From positions 1,550,001-1,614,000 of the forward strand of contig CP036201.1 in the NCBI GenBank assembly GCA_004299845.1: a stretch of 64,000 bases of DNA, given 5' to 3'. This DNA is from Verrucomicrobia bacterium S94. GTDB taxonomy: Bacteria > Verrucomicrobiota > Kiritimatiellia > Kiritimatiellales > Pontiellaceae. The position numbers and the translations under genes are program-made. This document shows, one piece after another, positions 1-64,000 of the stretch. Numbering within the stretch: the first letter of the stretch is position 1; each line of letters opens with the position of its first letter. Under the pieces are notes generated by a model. It was not told the origin of the DNA. It searched no databases and saw nothing but the letters and a program-made list of their open reading frames with translations.

Positions 1-1
1 T

Positions 2-574
2 CATTTCCAGGGCGCAAATGATTCGGGCTCGAGTACCGGTGTCCTGCTGGAGCTTGCACGGATGATCCGCAGTTCAGAAACCGTTCCGGAGATCGGAATA
101 CTCTTTGCTTTTTTTGACGGTGAAGAAGGTATTGCAGACTATATTCCCGGTGATGGACTGCACGGAAGCCGTTATATGGCCCGCCAGCTGGTCCAGCGGG
201 GTGACCATCTGAAAATCCGGGCGATGATCCTGCTGGATATGGTCGGAGACAAAGATCTGAAATTTACGCTGCCTTACAACAGCTCCAGGGATCTGGTACA
301 GGAAACATTCAAAGCAGCTCACACGCTGGGCTGTCGCGAGCGTTTCACTCTTACAAGATCGATTATCACCGACGACCATGTCCCCTTCCTGGATATCGGA
401 ATCCCGGCTATCGATCTGATCGACTTCAAGTTCGGCTCGGCACCGGGGCTGAACGATTACTGGCATACGGAGGCCGACAATATGCAGAACATCAGTGCGG
501 AAAGTCTCGAAATTACAGGCAATATAACCTTACAGCTTATCAGGCAGATTTTTCAGCAGTCCAAATCCTTATAA
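2..574 (+). CDS. M28-family zinc enzyme, glutaminyl-peptide cyclotransferase-like (5' end cut by window)
   Basis: The reading frame is open from the first bases, so the N-terminus lies outside the window; about 190 residues remain. Visible in order: GANDSGSSTG (the Asp that bridges metal ions in M28 enzymes), FFDGEE (catalytic Glu), a DDHVPFL segment with the His metal ligand, and WHTEADN near the end. The FFDGEE, DDHVPFL and WHT-x-x-DN set resembles glutaminyl cyclases more than aminopeptidases. Such enzymes form N-terminal pyroglutamate, usually outside the cytoplasm; whether this one has a signal peptide cannot be seen. No clear terminator follows it. An M28 aminopeptidase is the main alternative. 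Confidence 0.75.
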   Translation, partial: HFQGANDSGSSTGVLLELARMIRSSETVPEIGILFAFFDGEEGIADYIPGDGLHGSRYMARQLVQRGDHLKIRAMILLDMVGDKDLKFTLPYNSSRDLVQETFKAAHTLGCRERFTLTRSIITDDHVPFLDIGIPAIDLIDFKFGSAPGLNDYWHTEADNMQNISAESLEITGNITLQLIRQIFQQSKSL

Positions 575-631
575 TAACGTGCGTTTTAAAAACCCGGATA
601 AAAGCCAATTGAATTATTCCGGAAATCACTA

Positions 632-659
632 TTGACACTTTTAATCAAATGATTAATTT
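632..659 (+). promoter_or_regulatory. Predicted sigma70-type promoter of the V-ATPase operon with internal dyad
   Basis: A TTGACA -35 box (632-637) is followed after 16 bases by TAATTT (654-659). The perfect dyad TTAATCA-AA-TGATTAA (641-656) fills the spacer and overlaps the -10 box, where a repressor would block polymerase. The promoter call is inference; the dyad is seen directly. Confidence 0.4.
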
Positions 660-667
660 TGATCGAG

Positions 668-678
668 TGATTAAATCA
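668..678. promoter_or_regulatory. Palindrome TGATTAAATCA
   Basis: A perfect 11-base palindrome containing the same TGATTAA half-site as the dyad at 641-656, placed just downstream of the predicted transcription start. It may be a second operator for the same regulator. Confidence 0.35.
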
Positions 679-744
679 TGAACCCCGCAACGTATAAAAC
701 ATTAGTACCGAGAGCCTTGAAATTACGGGTAGTATCACCCTACA

Positions 745-762
745 ATCGTTTAATTAAACGAT
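745..762. promoter_or_regulatory. Perfect 18-bp palindrome in the V-ATPase leader
   Basis: ATCGTTTAATTAAACGAT reads the same on both strands. It lies about 130 bases before the atpE start, in a leader of roughly 220 bases. It could be an operator or, in RNA, a hairpin. The rest of the 575-889 gap is AT-rich with no gene seen. Confidence 0.4.
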
Positions 763-889
763 ATACATATAAAACAGGGAGTATTCGCATCATCATTTAA
801 ATATTTTCTTAATGAAGGGGCTTGTAACGCCCATTCAAACCATTTATATCGATAGCTCTTTTACCAAAAAATCGGAGACGGAGAGAACC

Positions 890-1498
890 ATGGCAGAAGA
901 ATTGAAGCACCTGATCGAGCAGATCCAGAAAGAAGGAGTGGAAAAAGCCAATACCGAGGCGGATTCCATTATTTCACAGGCCAAAGAGAAAGCCGCCAAA
1001 ATTGTCGCCGACGCGGAAGCGAAAGCAAAAGAAACCCTCAAGCAGGCTGAAACGGAAGCGGCTGCTTTTGCCGACCGGTCCGTAAAAACTCTCGAACAGG
1101 CTGCGCGTGATCTGCTGATTACCGTCGGCCAGGGCTGCGAAAAAGTGGTTACCGAAACGCTGGGCCGGGAAGTCGAAAACGCACTCAGCGGTGAACTGCT
1201 GCAGAAAATGATTGCTGATGTGGTGGCACAGGATGAAAGCAACGCCACAATAACCGTGAATGAAGCCGATAAGGCCGCCCTCGCGTCCTACTGCTCGAGT
1301 CTGGCTTCCTCTTCCGGAAAAAGCATCGAGCTGGTTTCCGACAACGAAGTGCTCAACGGCTTTAAAGTGGTTTTCGAAGGCAAAAGCGTCTCCCTCGAGT
1401 ATACCGGAGAAGCGGTGGCCGATGCTCTTGCGGCCTATCTTCGTCCTGAACTGGCAAAAATTGTGAGCGGCATCGCCCGTGAACAGATTTCCAACTAA
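890..1498 (+). CDS. atpE: V-type ATP synthase subunit E
   Basis: 202 residues. The N-terminal half is a long Ala/Glu/Lys-rich helix typical of the peripheral stalk E subunit; the C-terminal half is the globular domain that contacts the A/B head. An upstream in-frame ATG exists at 812, but the start at 890 is preferred because GGAG sits just before it (GGAGACGGAGAG) and the extra 26 residues look like untranslated leader. First gene of the operon E, DUF2764, A, B, D, I, K; the next gene begins 12 bases after its stop. Identity rests on composition, length and position more than on catalytic motifs. Confidence 0.88.
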   Translation: MAEELKHLIEQIQKEGVEKANTEADSIISQAKEKAAKIVADAEAKAKETLKQAETEAAAFADRSVKTLEQAARDLLITVGQGCEKVVTETLGREVENALSGELLQKMIADVVAQDESNATITVNEADKAALASYCSSLASSSGKSIELVSDNEVLNGFKVVFEGKSVSLEYTGEAVADALAAYLRPELAKIVSGIAREQISN

Positions 1499-1510
1499 CG
1501 GAAGCAGACG

Positions 1511-2059
1511 ATGGCCTACTATTCACTCGTAGCCAGTCTGCCGAGTCTCCGCATCGGAGATGAGCCCCCGGTATCGGTCGAACAGTATATTGAAAACTGT
1601 TCGCAATGGATTACGGAACGCGAAACGGGCATTCTGAAAGCGGTCCTGCTCAACGAGCCGGTCGCCTCCCCCTGCCCGCTCTGTAAAACCTGGCATAATC
1701 TGGAAACGCAGCTGCGCAATGCCGTAGCCAGACATCGCGGCCAGAAACTCGGCATCGATTTCAAGGAACACCTCCAGCCGCACGAAGGATTCAACGGAAC
1801 CGTTGAAGTGCTCGTGAATGAAGCATTCACCCGCAATGATCCGCTTGAACTCGAACAGGAACTTGACCGCGCCCGCTGGCAGCTGGCGGAAGAGCTGATC
1901 GGCGAAGATACATTTGGATTCAGCAAAGTGCTGGCCTACGGGATTCAACTTAAAATTGTTGAACGTTGGAATAATATGGATGTTTCCGTCGGCAAGGAGA
2001 AGATCGAAGCCGTCATTACAGCAAATACAGAAAAAGAAGAGGTCGCGGAATCGGAATAA
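1511..2059 (+). CDS. DUF2764-family protein of the V-ATPase operon
   Basis: 182 residues beginning MAYYSLVASLPSL, with a middle segment WHNLETQLRNAVARHRG of the kind seen in DUF2764 proteins. These sit between subunits E and A in the V-ATPase operons of spirochaetes, chlamydiae and Bacteroidetes. A CPLC pair at about residues 56-59 could bind metal but is not obviously complete. The operon carries no recognisable subunit C, so this protein is a reasonable candidate to fill that place between central rotor and membrane sector; that is inference. The C-terminus is acidic. Confidence 0.8.
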   Translation: MAYYSLVASLPSLRIGDEPPVSVEQYIENCSQWITERETGILKAVLLNEPVASPCPLCKTWHNLETQLRNAVARHRGQKLGIDFKEHLQPHEGFNGTVEVLVNEAFTRNDPLELEQELDRARWQLAEELIGEDTFGFSKVLAYGIQLKIVERWNNMDVSVGKEKIEAVITANTEKEEVAESE

Positions 2060-2099
2060 TCCGCGGCGGTTGCTTTTATTGGGATAGAGGACAAAGATT

Positions 2100-3842
2100 A
2101 TGAGCGAAAACATCGGTAAAGTTATCGGGGTGAACGGCAACCTGCTGAAGGTTGAATTCAATAAACCCGTGATCCAGAACGAAGTGGCCTATGCCAGCGT
2201 CGGCTCCGGCGACCTGAAACTTAAGGCGGAGGTCATTCGTGTACGCGGCAACAGTGCCGAACTTCAGGTTTTTGAAGATACGGTCGGCCTCAAAGTCGGC
2301 GATCCGGTTGAATTCACCGGTGCTCTGCTTTCTGTAGAGCTCGGCCCGGGGCTGCTGACTCAGGTTTTTGACGGTCTGCAGAATCCTCTCCCCCGTCTTG
2401 CCGAGGAATCGGGCTTCTTCCTGCAGCGGGGTAAATACCTTGATCCGCTTCCGCGCGATAAAAAATGGAATTATACCCCTGCAGTAAAAGTCGGCGATAC
2501 CGTCATTGCCGGCGACACCCTGGGCACGGTTCCGGAAGGTCTGTACGACCATAAAATCATGACCCCTTTCAACCTTCGCGGAAAATGGAAAGTAAAAGAA
2601 GCGGCTCCGGCCGGTGAGTATACCGTTGAACAGGTGATCGCAACGTTGGAAGATAACAAAGGCAACACCCGCGACTGTAAAATCATGCAGATCTGGCCGG
2701 TGAAAATGCCGATCAAATGTTACGCCGAACGGCTTCGCCCCACCGAGTCCATGGCCTCAGGCATGCGCACCATCGACACCTTTTTCCCCGTCGCCAAAGG
2801 TGGAACATTCTGTATTCCGGGTCCGTTCGGCGCCGGAAAAACAGTACTGCAGCAGATTATGTCGCGTAATGCCGAGGTGGATATTGTAATTATTGCGGCT
2901 TGCGGCGAACGGGCCGGCGAGGTGGTGGAAACGCTCCGCGAATTCCCGGAACTGACCGACCCGCGTACCGGGAAATCGCTGATGGAACGTACGCTGATCA
3001 TCTGCAACACCTCATCCATGCCGGTAGCCGCCCGTGAAGCATCGGTATACACCGGCGTCACACTGGCTGAATATTACCGTCAGATGGGCCTCGACGTTCT
3101 CCTGCTGGCCGATTCCACCTCCCGCTGGGCACAGGCGCTGCGCGAAATGTCGGGTCGTCTGGAGGAAATCCCCGGCGAGGAAGCGTTCCCGGCCTATCTC
3201 GAATCCGTGATCGCTTCGTTCTACGAACGGGGCGGCGTGGTTAGGCTTAATAATGGAAAAACCGGATCGGTCACGATCGGCGGTACAGTATCCCCGGCCG
3301 GTGGTAACTTCGAAGAGCCGGTAACCCAGGCGACGCTTAAAGTGGTGGGTGCTTTCCACGGTCTTTCCCGGGCACGTTCCGATGCCCGCCGCTATCCGGC
3401 GATCGACCCGCTCGATTCATGGAGCAAATACCCTTCGGTGGTACCGCTCGAAAAAGTTTCAAAAGCCCGTAAAATCCTGCGCGACGGCGCGGAAGTCGGT
3501 CAGATGATGAAAGTCGTCGGGGAAGAAGGCACCTCCATTGAGGACTTTATTCTCTACCTGAAATCGGAATACATTGACGCCACCTATCTGCAGCAGAACG
3601 CGTTCAACGAAACCGACGCCGCCAATACGGTTGAGCGCCAGGAATATGTTTTCGAACGGCTGCTGAAGATACTCGATACTAAAATGAAATTTAAGGACAA
3701 GGGGGCTGCACGTTCGTTCTTCCAGCAGCTCACCCAGACCTGCCGCGACTGGAACAACAGCGAATTCCAGTCCGATGACTTTAAGAGAATTGAAGAGGAA
3801 ATGAGTAAAGCGCTCGCGGAGGTTTCTGACTATGCAGAATAA
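2100..3842 (+). CDS. atpA: V-type ATP synthase subunit A (catalytic)
   Basis: 580 residues, normal for a bacterial subunit A. The Walker A loop GPFGAGKT lies at about residues 241-248, preceded by [28 protein letters not shown] and the [10 protein letters not shown] segment (Walker B region) follow, then the GGNFEEPVT stretch characteristic of A subunits. It also has the non-homologous insertion (about residues 110-195) that separates A from F-type beta. It hydrolyses or makes ATP in the A3B3 head. Its last 11 bases overlap the start of atpB, so the two are translationally coupled and expected at 1:1. Confidence 0.97.
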
Positions 3843-5130
3843 AGTGTATCACCGTATTGAACAGATCACCGGCAATGTGATCGTGGTTAAAGCTGATGGC
3901 ATCATCAATGGCGAGCTGGCTCTGGTTGATTCTGATCACGGCGTATCCATGGCACAGGTCATCCGTCTCGATAGAGAAGATGTTTATCTGCAGGTTTTCG
4001 CCGGCGGGCGCGGTATCAGTACCGACTCCAAAGTGCGCTTCCTCGGGCGTACCATGCAGATTCCGTTTTCCGACAACCTGCTCGGCCGCGTATTCTCCGG
4101 ATCCGGTGAACCGCGCGACAACGGCCCCGAGATTAAAGAAAACATGATTGAAATCGGCGGCCCGTCCGTCAATCCGGCCAAACGTATTATTCCGCGGAAT
4201 ATGGTGCGTACCGGCATTCCGATGATCGACGTGTTCAACACCCTCGTTGAATCGCAGAAACTCCCGATTTTCTCGGTAGCCGGCGAGCCATATAACGAGT
4301 TGCTGGCGCAGATCGCATTGCAGGCTGAAGTGGATGTGATCATTCTCGGCGGCATGGGGCTGAAACATGATGACTACCTTTTCTTCCGCGACAAACTGGA
4401 CGAAAGCGGCGCACTTTCCCGCACCGTGATGTTCGTACACACCGCTTCTGATCCGACCGTTGAATGTCTGCTTGTTCCCGATGTTTCTCTGGCGGTTGCG
4501 GAACAGTATGCTCAGGAAGACAAACGGGTCCTGGTACTGCTGACCGACATGACCAACTTTGCAGATTCCATGAAGGAAGTAGCCATTACCATGGAGCAGA
4601 TTCCGTCGAACCGCGGATATCCCGGCGATCTTTATTCCCAGCTGGCCGCCCGCTACGAAAAAGCGGTGGACTTTGAAGGCAGCGGATCCATCACGATTCT
4701 GGCCGTAACCACCATGCCGGGGGATGACGTTACCCACCCGGTTCCGGACAACACCGGTTATATTACCGAAGGACAGTTCTATCTGAAAAACGGTCGTATC
4801 GAACCGTTCGGTTCATTGTCCCGCCTGAAACAGCAGGTCAACGACCGTACCCGCGAAGACCATCGCGTGATTATGGATACCATGATTCAGCTCTATGCAA
4901 ACTATAAAGAAACGCTGGAAAAACAGTCCATGGGCTTCCGCATGTCGGATTGGGACACCAAACTGCTCAAATACGGTGAAAAGTTCGAAAGCAGCATGAT
5001 GGACATCACGGTAAATACCCCGCTGGAAGAAGCGCTGGATAACGGCTGGAAAATTCTGGCCGAATGTTTCGAACCTTCCGAGACCGGCATTCAGTCGAAA
5101 TATACCGACAAATTCTGGCCGAAGGCTTAA
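3832..5130 (+). CDS. atpB: V-type ATP synthase subunit B (regulatory nucleotide-binding)
   Basis: 432 residues. It has the subunit B fold: [14 protein letters not shown], then [37 protein letters not shown], where the P-loop of catalytic subunits is replaced by a non-Walker sequence, as expected for [16 protein letters not shown] and [18 protein letters not shown] follow. It alternates with A in the hexameric head. Starts inside the end of atpA; atpD follows 35 bases after the stop. Confidence 0.97.
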
Positions 5131-5165
5131 TTGGAGATCAGGCAGATCCGACAAAGGACTGATTC

Positions 5166-5753
5166 ATGGCAAAAATTAAGTTAACCAAAAACGAATTGAA
5201 AACGCAGCGCGATGCGCTCAAGCGGTTTCAACGCTATCTGCCGACGCTCCAGCTTAAGAAGCAGCAGCTTCAGATGGAAATGCGCCGTCTCGATCAGGAA
5301 ATCGAGGAAAAGCGTGATGAAGAACAGGAAGCCCGCGCACAGCTCAGCTCCTGGATTCAGCTCTTCTCGGAACCGATTGATCTCGGACCGTATGCAGAAC
5401 TTGAAACGCTTAAAACATCTCATGGCAATATTGCCGGCGTGACTATTCCGATTCTCGACGACCTGGTTTTCAAAGAGGTCCCGATGAACCTCTTCGAAAC
5501 CGAAGCCTGGACGGATGAAGGGGTCAATACCCTGAAACAGCTCACCCGCCTGCGGGTCGAGCGGCAGATTCTGGAAGAGCAGCACCGGCTTCTGGGTGAA
5601 GAACTGCGCACAACCACACAGCGCGTTAACCTGTTTGAAAAAGTGAAAATTCCCGAAGCCAAGGAAAACATCCGGGTCATCCGCATTTTCATGGGTGACC
5701 AGCAGACCGCTGCGGTGGCCCGCTCCAAGATCGCGAAAGGAAAAAGCGCATGA
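5166..5753 (+). CDS. atpD: V-type ATP synthase subunit D (central shaft)
   Basis: 195 residues, starting MAKIKLTKNELKTQRDALKRFQRYLPTL, the usual opening of the D subunit. The protein is two long amphipathic helices (roughly 1-75 and 120-185) that form the coiled-coil rotor shaft inside the A3B3 head. The stop overlaps the start of atpI by four bases (ATGA). No separate F or G subunit gene is seen in this operon. Confidence 0.92.
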   Translation: MAKIKLTKNELKTQRDALKRFQRYLPTLQLKKQQLQMEMRRLDQEIEEKRDEEQEARAQLSSWIQLFSEPIDLGPYAELETLKTSHGNIAGVTIPILDDLVFKEVPMNLFETEAWTDEGVNTLKQLTRLRVERQILEEQHRLLGEELRTTTQRVNLFEKVKIPEAKENIRVIRIFMGDQQTAAVARSKIAKGKSA

Positions 5754-7567
5754 TCGTAAAAATGAAAAAACTTACGCTTCTGTGCACCCGTTCGCAGCAG
5801 GAAGCTACGCTGGAAAAACTGCGTGACCTCAAAGTGGTACATGTTGAGCACGTACAGGCACCGTCCAGCGGAAAACTGGAAGAAGCCCGGAATCATCTTC
5901 AATATGTTCAGCGTGCACAGGAAATACTGAAGGCCCGCCCCGATGCTGACCCGACCGGTAAAGATGGCGATCAGGTGGTGGATGCCGTATGGAAATTGCT
6001 GGATTCAGAAAAACAGCTTCAGGAACAGCGCCAGGGGCTCAAACATGAAATCGAACGCATTTCCCCCTTTGGAGAATTTGACCCGCGCGATTTGAAACAG
6101 CTTCAGACTGAAGGGGTGTATGCCAAACTGTATGAGCTCCCGATAAAAGGAACCCCCCAAATTCCGGAAGGGATTGCCATTGAGGAAATCAGCCGCGACA
6201 AAACCAGCATTTATGTTCTGGCGGTTTCGCGGGAAGCATTCACCCTGCCGGCTCACGAAGTCCGCCTGCCGGACCGTTCGTTGAGTCATCTGCAGCGCCA
6301 TCTTGACAACACGGAAAAAGAGCTGGAAAAAATCGAAGCCGAACTGCAGAAATATGCGGGCGACAAAGCGCTCGTCGATGAAATTGCAGATGCCGCCGCC
6401 GACAGAGTGACCTATCTGGAGACGCAGGCCGGCATGGGCGCCGATGCCTCCGTTGTCTACCTCAGAGGATTTTATCCGGCCGACCGGGAACACGACATCG
6501 AGGCGGCGGCCGCGCAATATGGCTGGGGCTTTACGTTCGAAGAGGTCACAGGCGAAGACGAAGTTCCGACCCTTCTGCGGAACCCCAAATGGGTTAAACC
6601 GATTCAGGCTGTGCTGGATGTGATCGGTGTTGTTCCGGGCTATAAAGAGCTGGACGTCAGTGCCCTGTTCCTGATTTTCCTGAGCATCTTCTTTGCGTTT
6701 CTGATCGGCGACGCCGGTTATGGTCTCCTGTTTATTGGCGTCACACTGTTTGGTAAAGTGAAAACCAAAGGCAAAGAGGCCGCTCAGCCGGGACTGAATC
6801 TGCTACTGATTATGAGCACCTGCTGCGTAATCTTCGGAGCCCTCACCGGAAACTATTTCGGCATTCCGACGGAAAGTCTTCCCGGACCGCTTCAGGCGAT
6901 AACCAATGACTTCATGACCGGACTCTCCTCAGATACCGGACTCCGCGATCCGGATGTGGCGGCCAATAACATCATGTTCATCTGTTTCGCCATAGGTGCC
7001 ATTCATATCACAATTGCCCATGTCTGGAACTTCATCCGCAAGATCAACAGCGTTTCATGTCTGGCTGATCTGGGATGGATTCTCTCCACCTGGGGGTTGT
7101 TCTTCCTAGTGCTGGAAATGGTCATCGGCGTTGACGCCATTCCGGTTCCCATGATGCCGAAAAACATCCTCGGCGGCATGGTCGGTACCGGCGCACTCCT
7201 GATCCTGATCAGTCTACTGGCCAAAAAAGAGTTCTTCGGCCTGGTTACGCTGGCGCTGGATCTGATCAACAACTTTGTGGATATCATTTCATATGTACGT
7301 CTCTATGCCGTAGGTGCAGCCTCGCTCGCCATTGCAGTCGCGTTCAATGAAATGGCGCTGGGCATGGGATTCAAGGGACTTGCGTCGCTCGGCGCGGCAC
7401 TCATCCTGTTCCTGGGTCACGGACTGAATATTATTCTTTGTGCAATGGGCATCCTGGTACACGGCATCCGCCTGAACACCTTGGAATTCTCGGGACACGC
7501 AGGTGTGGAATGGGGCGGTATTCACTACAACCCGTTCAAGAAGAAAAACGAAACTTTAAATAATTAG
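5750..7567 (+). CDS. atpI: V-type ATP synthase subunit I (membrane stator, a-subunit homologue)
   Basis: 605 residues. The first ~300 residues are soluble and rich in helix-forming residues; the remainder carries about seven hydrophobic segments. The strongly conserved SYVRLYAVG motif places the essential channel arginine at about residue 517, and FLGHGLNIILC lies in the last helices. This subunit provides the ion half-channels beside the K ring. Starts four bases before the atpD stop, so it is translationally coupled. Confidence 0.95.
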   Translation: MIVKMKKLTLLCTRSQQEATLEKLRDLKVVHVEHVQAPSSGKLEEARNHLQYVQRAQEILKARPDADPTGKDGDQVVDAVWKLLDSEKQLQEQRQGLKHEIERISPFGEFDPRDLKQLQTEGVYAKLYELPIKGTPQIPEGIAIEEISRDKTSIYVLAVSREAFTLPAHEVRLPDRSLSHLQRHLDNTEKELEKIEAELQKYAGDKALVDEIADAAADRVTYLETQAGMGADASVVYLRGFYPADREHDIEAAAAQYGWGFTFEEVTGEDEVPTLLRNPKWVKPIQAVLDVIGVVPGYKELDVSALFLIFLSIFFAFLIGDAGYGLLFIGVTLFGKVKTKGKEAAQPGLNLLLIMSTCCVIFGALTGNYFGIPTESLPGPLQAITNDFMTGLSSDTGLRDPDVAANNIMFICFAIGAIHITIAHVWNFIRKINSVSCLADLGWILSTWGLFFLVLEMVIGVDAIPVPMMPKNILGGMVGTGALLILISLLAKKEFFGLVTLALDLINNFVDIISYVRLYAVGAASLAIAVAFNEMALGMGFKGLASLGAALILFLGHGLNIILCAMGILVHGIRLNTLEFSGHAGVEWGGIHYNPFKKKNETLNN

Positions 7568-7590
7568 AATCGACAATAGGAGGTAATACA

Positions 7591-8028
7591 ATGGACGCAA
7601 CACAAATCGAAGCATACGCCAAAATGGGCGCATCTATGGCATTGGGATTCGGCGCAATCGGATCGGCACTGGGCACAGGAACCGCAGGTATGGCCGGCAT
7701 CGGCGCATGGAAGAAATGCTATCTGCAGGGCAAGGCTGCTCCCTTCATCCTGCTCGTTTTCATTGGTGCCCCGCTGTCGCAGACCATTTACGGCATGCTG
7801 CTCATGAATTTTATCCTTAAAGCCGACGCGAGCTTTGCACACTTCGGTGCCGGTATCATTGGCGGAATTGCCATGGGCTTCTCGGCCTGGTATCAGGGTA
7901 AAGCCGGAGCGGCAGGCTCTGACGCTCTCGCTGAAACCGGCCAGGGATTCGGCAACTACCTTACGGTACTCGGTATCGTGGAAACGGTTGCCCTCTTTGT
8001 GATGATCTTCATTCAGAAGACCCTTTAA
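7591..8028 (+). CDS. atpK: V-type ATP synthase subunit K (proteolipid ring)
   Basis: 145 residues, four membrane helices in two similar hairpins; each half has a QGKA loop (about residues 46 and 102). The single ion-carrying carboxylate is Glu131 in VLGIVETVALF; the first hairpin has Ser63-Gln64 instead of an acid. Ser63, Gln64, Tyr67, Gln102 and Glu131 line up by eye with the sodium ligands Thr64, Gln65, Tyr68, Gln110 and Glu139 of the Enterococcus hirae K subunit, suggesting Na+ coupling (inference). A strong AGGAGGT ribosome site precedes the ATG. Last gene of the operon. Confidence 0.95.
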   Translation: MDATQIEAYAKMGASMALGFGAIGSALGTGTAGMAGIGAWKKCYLQGKAAPFILLVFIGAPLSQTIYGMLLMNFILKADASFAHFGAGIIGGIAMGFSAWYQGKAGAAGSDALAETGQGFGNYLTVLGIVETVALFVMIFIQKTL

Positions 8029-8082
8029 GTTTCCTTCGTCTCGTCTGCCACTGCCCTGGCGGAGGAGAACGGAAAATGAAAA

Positions 8083-8117
8083 ACGCCCGTCGCACCAGCG
8101 ACCGGGTGTTTTTTCAT
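8083..8117. terminator. Bidirectional terminator between atpK and the rubredoxin-like gene
   Basis: A GC-rich hairpin (ACGCCCGTCGC / GCGACCGGGTGT, one bulge) with loop ACCA is followed by TTTTTT on the plus strand and by TTTTT on the minus strand. It can stop transcripts from both sides. Confidence 0.8.
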
Positions 8118-8135
8118 TTCAGCTTTCGCTGTTTG

Positions 8136-8471
8136 CTAACCCCACTTACCTTTGCCCATATGACCCTGCATTTCGGTCATGGCCAGTTTCATCTGGAGAT
8201 AAGACATTTTAAGGCACTGTTCGAACACCTTCACGCAGCCCGGATCCAGCGCATCTTCAATCCCGTCTTCACAAACCCGTTCAATCTGACGGGCCAGATC
8301 AATCAGCTGTGCGTGCAGGGCATTGGTATGACGGGAACGTTCAATCAGCCCCGCCGCCTTTTCATCCAGCTCCGTGAATTTTTCCGCCGGTGCCCCGCAT
8401 TTCGGGCAGGTATCGCAGACTTCATCTCCATCATGAATATAACCGCATACTTCGCACTTCCATTTCTTCAT
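8136..8471 (-). CDS. Rubredoxin-like domain protein with helical C-terminal region
   Basis: 111 residues. The N-terminus has a rubredoxin-type iron knuckle pair, Cys6-x-x-Cys9-Gly-Tyr and Cys22-x-x-Cys25-Gly, as in the C-terminal domain of rubrerythrins; an extra Cys19 is present. The remaining ~80 residues are predicted helical and lack the ExxH pairs of a di-iron rubrerythrin, so this is not a full rubrerythrin. A small electron carrier or redox sensor is plausible. AAGGAG precedes the start. Divergent from the Nif3 gene. Confidence 0.7.
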   Translation of the reverse strand: MKKWKCEVCGYIHDGDEVCDTCPKCGAPAEKFTELDEKAAGLIERSRHTNALHAQLIDLARQIERVCEDGIEDALDPGCVKVFEQCLKMSYLQMKLAMTEMQGHMGKGKWG

Positions 8472-8582
8472 TGCGTCTCCTTGGTTAGTGTAGGGAAATC
8501 CTAAAACGAAAAGGAAAATTTACAAGGTGACACCGGCATATTTCACTTTTTAAGACAAAATCTCATGTGCATACTGCGCACT

Positions 8583-9365
8583 ATGAAACTACAACATGTT
8601 ATTCAGACCCTGGAAAGTATCGCCCCGCCGGAGCTGGCGGAAGAATGGGACAACGTCGGCCTGCTGATCCATCCGCTCCGGCCGCGCAGTGTAAAAAAGA
8701 TCCTGCTGACGATCGATCTGACCGAAGCGGTGGCCGATGAAGCCCTCGCCGGAAAATTTGACCTGATCATCGCCTATCATCCCATTCTCTTTCATGGTGC
8801 AAAACGGCTGTCTGCCGGAAATCCCTACGACCGCGCAGTCATGAAACTGGTTCAGCAGAATATTGCCGTCTATTCCCCGCATACCGCGCTGGATGCAGTG
8901 ATCGGTGGCGTAAACGACTGGCTGGCCGACGGCGTCGGTGAGGGCGAGGTTTCCGTACTCCATCCGATTCCGAATTCCGATGCCGGCCAGGGGCGGCTGG
9001 TTGCGCTTAAAAAACCGGTAAAACTGAAGACGCTGACCTCCCGCATCAAAAAACATCTCGGACTGAAATCGGTCCGGATCGCCTCCGCGGCTGAAGATAC
9101 CCCCGTTTCCACCGTCGCTCTGTGTGCCGGTGCCGGGACTGAAGCATTTAAGGGAGTGCACGCCGACTGCTATCTCACGGGGGAAATGAGCCACCACAAT
9201 GTACTCGCGGCCACCCTGAGCGGCTCGCATGTCATTCTGTGCGAACACACCAATACCGAACGGGGCTATCTGCCGGTCTTTGGAAAGCTCCTTAAAAAAG
9301 CCCTCGGTTCCGGCGTAACCATCCATTGCTCGGAAATGGATGCCGACCCGATCCGCTTCGGCTGA
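8583..9365 (+). CDS. Nif3-like dinuclear metal-centre protein (YbgI/DUF34 family)
   Basis: 260 residues. The family signatures are the N-terminal LAEEWDNVGLLI, the metal-binding YHPILFHGAKRL (His pair region), SPHTALDAVIGGVNDWLA, and the C-terminal CYLTGEMSHHNVLAA with a further His pair. The family binds two metal ions; its substrate is not settled, and the old GTP cyclohydrolase label should not be trusted. An ATG 18 bases upstream (8565) is possible; the later one is chosen because family members begin at this point. No clear ribosome-binding site is seen for either. Confidence 0.88.
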   Translation: MKLQHVIQTLESIAPPELAEEWDNVGLLIHPLRPRSVKKILLTIDLTEAVADEALAGKFDLIIAYHPILFHGAKRLSAGNPYDRAVMKLVQQNIAVYSPHTALDAVIGGVNDWLADGVGEGEVSVLHPIPNSDAGQGRLVALKKPVKLKTLTSRIKKHLGLKSVRIASAAEDTPVSTVALCAGAGTEAFKGVHADCYLTGEMSHHNVLAATLSGSHVILCEHTNTERGYLPVFGKLLKKALGSGVTIHCSEMDADPIRFG

Positions 9366-9443
9366 TTTTCACCTAACGGGCTTGTTTGAAGCGGCATATG
9401 CCTGTTTAATCGCGCGCGTTATTTTCCAGAAAGGGATGCTTTA

Positions 9444-10481
9444 ATGAGTGAAGAAAAGAAAAAATCCGCCTACGCCGAAGCCGGCGTAGACATTGATGTC
9501 ATGATGGGCTCGCTGCAGAACATCAAAAAAGACGTAGCCTCCACCAACACGGACGGCGTCGTCAGCGAAATCGGCTCCTTTGGCGGCCTGTTTAAATCAC
9601 CCGGCGAAGGCAGCCTGCTGGTAAGCTCGGTCGATGGCGTCGGCACCAAACTGAAAGTTGCCAATATGGCCGGCATTCATAACACCGTGGGTCAGGACCT
9701 CGTCAACCACTGCACGAACGACATTCTCGTGCAGGGCGCACGTCCCCTCTTCTTCCTCGATTATCTCGGTACCGCATCCCTCGCGCCCGAAGTATTTGAA
9801 GCCGTCGTAGCCGGTTTCTGCAAAGCCTGCCGCGAAAACGGTGCGGCACTGCTTGGCGGAGAAACCGCCGAAATGCCCGGCCTTTATCCCCAGGGCGAAT
9901 ACGACCTCGTCGGCACAATCGTGGGCACCGTTGAGCGCGATAAAGTAATCACCGGCGAAAAAATTACCGAAGGCGACGTACTGATCGGTCTGCCTTCCAC
10001 CGGGCTGCAGACCAACGGCTATTCGCTGGCCCGCAAAGTCATCTTTGAAACCGCCGGTAAAAAGCTGGACGATATTGTTCCCGGCACCGACGTCACCTTC
10101 CAGGATGCGCTGCTGGCCATTCATTCCTCTTTCCTGCATCCGGTAATGGCTCTGCTCGAAAAAGTGGATGTACACGGCATGGCCCACATCACCGGCGGCG
10201 GTCTCTACGACAACGTACCGCGCGTACTGCCGAAAAACCTGGATGCCTGCTTCGACCGCTCTACCTGGGAAATTCCGGCCATCTACCACTTTATCGAGGA
10301 ACAGGGCGGCGTTGACCACGAGGAAATGTTCCGCGTCTTCAATATGGGTATCGGCTATGTGATCATGGTTGCCAAAGAAGATGCCGAAACCACCCTCGAA
10401 ATCCTGAAAAACAACAACCAGGATGCCCTCATCATTGGTGAAGTGGTTCCCGGCTCCGGAAAATCCGTCCTGGTTAACTGA
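9444..10481 (+). CDS. purM: Phosphoribosylformylglycinamidine cyclo-ligase (AIR synthase)
   Basis: 345 residues, full length. The opening SAYAEAGVDIDVM and the nucleotide-binding SSVDGVGTKLKVA, LGGETAEMPG and HITGGGLYDNVPRVLP are classic PurM motifs. It closes the imidazole ring in de novo purine synthesis using ATP. AAAGGGATGC stands before the start. It is not next to other pur genes here and is followed by its own terminator, so it is probably transcribed alone. Confidence 0.97.
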   Translation: MSEEKKKSAYAEAGVDIDVMMGSLQNIKKDVASTNTDGVVSEIGSFGGLFKSPGEGSLLVSSVDGVGTKLKVANMAGIHNTVGQDLVNHCTNDILVQGARPLFFLDYLGTASLAPEVFEAVVAGFCKACRENGAALLGGETAEMPGLYPQGEYDLVGTIVGTVERDKVITGEKITEGDVLIGLPSTGLQTNGYSLARKVIFETAGKKLDDIVPGTDVTFQDALLAIHSSFLHPVMALLEKVDVHGMAHITGGGLYDNVPRVLPKNLDACFDRSTWEIPAIYHFIEEQGGVDHEEMFRVFNMGIGYVIMVAKEDAETTLEILKNNNQDALIIGEVVPGSGKSVLVN

Positions 10482-10498
10482 ACCCCTGCATTTGATTT

Positions 10499-10542
10499 CC
10501 GCAGGGAACCGGTGGATTGTCCCCTCTTCCCTGCGGTGTTTT
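10499..10542 (+). terminator. Terminator after purM
   Basis: A perfect 10-bp stem CCGCAGGGAA / TTCCCTGCGG with an 18-base loop, followed by TGTTTT. Confidence 0.7.
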
Positions 10543-10682
10543 CAGATAGATGCGTTTGCATTATTCTGCGTACGCTTCCCCGGATATGACGCTATAATTC
10601 CGGCTGTTGAAACCGACATACTGCGGTGTGTCCATCGTTTCACACAATGATCGTCATTTAATAAACGAAGGGGAAATGAATA

Positions 10683-12077
10683 ATGAAAAAACATCTGCTT
10701 GCCGGACTGCTGATGGCCGGAACCGCCTGGGCGGCTGAACATAATATCCTGCTGATCTGTATCGACGATCTCCGTCCGGAACTCAAATCGTTTGGCGCAG
10801 AATATATTGAATCGCCGAACATCGATGCACTCGCCGCCGCCGGTCGTGCTTTTCACCACCATTATGTCAATGCTCCGAGCTGCGGCCCCTCCCGCCGCAC
10901 CATGCTCACCGGCCGCTATGGCGCACCGGGAAACGACGCCCTGTTCCTGCGCGCCGCACAGATCGAAAAAGATCCTGAATCCGTTCCGCCCAGTATGCCG
11001 GAATGGTTCCGGAAGCATGGCTATACCACCGTCTCTGTCGGTAAAGTCTCCCACCATCCCGGTGGACGCGGCGGTCCCGACTGGGACGACGATTCAAAAA
11101 TTGAAATACCCAATGCCTGGGACCGCCATCTCATGCCCTGCGGCGAATGGCAGCACCCGCGCGGTGCCATGCACGGACTCGCCCACGGCGAAATCCGTGA
11201 AAATGCCCGGAAGATGGATGTTTTTCAATTAGCAGAAGGGCCCGACACCATCTATCCCGACGGCCTCATTGCCCAGGAAGGGATCAGACAGCTGAAACAG
11301 CTGGCAGCAACCGATAAACCCTTTTTTCTGGCCATCGGTCTCATCAAACCCCATCTCCCGTTCGGTGCGCCCGCTGAATATATGAAACCCTACGAAGACG
11401 TCACCCTTCCCCCGATCCCCCATCCCGAAAAACCCCGCGGCAAAACCACCTGGCACGGTTCCGGTGAATTTATGAAATACAATCGCTGGAACAGAAATCC
11501 GAACACCGATGCGGCTTTTGCCGAAGAAGTGCGCCGCCACTACGCCGCCTGCGTTACCTATGCCGATAAACATGTCGGCGACATCATCGCCGCCCTCAAA
11601 GAAACCGGCGAGGACCAAGATACGGTGATCATCGTCTGGGGGGACCACGGCTGGCACCTCGGCGAACATGCCATCTGGGGAAAACATTCACTGTTCGAAG
11701 AAGCCCTGCGCTCTCCGCTCATCATCACATTTCCAGGTATTGAAAAACCCGGCATGGCAACCGATGCCGTCGTCTCCACACTCGACCTTTTTCCGACCCT
11801 CTGCGATCTGGCCGGAATCGAGTCCCCCGGTTTCGTCCAGGGTCAGTCCCTGCTGCCTATTCTTAAAAACCCCGATACGCCCGGCCACGGAGCCATCAGC
11901 TACAAAGCCAATGCCCGCACCCTGAGAACGGCAACCTATCGCATTACCGTGCACAACAACGGATTTGCTGAACTCTACGACCACACTACGCCGGAAAAGG
12001 AAACCGTGAATATTGCCCCTCGGCATCCAAAACTGGTCAAACAGCTGAAACAGCAGATGGCCGCGATGAATAAATAA
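10683..12077 (+). CDS. Secreted S1-family sulfatase (iduronate-2-sulfatase-like)
   Basis: 464 residues. A Sec signal peptide occupies residues 1 to about 18 (Lys-Lys, hydrophobic core, AWA-A). The active site CGPSR (Cys67 to Arg71, followed by RTMLTGRYG) fits the C-x-P-S-R signature in which the Cys is oxidised to formylglycine. The metal ligands CIDDLRP (about 26-32) and [11 protein letters not shown] are present. The overall pattern resembles iduronate-2-sulfatase type (S1_7-like) enzymes that remove sulfate from algal or host polysaccharides. No other polysaccharide genes adjoin it, and no formylglycine-generating enzyme is in the window. The true substrate is unknown. Confidence 0.9.
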
Positions 12078-12082
12078 GCGGG

Positions 12083-13012
12083 TTAAAAAGAACCCAGCAG
12101 TTTGATCTCCCGTTCGAGATCAAAATTAAATTTTTCACGGACAGCGGCGATCATTTTTTCCGTCAGCTGATAGACATCGGTCGCCGTGGCTCCAGGATCG
12201 GCAACAATAATATTGGCGTGCTTTTCAAAGAGACGTGCGCCGCCGACCCGGAACGCTTTGGCCCCGGCCTCTTCAAGAAACCAGCCCGCCGCCTGCCGGC
12301 GTTCCGCCGCCGATGAAGGTTCAATATTCCGGAAAACACTGCCCGCACACGGATTAACTCTCCAGTCCGGGTGCTTGGTGCGCCGCAGCTCCAGAATACG
12401 ATCACGTTCTTTCTGCATCACTTCCGCATCGCACGGTTTCAGTTTCAGTACCGCATCCAGCACAATCGCACCGGACTGCTTCAGCGCAGAGGAACGATAC
12501 TGAAAATCCAGAGCCGCCGCCTCCACTTCCGCAATATGCCCTTTACGGCTCATTAAACGAACGCGCTGAACCACATCTCCGATCTGCTGCCCGAAAGCCC
12601 CCGCATTACCCGCAATGGCCCCGCCGACAGTTCCGGGAATCCCGCTGCAGAACGAGATATCACCCAGCCCCTTTTCTATCGCAATCCGCGCCAGATCATC
12701 CAGCAGCGTATTTCCGGAAACCGTTAACCGACAGCCCTCAGCTTCCACCGCCGGATGCTCTTCCGAACAGTAACGCAGCACCACATAATCCAGCCCTGAA
12801 TCCGATACCAGCAGGTTCGATCCCTGACCGATTACCAGCCCGGGCACACCGTGTTCCGCTAAACATGCCGCCGCTTCAGATAACGTCTCCGCATCCGGAC
12901 AATCAATTAATGCCGGACAGGTTCCGCCCAGTTTAAAGGTGGTATAATCCCGCATTGCCGGATTTAAAATCACACGCGCCGTCGACGGCATCTGTTTGAG
13001 TACATCATCCAT
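12083..13012 (-). CDS. murB: UDP-N-acetylmuramate dehydrogenase
   Basis: 309 residues. The FAD-binding signature VIGQGSNLLVSD (about 60-71), GIPGTVGGAIAGNAGAFG, and the catalytic serine region NPCAGSVFRN are all present, with Glu in the C-terminal AANIIVAD/DVYQLTEK part. Without a long insertion this is the type IIB-like short form. It reduces enolpyruvyl-UDP-GlcNAc in peptidoglycan synthesis, in the cytoplasm. Ends six bases from the convergent sulfatase stop; GGAAG precedes its start, and the divergent neighbour is a methyltransferase. Confidence 0.95.
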   Translation of the reverse strand: MDDVLKQMPSTARVILNPAMRDYTTFKLGGTCPALIDCPDAETLSEAAACLAEHGVPGLVIGQGSNLLVSDSGLDYVVLRYCSEEHPAVEAEGCRLTVSGNTLLDDLARIAIEKGLGDISFCSGIPGTVGGAIAGNAGAFGQQIGDVVQRVRLMSRKGHIAEVEAAALDFQYRSSALKQSGAIVLDAVLKLKPCDAEVMQKERDRILELRRTKHPDWRVNPCAGSVFRNIEPSSAAERRQAAGWFLEEAGAKAFRVGGARLFEKHANIIVADPGATATDVYQLTEKMIAAVREKFNFDLEREIKLLGSF

Positions 13013-13076
13013 TATCGTTTCTTCCGCAAAATTCTCGTAAAGGTAATCCCCCCTCCGCTAATTTTCAAAGCAAACC

Positions 13077-13862
13077 ATGACGAAAGAAATTACATCAACC
13101 GCAAATCCCCTGATCAAACAGCTGCGCGCCCTGGCCACCTCCAAAAAGGCACGACAGGAATCGGGTCTGTTCATCATCGAAGGCTGGCGCGGCATTCAAA
13201 CGCTGCTGGAACATGAAAGCGAACTGTATACCCTCGAACAGATTGTGGTTTCCACCGGCTGGAACCGGGGGCCTCTCCCCGCCGAAATCGACACAGTCAA
13301 AGTACCGGATCACGTTTTTGATAAAATTTCCGATGTCCGGAACGCCCAGGGCATTCTCGGGGTCATCTCCAGAAAACCGCATACCCCCGAACTTCCGGCA
13401 CAGGGACATTTTCTACTGCTCGACAACCTGCGTGATCCCGGCAACCTCGGCACGCTCATCCGCTCTGCGGTCGGAGCCGGATTCGACGGCATTCTGCTTT
13501 ATGGCGACTGCGTAGAATCCACCAATCCCAAAGTGATCCGCTCCACCATGGGCACTTTTGCTTTTGCACACCTGCAGCCCGTTTCCGATTCTGAACTAGC
13601 CCAATGGATGGAGAACGGGTTCGAACTCTGCGTCACCACCGGACTCGGCGGCAGTAATCTATACGACACCGATTTCAGTAATAAAACGATTCTGGTAATC
13701 GGCTCCGAAGCCCATGGGGTCTCCGACCGGCTGTTCACAAAAGCCACGCAGAAAATCACCATTCCCCTGCAGCCCGAATGCGAATCTCTCAACGCCGCCA
13801 TCGCCGGCAGCATCTGCATGTTCCAGATCACCGCGAAAAGAAAACCTGCGGCTTCGCAATAA
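13077..13862 (+). CDS. SpoU/TrmH-family RNA 2'-O-methyltransferase
   Basis: 261 residues. An N-terminal substrate-binding domain (NPLIKQLRALATSKKARQESGLFIIEG) precedes the SPOUT methyltransferase domain with its three motifs: LLDNLRDPGNLGTLIRSAVGAGFDG (motif 1, with catalytic Arg), VIGSEAHGVSD (motif 2) and IPLQPECESLNAAIAGSICMF (motif 3). The likely target is 23S rRNA (RlmB/TsnR-like); the exact nucleotide cannot be told. No clear ribosome-binding site before its ATG. Confidence 0.88.
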   Translation: MTKEITSTANPLIKQLRALATSKKARQESGLFIIEGWRGIQTLLEHESELYTLEQIVVSTGWNRGPLPAEIDTVKVPDHVFDKISDVRNAQGILGVISRKPHTPELPAQGHFLLLDNLRDPGNLGTLIRSAVGAGFDGILLYGDCVESTNPKVIRSTMGTFAFAHLQPVSDSELAQWMENGFELCVTTGLGGSNLYDTDFSNKTILVIGSEAHGVSDRLFTKATQKITIPLQPECESLNAAIAGSICMFQITAKRKPAASQ

Positions 13863-13983
13863 CGACCGCAGTAATGCAGATAGCGGCGAGAAAGAAGGTG
13901 GGGACGGGTTGACTACCTGTTGCTCTTTCGCTACCGGCCATGTTACCGGCATTTCGAAGATCTTTTTCAGTGATCCTGTGCAA

Positions 13984-14008
13984 CAAAAACTGAAACCGAA
14001 GTTTCAGC
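13984..14008 (-). terminator. Terminator of the tRNA-Val pair
   Basis: On the minus strand CTGAAAC-TTCG-GTTTCAG forms a seven-pair stem with a UUCG tetraloop, followed by TTTTT. It lies nine bases beyond the CCA of the second tRNA, so it ends that transcript. Confidence 0.88.
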
Positions 14009-14016
14009 CTTGAAAA

Positions 14017-14093
14017 TGGTGGGCGATGACGGACTCGAACCGCCGACCCTCTGGGTGTAAACCAGATGCTCTAGCCAACTGAGCTAATCGCCC
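14017..14093 (-). tRNA. tRNA-Val (anticodon TAC)
   Basis: Cloverleaf on the minus strand: acceptor GGGCGAT/ATCGCCC, D-arm GCTC/GAGC, anticodon stem TCTGG/CCAGA with loop TTTACAC (anticodon UAC), T-arm GGCGG-TTCGAGT-CCGTC, discriminator A, and CCA encoded in the DNA. Second gene of a tandem pair. Confidence 0.97.
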
Positions 14094-14118
14094 GGAAAAG
14101 GTGCTCCTGAAAGAAAAA

Positions 14119-14195
14119 TGGTGGGCGACGACGGACTCGAACCGCCGACCCTCTGGGTGTAAACCAGATGCTCTAGCCAACTGAGCTAGTCGCCC
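14119..14195 (-). tRNA. tRNA-Val (anticodon TAC), second copy
   Basis: Nearly identical to the neighbouring copy, with CCA encoded. The one acceptor-stem pair that differs (GGGCGAC/GTCGCCC, C-G here against T-A in the other) changed on both sides, so pairing is kept. This copy is first in the transcript; 25 bases separate the two. Confidence 0.97.
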
Positions 14196-14215
14196 GTTTT
14201 CTCGAAGGAGCGGAC

Positions 14216-14243
14216 ATAGTACCCATTCCGGTTTTTGAGTCAA
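14216..14243 (-). promoter_or_regulatory. Promoter of the tRNA-Val pair
   Basis: On the minus strand TTGACT, a 16-base spacer and TACTAT stand about 20 bases before the mature 5' end of the first tRNA. Close match to sigma70 boxes. Confidence 0.7.
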
Positions 14244-14261
14244 GGTGCGATGAGAAAAAAG

Positions 14262-15362
14262 TTAACTTTTATCCCCGACAACCGATTTCAGGGCTTCCAG
14301 TATGACCCGGTTCTGCTCCGGAGTGCCGATGGTGATACGGATATGATCCGGCAGTCCATAGGCATCCATCGGGCGTACAATCACCTTGCGCTTCTGTAAT
14401 TCCTGAAAAACCGCGCGCCCGGTTCCGGTTCGGACGAGGATGAAGTTGGCCCCGGATGGAACGGTTTCCAGCCCCAGCTTCGGCAGTTCGGCTTCGAAAA
14501 ATTCCAATCCGCGGGAAACCATTTTGCGGGTGTTCGCCAGATGATCGGTATCGTCGAGCGCGGCCATGGCGGCAATCTGCGCCATCAGATTGACGTTAAA
14601 GGGCTGCCGCACCTTGTTGAGCAGGTTGATCAGCTCCGGATGCGCAACGCCGTAGCCGATACGCAGTCCGGCGAGTCCGTGGGCTTTGGAAAAGGTGCGC
14701 AGTACGATGATATTCTTTTTGCCGGCGCGGATATGTTTGAGCACATCGGGTTTCATGCTTTCGGGCATGACTTCGAAATAGGCTTCGTCAAAAACGGCAA
14801 CAACGTGATCCGGCAGTTTTTCAATAAAGGCATCGATGGCTTCGGGCGAAAGTACGGTTCCGGTCGGGTTGTTGGGATTGCAGATGCAAACCAGACGGGT
14901 TTCAGGGGTGATGGCACCGAGCATGGCATCGAGATCGTGCACATGCTCCGGCATGGGAACGCGGATGGTTTCGCCGCCGTATAAGGCATTGGCCAGAAAA
15001 TAGACCGCAAAGGCTTCGGCGCCCATGATCAGATTTTTACCGGGTTCCATAAAGACATGGCAGAGAAACACGATCAATTCGTTGCTGCCGCAGCCGAAAA
15101 GCAGATTTTCCGCGTTGACGTCCAGCTGTTCGGCAAGCTTCTGTTTCAGGTAAAATGCACCGCCGTCGGGATAACGATGCATATCGGTCATGGCGTTCTG
15201 CATGGCTTCCACCGCCAGCGGCGAAGGACCCAGTTCATTTTCGTTGGAAGCCACTTTGATGATCTCGGCGATATCATCGAATCCCAGTTCGCGTGCCACT
15301 TCCTCCATGGGTTTTCCAGGTTCATAGACCCGCAGGTCGGCAATATATTTTTTGGGTTTCAT
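14262..15362 (-). CDS. hisC: Histidinol-phosphate aminotransferase (class I/II PLP enzyme)
   Basis: 366 residues. Fold-type I aminotransferase motifs: LLFGCGSNELI, CNPNNPTGT, FDEAYFEV, and the PLP lysine in RTFSKAHGLAGLRIGYG, a sequence very typical of HisC. It makes histidinol phosphate from imidazole acetol phosphate and glutamate; some relatives act on aromatic amino acids, so that activity cannot be excluded, particularly as an arylpyruvate oxidoreductase locus lies next door. AAGGAG precedes the start. HisG is 42 kb away, so his genes are scattered. Confidence 0.9.
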   Translation of the reverse strand: MKPKKYIADLRVYEPGKPMEEVARELGFDDIAEIIKVASNENELGPSPLAVEAMQNAMTDMHRYPDGGAFYLKQKLAEQLDVNAENLLFGCGSNELIVFLCHVFMEPGKNLIMGAEAFAVYFLANALYGGETIRVPMPEHVHDLDAMLGAITPETRLVCICNPNNPTGTVLSPEAIDAFIEKLPDHVVAVFDEAYFEVMPESMKPDVLKHIRAGKKNIIVLRTFSKAHGLAGLRIGYGVAHPELINLLNKVRQPFNVNLMAQIAAMAALDDTDHLANTRKMVSRGLEFFEAELPKLGLETVPSGANFILVRTGTGRAVFQELQKRKVIVRPMDAYGLPDHIRITIGTPEQNRVILEALKSVVGDKS

Positions 15363-15535
15363 CCCCCTGCTCCTTGCATTATTGATGATAAAAAATGTAA
15401 AGCGAGTATGTTATCATGCACCCTCTGCGGAGCAATGCTCAACCGTGATAATTCATTCCGAAAATCCCCGAAAACCCGATTATGTTATGCCCGGAAAAAC
15501 GCAGGCCCCGTTTACAGAAAGGTGAGGAATTACAC

Positions 15536-15952
15536 CTATTCGCTGTCAGGCAACGGTGTGCTGGTTTTATACACGGTTGCGTTGTAAACCGCAATTTGAT
15601 CACCGGCCTGATTGGTTACTTTAATCCGGTAGTGCGCCAGCTTGCGGCTGGCGGAAATCTCTTTGGCTTTTGCAGTCAGGGTATCGCCTTCCGGTGTGGC
15701 GTGGAAAACCTGAATATTACCGTTGGTCAGCAGCGCGACCTTTCCATAGGAGTTCGATGCCGCCGCCAGGGCAATATCGGCCAGCGCAAAGATGGATGCG
15801 CCATGGGTAACGCCCGCCGCGTTCAGATGGCGCTTTTCAATCTTCAATTCGGCGTACGCCCGCCCTTCACTCACTTCCGTTAATCTGACGCCGAGATGGT
15901 TTCCCAGATTATCGTTTTTCCGAATCAGCTCTTTGATTCTATCGGCACTCAT
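15536..15952 (-). CDS. PaaI-family hotdog thioesterase
   Basis: 138 residues with the hotdog pattern LGVRLTEVSEGRAYAELKIEKRHLNAAGVTHGASIFALADIA: the HGA (His-Gly-Ala) and the acid in the following helix form the active site of PaaI-like acyl-CoA thioesterases. A longer frame exists to 16006, but GGAG lies seven bases before the ATG at 15952 and the extra residues are translated from an AT-rich repeat, so the short form is used. Likely releases aryl-acetate from CoA, in line with its neighbours iorAB and paaK (inference). Confidence 0.85.
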   Translation of the reverse strand: MSADRIKELIRKNDNLGNHLGVRLTEVSEGRAYAELKIEKRHLNAAGVTHGASIFALADIALAAASNSYGKVALLTNGNIQVFHATPEGDTLTAKAKEISASRKLAHYRIKVTNQAGDQIAVYNATVYKTSTPLPDSE

Positions 15953-15967
15953 TTCAAAATCTCCAGG

Positions 15968-16010
15968 TTTTAAATCTCTAATTTCTAAATGCTGAATTCT
16001 AAACAAATTC
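15968..16010. repeat. AT-rich TTTAGAATT-type repeat array
   Basis: Degenerate tandem words such as AAATCTCTAATTTCTAAAT and GCTGAATTCTAAACAAATTC upstream of the thioesterase. Related words recur at 16088-16102, 16605-16624, 16643-16662, 20405-20432 and 20822-20855, all within the ior/paaK locus. Confidence 0.6.
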
Positions 16011-16022
16011 CAAAGATTGGAA
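16008..16022. repeat. Dispersed palindrome TTCCAA-AGA-TTGGAA
   Basis: Six-base arms with a three-base centre, upstream of the thioesterase gene. Member of a family of similar palindromes in this window. Confidence 0.5.
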
Positions 16023-16107
16023 ATTTAAATTTACCCATTGCAGAATTTATCCTGATTCGGATCAATTCTGTTTGCCATTTGGATCCTGGGATTTAGAATT
16101 TCCGCCG

Positions 16108-16584
16108 CTAGGCGGCTTCCCCTCTGCCCAGCATGAACGCTTTTTCGTTCACTTCGTGCAGTCGTTCCGGCAACTGAGCGCGGATGGCCTTCATCCACAG
16201 TTCCACCGGAAACTCCAGATGCCGGCTCAACGCACCCAGGAGCGCCACGTTCAGCGTCCGCTTATTGGTCAGTTTATCCACCTCAAAATCGGACGGTTTC
16301 ACGAGGATCCCTCCGTCCTTCAGAAAATGCTGATTCGCTTCAATCTGATCCTCGCCCATCACAACCAGAAAATCGGCCTGTCCGGCCGAAATCATCGGGC
16401 TGAGTACTTTATCGCCAAAACGGAGATCGGAGGTGATTGATCCGCCGCGCTGGCTCATGCCGTGCACTTCGGCTTTTTTGACATCGATGCCCTGATCAAA
16501 CACAACGCGCCCGAGAATATCGGTACAGGTTAAAATCCCCTGCCCGCCCAGTCCTGCAAATTTTACATTCGTAACTTTATTCAT
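16108..16584 (-). CDS. iorB: Indolepyruvate oxidoreductase subunit beta
   Basis: 158 residues beginning MNKVTNVKFAGLGGQGILTCTDIL, the GxGGQG nucleotide-fold motif of the gamma-type domain of 2-oxoacid:ferredoxin oxidoreductases. MSQRGGSITSDLRFGDKVLSP and MGEDQIEANQHFLKDGG follow. It is shorter than many IorB proteins (about 190 residues). A longer in-frame start at 16641 is rejected because AAAGGATTT sits before this ATG. Partner of IorA, separated from it by a 129-base gap containing a strong hairpin. Confidence 0.9.
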   Translation of the reverse strand: MNKVTNVKFAGLGGQGILTCTDILGRVVFDQGIDVKKAEVHGMSQRGGSITSDLRFGDKVLSPMISAGQADFLVVMGEDQIEANQHFLKDGGILVKPSDFEVDKLTNKRTLNVALLGALSRHLEFPVELWMKAIRAQLPERLHEVNEKAFMLGRGEAA

Positions 16585-16673
16585 GTTAAATCCTTTCAGA
16601 AGGCCAAATCCTAAATTGCTAAACGCTGCACCCGAAGCCATCCCGAATGCTGAATTTCAAAACCGCGGAACCG

Positions 16674-16704
16674 GTTTCGGATCCGGGGAGCCGGATCCCG
16701 AAAC
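16674..16704 (-). other. Strong hairpin between iorA and iorB
   Basis: GTTTCGGATCCGG-GGAG-CCGGATCCCGAAAC: thirteen pairs with one bulged C. There is no T-run, so it is more likely a processing or stability element than a simple terminator. Confidence 0.6.
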
Positions 16705-16713
16705 AGACGTGCG

Positions 16714-18309
16714 CTAACGCACCTTTTCACCCCGGGCCATTTTTGCATCGCGCGCAACGGCAAGAATACAGGGACGGCGGGCAATAATCACGGTCAGATC
16801 GTTGGAGGCCAGGGCATCGCGAACAGCCTGTTCGAACGCTTCCATTTCCCGGGAGGGATCGAGCACAACCACCTTGTCAACCCCCATGGCTTCGCAGGTG
16901 GCCTCAATCGAGACCGCTTTACCTGCCGGTTGATGATCCAGCGTTTTCCCAGTGCCCGGATGTTCCTGCAGACCGGTCATGGCGGTGGTTCCATTGTCGA
17001 GAATCACAATCACGTGACCGTATTTCGGGCGGTTGCAGATCATATCGGCAACGCCGGTCAAACCGCTGTGAATAAAGGTTCCGTCGCCGATTACACTGAC
17101 CACTTTACGCGCCTGCTCTTCCGGCAGCACGTGGCGCATCCCCAGACCGATTCCGATGGAACCGCCCATACAGATACAGGTATCCATGGTTTCAAAGGGC
17201 GGCAGTACACTCAAGGTATAGCAGCCAATATCACCGGCGACAATACATCCAATACGTTTCAGCAGCTGGAAGCTGGCCCGATGCGGACAGCCCTCGCAGA
17301 GCTGCGGCGGTCTGCCGCGCGGCGGAACCGCTTCTTCGGAGTCGTCGCCGGCAATGATGCGTTTTACACGGGTCACATCGAGCTCGCCGTAACGATAACG
17401 TTCCAGACGCGGGCGGACCTTTCCGCCGGCAGCCTGCACTTCGGTTTGAATGAAAGGATCGGATTCCTCGATAATAATACACTCATCTACGGAATCGATG
17501 AATTCGAGAATCGCTTTCATGGGCAGCGGATAGACCATGCCCAGCTTCATCACTTTCGCATCCGGCGCCGCTTCCTGCGCATGCAGCGCGGAAACCCCAT
17601 TGGCAATGATGCCGAGTCTGCTGCTGTTCCCAATGATTGGATTCGGCCCTTCGGTGTTGTTCCATTCTTCAATTTCAGCCAGCTTGGCGCGCATTCTTTT
17701 GTGTGCCGGACGTGCATAGGCCGGAATCATCACACGACCGGAAATATCACGCACATAATCGGCCTGCGGCACCGCTTCCGAACCGAAGGGCACCACGACG
17801 CTTTTGGAATGACAGACCCGCGTGCTGAGTCGCAGAATCACAGGCTGGCTCCATCGTTCGGAAATTTCGAACGCCAATTTAGTCATATCATAGGCTTCCT
17901 GCGAATCGGCCGGTTCGAGCAACGGAACACCCGCAGCCCGGGCATAGTTGCGCGAATCCTGTTCATTCTGGGAGGACGCCATGCCCGGATCATCGGCAAC
18001 GGCCAGCACCATCCCTCCGGCAACCCCGGTATAGGCCACCGTAAAAAGCGGATCAGCGGCCACATTGAGACCGACGTGTTTCATTGTGATGATCGTTCGG
18101 GTTCCGGCAAAGGCCACGCCGATACCGACTTCTACGGCGACTTTTTCATTCGGGGCCCACTGGGCTTTACCGTCTTCGAGCCTGGCATAGTTTTCGAGAA
18201 TTTCGGTGGATGGAGTTCCGGGATACCCGACGCCCAGCGCACAGCCGGCATGTTTTGCCCCCAGAGCAACGGCTTCGTTGCCACTCATCAGCTTACGTTC
18301 ACTGCTCAT
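16714..18309 (-). CDS. iorA: Indolepyruvate ferredoxin oxidoreductase subunit alpha, lacking the C-terminal ferredoxin domain
   Basis: 531 residues. The N-terminal pyrimidine-type domain (LMSGNEAVALGAKHAGCALGVGYPGTPSTEIL) and the C-terminal thiamine-diphosphate domain (CEGCPHRASF, CYTLSVLPPFETMDTCICMGGSIGIGLGM, VIGDGTFIHSGLTGVADMI) are intact. It oxidatively decarboxylates arylpyruvates to aryl-acetyl-CoA. The protein ends at RRPCILAVARDAKMARGEKVR; the usual tail with two 4Fe-4S cysteine clusters is absent and no such sequence follows in any minus frame up to iorB. How electrons leave is therefore open. Its start overlaps the thioesterase stop by 11 bases. Confidence 0.93.
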   Translation of the reverse strand: MSSERKLMSGNEAVALGAKHAGCALGVGYPGTPSTEILENYARLEDGKAQWAPNEKVAVEVGIGVAFAGTRTIITMKHVGLNVAADPLFTVAYTGVAGGMVLAVADDPGMASSQNEQDSRNYARAAGVPLLEPADSQEAYDMTKLAFEISERWSQPVILRLSTRVCHSKSVVVPFGSEAVPQADYVRDISGRVMIPAYARPAHKRMRAKLAEIEEWNNTEGPNPIIGNSSRLGIIANGVSALHAQEAAPDAKVMKLGMVYPLPMKAILEFIDSVDECIIIEESDPFIQTEVQAAGGKVRPRLERYRYGELDVTRVKRIIAGDDSEEAVPPRGRPPQLCEGCPHRASFQLLKRIGCIVAGDIGCYTLSVLPPFETMDTCICMGGSIGIGLGMRHVLPEEQARKVVSVIGDGTFIHSGLTGVADMICNRPKYGHVIVILDNGTTAMTGLQEHPGTGKTLDHQPAGKAVSIEATCEAMGVDKVVVLDPSREMEAFEQAVRDALASNDLTVIIARRPCILAVARDAKMARGEKVR

Positions 18310-18712
18310 GTTCCTCTCCGTTTAGTAAATGATTGATCCAGTCCGGAATACGGATGGGCCTTCCTTCGGGGTCGGTCAGCGCATGAACGGTAAACCCTTC
18401 CGCTACCGGTTTACCGGTTTCAGCCAGCGTAATGACGGTATTAAACCTGATCCGCGCCCGCCCTGCCCGCTCACATGTGGTTTCCAGACTCAGCAGGTCG
18501 TCATAACCGGCCCGTCCTTTAAACTTCAGGTTCGCTTCTACAATCGGAGCCATCACCCCTTCGGCTTCCCATTCCGCATAGGCTTTTCCGGCGGCGCGGG
18601 TCAGCTCCGAACGGCCCACTTCCATCCACTCCAGCAGACGAGAATTATAGAATGTCCCCATGCGGTCCGATTCACTATAGCGCACTCTCAGTTGACAGGT
18701 ATGACTGAACAT
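18299..18712 (-). CDS. YbgC/4-hydroxybenzoyl-CoA-type thioesterase
   Basis: 137 residues. The hotdog signature VRYSESDRMGTFYNSRLLEWMEVGRSEL includes the catalytic Asp (in SESDRMG) of the 4HBT/YbgC group. Start at 18712 chosen for the AGGGG box upstream, not the longer frame at 18769, whose extra codons overlap the predicted promoter. First gene of the minus-strand ior arm, overlapping iorA, so hydrolysis of an aryl-CoA thioester made by IorAB or PaaK is likely (inference). Confidence 0.85.
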   Translation of the reverse strand: MFSHTCQLRVRYSESDRMGTFYNSRLLEWMEVGRSELTRAAGKAYAEWEAEGVMAPIVEANLKFKGRAGYDDLLSLETTCERAGRARIRFNTVITLAETGKPVAEGFTVHALTDPEGRPIRIPDWINHLLNGEEHEQ

Positions 18713-18740
18713 AAAAACCCCTGAATAAAAATAAACGTAT

Positions 18741-18769
18741 TTTTTACCCGTATATTCAGCAAATTTCAA
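18741..18769 (-). promoter_or_regulatory. Predicted promoter of the minus-strand ior arm
   Basis: On the minus strand TTGAAA (18764-18769), 17-base spacer, TAAAAA (18741-18746), about 30 bases before the thioesterase start. Confidence 0.4.
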
Positions 18770-18881
18770 TGAAAAGGACCGGGGTTCTTCCTGTGCAATA
18801 CTGCATATTTGATGATCCGCTTATAAGCCTTACGTTTTTCCGCCCTTCCCTTAAACATCCCATCTTATTCATTTTAAATAT

Positions 18882-18897
18882 GTTATAACGTTATAAC
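18882..18897. promoter_or_regulatory. Perfect palindrome GTTATAACGTTATAAC between the divergent arms
   Basis: Sixteen bases, identical on both strands, also a direct repeat of GTTATAAC. It lies in the 354-base gap between the two divergent operons, roughly midway. A likely operator for a dimeric regulator. Confidence 0.5.
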
Positions 18898-19002
18898 CAG
18901 CAGCGCATATCCCATCCGCTTTTATTCCGGAAGAACCGATCGAGAGACGGTTGTATCGCGCATTTAAATACGTATAAATTTCAAGTATTTCAATGAGTCG
19001 CC

Positions 19003-19031
19003 TTGATTTAAATACTGATATTCAGTATACC
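19003..19031 (+). promoter_or_regulatory. Predicted paaK promoter with overlapping operator
   Basis: TTGATT, a 17-base spacer, then TATACC. The palindrome ATACTGA-TAT-TCAGTAT (19012-19028) covers the spacer and the first half of the -10 box, a position expected for repression. Confidence 0.5.
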
Positions 19032-19066
19032 TTTTAAATTCATATAATCTTACTGAAAGGCATGCC

Positions 19067-20392
19067 ATGCACACACAATGGAATGATCGGGAGAGTCTGA
19101 TCCATCCTGCGTCCGCGCCGGATTATCTGCGCGAAGAACAACTCCGGAAACTGCAGCTTCAACGACTTAGAGCCATTACCAGACACGCCTATGACCATCA
19201 GGCGCTCTTCCGGGAACGCATGGAGGCCGCCGGAGTAACCCCCGACGATGTCCAGACCCTGGAGGATATCCGCAAACTGCCGTTCACAGAGAAATCAGAT
19301 CTTCGGGACACCTACCCTTACGGACTCTTCGCCGTTCCGATGAACGAAGTGGTCCGTTTACATGCTTCCTCCGGAACCACGGGAAAACCCATTGTTGTGG
19401 CCTATACCAACGAAGATATCGAGGTCTGGAAAGAGGTTATGGTTCGGGCCTTTGCCTGTGCGGGATTGCATAGCGGAGACATCGTCCAGAATGCCTACGG
19501 CTACGGACTCTTTACCGGCGGACTCGGCGCACACTACGGTGCTGAAGCCTTAAATGCCACGGTTATTCCCATCTCCGGCGGAAATTCCGAACGGCAGATC
19601 ATGGTGATGCGCGATTTCGGCACAACGGCCATCTGTTCCACACCGAGCTATTTTCTGCATCTGATTGAGTATGCCGAAAAGATGAGCATTCAGTGGGCCG
19701 ATCTCCCGCTGCGGGCAGGGATCTTCGGTGCCGAGCCGTGGACCGATGAGATGCGCGAATACATTGAAGGGAAAACCGGAATTAAAGCCTACGATATTTA
19801 CGGACTCTCCGAAATTATAGGCCCCGGCGTCGGTATGGCCTGCTCCGAACAGAACGGCCTGCATGTTTTTGAAGATCATTTCATGATCGAAATTGTTGAT
19901 CCCGTCACCGATGAACCCATGCCCGACGGAGAAGAAGGCGAACTGATCATTACAACACTAAGCAAAAAGGCGATGCCGGTGATGCGCTACCGCACCCACG
20001 ACATCACCAGCATCATCACGGAAAAATGCGGATGCGGACGCACCATCCGCCGGATCAACCGCATTGCCCGCCGTTCCGATGACATGTTCATTATCCGCGG
20101 CGTAAACGTTTTCCCGTCACAGGTCGAAGCCGCGCTGCTGAAGGTGGAGGAAACGCTGCCGCATTATCAGATTCTGCTTTCGCGCTCCGGCGGCATGGAC
20201 CAGATGGAGGTGCAGGTGGAAGTCACGGCGGAAACCTTCACCGATACCGTCCGCGGGGTGGAGGCCGTGCACAAACAACTGTCCGATGCCATCGCTCACA
20301 TCCTCGGCATTCGCGTAAAGCTCACGCTGGTTGAACCCAACATGATCGAACGATCCATGGGAAAAGCAAAACGAGTCATCGACAATCGGTAA
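19067..20392 (+). CDS. paaK: Phenylacetate-CoA ligase (AMP-forming), first copy
   Basis: 441 residues. Adenylate-forming motifs: LHASSGTTGKP (P-loop, about 98-108), YGYGLFTGGLGAHYGAE, YDIYGLSEIIGPGV (acyl-adenylate site), RRSDDMFIIRGVNVFPSQVE, and the C-terminal lysine in GKAKRVIDNR. Converts arylacetates such as phenylacetate or indoleacetate to CoA thioesters. GAAAGG precedes the start. Head of the plus-strand arm. In gut and anaerobic bacteria paaK next to iorAB recycles aryl acids. Confidence 0.95.
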   Translation: MHTQWNDRESLIHPASAPDYLREEQLRKLQLQRLRAITRHAYDHQALFRERMEAAGVTPDDVQTLEDIRKLPFTEKSDLRDTYPYGLFAVPMNEVVRLHASSGTTGKPIVVAYTNEDIEVWKEVMVRAFACAGLHSGDIVQNAYGYGLFTGGLGAHYGAEALNATVIPISGGNSERQIMVMRDFGTTAICSTPSYFLHLIEYAEKMSIQWADLPLRAGIFGAEPWTDEMREYIEGKTGIKAYDIYGLSEIIGPGVGMACSEQNGLHVFEDHFMIEIVDPVTDEPMPDGEEGELIITTLSKKAMPVMRYRTHDITSIITEKCGCGRTIRRINRIARRSDDMFIIRGVNVFPSQVEAALLKVEETLPHYQILLSRSGGMDQMEVQVEVTAETFTDTVRGVEAVHKQLSDAIAHILGIRVKLTLVEPNMIERSMGKAKRVIDNR

Positions 20393-20404
20393 ACCGCTGG
20401 CCGA

Positions 20405-20432
20405 AAATTCTAAACCCTAAACAAATTCAAAC
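20405..20432. repeat. AT-rich repeat before the four-helix gene
   Basis: AAATTCTAAACCCTAAAC followed by AAATTCAAAC; related to the words at 15968-16010 and, in inverse orientation, to 20822-20855, so the inserted gene is bracketed by inverted relatives. Confidence 0.5.
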
Positions 20433-20445
20433 AGGAAAAAGACCG

Positions 20446-20790
20446 ATGGACAAAAAGTTCGATCTCGAAGAACGGACCGATGATTTCGCCAAAACGGTGA
20501 GCGCTTTTGTTCGTGCGGCATATAAAGACATTCCCAATATTGAAGATTCGAAACAAGTCATTTGCTCTTCCGGATCGGTTGCCGCAAACGATATCGAAGC
20601 CGATGAAGCCTTGAGCAAAAAGGATCTCCTGATGCGAACCGGAATCTTTCGAAAAGAAGCCAGGAAATCCAAACTGTGGCTGAAACGAAGCAAAGCGGAA
20701 CCTTTAGAAAAGGAACGACTCCACCCTGAACAAGAAGTGTATGAATTAACCTGCATCTTCGGGGCAATCCTTACGGAATCGAGTGGTTAG
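20446..20790 (+). CDS. Four-helix bundle protein (S23/intervening-sequence-type)
   Basis: 114 residues. The pattern LEERTDDFAKTVSAFVRAA, QVICSSGSVAANDIEADEALSKKDLLMRTGIFRKEARKSKLWLK follows the four-helix family consensus (S-x-S-V-A-A-N-x-x-E-A, then K-E-A-x-E-x-x-x-W-L). These proteins were first found in 23S rRNA intervening sequences and are widely scattered as single genes in PVC and Bacteroidetes genomes; their role is not established. It sits between two catabolic genes and is flanked by AT-rich repeats, which suggests a recent arrival. GAAAAAG-type weak ribosome site. Confidence 0.82.
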   Translation: MDKKFDLEERTDDFAKTVSAFVRAAYKDIPNIEDSKQVICSSGSVAANDIEADEALSKKDLLMRTGIFRKEARKSKLWLKRSKAEPLEKERLHPEQEVYELTCIFGAILTESSG

Positions 20791-20821
20791 TTTTAGGTTT
20801 CGGCATTGTGTTTTTTGATTC

Positions 20822-20855
20822 GTTTAGGATTTAGAGATTAGAATTCAGAGTTTAA
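20822..20855. repeat. AT-rich repeat after the four-helix gene
   Basis: GTTTAGGATTTAGAGATTAG followed by AATTCAGAGTTTAA; partial inverse match of 20405-20432. Confidence 0.5.
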
Positions 20856-20880
20856 TAAATATCAACAGAAGGGTCTCATT

Positions 20881-21321
20881 ATGAAACTGAAACAGTTATC
20901 GGTATTCCTGGAAAACAAACCCGGCCGGTTGCGTGAACTCTGTGCTTTGCTTGCGGATAATGGCATTAATATCATTACGATCTCACTGGCCGACACGGAG
21001 CAGTTCGGCATTCTCCGTCTGATCGTCAGTGACTGCGAGGCGGCAAAATACCTCCTGGAGAAAAAAGGATTCGTCGCCAAAATCACCGAAGTCATTGCGG
21101 TGGAGGTGAGTGATAATCCCGGAGGATTACGGGATGTGCTTCAGGTGGAGGAAGCGGCGGAAATCAGTGTGGAGTATATGTATGCCTTCACAATCAAGAG
21201 CGGCGAGAATGCCGTACTTCTGTTCCGGTTCGACGATATGGATAAAGCCGTCACGGCGTTGCAGAGTGCAGGCTTTAAAGTGTTGGACCGCGTTGCCCTT
21301 CTTCCTGAACCGGGAAATTAA
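20881..21321 (+). CDS. Tandem ACT-domain protein
   Basis: 146 residues made of two ACT domains: residues 1-70 (MKLKQLSVFLENKPGRLRELCALLADNGINI, a textbook ACT opening) and 72-140 (VIAVEVSDNPGGLRDVLQVEEAAEISVEYMYAF). ACT pairs bind small amino acids and act as allosteric sensors. Stand-alone copies next to paaK and iorAB are common, so sensing of aromatic or branched amino acids is plausible. Its TAA is directly followed by the ATG of the second paaK, with no gap. Confidence 0.9.
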   Translation: MKLKQLSVFLENKPGRLRELCALLADNGINIITISLADTEQFGILRLIVSDCEAAKYLLEKKGFVAKITEVIAVEVSDNPGGLRDVLQVEEAAEISVEYMYAFTIKSGENAVLLFRFDDMDKAVTALQSAGFKVLDRVALLPEPGN

Positions 21322-22638
21322 ATGAGCGCCTTTGTGGTTGAAAACCGAATCCGGGATAAGGCGGAATCACTGCCCCGATCCGACCTTCAATCGTTGCAGT
21401 GTTCCAGGCTTCGGAAAACGGTCGAACAGGTTCAGCGGATTCCCTTTTATAAACGGAAGTTTGCAGAAGCCGGCATCGCGCCGGAAAAAATCCGGACGCT
21501 GGATGATCTGCAACGCCTCCCTTTCACCACCAAGGCGGATCTGCGGGAGGAATATCCACTGGGCATGCTGGCGGTCGATCGGAAAGAGGTCGTCCGGTAT
21601 CACGGTTCATCCGGCACCACCGGCCGGCCGACCATGGTGGCCTATACCCAAAAGGATTTAAAAACGTGGTCCGGTTTATGTGCCCGTTTTCTGACCGCCG
21701 GCGGACTGCTACCTGAGCACTGCGTCCAGATCGCATTCGGCTACGGCCTTTTTACCGGAGGATTCGGTCTGCACTACGGCGTGGAGCAGGTAGGTGCTTC
21801 GGTCATTCCTGCCGCGGCCGGAAATACCTCAAAACAACTGATGCTGATGAAGGATATGCAGGTTGATGCGCTGGTCTGCACCCCCAGTTATGCCCTGACG
21901 ATTTCTGAATTCATCCTCCGGAACAGGATTTCGAGAGAGACCCTGAACCTGAAATACGCCCATTTCGGCGGCGAACCGTGGACGGAGGATATGCGCACGC
22001 GGATCGAAGATGAATTGGGCATTCTCTGCTTTAACAACTACGGTCTCAGCGAAGTCATCGGGCCCGGAGTCAGCGGCGAATGTGCCGTACGTGACGGCAT
22101 GCATATTTCAGAAGATGCGTTTATCGTTGAATGCATCAATCCGAATACCCTCGAACCCGTCGATCCCGGTGAGGAAGGCGAGCTGGTCTTTACCTCTCTA
22201 TGCAAAGAAGCCATGCCGATTATCCGCTACCGCACGCGCGACATTGCGTCGCTGAACCCGGAACCCTGCGCCTGCGGACGTACAACAATACGCATGAGTC
22301 GTATCAAAGGCCGCAGCGACGATATGCTCATCATCAAAGGCGTGAACGTCTATCCATCACAAATTGAGCAGGCCCTGCTGCGCGTCGAAGGAACAGCACC
22401 GCATTATCAGATTGAGGTGGACCGCCCGGATCGCAGAGACATCGTTTCCGTAAAAGTGGAGATGACCGAAAAAACATTCAGTTCCAGCATGAAAGAGATG
22501 CAGGAACTGAAAGAGCGGATTGGAAGCGCTATTCAGACCATCACAGGACTCCGGATGAATATTGAACTGGCCTCCCCCAATTCTCTCGAACGCTTTACCG
22601 GAAAAGCACGGCATGTCATCGACCGAAGGCCGAAATAA
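21322..22638 (+). CDS. paaK: Phenylacetate-CoA ligase (AMP-forming), second copy
   Basis: 438 residues. YHGSSGTTGRPTMVAYT, FGYGLFTGGFGLHYGVE, NNYGLSEVIGPGV, GRSDDMLIIKGVNVYPSQIE and C-terminal FTGKARHVIDRR show all adenylation motifs. Clearly related to the first copy yet divergent along its length, so an old duplication with probably different acid specificity. Starts immediately after the ACT stop codon, giving translational coupling. Confidence 0.95.
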   Translation: MSAFVVENRIRDKAESLPRSDLQSLQCSRLRKTVEQVQRIPFYKRKFAEAGIAPEKIRTLDDLQRLPFTTKADLREEYPLGMLAVDRKEVVRYHGSSGTTGRPTMVAYTQKDLKTWSGLCARFLTAGGLLPEHCVQIAFGYGLFTGGFGLHYGVEQVGASVIPAAAGNTSKQLMLMKDMQVDALVCTPSYALTISEFILRNRISRETLNLKYAHFGGEPWTEDMRTRIEDELGILCFNNYGLSEVIGPGVSGECAVRDGMHISEDAFIVECINPNTLEPVDPGEEGELVFTSLCKEAMPIIRYRTRDIASLNPEPCACGRTTIRMSRIKGRSDDMLIIKGVNVYPSQIEQALLRVEGTAPHYQIEVDRPDRRDIVSVKVEMTEKTFSSSMKEMQELKERIGSAIQTITGLRMNIELASPNSLERFTGKARHVIDRRPK

Positions 22639-22639
22639 T

Positions 22640-22680
22640 GTTTTTCAGACGGCCCGGACTGCAAAAGCCGCCTGAAAAAC
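22640..22680. terminator. Bidirectional terminator between paaK and nifS
   Basis: GTTTTTCAG-ACGGC / GCCGC-CTGAAAAAC forms a long stem whose outer pairs supply T-runs in both directions, between convergent genes. Confidence 0.8.
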
Positions 22681-22697
22681 AGCATTGTGGATTGCGC

Positions 22698-23864
22698 TCA
22701 GTCGTTGGCAAAAGGAGACAGCTCGCGTAAACGACTGATAATGACCGGCAGTTTTTCGAGCACAGTATCAATATCCTCTTCCGTATTATAGCGACTGAGA
22801 CTGAGCCGGATGGAACCGTGCAGACTGGAGCGCGGCACATCCATGGCGCGGAGTACATGCGACGGTTCCAACGATCCTGAAGCACAGGCAGAACCGGTTG
22901 AAGCGCAGATCCCCTGATCATCCATCATAAGCAGAATCGCCTCACCTTCTACATATTCGAAACTGATATTGGTTGTATTCGGCAGCCGGTTTTCTGTATC
23001 GCCATTCACCCGCGCTCCTTTACAGGTCGCCAGAATGCCCTTTTCCAGACGATCGCGCAGTTTACGTTCATGCGCCACATCCTGCTCCATACGTTCCCGG
23101 GCCAGCTCACAGGCTTTTCCTAACCCCACAATATACGGCACATTTTCCGTTCCGGCGCGCCGACCCCGCTCCTGATGTCCGCCCATAATCTGCGGGGTAA
23201 TTTTTGTTCCGCGGCGGACATACAGCGCTCCGATTCCTTTGGGAGCATGCAGCTTATGCCCGGATATTGAAAGCATATCCACCGGGATATCCTTTACGGA
23301 AACCGGAAGCTTACCGGCAATCTGCACGGCATCCGTATGAAAGATTCCGCCCCCCTCCTTGATGATTTCCGCAATTTCAGGAATGGGAAAAACCACACCG
23401 GTCTCATTATTCGCCCACATGATGGAGGCCATCGTCTTTTTCCCGGACTCCGACTTTTCGCGGATCTCATCCAGATCCAGCCGGCCTTTGTCATCGACAT
23501 CCAGCGTTGTAAGACGGAATCCTTTGTCTTCCAGATAATGACACGGCCCCAGCACTGCGGCATGCTCCACCCGGGTGGTCATAATATGCGGATGCCCGCC
23601 CATGGCATCAACAGCCCCTTTGATCGCAAGGTTGTCGGATTCAGACCCGCAACTGGTAAAAATAATTTCATTCGGATGCTCGGCGCCAATCAGAGCCGCC
23701 ACCTGTTCACGCGCTGTATCCAGCGCACGTTTCACTTTTCCTCCGAAATTATGCATCGAAGACGGATTACCCCAGTGTTCGGTAAAATAAGGGAGAATAG
23801 CCTCTGTGACTTCCGGCGCAATTTGTGTCGTAGCGTTGTTATCGATATAAACCGGCTGTTTCAT
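22698..23864 (-). CDS. nifS: Cysteine desulfurase, NifS/IscS type
   Basis: 388 residues from the ATG preceded by AGGA (a longer frame to 23885 adds seven residues). Motifs: YIDNNATTQIAPEV, SCGSESDNLAIKGA, the PLP lysine in SGHKLHAPKGIGALYV, and the sulfur-carrying Cys in ICASTGSACASGS. It moves sulfur from cysteine to the scaffold NifU. Upstream in the transcript are nadA and nifU. No nitrogenase genes are present, so this is general Fe-S assembly. Confidence 0.95.
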   Translation of the reverse strand: MKQPVYIDNNATTQIAPEVTEAILPYFTEHWGNPSSMHNFGGKVKRALDTAREQVAALIGAEHPNEIIFTSCGSESDNLAIKGAVDAMGGHPHIMTTRVEHAAVLGPCHYLEDKGFRLTTLDVDDKGRLDLDEIREKSESGKKTMASIMWANNETGVVFPIPEIAEIIKEGGGIFHTDAVQIAGKLPVSVKDIPVDMLSISGHKLHAPKGIGALYVRRGTKITPQIMGGHQERGRRAGTENVPYIVGLGKACELARERMEQDVAHERKLRDRLEKGILATCKGARVNGDTENRLPNTTNISFEYVEGEAILLMMDDQGICASTGSACASGSLEPSHVLRAMDVPRSSLHGSIRLSLSRYNTEEDIDTVLEKLPVIISRLRELSPFAND

Positions 23865-24028
23865 GTTTTTATTCCTATCGTTCAAAAAGATCGTAAAACG
23901 GATTCCAGATCACCTCCCGGCTCAACGGCTCCTCAAAATGGAAACCTTATATTCAGCCGGAAGACCTTTGCGTTCCTGCTCGTGCATCAGACCGTTTCTG
24001 CACGGCACTTCGAGCAGGCCGCTCTGAA

Positions 24029-24859
24029 CTATACCGCCTCCACGACAATGTCCTGAGAAACGGCATCGCGCAACTGGGTTTCCACTACATCTTTAAGGGT
24101 CACGGCGGATACCGGACAGCTGATGCAGGCCCCGACAAATTTGACGAGCACTTTATCCCCGTCCACATCATGCAATTCCAGATCGCCGTTATCGCGGCGC
24201 AGAATCGGACGCACCTGCCGATCAATCGTCTCTTCAATCAATCGGATTTTCTGAAGCTGCGTCAATTTCGGTTTCGGCTCTTCTTTCGCCTTTTCCTCAC
24301 CGATCACGCGGTTGATGATCGCCTCAATCTCCGGAATGCACTGACCGCAACCCCCGCCTGCTTTGCAGGCATCGGTCACATCCTCAGTCGTTGTAAGCTT
24401 CTGCTCGCGGGTGATCTTTTCAATCTCTTTATCGGTGGCTCCGAAACAATGGCAGACCACCTCGCCGTCGATATGCTTATCGAGTTTTTTCCCGGTACGG
24501 TAATTATAGATTGCCGCTTCAAGAGCCTCGCGCCCCATCACAGAGCAGTGCACCTTCTGTTTCGGCAAATCCCCGAGATAGGCAATGATGTCCGCGTTGG
24601 TAATCTCCTCGGCCTCTTCAACCGTCTTGCCGATCAGCATTTCGGTCAGCGCCGAAGAGGAAGCTATGGCTGAAGCACAGCCGAAGGTCTGGAATTTGGC
24701 TTCGCAGATGCGCTTTTCATCATCAAGTTTAAACGTAAGCCGCAACGCATCGCCGCAGGCCAGCGAGCCGGCCAATCCGTCCCCATCCGGATTTTCAACC
24801 GCCCCTACGTTTCGCGGATTTTTAAAGTGGTCGGTTACTGTATCTGTATATTCCCACAT
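24029..24859 (-). CDS. nifU: NifU Fe-S scaffold, full three-domain form
   Basis: 276 residues. Domain 1 (1-125) is IscU-like with Cys35, Cys61 and Cys105. Domain 2 (130-185) is the permanent [2Fe-2S] BFD-like domain with CHC (136, 138) and CGQC (171, 174). Domain 3 (205-276) is the Nfu domain with CISC (245, 248). Such a complete NifU is typical of nitrogen fixers and of anaerobes that use NIF for housekeeping clusters. The 164-base gap to nifS shows no gene or terminator. Confidence 0.96.
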   Translation of the reverse strand: MWEYTDTVTDHFKNPRNVGAVENPDGDGLAGSLACGDALRLTFKLDDEKRICEAKFQTFGCASAIASSSALTEMLIGKTVEEAEEITNADIIAYLGDLPKQKVHCSVMGREALEAAIYNYRTGKKLDKHIDGEVVCHCFGATDKEIEKITREQKLTTTEDVTDACKAGGGCGQCIPEIEAIINRVIGEEKAKEEPKPKLTQLQKIRLIEETIDRQVRPILRRDNGDLELHDVDGDKVLVKFVGACISCPVSAVTLKDVVETQLRDAVSQDIVVEAV

Positions 24860-24887
24860 TCTGGTTATTTACCCCTGGTCTTTCCGA

Positions 24888-25793
24888 TCAGCTCAATTCG
24901 AGCATTCGTTCGATCGAGAGACGGGCTTTATCAGCGGTTTCCCTGGGGACGGTAACGCGATGCTGCATGTCCTCAAGAGACCAGAGCACCTTCTCCAGAT
25001 CGATCTTTTTCATATTCGGACAAAGAGCACGGTCGCTGACGGAATAAAATTTCTTTTCCGGATTTTCATTACGAAGGCGGTACAGCAGCCCCATTTCTGT
25101 GGCCACAATAAATTCCGTTTCGTCCGACTCTTTGGCGTGAGTTATCATCTGCCCGGTCGATAGCAGGTAGTCTGCCAAGTCGCGAATCGGGAGCGGACAC
25201 TCCGGGTGCGCCATAACTTTTGCATTCGGATGATCCTCAAGCTCGCGCTTAACATCCACATCGCGGATCCGGGCATGTGTCGGGCAGTAGCCATCCCAGA
25301 TAATCATATCGCGTCCGAGCTCCTCCTGAATGTAATGCCCCAGATGCGTATCCGGCACAAAGATAATCTCTTTGTCGGCCGGAACAGAGTCCACAATTTT
25401 CATGGCATTGGATGACGTCACACAGAGATCACATTCCGCTTTTACCGCAGCCGAACTGTTTACATAGGCGATGACCACCGCATCCGGATGCTCGGCCTTT
25501 TTAGCCCGAAGTGCTTCGGCGGTAATCATATCAGCCATCGGGCATCCCGCAAACTGGTCCGGCAAAAGGATCTGCTTTTCCGGGCTCAGTATGGCGGCGG
25601 TCTCGGCCATAAAATGCACTCCGCAGAAGACAATAACCTCTTCATCCAGCTCGGCGGCCTTGCGGCTCAGCTCCAGCGAGTCACCGGTGAAATCGGCAAT
25701 AGCCTGCACCTCATCGGGCTGGTAGTTATGGGCAATGATGATCGCCCCGCGTTCATGCTTCAGTTTCTGAATTTTCTCTTCGATTGTCTGCAT
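24888..25793 (-). CDS. nadA: Quinolinate synthase
   Basis: 301 residues. IIAHNYQPDEVQAIADFTGDSLELSRKA opens the protein; the three cluster cysteines are in FCGVHFMAET, CDLCVTSSNA and MAHPECPLP. It condenses iminoaspartate with DHAP for NAD synthesis and needs an oxygen-sensitive [4Fe-4S] cluster. A longer frame to 25886 would add a false hydrophobic leader; GAGGAC precedes the chosen ATG. Directly upstream of nifU and nifS (28-base gap), so enzyme and cluster supply are co-transcribed. Confidence 0.95.
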   Translation of the reverse strand: MQTIEEKIQKLKHERGAIIIAHNYQPDEVQAIADFTGDSLELSRKAAELDEEVIVFCGVHFMAETAAILSPEKQILLPDQFAGCPMADMITAEALRAKKAEHPDAVVIAYVNSSAAVKAECDLCVTSSNAMKIVDSVPADKEIIFVPDTHLGHYIQEELGRDMIIWDGYCPTHARIRDVDVKRELEDHPNAKVMAHPECPLPIRDLADYLLSTGQMITHAKESDETEFIVATEMGLLYRLRNENPEKKFYSVSDRALCPNMKKIDLEKVLWSLEDMQHRVTVPRETADKARLSIERMLELS

Positions 25794-25966
25794 AGTTTGT
25801 CCTCGGCAAAGCGGCGTATATAAAACGAAGACCGCAGCAAAAACAAAACAAAAAGGATGACAGTTCCCGGTAATCCCCGACTGCAAAACCTACATTGTTG
25901 TATTAGTTTTGTTGATTCCGGAAATTTTTGACGTAAAAATTAAACGGAATGTACAAAGACCGGAGA

Positions 25967-26089
25967 TCAGTCTTTCAGCCGTTTCGGCTTACAGACCTTG
26001 CTTTTGTTTTTCACCACAGCACCACATTTCCGGCACTCAAAATGGTCTTTTTTCCGTTTATGGGTCGATTGGCCTTTTTTGCATCCCAT
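25967..26089 (-). CDS. 40-residue Cys- and Lys-rich mini-protein (possible zinc ribbon)
   Basis: Begins MGCKKGQSTHKRKKDHFECR and ends KCGAVVKNKSKVCKPKRLKD (40 residues, about a third Lys/Arg). Cys3, Cys19, Cys22 and Cys33 could bind one zinc; the CRKCG knuckle is typical of zinc ribbons. The basic charge suggests RNA or ribosome binding. A GGGA lies 8 to 11 bases before the ATG. No known family is recognised. It stands alone between nadA and pfkA on the same strand. The rest of 25794-25966 shows no gene. Confidence 0.6.
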   Translation of the reverse strand: MGCKKGQSTHKRKKDHFECRKCGAVVKNKSKVCKPKRLKD

Positions 26090-26111
26090 GGATCTGTCCC
26101 GGTTGAAATAT

Positions 26112-26135
26112 GCGGCGGTTCTAACGCCCCGCCGC
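26112..26135 (-). other. GC hairpin between pfkA and the mini-gene
   Basis: GCGGCGG with a ten-base loop and CCGCCGC, 22 bases before the 40-residue gene and just after pfkA. There is no T-run; it may be a weak terminator or mRNA end. Confidence 0.5.
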
Positions 26136-26173
26136 CACAGCCGTCCACCGAAATCAACAGAAAATAAGCCCGG

Positions 26174-27277
26174 CTAGAAATCGAGCTTATCTCCCAGACA
26201 GGTATCCACCAGGACTGCAGTTTTGAGCCATGGATGACCGGCAGGCACCACTTTCGTGCGACCGGCAACATCCTCAAGCGGAACGGCCACACACCGCTCC
26301 CCCTTCAGGCCCACCATCACATTGTACACCCCATCGTGCAGCAGCTCGCCTGCTTTGGTGCCCAGCCGGGTGGAAAGCAGCCGGTCGGTCGCCGTCGGCG
26401 ATCCGCCGCGCTGAACGTGCCCCAGCGAAGTAAAGCGCACCTCGATTCCCGCCGCCTGCTGAATCTGCCGCGCAATCCGGCTGGCCACAGGCTCTTCGAT
26501 CAGCATCATGCCGTTTTCTTTTTTCCGAACCGGCTTTTTCTTTTTTCGTCCCTCAGCCGCTTCCTCTTTGGAAATGGCCCCTTCTGCAATGGCAATAATT
26601 GAAAACCGTTTACTGTGATGACGCCGTGCCATCAGGTGCTCAACGATATAGTCCAGATCATAAGGAATTTCCGGCAGCAGAATCACATCCGCTCCGCCCG
26701 CGATTCCGGCACCCAGAGCCAGCCATCCGGCCTTATGCCCCATGATTTCGCAGACAATCGCACGGTGATGACTGCTGGCCGTAGTATGCAGACGGTCAAT
26801 AGCTTCAGTTGCAATCGCCATGGAAGAATCGAAGCCGAAAGTGATATCAGTGCCGGCCACATCGTTATCAATGGTTTTCGGCAGCGTCAGCACATCCAGC
26901 CCCGCCTCATGCAGCCGCATAGCATTTTTCTGGGTTCCGTTGCCTCCCAGACAGACCAGACAGTCAATATGGTTTTTCCGGGCATTGGAAACCGCCACCT
27001 CGGTCATATCCAGCACTTTTTCACCCATAGGCATTTTATGCGGTTTGTCGCGGCTCGATCCCAGAAACGTTCCGCCATGCGTCAGAATGCCGCTGACATC
27101 TTTATCTTCCAGCGTCATCGTCCGGTTTTCCACCAGTCCCCGGAATCCATCCAGAATCCCGATTACTTTGGTTCCCTGCGCCAGAGCCGCTTTCGCGACG
27201 CCGCGAATCGCAGCGTTAAGTCCCGGACAATCACCGCCCGACGTTAAAATTCCGATAGTTTTAGTTTTAGTTGCCAT
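26174..27277 (-). CDS. pfkA: 6-phosphofructokinase (phosphoryl donor uncertain)
   Basis: 367 residues. Motifs GGDCPGLNAAIRG, CLGGNGTQKNAMRL, PKTIDNDVAGTDITFGFD (catalytic TIDND), EIMGHKAGWLA and GHVQRGGSP. At the two donor-determining positions it has Gly (GGNGT) and Lys (PKTIDND): Gly is the ATP-type residue, Lys the one common in PPi-type enzymes, so this is a mixed signature. A Lys-rich insertion (KKKKPVRKKENG, about 235-250) is unusual. Catalyses the committed step of glycolysis. Confidence 0.92.
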   Translation of the reverse strand: MATKTKTIGILTSGGDCPGLNAAIRGVAKAALAQGTKVIGILDGFRGLVENRTMTLEDKDVSGILTHGGTFLGSSRDKPHKMPMGEKVLDMTEVAVSNARKNHIDCLVCLGGNGTQKNAMRLHEAGLDVLTLPKTIDNDVAGTDITFGFDSSMAIATEAIDRLHTTASSHHRAIVCEIMGHKAGWLALGAGIAGGADVILLPEIPYDLDYIVEHLMARRHHSKRFSIIAIAEGAISKEEAAEGRKKKKPVRKKENGMMLIEEPVASRIARQIQQAAGIEVRFTSLGHVQRGGSPTATDRLLSTRLGTKAGELLHDGVYNVMVGLKGERCVAVPLEDVAGRTKVVPAGHPWLKTAVLVDTCLGDKLDF

Positions 27278-27449
27278 TTCTGAAATCTATTCCGCCCGGC
27301 AGGGGTTCCGCCAGTCCAAACCTCGGAAACCTGTCCACAAAAAGAAAACCGCCGCAGGTTCTGAAACCGCCCGCACCGCACCGATGATCCCGACGACGGA
27401 ATGGATTTCCCGGATGTGACCGAAAATGAACAACCCATTCGGTCGCCGA

Positions 27450-27484
27450 GCCAAAAAGTAAAGGCAGGCCCGAAAAAGCCTGCC
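27450..27484 (-). terminator. Terminator after the large secreted phosphatase-like gene
   Basis: On the minus strand GGCAGGC, an eight-base loop, GCCTGCC, then TTTACTTTTT. The remaining 27278-27449 gap shows no gene. Confidence 0.8.
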
Positions 27485-27507
27485 CCGATGAATGACTTCT
27501 TTTCAGA

Positions 27508-30500
27508 CTATTCAGCCTGCCTGATGGTGTAGAAGCCTTCCGGACCACGATCCACGGCATCATAGATGCCCAGGGTGCTGTTGGAGGCGGTCACACTGCC
27601 TCCGACATCCATCCAGATTTCCTGGGTCAGGTTGGTGGCAAACAGCACCTGATAGGCCGCACCCGGCACCACATCCCAGCTCACCATCCGCTCACCGGTC
27701 ACGGCATCGACTCCAATGCGGCCGCCCGCTGGATCGAACAGCGTATCGTCCTGAGCGGAGAGGTAGATGATACGCATATCTTCCGATACCGGAGCTTCTA
27801 CGGTGGCATATGCCGCACCGTTGGTGGGATAGAAGGTTGCGAGATATTCCGCCAGCGCATCCTGCTCGCTGCCAGCATTCGCAAAGAGCGCCAGACCGTC
27901 CGGCAGACCGGCATCGGACAGATCCACACGATCCGCAAAGTTGGAATCCGCAGCGTAGTAGCTCGGAAAGTCGTAGCCATCGCCCCCGCTCTTTGCCAGG
28001 AAGTCCAGCGTAACGATACGGATTGGCTGCACGGAGTCCGCCACCAGCGATCCACCGACCACCAGCGCATTGGTTGGGTTCCCAGAAGCGTCTGTCAGGG
28101 CCAGCGACTGCACCCGACTGTAGGCCGGAGCCTCCGGATCGAAAGTAAACGAGAGTCCGGAAAACTGACCGAACTGTCCGGGGGTGGCCCCCTCTTCCGT
28201 TGCAGCGACTGCATGCTCAACCACTTCAAACAGCTGAGCCGCCGTCAGAGTCATCAGCGTCAGGCCGTTATTGAAACGCAGAGAGTTTTCAATATCCAGC
28301 TGCGAGATCTGCCCCTCCATTTTACCGGAAAGCGCGTTGGCCTGCGGCGGAAGGAGTTCACCGGTATACCCGTCAACCGCCCCGATTCCCGCACGGATAC
28401 CTCCGCCGTTTTTGTGCGAAACCACCACTGTCGGATCCGCCATCTGCGCCATCCAAAGGTTGGCATCCGCGCTGAGATCACCCAGCGTGGTTTCCTCTTT
28501 GCGAACAAATTCGCGACGGCCTTCGATAAAGACCGACGTATGACCGAAAATGTTGCCGTCTTTGGCAATCACGACCCCTTCAACACCATCCGTCACTTCC
28601 GAAACACGGTCCGCTTTACCGTCGGCATAATAAGCTGCAGCCACCGATCCCCAGAGGTTGCTCACCCCCTGATCATCCGTTGCATATACACCGTTAACCG
28701 TATGGTCCAGGTTATCAACCACCACCTGTCCGGCGGCGGTGAAGTCCACAACCAGGCGACCGACATAACTGTATTCACCATCGGTGCTCACAATCAGAGC
28801 CGGTTCCCCGTCTTTGCCGAAAGCCACGCGCGGATACATGTCTTCCGCCGTATCCCCGAAGCGAAGTCGATCCGTTCCATCCGCAAGCAGCGTATCGGAA
28901 CCTCCCGCAATCACAATATCCACTCCGCTCAGCAGAGGAAGCAGCTCGGTTTCGAGCGCCAGCTGCTGCAGATGCGTTACCAATACAATCTTGTTTACGC
29001 CGGCAAACGTCAGACGATCAATTTCCGGTTGCAGGATTTCCGCAAGATCTTCCATATCGTTGGAGCCGGCTCCCGGATTTTTAACCGCCACATCGCCGGG
29101 CGATGAGATGTTTTCCAGCATCGGGGTGGTTCCACCTACCACACCGATACGTTCGCCGCCCGCATTGATGATGGTCAGCGGCGCAATTTTCGGAACGGGA
29201 TTCGTCAGGTTTGCAGCATCGGTGGAAAATGCAGTACTTTCCAGCAGCGCATTGGTGAAGAGTCCGCTCATGTCGGTGTCTCCGCTGAAGTCCAGATTGG
29301 CACTCAGATACGGGAACTGGGCTCCCGGCCAGCGGACATCATTCAGCGTACCGCCCCGCAGATCCTGACCGACAATTTCAGCCACGGCACCGGCACCGGC
29401 ATCAAATTCGTGGTTGCCGAAGCAGGAGGCATCGAAACCGATCAGATTCATGATGGTGATGTCGGCACGTCCGCCGCCTTCCCGCACATTGTCCAGACCG
29501 AATTCACCGTAAAAGTTCTGATAAACCGACTGGAATACAGAGCGCATGCTGCCGTCACCGGCCGCCGAGAAAAACGGACCCGGAATATAATTATCGCCGG
29601 CAGAGAGCAGCACACTTTCAACGCCCATTCCAGCGGCTTCATTTTCAAGCGCTTCAACCACAGCGGCAAAATTCGGCGCGTTTTCAATGGCGTCCACACT
29701 TCCTTCAAGGTCGGACGCGTGAAGGAACTGCATACTCACACCGCCTTCAGTTCCGTTTACGATTTCATAAACGGTAAGAGTGCTGCTTCCTTCATTAGCC
29801 ACCAGCAGCAACGGGCTGGCCGTCGGGCTGGAAGCGGCCGGCACAAAGTCCAACCCTTCCGGCGCATCGTCCGTGTAGAGGCGGGCGAAATCAACAAACA
29901 TCGGATTCAGCGGATCGCTGACGTTATACACCATGATACCGCCAACGCGTTCCAGCCCGATAAAGGCGTAGGTTTCGCCGCCGACAACACCGACTTCAAC
30001 CGCTTCCGGCTCACACCCCTTGTCATCGGAACGTTTATCAAACTCTTCCGGATCACCGTCATTGATATTAAACAGCGCCGGGCGTTCCGTCGCCAGATAG
30101 CTTTCAAAATCATCCGCCGAGTCGTAAACCATGACCCCGTTTTCATCCAGAATGGAAAAAGAACGTCCGCCGTAGGCATAGACCACATCCAGATCGCCGT
30201 CGTTATCCGTGTCAGCATCCAGCAGCGAAATTTTCAGCCGGCCGGCGGTGTCATCCGTCTGCAGCCCGGCGGCATTCGGGAAGACCGTGGAATCAAGGAT
30301 TTCATCTTCCAGACGGGTTTCATCATCGGCGGCATCACGGGAATCCCCTTCGTTGGCGATGACATAATAGGCCTTACCGCCTGCTTCGTAAGAAACAATA
30401 GTGTCAGGCATATACATGCCGAAAAACGGATAATTGGTCATGTTTATACCGTCGTCTTTATCGCCAGCATCCAGCGTATTTTCCGGAAGGCTCCAGTCTT

Positions 30501-31332
30501 TCAGGCCGAGCGGAACGATTTCTGTAATTTCCGGAACCGTGAGATCCACCACGGCCATTGCATTGTTTTCCTGCAGAGTGACAAACGCTTTGGTGTTATC
30601 CGGAGAAACCGAAACAAATTCCGGTTCAAAATCAACGGACGGCAGGCGGACCGGAAAAATGCGCACGCCAGCAGCACGCAAGGCGTTGGTCTGACTGTCG
30701 AATGCCGCAAAACCGAGATTGGTCACTGTCGCTGATGCCACGCCGGCGGACAGATCAATCACACTGATCGAACCCTCGCCGAAATCTTCATGGTCTGCGG
30801 TTTCCGCTTCGTTGGCGGTCAATACCATCATACCGTTCGGCGAAAAAACCACATTGTCCGGCAGAATACCGACAGCTACGCGATTGCTTTCAGCACCGGT
30901 TGCGGCGTCCAGAAAGACCACTTCGCCAACTGCGCCGGAACCGCTTTCTACAGCAACAGCAACCAGTCCGTTGTACACTGCAACACTGTTGATCAATTCA
31001 TTGGTCAGCAGCAAACCGGTCTGTACCGGATTGGCCGGATCCGACAGATCCACGATCACCAGTCCATCTTCCGGAGTAGTAACAAACGCGGATTGGGTTC
31101 CCTTATCAAAGGCCACGATTTCCGCACCGTCAGCCAGTTCAACGGTGCCGACAGGCACCAGTGCAATAGGGTCGGCAACCGCCGCAGCAGCGTACTCCGC
31201 TGTAATGCTGCGGCTATATGAACCCACATCCGGTTTACCGGGCAGCTCTTCCTCACCGTATGAATGGGTCATTTGAGCCTGTACACCCGCAACGGCGGAT
31301 GCCAGCAACAGGCCGGTCAGTAGTCTTTTCAT
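27508..31332 (-). CDS. Very large secreted choice-of-anchor I / 5'-nucleotidase-like metallophosphatase
   Basis: 1274 residues. Start at 31332 has AAGGAG upstream and gives a signal peptide MKRLLTGLLLASAVAGVQAQ; a longer frame to 31452 lacks one. Residues ~35-560 form a beta-propeller-like choice-of-anchor I region (repeats such as DGLVIVDLSDPANPVQTG). Residues ~575-900 resemble a calcineurin-type phosphatase (LHASDLEGSVD, LSAGDNYIPGPF, GNHEFDAGAG, VTHLQQ, IAGGSDT) and ~930-1180 a 5'-nucleotidase C-terminal domain. In this copy the usual DxH and GHSH histidines are Glu and Ser/Asp. The tail (YQVLFATN...GFYTIRQ) is a PVC-type C-terminal module. Confidence 0.85.
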   Translation of the reverse strand: MKRLLTGLLLASAVAGVQAQMTHSYGEEELPGKPDVGSYSRSITAEYAAAAVADPIALVPVGTVELADGAEIVAFDKGTQSAFVTTPEDGLVIVDLSDPANPVQTGLLLTNELINSVAVYNGLVAVAVESGSGAVGEVVFLDAATGAESNRVAVGILPDNVVFSPNGMMVLTANEAETADHEDFGEGSISVIDLSAGVASATVTNLGFAAFDSQTNALRAAGVRIFPVRLPSVDFEPEFVSVSPDNTKAFVTLQENNAMAVVDLTVPEITEIVPLGLKDWSLPENTLDAGDKDDGINMTNYPFFGMYMPDTIVSYEAGGKAYYVIANEGDSRDAADDETRLEDEILDSTVFPNAAGLQTDDTAGRLKISLLDADTDNDGDLDVVYAYGGRSFSILDENGVMVYDSADDFESYLATERPALFNINDGDPEEFDKRSDDKGCEPEAVEVGVVGGETYAFIGLERVGGIMVYNVSDPLNPMFVDFARLYTDDAPEGLDFVPAASSPTASPLLLVANEGSSTLTVYEIVNGTEGGVSMQFLHASDLEGSVDAIENAPNFAAVVEALENEAAGMGVESVLLSAGDNYIPGPFFSAAGDGSMRSVFQSVYQNFYGEFGLDNVREGGGRADITIMNLIGFDASCFGNHEFDAGAGAVAEIVGQDLRGGTLNDVRWPGAQFPYLSANLDFSGDTDMSGLFTNALLESTAFSTDAANLTNPVPKIAPLTIINAGGERIGVVGGTTPMLENISSPGDVAVKNPGAGSNDMEDLAEILQPEIDRLTFAGVNKIVLVTHLQQLALETELLPLLSGVDIVIAGGSDTLLADGTDRLRFGDTAEDMYPRVAFGKDGEPALIVSTDGEYSYVGRLVVDFTAAGQVVVDNLDHTVNGVYATDDQGVSNLWGSVAAAYYADGKADRVSEVTDGVEGVVIAKDGNIFGHTSVFIEGRREFVRKEETTLGDLSADANLWMAQMADPTVVVSHKNGGGIRAGIGAVDGYTGELLPPQANALSGKMEGQISQLDIENSLRFNNGLTLMTLTAAQLFEVVEHAVAATEEGATPGQFGQFSGLSFTFDPEAPAYSRVQSLALTDASGNPTNALVVGGSLVADSVQPIRIVTLDFLAKSGGDGYDFPSYYAADSNFADRVDLSDAGLPDGLALFANAGSEQDALAEYLATFYPTNGAAYATVEAPVSEDMRIIYLSAQDDTLFDPAGGRIGVDAVTGERMVSWDVVPGAAYQVLFATNLTQEIWMDVGGSVTASNSTLGIYDAVDRGPEGFYTIRQAE

Positions 31333-31439
31333 TCGTTCATGCTCCTTTTGTTGATGATGTTTATGCACAGTTTTGGTCTCCGTAAGGTGCAGACCGTTGT
31401 TAAGTGATGGAAAAAATACCTTCCGGAACGCGGTCACCG

Positions 31440-31467
31440 ACCGGGAGTTCAATCCCCCTCTCCCGGT
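31440..31467 (-). other. Hairpin in the leader of the phosphatase-like gene
   Basis: ACCGGGAG / CTCCCGGT, eight perfect pairs around a 12-base loop, about 110 bases before the start codon. Possible leader structure or operator. Elsewhere in the 31333-31820 gap no gene is seen. Confidence 0.4.
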
Positions 31468-31748
31468 TTCACTTTTAGTATCTGCGATTTACGTGTTTGA
31501 TGCTGCAGAAACAGCTATCCGCGAAACCAGCCGGAGTGGTCGAACAGAAAAACGGCCGTCCCGACGGAAATAACGTCCGGATCCGCACCTATGCCGCAGA
31601 TTCATAATCATGGATTCCCCGCTCATGAACACAGCCCTCTCCGACTGAGGAAAAGAATGCCGTGATGAATAGCGGATATAAAAGAGTGGATTTCTGATCA
31701 TCAAGCTCCCCGAATTTAATGGAGCCCATAATTCCGACCCAATGTTAG

Positions 31749-31799
31749 GAAAAAATCGGGCTCCAACTAGACACCGGTTGGCATCCTGCTAAAGCCCGT
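31749..31799 (-). terminator. Terminator after ppk
   Basis: On the minus strand CGGGCT pairs with AGCCCG around an inner CCAAC/GTTGG stem, followed by ATTTTTT. Confidence 0.75.
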
Positions 31800-31820
31800 T
31801 AGAACAACGTTAAAGAACGG

Positions 31821-33926
31821 TTATATGCTTTGAGATTCCGGCCGGTGCGGTTCAAAACGCGTCCGACGCTTTTTTTCAGCATCGGCAAGTGCCGCGCAGG
31901 CGTTTTTATACAGCAGCTCCTGGCTCCGGATCTTTTTCGCACCGCGCTTAATAACCCGCTCATAGATTCCGGATGGCTTAAGCTCCCATGCACTCTGGTT
32001 GTCCGACCTGTGAATATCTAGAATCCTAATCAGCCGGTCCCGGCAGTCCGGATCCTCCACCGGCACCATCAGCTCCAGACGTTTATCCAGATTACGCGGC
32101 ATCCAGTCCGCACTGGAAATATAGACCCGCGGTTTTCCTCCGTGATGAAAATGAATGATGCGCGCATGTTCCAGATAGCGGTCAATAATGCTCGTGACCG
32201 TAATATTAGGAATCGGTTTCAGGCAGCAGATTCCACGAATGTTCAGGCTGATTTTCACCCCCGCATTAGCCGCTTCATAGAGTTTTTCCGACAGCGTCAC
32301 ATCCACCAGCGAATTCACCTTGGCATTCACCAACGCCTTTTTTCCTTTTTTGGCACGCTCGATTTCGAAGTCAATCAGCTCCAGCAGTTTATCGCGCATG
32401 CTGATCGGTGCCATGCTGATGAGACTGAAATCGCGCGGCTGTGCATATCCGCAAAGCGCATTGAAGAAGCCGGAAGCATCATTTCCAAGATCCGGATTAC
32501 AGGTCATATAACTGATATCGCTATAAAGCCGGGCAGTGGATTCGTTATAGTTCCCGGTGCCGAAATGGCAGTAGCGCACCACACCCGCCGGCTCGCGCCG
32601 CACCACCATACAGATTTTAGCGTGTGTTTTATATCCTTTCACGCCATAGATAACCTGCACGCCGCACTGCTCCAGCGTGCGTGACCAGGAAATATTCTGA
32701 GCCTCATCGAACCGAGCTTTGAGCTCCATCAGCACCGTCACATTCACCCCGTGTTCCGCCGCACGTTTCAATGCCGCAATAATGGCACTGTCGGAACTGG
32801 TACGATAGAGCACCATCTTGATCGCCATGGTATCCGGATCAATCGCGGCCTCTTCGATAAAACGAACCACCGGATCAAATGTTTCGTAGGGGTGATAAAA
32901 CAGCAGATCCTTTTTCGCAATCTGACCGGACATCGGTTCATTCGGAATCACATCCGGCGACGCCTGAGGCGGCCACGGTTCCACCTTGAGTTCATCATAT
33001 CCGGGAATAAAAGCCAGCGACATGAAATCCTTCATATTCAGCACGCCGTCAACCGGGAACGTGGCCTCAGCGGCCACCTGAAGACTTGTTGAAAGAAAAT
33101 TCAGCAGCCCTTTGGAGACGGAAGATTCCACTTCAAGCCGGATACAGTCGCCGGTTTTCCGTTCCTCCAGCACATCCTCCATACCCCGCATCAGGTCCGG
33201 TGCTTCATTTTCAGCGACCGCGAAATCAGCGTTACGGGTAATACGGAAAACAGCACTTTCGCGAATATCATAGCCCGGAAACCAGTCGGCCGCATATTTT
33301 TTGACCACTTCTTCGCGCAGCACATAAACATAGCCCTCATCGGACGGAAGCTGCACCATCCGTGAACCGACCCGGTCCAGCGACATCACCGCATAAAGAT
33401 TTTTCCGATCCCGGGAACCTCTACGCTGCATCCGCACCAGTACATTCAGCGCAAGATTCTGAATCATCGGAACACTCTGCCCGTCGCGCAGCGCCACCGG
33501 CGTAATCACCGGGAACAGCTCTTCTTTGAAAAGTTCGAATAGAAATGTGTCCTGCTCCGCCGTCATTGCGTGTAAATCCGCATGCCGGATTCCGCCCTCC
33601 TGCAGTGCAGGCGAAACCGCATCGTTAAAACAGCGGTGCAGTTCCCCCATCATTTTGCGCGAACGCGGATAGATCTCCTTCAACTGCGCAAGCGGGGTCA
33701 TGCCCGCCGGATCCTTTTTGCGCAGTCCCGCTTTACGGGCCATGGACAAACCTCCGACGCGAACCATAAAAAACTCATCCAGATTAGAGGCCGTGATGGC
33801 CAGAAACTTCAGCCGCTCCAGCACCGGACTGCCCGGATCTTTCGCCTGTTCGAGTACCCGCTGATTAAACTCAAGCCAGCTCAGTTCCCGGTTAAAATAT
33901 TCTGGTATCGGTGCCGTTTTCGCCAT
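31821..33926 (-). CDS. ppk1: Polyphosphate kinase 1
   Basis: 701 residues, normal length. N-terminal FNRELSWLEFNQRVLEQA, then the PLD-like catalytic halves: MVLYRTSSDSAIIAALKRAAEHGVNVTVLMELKARFDEAQNI, the phosphorylated His in YKTHAKICMV, and HFGTGNYNESTARLYSD. Makes polyphosphate reversibly from ATP. Lies 68 bases downstream of the exopolyphosphatase gene, so synthesis and breakdown share a transcript. Confidence 0.96.
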   Translation of the reverse strand: MAKTAPIPEYFNRELSWLEFNQRVLEQAKDPGSPVLERLKFLAITASNLDEFFMVRVGGLSMARKAGLRKKDPAGMTPLAQLKEIYPRSRKMMGELHRCFNDAVSPALQEGGIRHADLHAMTAEQDTFLFELFKEELFPVITPVALRDGQSVPMIQNLALNVLVRMQRRGSRDRKNLYAVMSLDRVGSRMVQLPSDEGYVYVLREEVVKKYAADWFPGYDIRESAVFRITRNADFAVAENEAPDLMRGMEDVLEERKTGDCIRLEVESSVSKGLLNFLSTSLQVAAEATFPVDGVLNMKDFMSLAFIPGYDELKVEPWPPQASPDVIPNEPMSGQIAKKDLLFYHPYETFDPVVRFIEEAAIDPDTMAIKMVLYRTSSDSAIIAALKRAAEHGVNVTVLMELKARFDEAQNISWSRTLEQCGVQVIYGVKGYKTHAKICMVVRREPAGVVRYCHFGTGNYNESTARLYSDISYMTCNPDLGNDASGFFNALCGYAQPRDFSLISMAPISMRDKLLELIDFEIERAKKGKKALVNAKVNSLVDVTLSEKLYEAANAGVKISLNIRGICCLKPIPNITVTSIIDRYLEHARIIHFHHGGKPRVYISSADWMPRNLDKRLELMVPVEDPDCRDRLIRILDIHRSDNQSAWELKPSGIYERVIKRGAKKIRSQELLYKNACAALADAEKKRRTRFEPHRPESQSI

Positions 33927-33994
33927 TCTTCATTTACCCGCTTTTTTCCGTCCGCAGATTCAGTCTTCTACATTCCGGATTCTTCAGTATCCTT

Positions 33995-35569
33995 CTATCC
34001 CCGTCTTCTTCGGGCTCTTAAAATCATCGTGCGGCCGTAAACCCGCTCAAACAGTTTGGCCTTACCCGCAAGCGCCCGTTTTTCCGCCGTAAAATCACCG
34101 GTCTGAGTGGTTTCAACCACCACCTCTTCTTCGGCGACAATGACCTTAACATTTCGGATTGCCTGCGTGTGCGAACGGTCAAACGCATCGGCGGCCCGAA
34201 GAATCGCAGCCAGCTTATTCACCGTCAGCCGGTTTTTGCGGGAGAGTGTTCCGTAACCCGGATGCCCTGGCCGCGGGTTCGCCCGGCGATGATACCGCGC
34301 CACGAGCGCCACCAGCTGAATATCCTCTTCGCCGAGCCCGAAAATGTCACTGTTTTCAATAATATACTGACTGTGTTTATGATGACTGCTGCTTCCGATA
34401 AACATGCCGACATCATGAAGTTGGGCAGCCACCGTCAGAATCACTTCATGCCGAAAACCCAGTTTATGTACACTTTTCAATGCCCGGAAAATCGCACGCG
34501 CAATTTCCGTCACACAGTCGGCATGATTCTGATCCAGCTGATAGCGCCGTCCGACCTCGTGCACCGAATGCAGCACCTGCTCCACGAAATCCTCGCTCCA
34601 GGTTTCTCCACTCGCGGCTTCCGTCAACAGACCGTCGCGCAATGACGCGCCGCAGATGAACACTTTTTTCAATCCGAAGGCCTGGGCCAGTTTCACATAG
34701 GTTAAAAGTGCAGGTGCCAGCGTCTGCGCCTCTTCCAAAGTCATATGGTATTTGCGGACCACTTTTTCCACATCCATCGGAAGAATCCGGTCGGCCAGCT
34801 TTTCAAGATCACCCACTTTGATTTCAATGACCGTCTGTTCGTCCCAATCCTCCTCCACCATCTGCGCCGTAAAGCGGGCCTCGCCGCCCATCAGGAGCAG
34901 CGAAAGCGGCACTCCATCGCGCGGTACCGCATCGCGGCACTGGCGGATATTGGAATCAATCTCCATCTGCAGCACTTCGCGTTTCCGTGCATCGGAACCT
35001 TCCTGATCATCCATGGCTTCGCGCAGCCGATAGGCCCCCATGCGGTAAATATGGGCAAACGAAACGCGCCCCTCATCCAGCCCCAGCAGTTCCGTACTTC
35101 CGCCGCCGACTTCCGCGACCAGCAGTCTGTTTTTCCGAAGACTGGAATATTTGTTCAATATCGGCCGGATCGCCAGAAAAGTCAGGCGGTTGACTTCGGT
35201 TCCCTCAATCACCTGCACCTCGAAATCCGTTGCCATGGAAACACGGTCAATGAACTCATCGCGATTACGTGCCTCGCGTACCGCGCTGGTGGCCACTGCC
35301 GAGACATCCTTCTGCGGATCAATGTTATACTCTTTGAGTACGCTCGCGAAATTACGCAACACTTTGACAGCATCCGCAATCGTTGACCGGGAAATGCGGC
35401 CGCGGGTAAAGGTGTCGCTGCCGATCGAAACACTCTGATTGAGGGTATCCAGAGTCCGGAAAGTTCCGTTCCGGAAAACCTCCGCCACAACCATACGAAT
35501 AGAGGTGGAGCCGATATCGATCACCGCTTTGAGCTGATAGGCTGTGGAATTCTTTGCTTTTTCTGCCAT
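33995..35569 (-). CDS. ppx: Exopolyphosphatase, Ppx/GppA family with HD domain
   Basis: 524 residues. The ASKHA-fold opening is AVIDIGSTSIRMVVAEV, followed by SAVATSAVREARNRDEFIDRV, VAEVGGGSTELLGL (phosphate-binding glycines) and a C-terminal HD-like domain (QLHDVGMFIGSSSHHKHSQYIIENSD...LVALVARYHRR). Degrades polyphosphate or pppGpp. A palindrome ATGAGGTCCTCAT (35573-35585) covers its ribosome-binding site. First gene of the ppx-ppk operon, divergent from mutS. Confidence 0.94.
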   Translation of the reverse strand: MAEKAKNSTAYQLKAVIDIGSTSIRMVVAEVFRNGTFRTLDTLNQSVSIGSDTFTRGRISRSTIADAVKVLRNFASVLKEYNIDPQKDVSAVATSAVREARNRDEFIDRVSMATDFEVQVIEGTEVNRLTFLAIRPILNKYSSLRKNRLLVAEVGGGSTELLGLDEGRVSFAHIYRMGAYRLREAMDDQEGSDARKREVLQMEIDSNIRQCRDAVPRDGVPLSLLLMGGEARFTAQMVEEDWDEQTVIEIKVGDLEKLADRILPMDVEKVVRKYHMTLEEAQTLAPALLTYVKLAQAFGLKKVFICGASLRDGLLTEAASGETWSEDFVEQVLHSVHEVGRRYQLDQNHADCVTEIARAIFRALKSVHKLGFRHEVILTVAAQLHDVGMFIGSSSHHKHSQYIIENSDIFGLGEEDIQLVALVARYHRRANPRPGHPGYGTLSRKNRLTVNKLAAILRAADAFDRSHTQAIRNVKVIVAEEEVVVETTQTGDFTAEKRALAGKAKLFERVYGRTMILRARRRRG

Positions 35570-35761
35570 CTTATGAGGTCCTCATGCGTACACTACGATA
35601 GAAACTGTTCCGGCCAAACGCAATGAATGTTAATGTTTTGTTAACGCACGACCTCCGTTCTTTACTCTTCTTTTCCGATTCCGGTTGATCAGCGGCCTTT
35701 CTGGATTGATTCATACAACGCGGCGGCTACACTGTGTCCTCTGATTTTCATGGGAGAACGA

Positions 35762-38266
35762 ATGGCAGATAAAAAAGAAACACCGATGATGCAGCAATAC
35801 CGGACCATCCGGCGCGAGCTGCCGGAAGATACCATTCTCTTTTTCCGACTGGGTGACTTTTACGAAATGTTTTTCGATGATGCAAAAACCGCCTCGGACA
35901 TTCTCGGTATCACACTGACCAAGCGCCACAACACCCCCATGTGCGGTGTGCCCTACCACTCCGCCGGCGGCTATCTGGAACGGCTCGTCAAAGCCGGCGT
36001 AAAGGTCGCCATCTGTGAGCAGGTCGAAGATCCGGCCACGGCCAAAGGCGTGGTTAAACGCGATGTGACCCGCATTGTCACCCCCGGAACAATTCTCGAC
36101 GAAGTGGTTCTGGAAGGAAACCAGAACAATTTTCTGGCGGGTCTTTTTAAGGGGAAAAACCGGTTCGGTATGGCTATGCTGGACCTTTCCACCGGCGAAT
36201 TCTGGATCGAGGAATCCAACGATGTACAGAGCGTGCAGTCGAATCTCTCACGCTATGCCCCGGCCGAATGCGTTGTGGCCGAAGAGCAGATGAATACACC
36301 GGAATTCACTGAACTGACGCTCGAAGCCACCAACACCCTTTTGACCGCCTGCGAAGACTGGACCTTCGAGGCCGCCACAGCCAATGACATTCTGTTGCGC
36401 CATTTTGATGTACATTCGCTGGAAGGTTTCGGTTGCTCCGGAATGAGCGCCGCCCTCGGAGCCGCCGGTGCCGTGCTTTATTATTGCAAAACCGAGTTGC
36501 GCCGCAACCTGGATCACGTCCGCAGTATCCGTGTAAAAAATCCGGCGGACTACATGCTGCTGGATGAAACCACCGTGACCAATCTGGAACTGGTTGCCCC
36601 GATCAACTCCAACCGACAGGCCTATAAAGCCACGCTCCTGAATGTACTCGATTCCACCTGCACGGCCATGGGTGGCCGTCTACTGCGCGAATGGGTCCTG
36701 CGACCGCTGAATAATCTCAAGCAGATCAACGCCCGGCACGATGCCGTCGAACTGATGGTCAACAACCAGACCTACCTTCGCTCGCTCCGTGACGTACTGA
36801 GCGATATCAAGGATGTTGAGCGTCTGATTTCCCGTATCGGTTCCACCTCCGGCAATCCGCGCGATGTGCGGGCCATGGGCGTATCGCTGCAGCAGATGCC
36901 TCTGGTAAAATCGCTTCTGCTCAATAAGGGAACCATGCTCGAAACGCTCGGAGAACAGATCACCACTCTGCCCGAAGTGGTGGCGCTGATCGAATCGGCC
37001 ATTGTTGATGAACCTCCGACCACCCTCAAAGACGGCGGTGTGATTCGTGAAGGCTACCATCCCGAACTGGACGAACTGCGCGATGCGGCTACCCAGGGCC
37101 GCAAATGGCTGGCCGATTTCCAGGCCTCGGAAATGGAGCGCACCGGCATCAAAAATCTGAAGGTGCGCCACAACAAGGTCTTCGGCTACTATATCGAGGT
37201 TAGCAAAGCCAATGTTTCTCTGGTGCCGGAGGACTACATCCGCAAACAGACTCTCGTCAATGCCGAACGCTACATCACGCCGGAACTGAAAGAATACGAA
37301 AATAAAATCTTCGGGGCGCAGGAGCGCTCAGTGGCCCTGGAACAGGAAATCTTCAATGAAGTCAGGCGCCAGGTGGTCGAGCATCTTGAAACCATTCAGC
37401 AAAATGCACTGGCCATCGGCCAGGTGGACGTACTCTCCACTTTTGCAGAGCGGGCACTGGCCAATAATTATACCCGCCCGCTGATGAATGACCACGGGCG
37501 GCTGGATATTAAAGATGGACGCCATGCCGTGGTGGAACAGATGCCAGAGGCTGAACGCTTTGTTCCGAACGATACCCGACTGGACCGGGAAACCCATCAG
37601 CTGATTATCATTACCGGTCCTAATATGGCCGGTAAATCAACGTATATCCGGCAGGTGGCGCTGATCACCATTATGGCCCACATGGGCGGTTTTGTGCCGG
37701 CAGCGAAAGCCGAGATCGGAATCGTAGACCGCGTCTTCACCCGCGTGGGAGCGAGTGATGACCTGGCGCGCGGACGTTCCACTTTTATGGTGGAGATGCA
37801 GGAGACCGCCAACATTCTGAACAACGCCACCCCGAAAAGCCTCATCGTACTCGATGAAATCGGACGCGGCACCTCGACATTCGACGGCATCAGCATTGCG
37901 TGGTCGGTTGCGGAATTTCTTTGCAAAAATGAAGCCATGAAAGCCAAAACGCTTTTTGCCACGCATTATCACGAGCTGACCGACCTCGCACTTACGCTGA
38001 AAAATGTGCAGAACTTCAGTGTACTGGTGAAAGAAAAAGGTGATTCAATCACCTTCCTGCGAAAAATCGTTCCCGGTGCGGCAGACAAGAGTTACGGCAT
38101 TCAGGTAGCCCGGCTGGCCGGTCTGCCGGATGCGGTGATTGAAAGAGCCAGCGATATACTGACCAATCTCGAAGAGGGAGAATTCGGTGATACGGGTCAA
38201 CCGAAACTCGCGAAGAAGCGGCCCCACAAACTTAAAGCGAATATTTCGCAGCTGGATCTGTTCTGA
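35762..38266 (+). CDS. mutS: DNA mismatch repair protein MutS
   Basis: 834 residues. MMQQYRTIRRELPEDTILFFRLGDFYEMFFDDA contains the mismatch-reading Phe-x-Glu (FYEMF). The ATPase has Walker A GPNMAGKSTYIRQV, Walker B LIVLDEIGRGTSTFDG and the signature ATHYHEL. The C-terminus ends LKANISQLDLF, resembling a beta-clamp-binding tail (QLDLF). A start four codons earlier (35750) is possible, but GGGAG lies within it, just ahead of this ATG. Confidence 0.97.
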   Translation: MADKKETPMMQQYRTIRRELPEDTILFFRLGDFYEMFFDDAKTASDILGITLTKRHNTPMCGVPYHSAGGYLERLVKAGVKVAICEQVEDPATAKGVVKRDVTRIVTPGTILDEVVLEGNQNNFLAGLFKGKNRFGMAMLDLSTGEFWIEESNDVQSVQSNLSRYAPAECVVAEEQMNTPEFTELTLEATNTLLTACEDWTFEAATANDILLRHFDVHSLEGFGCSGMSAALGAAGAVLYYCKTELRRNLDHVRSIRVKNPADYMLLDETTVTNLELVAPINSNRQAYKATLLNVLDSTCTAMGGRLLREWVLRPLNNLKQINARHDAVELMVNNQTYLRSLRDVLSDIKDVERLISRIGSTSGNPRDVRAMGVSLQQMPLVKSLLLNKGTMLETLGEQITTLPEVVALIESAIVDEPPTTLKDGGVIREGYHPELDELRDAATQGRKWLADFQASEMERTGIKNLKVRHNKVFGYYIEVSKANVSLVPEDYIRKQTLVNAERYITPELKEYENKIFGAQERSVALEQEIFNEVRRQVVEHLETIQQNALAIGQVDVLSTFAERALANNYTRPLMNDHGRLDIKDGRHAVVEQMPEAERFVPNDTRLDRETHQLIIITGPNMAGKSTYIRQVALITIMAHMGGFVPAAKAEIGIVDRVFTRVGASDDLARGRSTFMVEMQETANILNNATPKSLIVLDEIGRGTSTFDGISIAWSVAEFLCKNEAMKAKTLFATHYHELTDLALTLKNVQNFSVLVKEKGDSITFLRKIVPGAADKSYGIQVARLAGLPDAVIERASDILTNLEEGEFGDTGQPKLAKKRPHKLKANISQLDLF

Positions 38267-38342
38267 TTTCAAAGAATTAGCAACTTGCATTCATATTCCG
38301 GTTCGCATTAGCCTGTTTTACGTTTAACACGGGAGTATAGTC

Positions 38343-40307
38343 ATGAGTAAGAAGTCGTTCGGTGCATCCACCCTTTATATGATTCTGGGTCTGGTGTTCA
38401 TTGCCGTCATCGGCCTGCGCACCATAAGCACTCCGGAACTCTGGACGCACCTTGCGCTCGGCCGAAGCAACGGACCGATCTCTTTTATTGAGGGCGACTC
38501 CTTTGTCAACACCACCTGGCTCTATGACAAACTGCTGTACATGGCATGGAACCTGGGCGGGGCTCCCCTGGTCATTATCCTGAATGCGGTCGGACTCGTT
38601 GCCGTATTCTATCTACTTGTTCAGGTTTCAAAAAAATGGGGCGGCGGCCTGGCTCAGGGCTTTGCCCTGCTCATTTGCGGACATCTGATTTTCCAGACTG
38701 TGGATGTCGGTCCGCGCACCGTCATGATGCTGTTCATTGCCCTTTTCCTGTTTATCCTGAATGCACGCCGTTCACCTGCTGTTCTTTTCGGCAGCCTGAT
38801 ACCGCTCCAGATTCTCTGGACCAATATGCACAGCTCCTTTATCTATGGTCCGATTATTGCGGCACTGGCCGCCGTACAGGCCGGTCAGGCCGCAAAAGCT
38901 CCGGGAGGACGCAAAAAAAATCAGGAAAATCAGTCCGGACTCTTCGGCATACTGGCGGCAGCACTGCTGGTCTGCACCGTGGTTAATCCCTATTTCTTCA
39001 ATATGCACGGCCAGATGATCGCCAACATCAAATCACCCGCTCCGACATACTGGTCATCCCTGTTCATTGAATATTATCAGATTCCGGAACTGAAGCCGCT
39101 GATCTTCTTCACCATGATCCTCGGGGCCGCCGGTCTGATCACCCTCAAAAAACGTCTGCCGATCGTACTGACCACGCTGGCGATCTACAGTGCCTTCCTG
39201 GTCTGGACCTCACCGGCAACCGCCATGCTATTCGCGGCCATGGCCTTTCCCTTTATTGTACTCAGCCTTACATCGATCAGCGAATACCTCAATCACTCTT
39301 TTAAATCCTTCCTCGGCGATAATGCCAAAGGGCTTGCCCCACTGACCGGAGGCGTTCTGGTGGTACTGATAATACTCTCCATCATTCCAATCATTGGGAA
39401 CAAGGCTTATGTCAGAGCCGGCAGTGCCTCCACCTTCGGCCTCGGAGTTCAGGAAAATCTGTTCCCGAACGACCTCGAAACGCTGTTCAACCATCCGGCC
39501 TTCCCCGAAACCGCCATCAACCTGGCAGCAGACGGCGGATATCTTGCCTTCACATACGGCCGCAAATGTTTTATTGATTACCGTTCCGGCATCTACGACA
39601 AAGAAATACTTAAAACCCTCAACAACACATTGCTGGGCAGCCGTGAAGCATACAATACCATTCAGGATAAATACCGCCCTGAAGCCTATATCATCAATAC
39701 CCTTACACCGGCATCCGCACAGGGAGTTGCCACGCTGCTGCACAATCCGATCTGGAAGCTGGCGTATTTCGACGGCACAACCGCCATTGTCCTGCAGAAC
39801 AAGAGTCAATTTAAAGACCTGTTGAACAACACCGCGCTGCAGCAGGCCGGCCTGGCCAAACTGGAATCCGCCCGCAAGGCCTATGCCGCCCGCAATAGTA
39901 AAGGCGGGAATCCTGCTGAACTGATCGGAGCCGGAAAAATCTACCTCGCTTTCAACCGTCCGGCGGAAGCAAAATCCATCTTCTCGCTCATCCTTCAGGG
40001 CAACACCGCGGCACCGGGGGCCTGGATCGGCCTTGGAAGCAGTCAGCTGATGCTGAAGGAATTTAACGATTCCGTGGCTTCGCTGAGAATCGCCACCCGG
40101 CAGATGCCCGAAAGCCTGCGGGCCTGGGCAACCTATGCATCAGCCTGCCGACATGCCGGACTTACCGAAGAAGCTCAGGCTGCCACGGAAAAAGCCCGTA
40201 AGCTGGCGGAGCAGAACCGCGCCGCAAACGAACAAGAGAAACAAGCGGAACAGGCACAAAAGCCGAAACAAGCGGAATCCCTTCAGGACATCGCCATTCC
40301 CGAATAA
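38343..40307 (+). CDS. Membrane protein with C-terminal TPR region, function unknown
   Basis: 654 residues. About eleven hydrophobic segments fill residues 8-370. A soluble region follows (NLAADGGYLAFTYGRKCFIDYRSGIYDKE), then TPR-like helices (about 510-625, with IYLAFNRPAEAKSIFSLILQGN and PGAWIGLGSSQLMLKEFNDSVASL) and a Gln/Lys/Glu-rich tail. The topology recalls GT-C-type glycosyltransferases with TPRs, but no acceptor motif is clear, so function is not assigned. Preceded by GGGAG. Follows mutS by 76 bases; co-transcription is possible. Confidence 0.7.
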   Translation: MSKKSFGASTLYMILGLVFIAVIGLRTISTPELWTHLALGRSNGPISFIEGDSFVNTTWLYDKLLYMAWNLGGAPLVIILNAVGLVAVFYLLVQVSKKWGGGLAQGFALLICGHLIFQTVDVGPRTVMMLFIALFLFILNARRSPAVLFGSLIPLQILWTNMHSSFIYGPIIAALAAVQAGQAAKAPGGRKKNQENQSGLFGILAAALLVCTVVNPYFFNMHGQMIANIKSPAPTYWSSLFIEYYQIPELKPLIFFTMILGAAGLITLKKRLPIVLTTLAIYSAFLVWTSPATAMLFAAMAFPFIVLSLTSISEYLNHSFKSFLGDNAKGLAPLTGGVLVVLIILSIIPIIGNKAYVRAGSASTFGLGVQENLFPNDLETLFNHPAFPETAINLAADGGYLAFTYGRKCFIDYRSGIYDKEILKTLNNTLLGSREAYNTIQDKYRPEAYIINTLTPASAQGVATLLHNPIWKLAYFDGTTAIVLQNKSQFKDLLNNTALQQAGLAKLESARKAYAARNSKGGNPAELIGAGKIYLAFNRPAEAKSIFSLILQGNTAAPGAWIGLGSSQLMLKEFNDSVASLRIATRQMPESLRAWATYASACRHAGLTEEAQAATEKARKLAEQNRAANEQEKQAEQAQKPKQAESLQDIAIPE

Positions 40308-40320
40308 TTTTGAACACCGA

Positions 40321-41517
40321 TCAAGGCCGGATTGCTCTCAGGACACTCCGGCCTTTTTCTGTAATCTGATGATTTTTCCCGTAAAGGAACTCATAGGAAA
40401 ACAGCGCCAATCCTCTGCAGCCTGACTTCCTCACCGCATCAATCTGATACAGAATACGTTCTTCGTCATGCTTCAGATAAATTCCGACCACAACCGATGA
40501 TCGGAACCCCTTTCGACCGGCCGCTTTTCGCATGCTTTTCATATAGCGGTCAAACGAGCGGGTTGCATAGTTCATCTGCACCGCCCAGTCTATGAGTCCG
40601 GAACGGATCCAATGCCCGGAATCCTGATAGGCATGCAGTCTCCCTTCAACCGGATCCCCCATCACACTGGCGGAAAGAATGCACGTACCGGGACGCTCCA
40701 CCTGCATTACATAGGCAAGATCGCGAACAACCTTGGTCACGGAATCACGGCGAAAATCTTCAATCTGTTTTTTCGTGACATCCCAGCCGTATCGCTCATA
40801 CAGCGCAGACTGCGATGCCGAGTCATAGGAAAAATCAGCGCGGCGCATCAGTTCTTCCTGTGAAGCGTCGGGATAATGCTGTTTTGCGACAAGATGATAA
40901 TCGTGCGGATAGCGAATGTAATCGAGATGAATGCCGGCGACATCATAGGCACACAGTTCTTTAACGATTCCTTTGAGGTGCTGACGCACCTCAGGCACCA
41001 CCGGATTAACAAATGCATACCATCCCGACGTAGGGCGCATTCTTTCCCCGAAGGAATCGACCATGAACCAGTCGGGATGTGCTGTCCAGAGCAGCCCTGC
41101 TGATTCCGGCGGCTCTGTATTCCCCTTCCAACCGGGCAGCACATTCATATAGGCATGAACCCGGAGTCCATACGGTTTGGCACAATCAATCGCCCGCTGC
41201 AGCGGATCCCAGCCGGGATCCTTTCCCAGATTCTGAACCCGGTTGCCGGAAAGTTCGTACGCCCAAGGCTCAAGCGAGCTGTTATAATATACTGTGCCGT
41301 TTCCGCGGATCTGAAAAAAGATATCCGTAAACCCCGCTTCACCGACATTCCGGATAATGCGGTCGACGTCTTCAGGGCTGTCATAATCGAACCGCGTAAC
41401 CCACAGTGCACGGATCGGCGGCAGCGGCGGTGCGGAGGGCTGTACCCACACAAACAACACAGCCACCACAGCGGTGACTGCAATCAGGATGGCCAGTAAC
41501 ACTCGAAATTGCTTCAT
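40321..41517 (-). CDS. GHL10-type (DUF187) family 10 glycosylhydrolase-like lipoprotein/secreted protein
   Basis: 398 residues from ATG 41517. An N-terminal hydrophobic segment (residues 5-24) anchors or exports it. PPIRALWVTRFDYDSPEDVDRIIRNVGEAGFTDIFFQIRGNGTVYYNSSLEPWA is the usual opening of GHL10 proteins, followed by GIHLDYIRYPHDY (catalytic Asp region). Related proteins are linked to peptidoglycan or polysaccharide turnover; the substrate here is unknown. Divergent from pyrH. Confidence 0.85.
   Translation of the reverse strand: MKQFRVLLAILIAVTAVVAVLFVWVQPSAPPLPPIRALWVTRFDYDSPEDVDRIIRNVGEAGFTDIFFQIRGNGTVYYNSSLEPWAYELSGNRVQNLGKDPGWDPLQRAIDCAKPYGLRVHAYMNVLPGWKGNTEPPESAGLLWTAHPDWFMVDSFGERMRPTSGWYAFVNPVVPEVRQHLKGIVKELCAYDVAGIHLDYIRYPHDYHLVAKQHYPDASQEELMRRADFSYDSASQSALYERYGWDVTKKQIEDFRRDSVTKVVRDLAYVMQVERPGTCILSASVMGDPVEGRLHAYQDSGHWIRSGLIDWAVQMNYATRSFDRYMKSMRKAAGRKGFRSSVVVGIYLKHDEERILYQIDAVRKSGCRGLALFSYEFLYGKNHQITEKGRSVLRAIRP
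40323..40358 (+). terminator. Terminator nested in the antisense 3' end of the glycosidase gene
   Basis: AAGGCCGGA / TCCGGCCTT, nine pairs, then TTTTT. It serves the membrane-TPR gene but lies within the last codons of the convergent gene. Confidence 0.75.
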
Positions 41518-41536
41518 TTTCAATTTCCGGGTGCAG

Positions 41537-41553
41537 TTTCCAGACATTGGAAA
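41537..41553. repeat. Dispersed palindrome TTTCCAGACATTGGAAA
   Basis: Six-base arms around GACAT, in the divergent gap before pyrH. Member of the TTTCCA-N5-TGGAAA family. Confidence 0.55.
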
Positions 41554-41610
41554 TTTACACTACGGTGTGCAATGTTCTACCCTCTAGGTGTTGTTACATG
41601 AAAGGAATTT

Positions 41611-42324
41611 ATGAAGTATAAACGTATCCTCCTCAAGATCAGCGGTGAAGCGCTTCAGAATAAAGAAAAAGCCCTGAACCACGACCCGGAAATCATGGCC
41701 ATGCTGGCCGCCCAGTTTAAATCCATGCTCGAAATGGGGGCCGAAATTGCCGTCGTGGTCGGAGGAGGAAACATCTTCCGCGGCCTGGCCGGAGCGCAGT
41801 CAGGAACCAACCGTATCACCGGTGACTACATGGGTATGCTGGCCACCGTCATCAACTCTCTTGCCATTCAGAATGCACTGGAAAATGAGGGAATTGACAC
41901 CCGCGTAATGACCGCAATCACCATGCGCTCCATTGCCGAACCCTTCATCCGCCGCAAAGCGGTACGCCACCTTGAAAAAGGCCGTGTGGTTATTTTTGGC
42001 GCCGGCACGGGCAATCCCTATTTCACGACCGATTCCGCTGCAGCACTGCGCGCCTCGGAAATCAACGCGGATGTACTGATGAAAGCCACCAAAGTCGACG
42101 GTATTTATACCGCGGATCCGGTCAAAGATCCGGACGCCACAAAGTTTGAAACCATCACCTATCAGGATGCACTTAACAAACAGCTTAAGGTGATGGATGC
42201 TGCGGCATTCTCGCTCTGTATGGAGAACGACATTCCTATTGTCGTGTTTGACTTTTTCAAGGAAAACGGGATGGTAGATGTGCTGACCGGCGTAGAGTCC
42301 GGCACACTGGTAACACATACATAA
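41611..42324 (+). CDS. pyrH: UMP kinase
   Basis: 237 residues. KRILLKISGEAL, VVVGGGNIFRG, DYMGMLATVINSLAIQNAL and RIFGAGTGNPYFTTDSAAALRA-type motifs (here VIFGAGTGNPYFTT) are diagnostic of the bacterial hexameric UMP kinase. GAAAGGAA precedes the ATG. Makes UDP; paired with frr as in many bacteria, although rpsB and tsf are not upstream. Confidence 0.97.
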   Translation: MKYKRILLKISGEALQNKEKALNHDPEIMAMLAAQFKSMLEMGAEIAVVVGGGNIFRGLAGAQSGTNRITGDYMGMLATVINSLAIQNALENEGIDTRVMTAITMRSIAEPFIRRKAVRHLEKGRVVIFGAGTGNPYFTTDSAAALRASEINADVLMKATKVDGIYTADPVKDPDATKFETITYQDALNKQLKVMDAAAFSLCMENDIPIVVFDFFKENGMVDVLTGVESGTLVTHT

Positions 42325-42337
42325 TCGAGGAATAACA

Positions 42338-42895
42338 ATGACAGACGAAATACTTTTGGAAACCGAAGACAAAATGGATAAAACCGTACAGTTCCTGCAA
42401 CAGGAGCTCAGCGGTTTGCGCACCGGGAAAGCCAATCCGGCACTGGTTGACACCATTACTGTGGATTATTACGGAACCCCCACCCGTCTGCGCGATCTGG
42501 CCAACATCTCCACCCCGGAGCCGCGTCTCATCGTCATCAATCCCTTCGATCCCTCCTCTCTCGGCCTCATTGAAAAGGCCATCGTTGCCGCAAACATCGG
42601 TATTACCCCGATGAACGACGGGCGCCTGATCCGGGTTCCCATTCCGGAACTCTCTGAAGAACGCCGTAAAGAAATGGTTAAAATGGCCGGCCGCACTACA
42701 GAAGAACAGCGCGTCTCTGTCCGTAATATCCGTCGAGATGCCAATGACCGGATCAAGGCCCTTCAGAAAAACGGCGATATTACAGAAGATGAACGAGACG
42801 CTGCCTTGGAGCAGATTCAGAAATCCACCAATGAACACATCAAACAGATGGATGAAATGCTCGAAGCCAAAGAAAAAGACATTATGGAAGTATAG
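42338..42895 (+). CDS. frr: Ribosome recycling factor
   Basis: 185 residues. MDKTVQFLQQELSGLRTGKANPALVDTITVDYYGTPTRL opens the helical domain; VRNIRRDANDRIKALQK and HIKQMDEMLEAKEKDIMEV close it. Splits the post-termination ribosome with EF-G. Thirteen bases after pyrH with a GAGG site, so in one operon. Confidence 0.97.
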   Translation: MTDEILLETEDKMDKTVQFLQQELSGLRTGKANPALVDTITVDYYGTPTRLRDLANISTPEPRLIVINPFDPSSLGLIEKAIVAANIGITPMNDGRLIRVPIPELSEERRKEMVKMAGRTTEEQRVSVRNIRRDANDRIKALQKNGDITEDERDAALEQIQKSTNEHIKQMDEMLEAKEKDIMEV

Positions 42896-42974
42896 TGGAT
42901 ACATTCTTCATGAATGAGAATCCATTCCCTGCTGCCGAAGATCGAACAAGCAGAAATTGGAGTATAACGACACA

Positions 42975-43529
42975 ATGAAACCGAAAGTTCTCGTTGGCGT
43001 TTCAGGAGGTGTCGCCGCCTACAAGGCGGCCGACGTCGTGAGCCAGCTGGTAAAAGCCGGCTGCGACGTCCGTGTGGTGATGACCGAATCCGCCACCAAA
43101 TTCGTGGGGCCGGCAAGCTTTGCCGCCCTGACCCAGGAAAAAGTACTGATGTCCATGTTCCCGGAAAGTAACTCCGGCGGAATGGATATCATCTACCCCC
43201 ATCTCTACCCGGCAACGGAAGCAGACGCATTTCTTGTTATCCCGGCAACGGCCAATACCATTGCAAAAATTGCACACGGTCTTGGCGACGACCTCGTTTC
43301 ATGCAGCGCCCTTTCGCTGAAAGCCGACTGCAAGCGCATTTTTTGTCCGGCCATGAATTTCCAGATGTGGGAAAACCCGGTTGTTCAGGACAATGTAAAA
43401 AAACTGCTGCATTATGGCTGGCACCAGGTAGGCCCCGAAAAAGGGCGACTGGCCTGCGGGACCTCCGGCTACGGTCGGCTGTCGTCCCAGACGGCCATCA
43501 CACAGATCGTTCTGAACTCGGTCTTCTGA
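42975..43529 (+). CDS. coaC: Phosphopantothenoylcysteine decarboxylase (separate CoaC)
   Basis: 184 residues. Flavoprotein fold GVSGGVAAYKAADVVSQL, the active-site His in DIIYPHLYPATEADAFLVIPATANT, PAMNFQMWENPVV (P-x-M-N) and the flap Cys in GRLACGTSGYGRL. ATG at 42975 has GGAG 12 bases upstream; an earlier start at 42957 is less likely. In most bacteria this domain is fused with CoaB; here the frame ends and the ligase starts anew, overlapping by one base (TGATG). Confidence 0.93.
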   Translation: MKPKVLVGVSGGVAAYKAADVVSQLVKAGCDVRVVMTESATKFVGPASFAALTQEKVLMSMFPESNSGGMDIIYPHLYPATEADAFLVIPATANTIAKIAHGLGDDLVSCSALSLKADCKRIFCPAMNFQMWENPVVQDNVKKLLHYGWHQVGPEKGRLACGTSGYGRLSSQTAITQIVLNSVF

Positions 43530-44179
43530 TGCACCGAAGCCTGCTTATTCTTTCCGGACCAACACACGAATATATTGACCCCGTCCGTTTCATCGGTAAT
43601 GCCAGTAGCGGACGGATGGGCAAAGCCCTTGCCGAAGAAGCCCGGCGCCGCAACTACAGGATCACTTACATTTCCGGCCCCGTTGCTCCGGCCAATCTAC
43701 CGGAGCTGGGGACTTCCGGTCGGATTATTCAGATAACGGAGGCCGAAGAAATGCTCGCCGCAGCACAGGAGCACTTCCAAACTGCGGATGCGGTTATCTT
43801 CGCCGCCGCTGTAGCCGATTATACCCCGGCAGAAAAGAAAACCGAGAAAATGGCCAAGTCGGAGGAAGAACTTGTGTTGCACCTTCGACCGACTCCGGAT
43901 ATTGCTAAAACACTCTGCACCTCAAAAAGCCGCAATCAGATTGCTATCGGTTTTGCGCTGCAGACCACTGAGGGAGAAAAAAACGCCCGCCGGAAACTGA
44001 AATCCAAAAATCTGGATGGCATCGTGCTGAACACCCCGGCCACATTGGGTGCGGACTCCGGTTCCTTCAGTTTTCTGTCAGCGGCGTCCTCCGGTTTTGA
44101 GCCTTGGGGAAAAATCAGCAAAGCCGAATGCGCTGAACACATCCTCCGGGCTTTGGAAAAAATCAGCCGTGAAAAATGA
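43529..44179 (+). CDS. coaB: Phosphopantothenate-cysteine ligase (separate CoaB)
   Basis: 216 residues from the ATG that shares its A with the coaC stop. LLILSGPTHEYIDPVRFIGNASSGRMGKALAEEA is the CoaB signature; VIFAAAVADYTP and LRPTPDIAKTL...IAIGFALQT follow. The frame runs open from 43301 but that part overlaps coaC and is not coding. Uses CTP (usually) to join cysteine to phosphopantothenate. Its last 17 bases overlap the convergent GtrA-like gene. Confidence 0.92.
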   Translation: MHRSLLILSGPTHEYIDPVRFIGNASSGRMGKALAEEARRRNYRITYISGPVAPANLPELGTSGRIIQITEAEEMLAAAQEHFQTADAVIFAAAVADYTPAEKKTEKMAKSEEELVLHLRPTPDIAKTLCTSKSRNQIAIGFALQTTEGEKNARRKLKSKNLDGIVLNTPATLGADSGSFSFLSAASSGFEPWGKISKAECAEHILRALEKISREK

Positions 44180-44660
44180 AAAACTTCCGGCCGGTATAAT
44201 TGAACAGCGTGGCAAAAATAATCGCGGTCAGGTTGGATACCGTAGTCTGAACCCCGAAAAACCGGATCAGGGCATCCCCGGACCAGGTACTGAGTAAAAA
44301 CGCAGCAAATGAAACCCCGAGAAACAGAGCGATCTCGTGCAGTATCCTGTGTTTTCCGCCCTTGAATACAAAAAGCACGTTCGTGACATAGGCCACAATG
44401 TTTCCACCGACAAACCCGGAAGCCTTGCACAACCAGAAATGCTTCAGCCGTAGCGACTCTGAAATCGGTTCGATCTCGAGCCCGAGCAGCTGCGCAAAAT
44501 AATCATCCGGCGTCAGTGCAGGAAAAACAAACAGAGCCGTCAGATAGAAAATCGTAATATCCGTCGCAAACGCCAGACCGCCGCAAAATGCATATTTGAG
44601 GAACTGAATGCCCGGGTGATCCTTTTCCAGCAGAATTTTTTTAATGAACTCCATCATCAT
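44163..44660 (-). CDS. GtrA-like membrane protein
   Basis: 165 residues, four hydrophobic segments. FLKYAFCGGLAFATDITIFYLTALF near the N-terminus and SNLTAIIFATLFNYTGRKFFIF at the end match the GtrA fold, believed to flip or support polyprenyl-phosphate sugars. An insertion (about 50-75) between helices 1 and 2 is longer than usual. Three ATGs in a row (MMM) leave the start uncertain. Confidence 0.82.
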   Translation of the reverse strand: MMMEFIKKILLEKDHPGIQFLKYAFCGGLAFATDITIFYLTALFVFPALTPDDYFAQLLGLEIEPISESLRLKHFWLCKASGFVGGNIVAYVTNVLFVFKGGKHRILHEIALFLGVSFAAFLLSTWSGDALIRFFGVQTTVSNLTAIIFATLFNYTGRKFFIFHG

Positions 44661-44697
44661 AAAGTATCTGAGCTTGTTTGAATTAGCAATTTTTCAT

Positions 44698-44970
44698 CCC
44701 GGATAAATGGCCGGAACACCTATTTTTTAATGGAGCAGACACGCCCGAAATGCTAGGGTAACTGCAGAAGTTAAGGAAAGGAATAAACGCCCTACGTGGT
44801 TCGAGTAATAGGTAACTCCTCTTACCCAATGATACATTAAAGGGAGCTTAACTTTCGGCCCGGTGCCTACATGCCGCTGAATAAGTGGTGGTTCTGGAAT
44901 CCGGATTGATTCGCGCCCACATCTATTACCACGGTGATAGAGGTTCTCCTAGTAGACGGCCAACGCGGGG
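44698..44970 (+). ncRNA. Candidate structured RNA upstream of rarA (6S-like possibility)
   Basis: The 396-base gap 44661-45056 has no convincing ORF but many complementary segments: CCCG with CGGG (44698/44966), TGGCCG with CGGCCA (44708/44957), GAAC-x-CCTAT with ATAG-x-GGTTC (44714/44936), AAGTTAAG with CTTAACTT (44768/44847), and hairpin GGTAA/TTACC (44811/44822). TGTTTTTTCTTCT follows at 44989. In many bacteria 6S RNA lies next to rarA or the 5-formyl-THF cyclo-ligase gene, the two genes that come next here. RNase P and tmRNA motifs were not found. The 6S identity is a guess. Confidence 0.35.
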
Positions 44971-45056
44971 TTCCTTTCCCTTACTTCTGTTTTTTCTTCT
45001 GATTCGGGACATACCACCTCTTGCAACCTCATTCCTGCATCCTGTAGCTTTACTTC

Positions 45057-46388
45057 ATGGATCTTTTCAATAATCCATCTGAAAAACCGAAACCGAAAGC
45101 CGGGGCGGGCACCGCACCGCTGGCCGCACGCATGCGTCCGCAGAAACTTGAGGATATTGTCGGACAGGAACATATCCTGGCCGATGACAAACTGCTTCGC
45201 CGAGCAATTGAGGCCGACCGGATCAGCTCTATTATTCTTTACGGCCCGCCCGGATGCGGAAAAACCACGCTTGCGGAAGTCATCGCCAAAACCACCAACC
45301 GCCGGTTCGAGCGGACCAGCGGCGTACTGGCCAATGTATCCATCCTCCGGAAAATTCTTGAGGCTTCCAGTCATTGGAAGAAAATGAACGGGCAGGACAC
45401 CATCCTGTTTATCGACGAAATCCACCGCTTCAATAAATCGCAGCAGGATGTACTCCTGCCCTATGTGGAAAACGGCGACATCATTATGATCGGCGCCACT
45501 ACGCATAATCCGTTCTTTTTCATCAACACTCCGCTCAACTCACGATCGCAGATCTTTCAACTCCGGCCGCTTTCCGTAGAATCGATCTTAAAGGTTTTAA
45601 CGCGTGCGCTTGAGGCCCCTCAGGGACTTAACGGTCTGGTTACGGCCAACGATGAAGCCCTGCAGCATCTGGCCTCCGTCTGCGAAGGCGATGCCCGCCG
45701 ATCGCTGAACGCACTGGAAATTGCCGCGCTGACCACCCCGCCGGGAGATGACGGAATCGTTCATCTGACCAAACATGAGATCGAGGAATCCGTTCAGAAA
45801 AAGGCGGTCAACTACGATCACGACGAAGATGAGCACTACGATACGATTTCGGCTTTCATAAAAAGTGTGCGCGGTTCCGATCCCAATGCGGCGGTCTACT
45901 GGCTGGCCAAAATGCTCTACGCCGGCGAAGATCCGCGGTTTATTGCCCGGCGCCTGATTATTCTGGCCTCCGAGGATATCGGCAATGCCGACCCGCGCGG
46001 CATCACACTGGCTGTATCCTGTATGCAGGCCGTGGAGTTTATCGGCATGCCCGAAGCGCGCATCACCCTCGCCCAATGCACGACCTATCTGGCCTGTGCG
46101 CCCAAAAGCAATGCCGCCTATACCGCCGTGAATGCCGCCCTGCACGACGTCGAAAACGGTCGTACCCTCCCCGTCCCGAAGCACCTGCAGAGCGGGCCAA
46201 AACCGGATAAGGGCGACGTAAAATATCAATATGCTCACAACGGCGAAAACCACTTCGTCGATCAGGAATATGTGCCTACCGATAAAATTTACTATGAACC
46301 GACCCGGCAGGGCTACGAAGACACTATCCGTAAGCGCATCGAATACTGGAACACTCTGAGGCGTAAAAACCATGACCACCAAGCATGA
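45057..46388 (+). CDS. rarA: Replication-associated recombination protein A (RarA/MgsA)
   Basis: 443 residues, AAA+ ATPase. N-terminal DLFN...PLAARMRPQKLEDIVGQEHIL, Walker A YGPPGCGKTTLAEVIA, Walker B FIDEIHRFNKSQQD, sensor IGATTHNPFFFINTPLNSR, and the C-terminal tetramer domain KSVRGSDPNAAVYWLAKML. Acts at stalled forks. Overlaps the next gene by 17 bases. Its coding sequence contains one TTCCAGTCATTGGAA palindrome (45364-45380). Confidence 0.96.
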   Translation: MDLFNNPSEKPKPKAGAGTAPLAARMRPQKLEDIVGQEHILADDKLLRRAIEADRISSIILYGPPGCGKTTLAEVIAKTTNRRFERTSGVLANVSILRKILEASSHWKKMNGQDTILFIDEIHRFNKSQQDVLLPYVENGDIIMIGATTHNPFFFINTPLNSRSQIFQLRPLSVESILKVLTRALEAPQGLNGLVTANDEALQHLASVCEGDARRSLNALEIAALTTPPGDDGIVHLTKHEIEESVQKKAVNYDHDEDEHYDTISAFIKSVRGSDPNAAVYWLAKMLYAGEDPRFIARRLIILASEDIGNADPRGITLAVSCMQAVEFIGMPEARITLAQCTTYLACAPKSNAAYTAVNAALHDVENGRTLPVPKHLQSGPKPDKGDVKYQYAHNGENHFVDQEYVPTDKIYYEPTRQGYEDTIRKRIEYWNTLRRKNHDHQA

Positions 46389-46941
46389 ACTCCGTAGACA
46401 GGTCGGAAAAAAACGTGCGGCGCTCGATGCCGAATGGCTGAAAACGGCCAGTGCGTCATTGATTCGGCAGTTCCGGTCTTTGGATATTTTTAAAACCTCA
46501 AAAACCGTAGCGCTGTATAAGGCTATTGGCGGCGAGGTAAATCTGGAGCCGCTTTTTGAGCACTGCTGGTCGCTGGGTAAACGAACGGCGATTCCTGTTT
46601 TTAATGCAAACAGCCGCGTGTATGAAATGGCGGAGATTTCAAGTTCGACACAGTTCAGAACCGGGAATTACGGTATACCGGAGCCGGTTTCTCCGGAACG
46701 GCTTCCGCTTTCCGCCATTAATCTGATAATTGTCCCCGGCGTTGCATTCGACCTCGCCGGAAACCGGCTCGGCCGAGGCGGAGGATATTATGACCGCATG
46801 CTTTCCGTTTTTTCCGGTTCGACGGTCGGCGTCTGTTTTGATTTCCAATGGCTGGAAACCGTTCCGGTTGATCCTCATGATCAGCCGGTCGATTTCGTTG
46901 TGACCGAAACAAAATGCGGGAAAGTGCCAAACGAACATTAG
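46372..46941 (+). CDS. ygfA: 5-formyltetrahydrofolate cyclo-ligase
   Basis: 189 residues. KHELRRQVGKKRAALD at the N-terminus and the ATP/metal motif VPGVAFDLAGNRLGRGGGYYDRML. Converts 5-formyl-THF to methenyl-THF. Starts inside rarA and so is translationally coupled. TTTCCAATGGCTGGAAA (46842-46858) lies within its coding sequence. Confidence 0.94.
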   Translation: MTTKHELRRQVGKKRAALDAEWLKTASASLIRQFRSLDIFKTSKTVALYKAIGGEVNLEPLFEHCWSLGKRTAIPVFNANSRVYEMAEISSSTQFRTGNYGIPEPVSPERLPLSAINLIIVPGVAFDLAGNRLGRGGGYYDRMLSVFSGSTVGVCFDFQWLETVPVDPHDQPVDFVVTETKCGKVPNEH

Positions 46942-47069
46942 ACAAAATCCGCCTGCTCAGGTTACTCTGCCTTCCCACATAAAGACAAGGGGATCGTGCT
47001 GCCCGTATGGTGCCATTGAATGCATCGGGTTTTCCATGGAGTGCGGTCTATCGTGAAACGGAGGTTACC

Positions 47070-48632
47070 GTGGAATTTGCAAGTTACACAGGTTTTGAAT
47101 TTATCCTGAGCATCGGCTTTCTGGTGCTGGGGTTCTTCTTTCATGCCTATATTACTAAAACCAATGCCATTGCCGCGAGCAAACAGGCCAAGGCGATTCT
47201 GAACGAAGCTCAGAAGGAAGCCGAAGTCGTACGCCGCGAGGCCAAGGTGCAGGCGAAAGATGCCATCCTTCGTGCACGCGAAAACTCCCAGCGGGAGTTT
47301 GCCAAGCAAAGGACCGATATTCTTGATCTGGAAAAAAGGGTCGTCAATCGGGAAAAAAATCTGACCAGCAAACTGGAGATGCTTAATAATAAGGAGCTTC
47401 AGCTGACCGGACGGATGGCGGAGATCAGCGAGCAGAAAGATGCATTACGGGCGAAGGAAAGCGAACTGAACCGGTTGATCCGCGAAGAAACCCGCCGGAT
47501 CGAGGATGTTGCCAGCCTGTCCCGTGAGGAGGCACGGAAAATTATTATGGCCCGCATGGAGGAGGAACTGCAGGCGGAAGCCGACAGCCTGATCCGGCGT
47601 TACCAGAAAGAGGCCAAAGAAGAAGCCCGGAAACGGGCCCGCGAAATTGTGGTGACCGCTATCCAGCGTTATTCTGCCGAAACGGTCAATGATGTGACCA
47701 CCAGCCAGGTCAGCCTGGAAAGCGATGATATAAAAGGACGCATCATCGGCAAGGAAGGCCGAAATATTAAATCATTTGAAGCCGAAACCGGAGTCAATGT
47801 TCTCATTGATGAAACCCCGGAAGTTGTTGTGCTCTCGTGCTATGACCCGATCCGCCGTGAAATTGCGCGTGTGGCTTTGGAACGCCTGATTGAAGACGGT
47901 CGTATTCATCCTGCCCGTATTGAGGAAACCGTGGAAAAAGTTAAAGAAGAGATCGACGACACCATCCGCCGCGCCGGCGAGGAAGCCCTGTTCGGTCTGG
48001 GTATTTCCGGCGTCGCTCCGGAACTGGTGCATATTCTCGGCAAGCTTAAATTCCGGACCAGCTATAATCAGAACGTCCTGGATCATTCCGTGGAAGCCGC
48101 ACACCTGATTGCCATGATGGCCGCCGACCTCGGACTGGATCCGAAAATCGCCAAACGTTGCGGTATTTTTCACGACATCGGCAAAGCGCTGGATCATGAA
48201 ATGGAAGGTGGCCACGCGGAAATCGGCGCGAAAATTCTGCGGAAATACGGCGAAGAACAGGTGGTTTGGGAAGCCGTCGCTTCACAGCACGAAGGCCTTG
48301 ATGTCCACAATATCTATGGGGTACTTTGCGATGCCGCCGATGCGCTGACCGCCGCCCGTCCCGGCGCCCGTATGGAAACCACGGACATCTATATTGAACG
48401 ACTGGAAAAAATCGAGCTGATTTGCAATCAGTATGCCGGTGTTAAAAGCAGTTATGCCGTTCAGGCGGGACGTGAAATACGTATTATGGTCGAGCCCGAA
48501 AAGTTCAATGACCACGGAGCCTCATTGCTCGCGAAAAATATTGCCAAGCAGATCGGTAAGGAAGTTAAAATCCCCGGAACAGTTCGCGTGACGGTAATCC
48601 GCGAAACACGATGCGTTGAATACGCAAAATAA
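47070..48632 (+). CDS. rny: Ribonuclease Y
   Basis: 520 residues from a GTG start: GGAGG stands five bases before it (47060-47064), and this gives the normal RNase Y length; the in-frame ATG at 47007 lacks a site. A membrane helix (residues 8-28) is followed by a long coiled coil (35-200), a KH domain (GRIIGKEGRNIKSFEAETG) and an HD domain (HSVEAAHLIAMMA...CGIFHDIGKALDHE). Starts mRNA decay at the membrane. Confidence 0.96.
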   Translation: MEFASYTGFEFILSIGFLVLGFFFHAYITKTNAIAASKQAKAILNEAQKEAEVVRREAKVQAKDAILRARENSQREFAKQRTDILDLEKRVVNREKNLTSKLEMLNNKELQLTGRMAEISEQKDALRAKESELNRLIREETRRIEDVASLSREEARKIIMARMEEELQAEADSLIRRYQKEAKEEARKRAREIVVTAIQRYSAETVNDVTTSQVSLESDDIKGRIIGKEGRNIKSFEAETGVNVLIDETPEVVVLSCYDPIRREIARVALERLIEDGRIHPARIEETVEKVKEEIDDTIRRAGEEALFGLGISGVAPELVHILGKLKFRTSYNQNVLDHSVEAAHLIAMMAADLGLDPKIAKRCGIFHDIGKALDHEMEGGHAEIGAKILRKYGEEQVVWEAVASQHEGLDVHNIYGVLCDAADALTAARPGARMETTDIYIERLEKIELICNQYAGVKSSYAVQAGREIRIMVEPEKFNDHGASLLAKNIAKQIGKEVKIPGTVRVTVIRETRCVEYAK

Positions 48633-48644
48633 AAATAAGATCAA

Positions 48645-48685
48645 ACGGCCCGGTCAGGGGTTTAAATCCCATACCATCGGGCCGT
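48645..48685 (+). other. Hairpin between rny and upp
   Basis: ACGGCCCG / CGGGCCGT with an inner GGGG/CCC stem. There is no T-run on the plus strand, so a processing site or attenuator-like leader of upp is possible. Confidence 0.5.
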
Positions 48686-48712
48686 CGATAAATCGATGAA
48701 ACGGAGTTTATG

Positions 48713-49336
48713 ATGAGCAGAGTTGTTGAGCTGAAGCACCCCCTGGTAAAACACCATATGGCGATGCTGCGGGATAAAAATACCCCCACCTATATTTTCC
48801 GGGACCAGATCCGCCGGCTGACCCTGCTACTGGCCTACGAAGCCACCGCAACATTACCTGTTGAGGAGGTTTCTGTGGAAACGCCGTTATGCACCACAAC
48901 CTGTAAACATATACAAACCCGTATCGGGCTCGTTCCGATTCTGCGCGCCGGTCTCGGGATGTGCGAAGCGGTTCAGGAACTGATTCCTCAGGCCGAAGTC
49001 TGGCATCTGGGGTTTTACCGCGATGAATCGACGCTGAAACCGGTTGAATATTATCAGAAATTTTCGGACCATCCTCCCGAAATCGCATTTGTTCTTGATC
49101 CCATGCTGGCCACCGGCGGTTCCGCAGTCGAAGCGGTGAATATGGTAAAAAACTGGGGCGCGGAAAATGTTTCCATGCTCTGCACCATCGCCTCTCCGGA
49201 AGGTATTGAAAAAGTTCAGAAAGCTCATCCGGATGTTTCCATTTTCGCCTGTGCCATCGATGAATGTCTGAACGAAAATGCCTATATTCTTCCCGGCCTC
49301 GGTGATGCCGGCGACCGAATTTTCAACACCCTTTAA
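48713..49336 (+). CDS. upp: Uracil phosphoribosyltransferase
   Basis: 207 residues. MSRVVELKHPLVKHHMAMLRD, PILRAGLGMCEAVQELIPQAEVWHLGFYRDE and the PRPP motif AFVLDPMLATGGSAVEAV identify Upp. The second of two adjacent ATGs is used because GGAG is better spaced. Salvages uracil to UMP. Confidence 0.95.
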   Translation: MSRVVELKHPLVKHHMAMLRDKNTPTYIFRDQIRRLTLLLAYEATATLPVEEVSVETPLCTTTCKHIQTRIGLVPILRAGLGMCEAVQELIPQAEVWHLGFYRDESTLKPVEYYQKFSDHPPEIAFVLDPMLATGGSAVEAVNMVKNWGAENVSMLCTIASPEGIEKVQKAHPDVSIFACAIDECLNENAYILPGLGDAGDRIFNTL

Positions 49337-49365
49337 GCGATAACCCCAAACGAAGGAGTAAACCC

Positions 49366-49806
49366 ATGAAAAAAACAGCCAAATATCTGACTATTATGGT
49401 CCTGTTCGGAGCCATTACTACCGCATCGGTCATGGCACACTGCCAGGTTCCCTGCGGCATTTATGATGATGAAATGCGTGTTAAAATGATGTATGAACAC
49501 GTCACCACCATCACCAAAGCCATGAAGCAGATCGAAGCCGGTCAGAATGCCAACCAGACCACGCGCTGGATCATGAATAAAGAAAAGCATGCCGATGAAA
49601 TTATGGAAATTGTTTCAGACTACTTCCTTGCCCAGCGCATCAAAGAAGGCATGGACCACTACGAAGAAAACCTGAAAATACTTCACCGTATTATCGTCTA
49701 TTCAATGAAATGCAAACAAACCACCGACGTAGCCAACGCCCAGAAACTGAGTGAAGCCATTCACACACTGGAACACACCTACTTCGGCGAAAAACACCAG
49801 CACTGA
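49366..49806 (+). CDS. sodN: Nickel superoxide dismutase with a Sec signal peptide
   Basis: 146 residues. A signal peptide (residues 1-24; Lys2-Lys3, hydrophobic core, SVMA) is directly followed by HCQVPCGIYDD, matching the Ni hook H-C-x-x-P-C-G-x-Y of nickel superoxide dismutases: His25 (mature 1), Cys26 and Cys30 (mature 2, 6) and Tyr33. The 122-residue mature part fits the four-helix fold of NiSOD (about 117). Known bacterial NiSODs use a short propeptide cut by SodX; here signal peptidase would itself free the His, with export to the periplasm (inference). No sodX is seen. AAGGAG precedes the start, 29 bases after upp. Confidence 0.9.
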   Translation: MKKTAKYLTIMVLFGAITTASVMAHCQVPCGIYDDEMRVKMMYEHVTTITKAMKQIEAGQNANQTTRWIMNKEKHADEIMEIVSDYFLAQRIKEGMDHYEENLKILHRIIVYSMKCKQTTDVANAQKLSEAIHTLEHTYFGEKHQH

Positions 49807-49809
49807 GTG

Positions 49810-50238
49810 CTACCACCAGAGTGAATAGGCCGGGTCCAGAGGAAAGGCATTTTCAATATGCCGGATCTCAGGATCTCCTCCGGGCCGGCCGATCACTTCA
49901 ATAACGTCAAACCGGATGTAATCGGGTTTGGCGTTTTTCTTTTTCAGGTAATTTACTGCGGCTCGGGATAAACGCCTGCGCTTCTCTTTGTTAACAGCGG
50001 AAAACGGCCGGCCGAAATCTTCATTTTTCCGGGTTTTGACTTCGACAAAAACCAGCGCGTTCCCATCATCGGCGATGATATCAAGTTCATCGTGTTTTCC
50101 CGAACGGACCCGTTTACCGATGATTTTCCACTTTCTGGCTTTCAGAAAACGCACAGCCTGTTTTTCGCCCCACTTTCCGGCCTGCAGATGGGCGGTTTCA
50201 GTTTTATGCCGAAACAGCCTTTCAATCCACTTCCGCAT
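49810..50238 (-). CDS. YraN/UPF0102 family protein
   Basis: 142 residues. GKWGEKQAVRFLKARKWKIIGKRVRSGKHDELDIIADDGNALVFVEVKTRKNEDFG is the restriction-endonuclease-like core (E..D..ExK) of this family, usually between rnhB and other genes. Role unknown, possibly DNA processing. Overlaps the glgA stop by 17 bases and ends three bases from the convergent sodN stop. Confidence 0.9.
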   Translation of the reverse strand: MRKWIERLFRHKTETAHLQAGKWGEKQAVRFLKARKWKIIGKRVRSGKHDELDIIADDGNALVFVEVKTRKNEDFGRPFSAVNKEKRRRLSRAAVNYLKKKNAKPDYIRFDVIEVIGRPGGDPEIRHIENAFPLDPAYSLWW

Positions 50239-51676
50239 TGTAGGTGATGATTTTTTTATAGAGTGTAATATAATCGTTGGCCATGTGCGTAACGGAAAAA
50301 TCCTGCCGCATAGCGCGTTTCATCAGCGTTTTCCAGCGACTGGAATTTTTAAAGATGTTCAGAGCGCGCTCCAGACATTGGGAAAAAGCTTCAGCTGAAT
50401 ACTCCCGGAACTTGAAACCGGTTCCTCCCTTTTCCGAATAATCGATTACGGAATCCTCCAGTCCCCCGACCGCACGTACAACAGGGATGGTTCCGTAACG
50501 CATGGAATAGAGCTGATTCTGCCCGCACGGCTCAAATTCGGACGGCATTAGAAAAATGTCCGCGCCGGCTTCAATCCGATGCGCTTTGGTATTGGAAAAT
50601 TCAATCCAGGCACACACATTTTCAGGCCAGCGTTCCGCCCAGTTTCTGCAGGCGACTTCATAATGCTCATCGCCGGTGCCGAGAATCACCAGCTGCGCAC
50701 CGCTTTCCACAATCGGCTGTATGGCATCAAACAGCAGGTCGATCCCTTTCTGCGGAACCATGCGCGAGATCATACCGAGCAGCGGAATATCCGGATCCAC
50801 ATTAAACCCGCAGACTTTCTGCAGTGCAGCTTTGCACTCGGCCTTTCCCGAGAGATCGTTCACGGAATAGTTTGCCGGAATATGCGTATCGGTTTCCGGA
50901 TTCCATCGTTTATAATCGATGCCGTTCAGAATCCCGTGCAGCACATTCCGCCGGTGATAAAGCACCCCGTTGAGTCTGCAGCCGAACTCTGCGGTTTTCA
51001 CCTCCTCGGCATACGTCGGACTGACCGCATTAATCGCGCTGGCCGCAACGAGTCCACCCTTAAGCATGTTAATCTCACCGTAAAATTCCAGCGTATCCAT
51101 CGTATAGCAGCTTTCCGGCAGTTGCGTCATATAAAACTTCTCCGCCGGAGCCCAGCCCTGATGTGCCAGATTATGAATGGTCATCAGTGTTTTTTCTCGG
51201 CCGTTACGGAAGTTTCCATCGATGCCGTGATACAGCAGCAGTGGAACCAGACCCGCCTGCCAGTCATTGCAGTGAACAATGTCGGGCTTCAGCTGCCATT
51301 CATCAATCAGTTTCACCACCGCTTTCTGGAAAAACAGAAAACGCTCGAAATTATCGCCGTAACCATGATTCGGCACACCGTAAATACCCGGCCGCTCAAA
51401 AAAAGCATCACTCTGGATAAAGATGGTCGTCACACCCTTCCATATATTTTTCCAGACCGTGCCGTGGAACCAGCTGTTGCCCAGCGGAATATGGATATCA
51501 TAATTGCAGGGTCTGATGCCGAACTTTTCGCGGTCAATCGACTGATAAAGCGGAAGGAAGCGTATCACCTCCACCTCCTGCTCCATCAGAGCCATGGGTA
51601 AAGCCGCCAAAACATCTCCTAGACCCCCCGTCGATGCGAATGGTACTATCTCACTACTAACAAAAATTACCTTCAT
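50222..51676 (-). CDS. glgA: Glycogen/starch synthase with altered KxGGL motif
   Basis: 484 residues, GT5 length. MKVIFVSSEIVPFASTGGLGDVLAALP is the opening; the residue at position 15 is Ser where the ADP-glucose-binding Lys (KTGGL) is expected. The C-terminal half keeps GMISRMVPQKGIDLL, MPSEFEPCGQNQLYSMRYGTIPVV and the catalytic Glu in FEPCG. Adds glucose to alpha-glucan. Only 44 bases separate it from the divergent RNase R gene, so their promoters overlap. No branching enzyme or glgC is in the window. Confidence 0.93.
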   Translation of the reverse strand: MKVIFVSSEIVPFASTGGLGDVLAALPMALMEQEVEVIRFLPLYQSIDREKFGIRPCNYDIHIPLGNSWFHGTVWKNIWKGVTTIFIQSDAFFERPGIYGVPNHGYGDNFERFLFFQKAVVKLIDEWQLKPDIVHCNDWQAGLVPLLLYHGIDGNFRNGREKTLMTIHNLAHQGWAPAEKFYMTQLPESCYTMDTLEFYGEINMLKGGLVAASAINAVSPTYAEEVKTAEFGCRLNGVLYHRRNVLHGILNGIDYKRWNPETDTHIPANYSVNDLSGKAECKAALQKVCGFNVDPDIPLLGMISRMVPQKGIDLLFDAIQPIVESGAQLVILGTGDEHYEVACRNWAERWPENVCAWIEFSNTKAHRIEAGADIFLMPSEFEPCGQNQLYSMRYGTIPVVRAVGGLEDSVIDYSEKGGTGFKFREYSAEAFSQCLERALNIFKNSSRWKTLMKRAMRQDFSVTHMANDYITLYKKIITYNAEVD

Positions 51677-51720
51677 GCAAACCTATAAGTAAATTCCGTG
51701 ACACAATAGAGGAACCCCCA

Positions 51721-53955
51721 ATGAGCTTCGATACCCAAATTCTTCAATTTATGGCCGCTCCCGGTTACCGTCCGATGAAACAGCACGAACTGGCGCGGGC
51801 ACTCCATATTGTTTCAAAAGGACAGCGCGTGGATTTCCGGCACGACCTCTACCGTCTTGCTGACGAGGGTAAAATTGTCAAACTCCGTAAAAACCGCTGG
51901 GGACTTCCTGATGCCGGAAACCAAATGATCGGAACCCTTAAAATAATGGCCAAAGGCGGCGCAATTTTCATCCCGGATAATGAAAATGAATCCGAGATCT
52001 ATATCTCCGACCGGAACCAGGGCGTGGCCCTGCCCGACGATAAAGTGGCCATTGAGGTCTTTCACTCTGAATATGCGGCCCGTCAGCGCGAACGCCGCGG
52101 CCAGACCGACTTACGTGCCGAAGGCCGCGTGGTATCTGTAATTAAACGTCACTCCGGGACTACCGTCGGTCTGCTGAAACATACGCCCTACTATTCCTAT
52201 GTCATTCCTGATGCTCCGGGTTTCCGGCATGATGTCCGGATTGAAGATACACAGCAGATTCCGGAAAATCACAAGGTACTGGTGAAGCTCAACGAATGGA
52301 ACGATCCCTATCAGCCGCTCAGCGGTGAAATTATCGAAGATCTCGGAAATATGAATGATCCAGGCGTTGATGTGGACAGCCTGCTGCGCGAAGCCGGAAT
52401 CCGCGAGGATTTCCCTCAGGAGGTCATCGACGAAGCCAACCGTCTTTCCGGCGAAGTGACCCCCGCAAAAATGGAAGGCCGCACCGATCTGCGCGATGCC
52501 GTCACATTCACCATCGACCCCGAAACCGCAAAGGATTACGACGATGCAGTTTCTATCGAACCGCACCCGGATGGCGGCTGGATTCTCGGCGTACACATCG
52601 CCGATGTTTCTACCTACGTCACGCCCGGCTCGAAAATCGATAAAGAGGCCTATCTTCGCGGCAACTCCATCTATCTCGTCGATCGCGCCGTCATGATGCT
52701 GCCCAAAGAACTGACGACCAAGGTATGCAGCCTCAATCCTGAAAACGATCATCTTTCACACACTGTTGAAATTCATTTAAGTAACGACGGTGAAATGCTG
52801 GACTACAAAACCTATCCTTCGGTAATTCATTCGAAATGCCGGATGACCTACACGCAGGTGCAGAAGTTCATTGACGGAAAACCGGACCACGGCATACCCG
52901 AACAGATTGTCCAGCGGCTGGAAAACCTCTGGCCGCTGATACAAAACGTCCGTGCGCGACGTATTGCCCACGGCTCGGTGGAAATCAATACACCCGAAAT
53001 TGAAATTAAACTCAATGAACAGGGAAAAGTTGAAAAAATGATGCCGCGTTCGGAATCGAAACAGGCATACGGACTGGTTGAAGACTGCATGCTGCTGGCA
53101 AACCGGGCCGTAGCCGAAACCCTGATCAAAGCCGAGCACCCCGCCATCTACCGCGTACATGAAGAACCGGATGAGGAACAGTGGGCCGCCATGGGCATGG
53201 AGCTTCAGGCACTGGGAATACCCATGCTACCGCAGACGCGCGCCGACATCAATAAAGCCATTAAAATGGCCGCCGGAACACCGGTCGAATACACCGCCAA
53301 CCGGGCCATTCTGCGCAACTTCAAGCGTGCTCAATATTCAAATACACAGATCGGTCATTTCGGCCTGGCCTTTGAGGATTACACCCACTTCACCTCTCCG
53401 ATCCGTCGCTATCCGGATCTGCTGGTGCACCGGCTCCTGAAAGCCGTAGAACAGGGAAAACAGTTTCCCATCTCCGGAGAACAGATTGCGGAAATCGCTC
53501 TGCACTGTACCGAAACCGAGAAAAAGGCCGACGAGCTGGAAAAGAAAAGTACGGAGAAAAAACGGCTCGAATATTACAACCAGCTGATGAATTCATCACA
53601 AACGCAAACCTTCAAAGGGTATATCGTGGCGATTAAAGGCAAAGGCATGATTGTCGAACTGCCCGATTCGCTGCAACGCGGTATGATCACTTTTGCATCC
53701 ATCACATCCGACTGGATCGAAGCCAACAATGAGATGACCCAGGCTCAGACAAAAAGCGGGAAAACCGTCTATACCATCGGACAGCAGGTAGAGGTCGTTC
53801 TGGCCAAAGTCGATACCGCCCGCGGCTTTATCGATTTTGTACTCGCTGATCAGGTCGCCCGCCCGCCCCGTCGGGAGCGCCGGCCGAAAATTGAACCGGA
53901 TCTGCGAACCGGGAAACCCCGTCAGAAAATTAAACGCCGCCGACGGCGGCGATAA
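51721..53955 (+). CDS. rnr: Ribonuclease R
   Basis: 744 residues. Helix-turn-helix-like N-terminus, cold-shock OB domains, RNB domain with FTIDPETAKDYDDAVSIE (catalytic Asp cluster), HFTSPIRRYPDLLVHRLL, then an S1 domain (GYIVAIKGKGMIVELPDSLQRGMI) and a basic tail ending RRRRRR. A 3'-5' exonuclease for structured RNA. GAGGA precedes the start. Confidence 0.96.
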   Translation: MSFDTQILQFMAAPGYRPMKQHELARALHIVSKGQRVDFRHDLYRLADEGKIVKLRKNRWGLPDAGNQMIGTLKIMAKGGAIFIPDNENESEIYISDRNQGVALPDDKVAIEVFHSEYAARQRERRGQTDLRAEGRVVSVIKRHSGTTVGLLKHTPYYSYVIPDAPGFRHDVRIEDTQQIPENHKVLVKLNEWNDPYQPLSGEIIEDLGNMNDPGVDVDSLLREAGIREDFPQEVIDEANRLSGEVTPAKMEGRTDLRDAVTFTIDPETAKDYDDAVSIEPHPDGGWILGVHIADVSTYVTPGSKIDKEAYLRGNSIYLVDRAVMMLPKELTTKVCSLNPENDHLSHTVEIHLSNDGEMLDYKTYPSVIHSKCRMTYTQVQKFIDGKPDHGIPEQIVQRLENLWPLIQNVRARRIAHGSVEINTPEIEIKLNEQGKVEKMMPRSESKQAYGLVEDCMLLANRAVAETLIKAEHPAIYRVHEEPDEEQWAAMGMELQALGIPMLPQTRADINKAIKMAAGTPVEYTANRAILRNFKRAQYSNTQIGHFGLAFEDYTHFTSPIRRYPDLLVHRLLKAVEQGKQFPISGEQIAEIALHCTETEKKADELEKKSTEKKRLEYYNQLMNSSQTQTFKGYIVAIKGKGMIVELPDSLQRGMITFASITSDWIEANNEMTQAQTKSGKTVYTIGQQVEVVLAKVDTARGFIDFVLADQVARPPRRERRPKIEPDLRTGKPRQKIKRRRRRR

Positions 53956-54041
53956 GCCTGCTCCCGGCTCAGTGAACCGCTGCATGGTTTTGCTGCCCAT
54001 TCAGGGCACAGAAAATTCGGCGCTGATTCCTGCTCACCCTA

Positions 54042-54067
54042 ACCGACCGAAGCCGGTCCGGTGTTTT
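54042..54067 (+). terminator. Terminator after rnr
   Basis: ACCGACCG / CGGT-C-CGGT around AAGC with one bulged C, followed by GTTTTT. Confidence 0.65.
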
Positions 54068-54094
54068 TCTTGTGCAGGAAGTTCAGTGCCGGAA

Positions 54095-54313
54095 TTATGC
54101 AGCAACCTGACCGGACCTTTCAGACAACTCCGCCGAAACCTCCCGCTCAGCTTCAGGCCAGGTAACTACCCGCCCTTCAACAATCGACATTTCCAGACGG
54201 CGATACCCTACAACCTTACGGTATTCGAGAATCTGTTGATCCAGCATTTCGTGGAAATCAAGTTCACCGGAACCGCTTTCCACCTCTCCCATTGGTGCAG
54301 CATTTTTGTTCAT
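54095..54313 (-). CDS. Small acidic protein, function unknown
   Basis: 72 residues, mostly predicted helix with many Glu and Arg (DQQILEYRKVVGYRRLEMSIV, WPEAEREVSAELSERSG). GGGAG lies six bases before the ATG, which supports a real gene. No family recognised. Terminator of rnr lies just beyond its 3' end. Confidence 0.5.
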   Translation of the reverse strand: MNKNAAPMGEVESGSGELDFHEMLDQQILEYRKVVGYRRLEMSIVEGRVVTWPEAEREVSAELSERSGQVAA

Positions 54314-54380
54314 CTTTTTCTCCCATTGATGACAGGAGAATTAAAGCAGGTTTAATGCCAATAAATATTTACGGCATCTT

Positions 54381-55064
54381 TTACTTGGAATCTTCGGTCG
54401 GAACAATTGTTAGCGTCAATTCGGCCGGATTTCCCGACTCCTTGGAATCAATCTTATAAACCGCATCTCCTTTTGTTCCCCAAAGGCCAAAAGTAATGAT
54501 CGGCACTTCCATATTCCGGACCGTTTCCAGCAAAGCGGGATCAAGCCTGACACGGATGATCTCTCCGGCCTTCCACTCTATATCCGAAAGATGCTCTATC
54601 TCATTCCACAGTCTGGAATCCATCAGATTCTTCACCGAACGACCGTCTGCATTCACCCAGTCTTCATCGCGGAAACTGCGCCACTGAAACGTCGCTTCCC
54701 CCACCTTTGCATTCCGACCCTGAACACCGAGGTCACCATCGCCCTCAACCCAAAGTCCATTGTTTTCATTCAGGGCCATCGTTGCAATGGTGAGAGAAAG
54801 CGGCTCGTTCTGATCTTCCTGAATACGGAATGAAAACTCAGCAGACACAACCTCGTTGGTCACATCGCTCAGATCAAATCCGACCAGCGAAGTCACCCCC
54901 GGCAACGCACTTAAGAGCAGAAACTTCGATCCTCCGCTGTTTTGGGACCGGTAATTACTGCGAAAAAACCCATCTTTTGATGCGGTCAGTTCAACGACAT
55001 TCTCCTCTCCGAATACGGCACCCGCAGCCATACCCAGCACCAGAATCATACTCAGAATTTTCAT
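54381..55064 (-). CDS. Secreted DNRLRE/CBM-like protein, function unknown
   Basis: 227 residues. Signal peptide MKILSMILVLGMAAGAVFGEE, then a beta-rich sequence VELTASKDGFFRSNY...KFLLLSALPGVTSLVGFDLSDVTNEVVSAEFSFRIQ that matches the layout of DNRLRE/CBM96-type domains, in which bundled beta strands bind polysaccharide or form surface scaffolds. A TTG at 55067 is not needed; GAGG precedes the ATG. Could be a cell-surface carbohydrate-binding protein. Confidence 0.65.
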   Translation of the reverse strand: MKILSMILVLGMAAGAVFGEENVVELTASKDGFFRSNYRSQNSGGSKFLLLSALPGVTSLVGFDLSDVTNEVVSAEFSFRIQEDQNEPLSLTIATMALNENNGLWVEGDGDLGVQGRNAKVGEATFQWRSFRDEDWVNADGRSVKNLMDSRLWNEIEHLSDIEWKAGEIIRVRLDPALLETVRNMEVPIITFGLWGTKGDAVYKIDSKESGNPAELTLTIVPTEDSK

Positions 55065-55113
55065 CAATACCTCGCTCTCTAAAAACAGTTATTTAAAGCA
55101 GGATTAAGACCAG

Positions 55114-55512
55114 TCACCCACCAAATTCCATTTCAAACTGTTCGAGACAATCCCGCAAACCATCCGATGTGATCAGCGCTTTCGCCTCCTCAACGGAAAC
55201 CACGCGGCGTTTTCTGCGGTAATCCTCATCCCAGTTATCGTGCATAACATCCACTTTTAATGCAAAAAGGGTAAGCCGGACCAGCTCTCCGCTGTTAATC
55301 AGCACCTTGGCCCGGAAAGCATGCTTCTTTTCCACACATCCTTCAACACCCGCCTCTTCCAGCGCCTCCAGCGCAGCCGTTCCATACTTCCCCAGCTTTT
55401 CCTCGAACCGGCCTTTTGGAAAAATCCAGTACCCGCGGGCACTGGTAATCATCACCACTTTAAGCCGCCCCTTATCATATAAAAAAGGAATCGCACCATA
55501 CTGCTTCCGCAT
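55114..55512 (-). CDS. Nudix hydrolase with a partly degenerate Nudix box
   Basis: 132 residues. GYWIFPKGRFEEKLGKYGTAALEALEEAGV aligns with the Nudix box, but the first Glu and the Arg are both Leu (G-x5-L-x7-L-E-A-L-E-E-A-G-V). The three Glu residues of the E-x2-E-E part that hold the metal are kept, so hydrolysis is possible. Resembles diadenosine/diphosphoinositol polyphosphate hydrolases (FPKG). Nine bases downstream of the ParA-like gene. Confidence 0.75.
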   Translation of the reverse strand: MRKQYGAIPFLYDKGRLKVVMITSARGYWIFPKGRFEEKLGKYGTAALEALEEAGVEGCVEKKHAFRAKVLINSGELVRLTLFALKVDVMHDNWDEDYRRKRRVVSVEEAKALITSDGLRDCLEQFEMEFGG

Positions 55513-55521
55513 CGCTTCGCC

Positions 55522-56262
55522 CTAAATCAAATGTTCAATTTCGTGCCAGATGGCTTCATAGGCCCAGGCCGCCGAACGCTGTCCAGCATATGAAAGCGCC
55601 GGAGCACGGTATATACCCATTTTTTCAATATCGCTCGAAAACGGAATCGTATGCTGTAGAAAACGCTTATACGTTACCCGCATGCGTTCCATCGACTCCG
55701 CATGCAGCTTTTTGCTTTTCTGCACCATCGAAAATACCGGAATGATTTTTTTCTTCCGGAACCCCTCCTCATCAAAAAACTCATAGAGCTGATCCAGCGT
55801 CCGTTCTGAAAGCGTCGTCGGAATGACCGGAACAACAATACGGTCCGCCACCCTGAAAACATTTTCCGACAGTCTCGAAATATTCGGCGGACAGTCCAGC
55901 AACAGCAGATCATATTCATTATCTGCTGCTTTCAGCGCCTTCTTCAGCCGCGACCGGCTGTGCTTCATCCGCGAAAGAAAAATATCAAAATCACGAAAAT
56001 CACGATTGGCCGGAAGCAGATCCAGATGTTCAAAATCGCTTGCCCGAATCGCCTTGGTAAACCGCTCCACATCCTCGAAGAAGCGTTCATCCCTCAGTTT
56101 TTTCGACGGTTTCACCCGGAAATAAAATCCCGACGCCCCCTGCGGATCAAGGTCGCACAACAGCACCCGTTTTCCGCCCAGCGCCGCCGCATAGGCCAGA
56201 TTCACCGCCGCAGCCGTTTTGCCTACCCCCCCTTTATTGCTGTAACACGCCAGAATCTTCAT
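55522..56262 (-). CDS. ParA/MinD-type ATPase (orphan)
   Basis: 246 residues from ATG 56262 (AAGGA upstream; a longer frame to 56304 is rejected). Deviant Walker A SNKGGVGKTAAAVNLAYAAA, Walker A' LLCDLDPQGA, and Walker B DLLLLDCPPNIS. No parB, parS or minE is next to it, so its cargo is not apparent. Followed at once by the Nudix gene; the pair probably shares one transcript. A role in positioning an envelope or metabolic complex is only a guess. Confidence 0.88.
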   Translation of the reverse strand: MKILACYSNKGGVGKTAAAVNLAYAAALGGKRVLLCDLDPQGASGFYFRVKPSKKLRDERFFEDVERFTKAIRASDFEHLDLLPANRDFRDFDIFLSRMKHSRSRLKKALKAADNEYDLLLLDCPPNISRLSENVFRVADRIVVPVIPTTLSERTLDQLYEFFDEEGFRKKKIIPVFSMVQKSKKLHAESMERMRVTYKRFLQHTIPFSSDIEKMGIYRAPALSYAGQRSAAWAYEAIWHEIEHLI

Positions 56263-56812
56263 ACTGTTTATTCCTTTAAGTACGGCTTCAAATGTTCGGC
56301 CCATCCCCGAATTTACAAAATCCGCCCATCCCTATTTTCATTTCATTCAGGAGGCTTCAACGGCAACCGATACCGCGTGACCACAAGCGCCCGGCACGCT
56401 CCGCCAGCAACCGGCCTTTTTCCCGCGCAAAGGATGCCTTTTCACAAAACCGATCATGCTTCACGCTGAACCGAATAATCATTAAACCGCCAGACAGCAG
56501 CTTTACAACAATACAGGGACGGAATGCTCCTTTTCTTTAGACTCCGGATCTGCGGCCAATGGACATACGATACAGTATAAACCTGTGCCAGACCGGGGTT
56601 CAAGCACGGACAGTCTGCCGCCCTTAATTCAAACTTTTCGGTAACGGCGGGAGACAGACCGTGAGCAGAAGATTGTGGTACAGCGGAATACTGCGATGCA
56701 CTTATACGTACCACATACTCCTTTATGCATACCATTCAGCACATCAAAGAAACCGGAAGATACCCCCTGTTTTCCAACGGAAACCGGTGATACTCCATTA
56801 CCATGAAAAAAA
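56263..56812. other. 550-base stretch with no gene recognised
   Basis: Contains frames of up to 93 codons, but their products look like translated non-coding DNA, have no ribosome-binding sites and no family motif. No clear terminator or repeat is seen. It separates the ParA start from tRNA-Arg. Confidence 0.5.
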
Positions 56813-56888
56813 TGGCGCACTCTGAGGGAGTCGAACCCCCAATCGACTGGTTCGAAGCCAGTTGCCTTATCCATTAGGCCAAGAGTGC
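56813..56888 (-). tRNA. tRNA-Arg (anticodon TCG)
   Basis: Minus-strand cloverleaf: acceptor GCACTCT/AGAGTGC, D-arm GCC/GGC, anticodon stem ACTGG/CCAGT with loop CTTCGAA (anticodon UCG), T-loop TTCGACT, discriminator G and CCA encoded in the DNA. Confidence 0.95.
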
Positions 56889-56947
56889 GCTTTGCAGGTT
56901 TTAGAAATACTGATTTTGCAGACAGACCTCAAGGGGTTTCACCCTTC

Positions 56948-56962
56948 TTCCAATCTCTGGAA
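56948..56962. repeat. Dispersed palindrome TTCCA-ATCTC-TGGAA
   Basis: Five-base arms in the gap between tRNA-Arg and hisG; the same arms as the other family members. Confidence 0.45.
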
Positions 56963-57044
56963 ATTTTTCGCAATCAGGTATTGGACGCCCGGATTTGTTC
57001 CTCTATATTCCCCGCTTTCCCAAACCAACAAAGGAAAAGGATTT

Positions 57045-57917
57045 ATGAAAAAACTGGTAATCGGACTGCCCAAAGGCAGCTTGCAGGAATCGACGTATGC
57101 GCTTTTCAAAAAAGCCGGATTCACAATTAAGGGCGGATCACGTTCTTATTTCCCGTCGATTGACGACGACGAAATTGAAATCCGCATTCTGCGTTCGCAG
57201 GAAATGAGCCGCTATGTCGAACATGGCATGCTCGACGCCGGCATTACCGGGCTGGACTGGATCGCTGCCAACGGTTCCGACGTGGTTGAACTCTGCTCCC
57301 TCGTCTACTCCAAGCAAAGCAAACGCCCCGTCCGCTGGGTTCTCGCTGTTCCAAACGATTCTGATATCGCCTCCGTAAAAGATCTCGAAGGCAAAAAAAT
57401 AGCTACCGAAGGTGTCGGCATTGTTGAACACTACCTCAAAGAAAACGGCGTTAAAGCTGAAGTTGAGTTTTCCTGGGGAGCCACCGAAGTTAAGGTGCCT
57501 GATTTCGTCGACGCCATTGTCGACATCACCGAAACCGGCTCCTCCCTTCGGGCTAACAACCTGAAAATCATCGACACCATCATGGAGTCCTACACCAAAT
57601 TCTTCTGCTCAAAGGAAGCCTGGGCTGACGAATGGAAAAAAGAAAAACTCGAAAAGATCGCTCTTCTGCTCAAAGCCGCCCTCGATGCCGCGGATAAGGT
57701 TCTCCTTAAACTCAACGTGGAAGAAAAGAACCTCGAAGCAGTTAAAAAACTGCTTCCGGCGCTCCACTCCCCGACCGTTAATAAACTGACAGACGATGGC
57801 TGGTACGCTGTCGAAACGGTTGTTGACGAATCCGTCGTCCGCGAAATCATTCCGGAACTGAAAACCAACGGTGCTGAAGGAATTATCGAAATTAGCTTGA
57901 ATAAAGTTGTGGCGTAA
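57045..57917 (+). CDS. hisG: ATP phosphoribosyltransferase, long form
   Basis: 290 residues. VIGLPKGSLQESTYALFKKAGF, VEHGMLDAGITGLDWI and the PRPP loop DAIVDITETGSSLRANNLK are visible; the C-terminal ~75 residues (KLLPALHSPTVNKLTDDGWYAVETVV) are the ACT-like histidine-sensing domain, so HisZ is not needed. The frame runs open from 56862 through the tRNA; AAAGGAAAAGG just before 57045 sets the start. First step of histidine synthesis, feedback-inhibited by histidine. Confidence 0.95.
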   Translation: MKKLVIGLPKGSLQESTYALFKKAGFTIKGGSRSYFPSIDDDEIEIRILRSQEMSRYVEHGMLDAGITGLDWIAANGSDVVELCSLVYSKQSKRPVRWVLAVPNDSDIASVKDLEGKKIATEGVGIVEHYLKENGVKAEVEFSWGATEVKVPDFVDAIVDITETGSSLRANNLKIIDTIMESYTKFFCSKEAWADEWKKEKLEKIALLLKAALDAADKVLLKLNVEEKNLEAVKKLLPALHSPTVNKLTDDGWYAVETVVDESVVREIIPELKTNGAEGIIEISLNKVVA

Positions 57918-57957
57918 GTAATTTACTTGCCCTTTTTAGAACGAATCAGGAGAAATC

Positions 57958-58047
57958 ATGGGTACCATCAAAAAATGGCGTAAGAAAAAAATGTCGAATC
58001 ACAAACGTCGCAAACGCAGACGTGCAGATCGTCATAAAAAGAAATAA
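57958..58047 (+). CDS. 29-residue bS22/mS38-like (AURKAIP1/COX24) ribosomal mini-protein
   Basis: Begins MGTIKKWRKKKMSNHKRRKR and ends RRADRHKKK; 20 of 29 residues are Lys, Arg or His. The pattern MGxxIKK...KMSxxKxRKxxRRxR matches the very short AURKAIP1/COX24-domain proteins, known as bS22 in actinobacterial small subunits and as mS38 in mitochondria. AGGAG precedes the ATG and a strong terminator pair follows. Lies 40 bases after hisG, so probably in the same transcript. Confidence 0.7.
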   Translation: MGTIKKWRKKKMSNHKRRKRRRADRHKKK

Positions 58048-58070
58048 GCCTTAACAGCTTAGATCCATTT

Positions 58071-58096
58071 CAAGGCTGGGAACATTCCCGGCCTTG
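58071..58096 (+). terminator. First terminator hairpin after the bS22-like gene
   Basis: CAAGGC-T-GGGAA / TTCCC-G-GCCTTG, twelve pairs around CA, followed by CTTTGTTT (a weak T-run). Confidence 0.65.
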
Positions 58097-58105
58097 CTTT
58101 GTTTC

Positions 58106-58152
58106 AAATCTCTGGAAATCCTACGGAGGATGCGGTTTCCAGAGATTTTTTT
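58106..58152 (+). terminator. Second, compound terminator hairpin
   Basis: AAATCTCTGGAAA pairs perfectly with TTTCCAGAGATTT; inside is a smaller ATCCT/AGGAT hairpin. Seven Ts follow. The arms contain the same TCTGGAAA/TTTCCAGA word as the dispersed palindromes. Confidence 0.85.
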
Positions 58153-58168
58153 ATCGAACAGTTTTCAC

Positions 58169-58180
58169 ACATTTAAATGT
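58169..58180. promoter_or_regulatory. Palindrome ACATTTAAATGT
   Basis: Perfect 12-base palindrome followed by ATGAAAT. First of a pair whose centres lie 59 bases apart. Confidence 0.4.
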
Positions 58181-58226
58181 ATGAAATTATAAATAATGCT
58201 GATTCAAATGCTGATCACTTAAACTA

Positions 58227-58240
58227 TACATTCGAATGTA
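58227..58240. promoter_or_regulatory. Palindrome TACATTCGAATGTA
   Basis: Perfect 14-base palindrome, again followed by TGAAAT; only the centre (TTAA against TCGA) differs from the first member of the pair. Confidence 0.4.
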
Positions 58241-58280
58241 TGAAATACTAATTTTTCGGTCTGTCATAAAAACGGCGAGA

Positions 58281-59204
58281 TTAAGTTAGAATCCGGCCTT
58301 TTTCCAAGAGAAACCCGTTCAAAAAAGATGCCGCAGGCATACGCTTTTTTCCGGGAGGCTGAACTTCCTTAAGTCGCAGCGCATTCTCTCCGGTTTGCAC
58401 CAGCAGATGATTATCGAGCAACGTGCCGGGCTCTCCTCCGCCCCCCTCCTCCAAATCAGCCCGCCATACTTTCAGCGGGTCCCCGTTCGGCAGCGTGCAG
58501 AAACTGCCGGGCCAGGGATCGAATGCCCGGATTCGGTTCCGAATTTCGGAAGCGGACAGTGACCAGTCTATTTTCCCATCATCTTTCGTAAGCTTCCGGA
58601 CTTCAACCGCTTCCGCTTCATTCTGAACGGTCCGCCTGACTGCTCCGGTACGAATGTCGTTTATCGCTTCAAGCAGCAGTTCAGCACCGACTCCGGCCAG
58701 TTTATCGTGAAGAGTCGCCGAAGTTTCGTTGCCGTCCAACGGATATTTTTGCTGCCGCAGAATATCGCCGGCATCCATTTTTTCAGCCAGATAAATGATG
58801 CTGACGCCCGTTTCGCTGTCGCCATTCAGGATCGCCCATTGGATGGGAGCGGATCCACGGTATTTCGGCAGAAGCGACGGATGAACATTGATGGCTTCAT
58901 ACCGGGCCAGCCGGATTACACGCTGAGGAATATACTGGCCATAGGCCACTACAACCAGCAGGTCTGGTTTCATTTTTTCCAGAGCCTCTACCGCTACTGG
59001 ATCGCCGATCTTTTCAGGCGTCATTACATTTAAACACTGTTCATCGGCATAAGCCTTAAGCGGGCACGGCGTCAGAACCCGTTTTCGGCCGGCAGGTCTA
59101 TCGGGCTGGGAGACCACACCAACCACCTCATCCTGCCCGGAGTTGAGAATAGCTTTAAGCGAAGGAACCGCCAATGCAGCGGAACCCATGAACACAATAC
59201 GCAT
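58281..59204 (-). CDS. fmt: Methionyl-tRNA formyltransferase
   Basis: 307 residues. MRIVFMGSAALAVPSLKAIL, VVAYGQYIPQRVI, INVHPSLLPKYRGSAPIQWAILNGDSETGVSII (catalytic Asn/His/Asp region) and the C-terminal OB domain. Formylates initiator Met-tRNA. TTG three bases upstream is not needed; GGAG lies before the ATG. No def gene adjoins it. The gene upstream on the same strand is the frameshifted membrane protein. Confidence 0.95.
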   Translation of the reverse strand: MRIVFMGSAALAVPSLKAILNSGQDEVVGVVSQPDRPAGRKRVLTPCPLKAYADEQCLNVMTPEKIGDPVAVEALEKMKPDLLVVVAYGQYIPQRVIRLARYEAINVHPSLLPKYRGSAPIQWAILNGDSETGVSIIYLAEKMDAGDILRQQKYPLDGNETSATLHDKLAGVGAELLLEAINDIRTGAVRRTVQNEAEAVEVRKLTKDDGKIDWSLSASEIRNRIRAFDPWPGSFCTLPNGDPLKVWRADLEEGGGGEPGTLLDNHLLVQTGENALRLKEVQPPGKKRMPAASFLNGFLLEKGRILT

Positions 59205-59215
59205 CAACCCGTCTC

Positions 59216-60981
59216 CTATTCAGCTGTTTCGGCATTCCGAACCGACCAGCGGTCGCGATCGGACAGGAAAATCTGATCCTGGCGGTGAAGAGACACCCCC
59301 TGTTTAAGCGGAAAATCGGGAGGAGTCCGACCGCTCATGATCGGCAGCCAGCTTTTCTCCGGACCGTCCAGAAGTTCTCTTACAAACGGTTTATTTTTGG
59401 TGATCGTCGTAAAATACATTCCCGAAATATACTGTTTGTAGTCGTTGATTTCGTAGAACTGATCCAGATCCTGCGGAAGCAGAATGGAAACCCGGTCACC
59501 ATACCAGGCCGTTGCCCACGGCATATCAGTGCAAAGCACCTCACGCTCATTAAGCATCGCGGCAACTCGTGAAATGATGTAGGTGTTGTACGGCGGATAC
59601 GGATGAACTTCATGGGGCGGCATCAACGTAAGTCCGAACGGAATGAATGCCAGAAAGACGATCAGACATTTAAGTGCCAGATTATACAGCCGTACGCCCA
59701 GATCGAGCCGATCAATCAGAATGTAGAAAAACGCCAGACCGTAAAGTATGACAAAAGGCCAGAACAGATGAAGCATCCGGATGGACGATTCCGAAAAAAA
59801 GCCGGCAACAAATACCATCAGCAACAAAGAAAGCCCCAGCCCCCAGCGCAGATAATTCACCTGAGGACGGACAAAGTGATAGAAGAAAGTGACGAGGAAA
59901 AGCGACATCAGAATACCGCCGCCCATACCAGGAATCACTTCCGCATACTCGCCGGAATAGTTGAGCACCCATTTTTTCTTCATCGTATCGATAATCTGCC
60001 CGGCGGTGATTTCCGGATGGTAATCGCGTTCCACTGAATGATCGGGAAAACGCGGCGATTCATTCAGCATGGCATACGCCGCCATGCCCATGGGATTTCC
60101 ACAGATCCGGTAATTCCGCACAAACCACGGCGTAATCAGCAGCAGATAAAGAATGGTAAAAATAAATACAAAGCGCGTTCCACCACGGAAGCGCCCGGCC
60201 ATCAGCCATGCAAACAAACAGATCCCGGCACAATGGCTGCGGTGATAAAACGGGTGTAAAATGCAATGACAGCGGAAACAATCGAAAGAAGAAACGGAAG
60301 AATCCACCGGTGCTTCCTATCCCCATCGCGCTTGTTCAGCATAGAAACGACCATCTGATGGAAGGACAGCACCGAGAAAAATACCGCCATGGAGATATTC
60401 AGTCCGGAAACGGAATCGAGCCATACCAGATTACTTAAATAGTAAATGGTCATGCCCAGAAAACCGATCTCGCGCGAAAACATACGCTTGCCCAGCAGAA
60501 AAACCAGCACCCCCGTCAGAATAGAAAACAGATGATTAACCGGAAGCACGACCCACTGTTCCGCAGGCAGCAATGCCGCCTGATTTCCCTCCGGCACCTC
60601 AAAAGGATCAACTCCGATCAGTTCAAAAAAGTTAAACCCCAGCGAAAGCACTGCCGGATAAGCCGGTGCATTGTACAGATCCGGATGCAGTTTAATCATT
60701 GGATTTTCATCCGGTGTCTGCTGCTCCATGATATGCATGCTTAACGGACGCACATTTTTTGTGACCAAACCGTTTTCCAGAGAAATATTCCGGCCCAGCT
60801 GGCACAGATCCATAGCTTCAGCTGACTTAAGACCACGGAACTGCGTAGCGGTAAACACCATCACAATTACAAGCAGAAGAAGAATATAGAGCGAGACACG
60901 GATGATTTTAAGACCGGTACCCGTGTCGATACTGTAAACGATATCGTGAAGTGTCGATTCAAACGACCTGTTGTCTGCCAT
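59216..60981 (-). pseudogene. GT-C-type membrane glycosyltransferase-like protein, frameshifted
   Basis: Two overlapping frames of one protein: the first part starts at 60981 (MADNRSFES, GGAG upstream) and reads ...FYTRFITAAIVPG before running into a stop at 60202; the second continues as ICLFAWLMAGRFRGG to 59216. One base is missing at the GGG of 60224-60226; adding one G restores about 588 residues. About ten membrane segments plus an acceptor-loop-like extracytoplasmic tail suggest a PMT/ArnT-type sugar transferase. A sequencing error in the G run is possible. Directly upstream of fmt (11-base gap). Confidence 0.75.
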
Positions 60982-61056
60982 TACTGCTCCGTATTTTTCG
61001 AAATTCGCTTTGCAAAATGAACGGCTAAGTATCCATGAAACCCGGGGGAATACAAG

Positions 61057-61073
61057 TTTCCAGCCATTGGAAA
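61057..61073. repeat. Dispersed palindrome TTTCCAGCCATTGGAAA
   Basis: In the gap between thiL and the frameshifted membrane gene; differs from the 41537 copy by one base (C for A) in the centre. Confidence 0.55.
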
Positions 61074-61092
61074 ACAACGTACGGAATCAATC

Positions 61093-61989
61093 CTAATCAC
61101 CGGCAAAATGCTCGAATGCCTTTGCCTTCAGAATCCGACCATCCAGTTTCAGAGTTCCGGGCTCCGCCGTGATTTTTCCAATAACCGGCAACGAGGTTCC
61201 GAATTGTTCCTGCCATTTGGACTGAAGCCGATCCGGATCGGCAGAAGTCAACAGCAATTCAAAATCCTCGCCGTCGAACAGGGCCTGCTCCAGCGTTCCT
61301 GTTTTTGGAATCGCCGCCCCTTCCAGCGCCGCTCCGACTCCGCTCTGTGCCAGGATATGCCGAAGATCCGTTGCCAGACCGTCGCTGATATCCATCATTG
61401 CATGCACCAGACCGCTTTCGCGCAAAAAACAGCCTTCCGCCACACGCGGAGTAAAATCCAGATGTCTTCCCGATTCAAAACTTCCGCCCAGGGGACCTGT
61501 CACCAAAATCGAATCCCCGGCCTTCGCTCCGGAACGCAGCAACGCGGAGTTTTCCGGAAGCAGGCCGGTACCGAAAACGTGCAGCTCCAGCGAACTTCCT
61601 TTAGCCATATCGCCGCCGATAATCAGGGTACCGAACTGCTCGCAGAGTCGGGTCATTCCGGTATAGATTCTCTCCAGATACTGAAACTCCAGAGCCGGCG
61701 GGGCAACCACATTGACCAGTATCCACTGCGGCCGCCCCCCCATTGCAGCTATATCACTAAGTACGCGGCCTACCGCTTTGTTACCCACCCTTTCCGGAGA
61801 CTCCTCAGAACGGAAATGAACCTGTTCGATGATGGGATCGGTGGTGAAGACCTGATCCAGCCCGCCTCCCGGCAGGCGGCAGACCGCACAGTCATCACCG
61901 GCTCCAACCCGCAATTCCGGATCTTTTCCAAGCGCAGGCAGAATCCGACGGATAGCCTCATGTTCCCCGATTTCACTCAATATTGACAT
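61093..61989 (-). CDS. thiL: Thiamine-monophosphate kinase
   Basis: 298 residues, same fold as PurM. VGAGDDCAVCRLP, TTDPIIEQVHFRSE, RVLSDIAAMGGRP, VNVVAPP, GGDMAKGSSLELHVFGTG and DISDGLATDLRHIL are the ThiL metal- and ATP-binding motifs. Phosphorylates thiamine monophosphate to the active diphosphate used, among others, by IorA. ATG 61989 is chosen because family members begin there (MSILSEIGE); the longer frame to 62025 adds unrelated residues. No clear ribosome-binding site. Confidence 0.93.
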   Translation of the reverse strand: MSILSEIGEHEAIRRILPALGKDPELRVGAGDDCAVCRLPGGGLDQVFTTDPIIEQVHFRSEESPERVGNKAVGRVLSDIAAMGGRPQWILVNVVAPPALEFQYLERIYTGMTRLCEQFGTLIIGGDMAKGSSLELHVFGTGLLPENSALLRSGAKAGDSILVTGPLGGSFESGRHLDFTPRVAEGCFLRESGLVHAMMDISDGLATDLRHILAQSGVGAALEGAAIPKTGTLEQALFDGEDFELLLTSADPDRLQSKWQEQFGTSLPVIGKITAEPGTLKLDGRILKAKAFEHFAGD

Positions 61990-62071
61990 GCCGGAGAAGG
62001 TAGCGTTACACCGGAGCTTTCGCATCCAAAAAAACTCGATACCTTTGAAAGCAGTCTGGTAGAAGCTTTAC

Positions 62072-64000
62072 ATGCTTAAAAAACTTCTGACCGCTTTAAG
62101 TCTCTGCATCGCGCTATCCACCTTCTCCCAGACCGCAACCCACCGTCCGACAATCGGCCTGGTGCTGGGGGGGGCGGTGCTCTGGGATTTGCCCATGTCG
62201 GCGTAATTCAAGAACTGGAAAAACTCCGGATTCCTATCGACTACATCGGCGGCACCAGCATGGGGGCCATTGTGGCGGGTATGTATGCCTCCGGCATGTC
62301 GCCGGAAGAGATGGAACAGGCATTCACTCAGCTCGATTGGTGGGACGTCCTCAAGGATCAGTCACCCCATCAGTATCTGGTCTACCGGCGAAAAGAAGAT
62401 GATAAACGCTATATGGGCACAGAACTCGGATTCAACAACTGGTCCTTCCAATACCGACCCGGCATGGCCTACGGACAGAAACTGAATAATGTGCTCGAAA
62501 CCTTCACCCTGAACAGTACCGGCATCATCGATTTTGACGACCTGAATATTCCCTATCGTGCAGTGGCAACCGACCTGCGCAAAGGCGAATCCGTGGTCCT
62601 CGAAAACGGTGACCTCGCACTGGCCATGCGGGCCAGTATGGCGGTCCCCGGTGTTTTCACGCCGGTACGGATCGGCGACCGTATTTTTGTGGACGGCGGC
62701 ATTTTCAACAATATGCCGGTCGATGTGGTAAAATCGATGGGAGCCGATATTATCATCGCTGTTGACGTAGGTGCCTCCGGAGCACGGAAGAGTGCACAGA
62801 GCAATTATCAGTCTCTTCCGGAAGTCATTGGACGTACCTACACTATTATGCAGCGCCCCGGACAGGAAAAACAGCTTGAGCAGGCCGACCTTGTAATCCA
62901 GCCGGATCTTGAAGATTTTTCATCCTCTCACTTTCACCGCTCGGCGGAAATCATCCCTGCAGGCCGTATCGCCGCCGAACAGAAAAAGGAACAGTTGAAA
63001 GCACTGGGGGTCAGCCAGACCGAATACACCGATTATCTCTCCCGGCAGCGCACTCAGCATGAAAAAAATATCACGGTTAATGAAATCCGGATCGAAGGGA
63101 ACAGCACGGTTTCGGATGACCTGATTCAATACAGAATCCAAGCGCAAAAGGGGCCGCTCGATCTGGAAACGGTCAATCACGACCTGAGGCGTATTTACGG
63201 CATGGGCAATTTCCAGACAGTCACCTATGAGCTCGAACGTGAAAATGGTGGATATGCACTGATTTACAAAGCACATGAAAAATACTGGGGACCTGCATTT
63301 CTTCATTTCGGCATGAAATTCGAGCTGGCATCCGACACCTCCATGCTCTGGAGTTTTCTGCTGAACTATACACAAAGCGATCTCAACCAACTGGGCGGAG
63401 AGCTGAAATTCGATTTTGAAGGCGGCGGCCAACGGCGCGGAATTGCTGTGGAATGGTACCAGCCGTTTACGCATTCCGGCCGTTTCTTCATTACCCCGGA
63501 GCTCATCGCGCTTGATGAGGATATTGATCTTTATCAGAAAAACGATGTCTACGCGGAGGTTGAGCAACAACGTGTTTTCGGTAATCTGGATGCCGGGATC
63601 TCCGCATTTGAATTCGGGGAAATACGGGTCGGCTTTCGCGGAGGACATGTCTGGGATCAGGGCCGGAGCGGCATTGTCTCTCTCGGGAAAATGAACGACT
63701 GGGTTGTGGGCTTAACCACCCGCATCGTACTCGATCAGCTCGACGACAACTATTTCCCCAATAAAGGATATCGACTCTCACTGGACGGATGTTTTACCGA
63801 CACAAAAATCGGATCAGAGCATACCTTTGACCGCATCGAAGCCAAAGCCATGGCTCCACTGACTTTCGGCCGGCATACACTGACCCCCGCACTGTCCGGC
63901 GGAAGCAGTTTCGGAACAGATCTCCCCCTCTATTCCACCTTTTTTCTCGGCGGCCTGGACAGCTTTGCCGGTTACGCTCCCTATCAGCTTTTTGGAAATT
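62072..64000 (+). CDS. Patatin-like phospholipase with POTRA and Omp85-type barrel (type Vd-like), frameshifted and cut by the window
   Basis: The ATG at 62072 gives a signal peptide (MLKKLLTALSLCIALSTFSQ) and TIGLVLGG, then enters a stop at 62204. One more G in the run 62167-62174 restores GLVLGGGGALGFAHVGVIQEL (oxyanion loop), GGTSMGAIVAGM (catalytic Ser in GxSxG), and DGGIFNNMPV (catalytic Asp), followed from ~63070 by a POTRA-like segment (NITVNEIRIEGNSTVSDDLI) and a C-terminal beta-barrel with surface-antigen features. The open frame continues past the right edge. The layout is that of PlpD-type type Vd secreted patatins, whose lipase sits outside the cell. Confidence 0.85.

Follow-up and report, generated by a model that had tools for sequence, protein, structure and literature searches.

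A nickel superoxide dismutase of Verrucomicrobia bacterium S94 with a predicted Sec signal peptide ending at the nickel hook

Cytosolic nickel superoxide dismutase (NiSOD) is processed by a cognate peptidase, SodX (PMC3919588, citing Eitinger 2004). The locus described here raises the question of how the first histidine of the nickel hook would be freed in a NiSOD precursor that begins with a Sec-type signal peptide and is encoded in a genome in which no sodX is recognised. The gene lies in a stretch of 64,000 nucleotides from Verrucomicrobia bacterium S94 (contig CP036201.1, positions 1,550,001 to 1,614,000, forward strand), hereafter the window.

The sodN locus and its signal peptide

The features of the locus are as follows, numbered from the first letter of the window.

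48710 to 49336, forward strand: upp, uracil phosphoribosyltransferase, 29 bp upstream of sodN (PF14681, E 3.3e-72)
49353 to 49358, forward strand: Shine-Dalgarno-like AAGGAG, 7 nt 5' of the sodN ATG (from sequence)
49366 to 49806, forward strand: sodN, nickel superoxide dismutase precursor, 146 aa (PF09055)
49366 to 49437, forward strand: predicted Sec-type signal peptide, 24 aa, MKKTAKYLTIMVLFGAITTASVMA (n-, h- and c-region; same register in 131 relatives)
49438 to 49464, forward strand: Ni-hook HCQVPCGIY with nickel ligands His1, Cys2 and Cys6, start of the predicted mature protein (from conservation)
49438 to 49803, forward strand: mature four-helix-bundle domain, 122 aa (AlphaFold2 model; match to 1t6u)
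49795 to 49803, forward strand: C-terminal His-Gln-His tail (H-x-H), in the sample confined to the exported class
49810 to 50238, reverse strand: YraN/UPF0102 nuclease-like gene, convergent, 3 bp past sodN (PF02021, E 6.4e-25)

In the ORF translation the precursor reads MKKTAKYLTIMVLFGAITTASVMA followed by HCQVPCGIYDD, and according to the profile search sodN is the sole copy in the 4.1 Mb genome. The closest named relatives, with 75% identity, are those of Pontiellaceae bacterium B12219 and Pontiella sulfatireligans. A strong Shine-Dalgarno sequence precedes the start codon in most relatives too.

The signal peptide was called from the -3,-1 rule, hydropathy and conservation. The n-region carries KK, the best 10-residue Kyte-Doolittle mean is 2.6, and with V at -3 and A at -1 an A-x-A-like site, VMA before HC, sits immediately ahead of His1. 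An earlier note on this DNA had proposed that the hook starts exactly at the predicted signal peptidase site (SVMA before HC), and this was borne out: the -3,-1 rule is satisfied at the His1 register in 129 of 131 proteins of the class, against 0 to 49 of 131 at twelve other registers tested, which excludes chance. In the phylum the N-terminal extensions of all 42 proteins read have Ala or Gly directly ahead of HC after a hydrophobic stretch, most of them with a basic start. The same build was found at 80 loci in named genomes of Desulfobacterota, Planctomycetota, Bacteroidota, Nitrospirota, Aminicenantes, Calditrichaeota, Acidobacteria, Zixibacteria and others, in a scan whose hook-derived pattern selects for the type of hook and not directly for a signal peptide.

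Planctomycetota possess NiSOD in 43 of 246 genomes and in two classes. Class A, the SodX-type class, occurs in 13 genomes and has the hook HCDGPCG[VI]YDP after a leader of 9-20 residues (median 16 aa) with little hydrophobicity. Class B is the signal-peptide class of the window protein, called exported hereafter on the strength of that prediction. The hydropathy medians are 2.72 for exported-class peptides vs 0.53 for SodX-type propeptides (p 5e-9, a value that overstates the evidence because relatives share ancestry).

Export might also be followed by a cut further upstream, for example after TTA and ahead of SVMAHC, with a second peptidase or an aminopeptidase trimming the chain to His1. In the window protein the position between TTA and S obeys the -3,-1 rule as well, and four planctomycete members with a non-cleavable residue at -1 would require such trimming. 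Against this stand the conservation at the His1 register, with at most 49 of 131 at any register upstream, and the pattern within the genus, where the pair of V at -3 and A at -1 is retained in most members and upstream residues drift. We regard the upstream cut as unlikely for the window protein.

The four planctomycete proteins (L193, L194, L197 and L198) carry R, W, L and R at -1. To judge by their sequences they look exported and would need trimming to His1; release of His1 by signal peptidase alone may therefore not hold for the whole class.

As to gene context, the earlier note had pointed out the position next to upp. The adjacency itself stands, but upp is not a recurrent neighbour in related loci, and the supposed link to sodN was dropped as without meaning. 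Recurrent neighbours of sodN in Kiritimatiellales are yraN, glgA, rnr and rny; the adjoining yraN represents conserved synteny, and no maturation role is assigned to it. Some anaerobes have desulfoferrodoxin-like genes near an exported-class sodN (L107:4499-4870, L114:4691-5062 and L135:5562-5948), and rubrerythrin-like genes are found near exported-class sodN in L087, L116 and L133.

Nickel site, predicted fold and C-terminal tail

Pfam Sod_Ni (PF09055) covers residues 21-143 of the precursor with 113 bits against a cut-off of 25 (E 1.8e-32). The cut-off of the sodN equivalog model TIGR02753 is missed (57.2 bits vs 90), which marks the window protein as a member of a divergent class. It shares the hook HCxxPCGxY and the four-helix bundle with the cytosolic NiSOD/SodX system of Streptomyces and Prochlorococcus (TIGR02753/TIGR02754), with HC[EQ][VI]PCGI in the window class vs HCDGPCGVYDP in the cytosolic one. 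His1, Cys2, Pro5, Cys6 and Gly7 do not vary among the 144 proteins compared (131 of class B and 13 of class A), and position 9 is Tyr or Phe across all of them.

The AlphaFold2 model of the mature part, built with 49 aligned sequences, has four helices (pLDDT 91.8, pTM 0.85). Its top matches among solved structures are all Streptomyces NiSOD (1t6u: TM 0.80, 2.3 A). A second structure comparison of the model with 1t6u gave Z 15.2 and 2.2 A over 114 residues, a moderate margin over the next unrelated helical bundles at Z 12.8. NiSOD also ranks first in a sequence profile search, with His1 aligned to His1; the single window protein gave no phmmer match in the PDB at 1e-3, so that profile and fold were required. 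The predicted mature fold thus agrees with that of solved NiSOD (1t6u/1q0d).

The second shell of the Streptomyces enzyme, in which Arg47 forms a hydrogen-bond network with His1 and Glu17 (PMC5722923), is not kept: neither Glu17 nor Arg47 is conserved in the window class, so the rate may differ from that of the Streptomyces enzyme. As a mark of the exported class or of the genus, the change at these two positions was rejected, as they differ in both classes. The position of Streptomyces Arg47 is held by His51 (mature numbering) in 130 of 131 exported-class proteins and by Gln in the planctomycete SodX-type class. Judged from the alignments, the two classes have different putative second shells around the nickel.

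Many members of the window class end in an H-x-H tail, unlike cytosolic NiSOD. The motif lies within the last eight residues in 57 of 131 class B proteins, where shuffles lead one to expect 2.0 (maximum 7 of 500); none of the 13 class A proteins has it. The test was devised after the pattern had been seen, and the relatives are non-independent. Besides the window protein, His-rich C-termini, either H-x-H or long, were noted in L010, L031, L044 and L155. The apparent restriction of the tail to the exported class is new here, and a role in collecting nickel would be our guess.

The tail and the altered second shell could be read differently, namely as signs of an exported nickel- or metal-binding protein, for capture or storage, which has the NiSOD fold and no active superoxide dismutase. 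The H-x-H or longer His tails, the loss of Glu17 and Arg47 and the near-invariant His51 would fit such a protein, and exported metal-capture proteins with an N-terminal His, for nickel or other metals, are described in PMC12537917. What argues for an enzyme is the conservation of the three side-chain ligands, of Pro5 and of an aromatic residue (Tyr or Phe) at position 9. Gene context points the same way: no recurrent nickel transporter was found near class B sodN in the neighbourhoods compared, and desulfoferrodoxin- or rubrerythrin-like genes are located close to sodN at a few class B loci. We regard a mere metal binder as unlikely.

SodX and the two classes

In the SodX-type class a short soluble propeptide is found; the window class has a hydrophobic Sec signal peptide in its place, and SodX is absent. 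The genome search for sodX suggested by the earlier note was carried out with the model TIGR02754 (cut-off 63.25 bits), and no protein of the window genome reaches the cut-off (best 20 bits). The same holds for all 53 sodN-bearing genomes of the phylum, the window genome among them, and for the 30 genomes behind the named loci, which come from several groups. An E. coli genome used as control had neither the sodN nor the SodX model above cut-off.

Planctomycetota permit a comparison within one phylum. SodX is above cut-off in 9 of the 13 class A genomes, with a weaker match in 3 more, and in none of the 30 genomes with the signal-peptide class only (Fisher p 1.3e-6, shared ancestry ignored). 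In 12 of the 13 class A genomes sodX lies on the same contig as sodN and within about 300 bp of it; the thirteenth locus ends at the contig end. Both classes occur together in three planctomycete genomes, as L187 and L150 (G497), L189 and L146 (G566) and L188 and L147 (G588). A tree built from 113 mature domains splits class A from class B at one branch (SH-aLRT 99), the lone Streptomyces row being long-branched. A search for a second phylum with both classes led to Bacteroidota, where NiSOD is present in 3 of 395 genomes, all of the exported class.

It is very unlikely, in our view, that the hydrophobic segment is an uncleaved membrane anchor on an inactive protein, or that a SodX-like protease which escaped recognition matures the NiSOD. 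The candidate for the latter is a short signal-peptidase-like fragment in the window genome with a weak match to the SodX model (20 bits). This 99-codon ORF (L006:1372-1671, forward strand) corresponds to no more than the C-terminal third of signal peptidase I, which it fits better than SodX (40.8 vs 20.9 bits); it was rejected as SodX and is likely a signal peptidase I remnant or a truncated second copy. An uncleaved anchor would not explain why 129 of 131 proteins have a small residue at both -3 and -1. Lipidation of Cys2 by signal peptidase II, for which the Cys two residues past the site might speak, and Tat export are both extremely improbable and were dropped, because His precedes Cys2 in 131 of 131 proteins, which excludes a lipobox, and a Tat motif occurs in 0 of 131.

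The proposal of the earlier note, a NiSOD without SodX as an alternative maturation route, gains support from the site register, the absence of SodX and the contrast between the classes, all read from sequence. Its framing as a matter of this locus did not last: the class is widespread across many phyla, and the predicted exported NiSOD is a whole class and no peculiarity of the locus.

Proposed maturation and its meaning

The family, signal peptide, site register, SodX absence, fold and two-class split are computed results; from them we infer that the protein is cleaved, resides in the periplasm, loads its nickel outside the cytoplasm and is active. We hold it to be very probable that the window protein is an exported NiSOD in which Sec and signal peptidase I free His1, nickel is bound in the periplasm and SodX is replaced. 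The precursor would pass unfolded through the Sec translocon, and signal peptidase I, present in the genome as an intact LepB of 373 residues, would cleave after VMA and leave the N-terminal amine and the imidazole of His1 free. The mature chain would then fold into its four-helix bundle in the periplasm and bind periplasmic nickel via His1, Cys2 and Cys6, and the resulting superoxide dismutase would guard the cell envelope. A single cut would thereby serve both targeting and active-site maturation, standing in for SodX and the short propeptide of the cytosolic class. Against this route, Cys2 and Cys6 could oxidise to a disulphide in an oxidising periplasm ahead of nickel binding. The window genome also encodes a Mn/Fe superoxide dismutase without signal peptide, so cytoplasm and periplasm may each have their own superoxide dismutase, the Mn/Fe enzyme being left for the cytoplasm; no superoxide reductase was found in this genome.

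The arrangement of a signal peptide plus His is already in print. PMC12537917 (October 2025) started a search from the signal peptide and His of a planctomycete NiSOD and retrieved many NiSODs; its seed, the Roseiconus lacunae protein WP_230780104.1, MTRLLTATLALMFTASIASAH (Table 1), likewise has a signal peptide that ends right before His1. In the part of that paper accessible to us the protein serves as seed only, and SodX, classes, route and tail are undiscussed. A literature search, with most subscription journals outside its scope, found no paper that sets out two NiSOD classes or a signal-peptidase route. His-brace proteins (LPMOs, CopC and DUF4198; PMC12537917) likewise have an N-terminal His ligand made by signal peptidase. 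They differ from the window NiSOD in having other folds, metals or functions. We know of no cytosolic counterpart of the His-brace proteins with its own protease. Periplasmic CuZn superoxide dismutase (SodC) is a Sec-exported superoxide dismutase of the envelope, as the window NiSOD is predicted to be, and is unrelated to it in fold and metal.

On balance we lean towards a more general picture, in which NiSOD comprises two classes that differ in compartment and whose maturation is interchangeable: SodX matures the cytosolic class and the general signal peptidase the exported one. The exported class would occur in many phyla and load its nickel outside the cytoplasm, perhaps aided by the His tail, and genomes with both classes would use one per compartment. 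Both classes have A-x-A ahead of His and are cleaved directly before His1 (a prediction for the exported class), and SodX is a relative of signal peptidase. This suggests a simple evolutionary link, in which SodX could have emerged or disappeared as NiSOD moved from one compartment to the other.

Absence of sodX has been taken as a possible loss of function in cyanobacteria (PMC8346466). For the exported class such a reading would mislead, because SodX would not be needed there. If the proposed route is true, an enzyme whose nickel-binding thiolates oxidise easily works in the cell envelope, under conditions of nickel supply and thiol oxidation unlike those of the cytosol, and mature NiSOD would be directly producible in a laboratory host without SodX.
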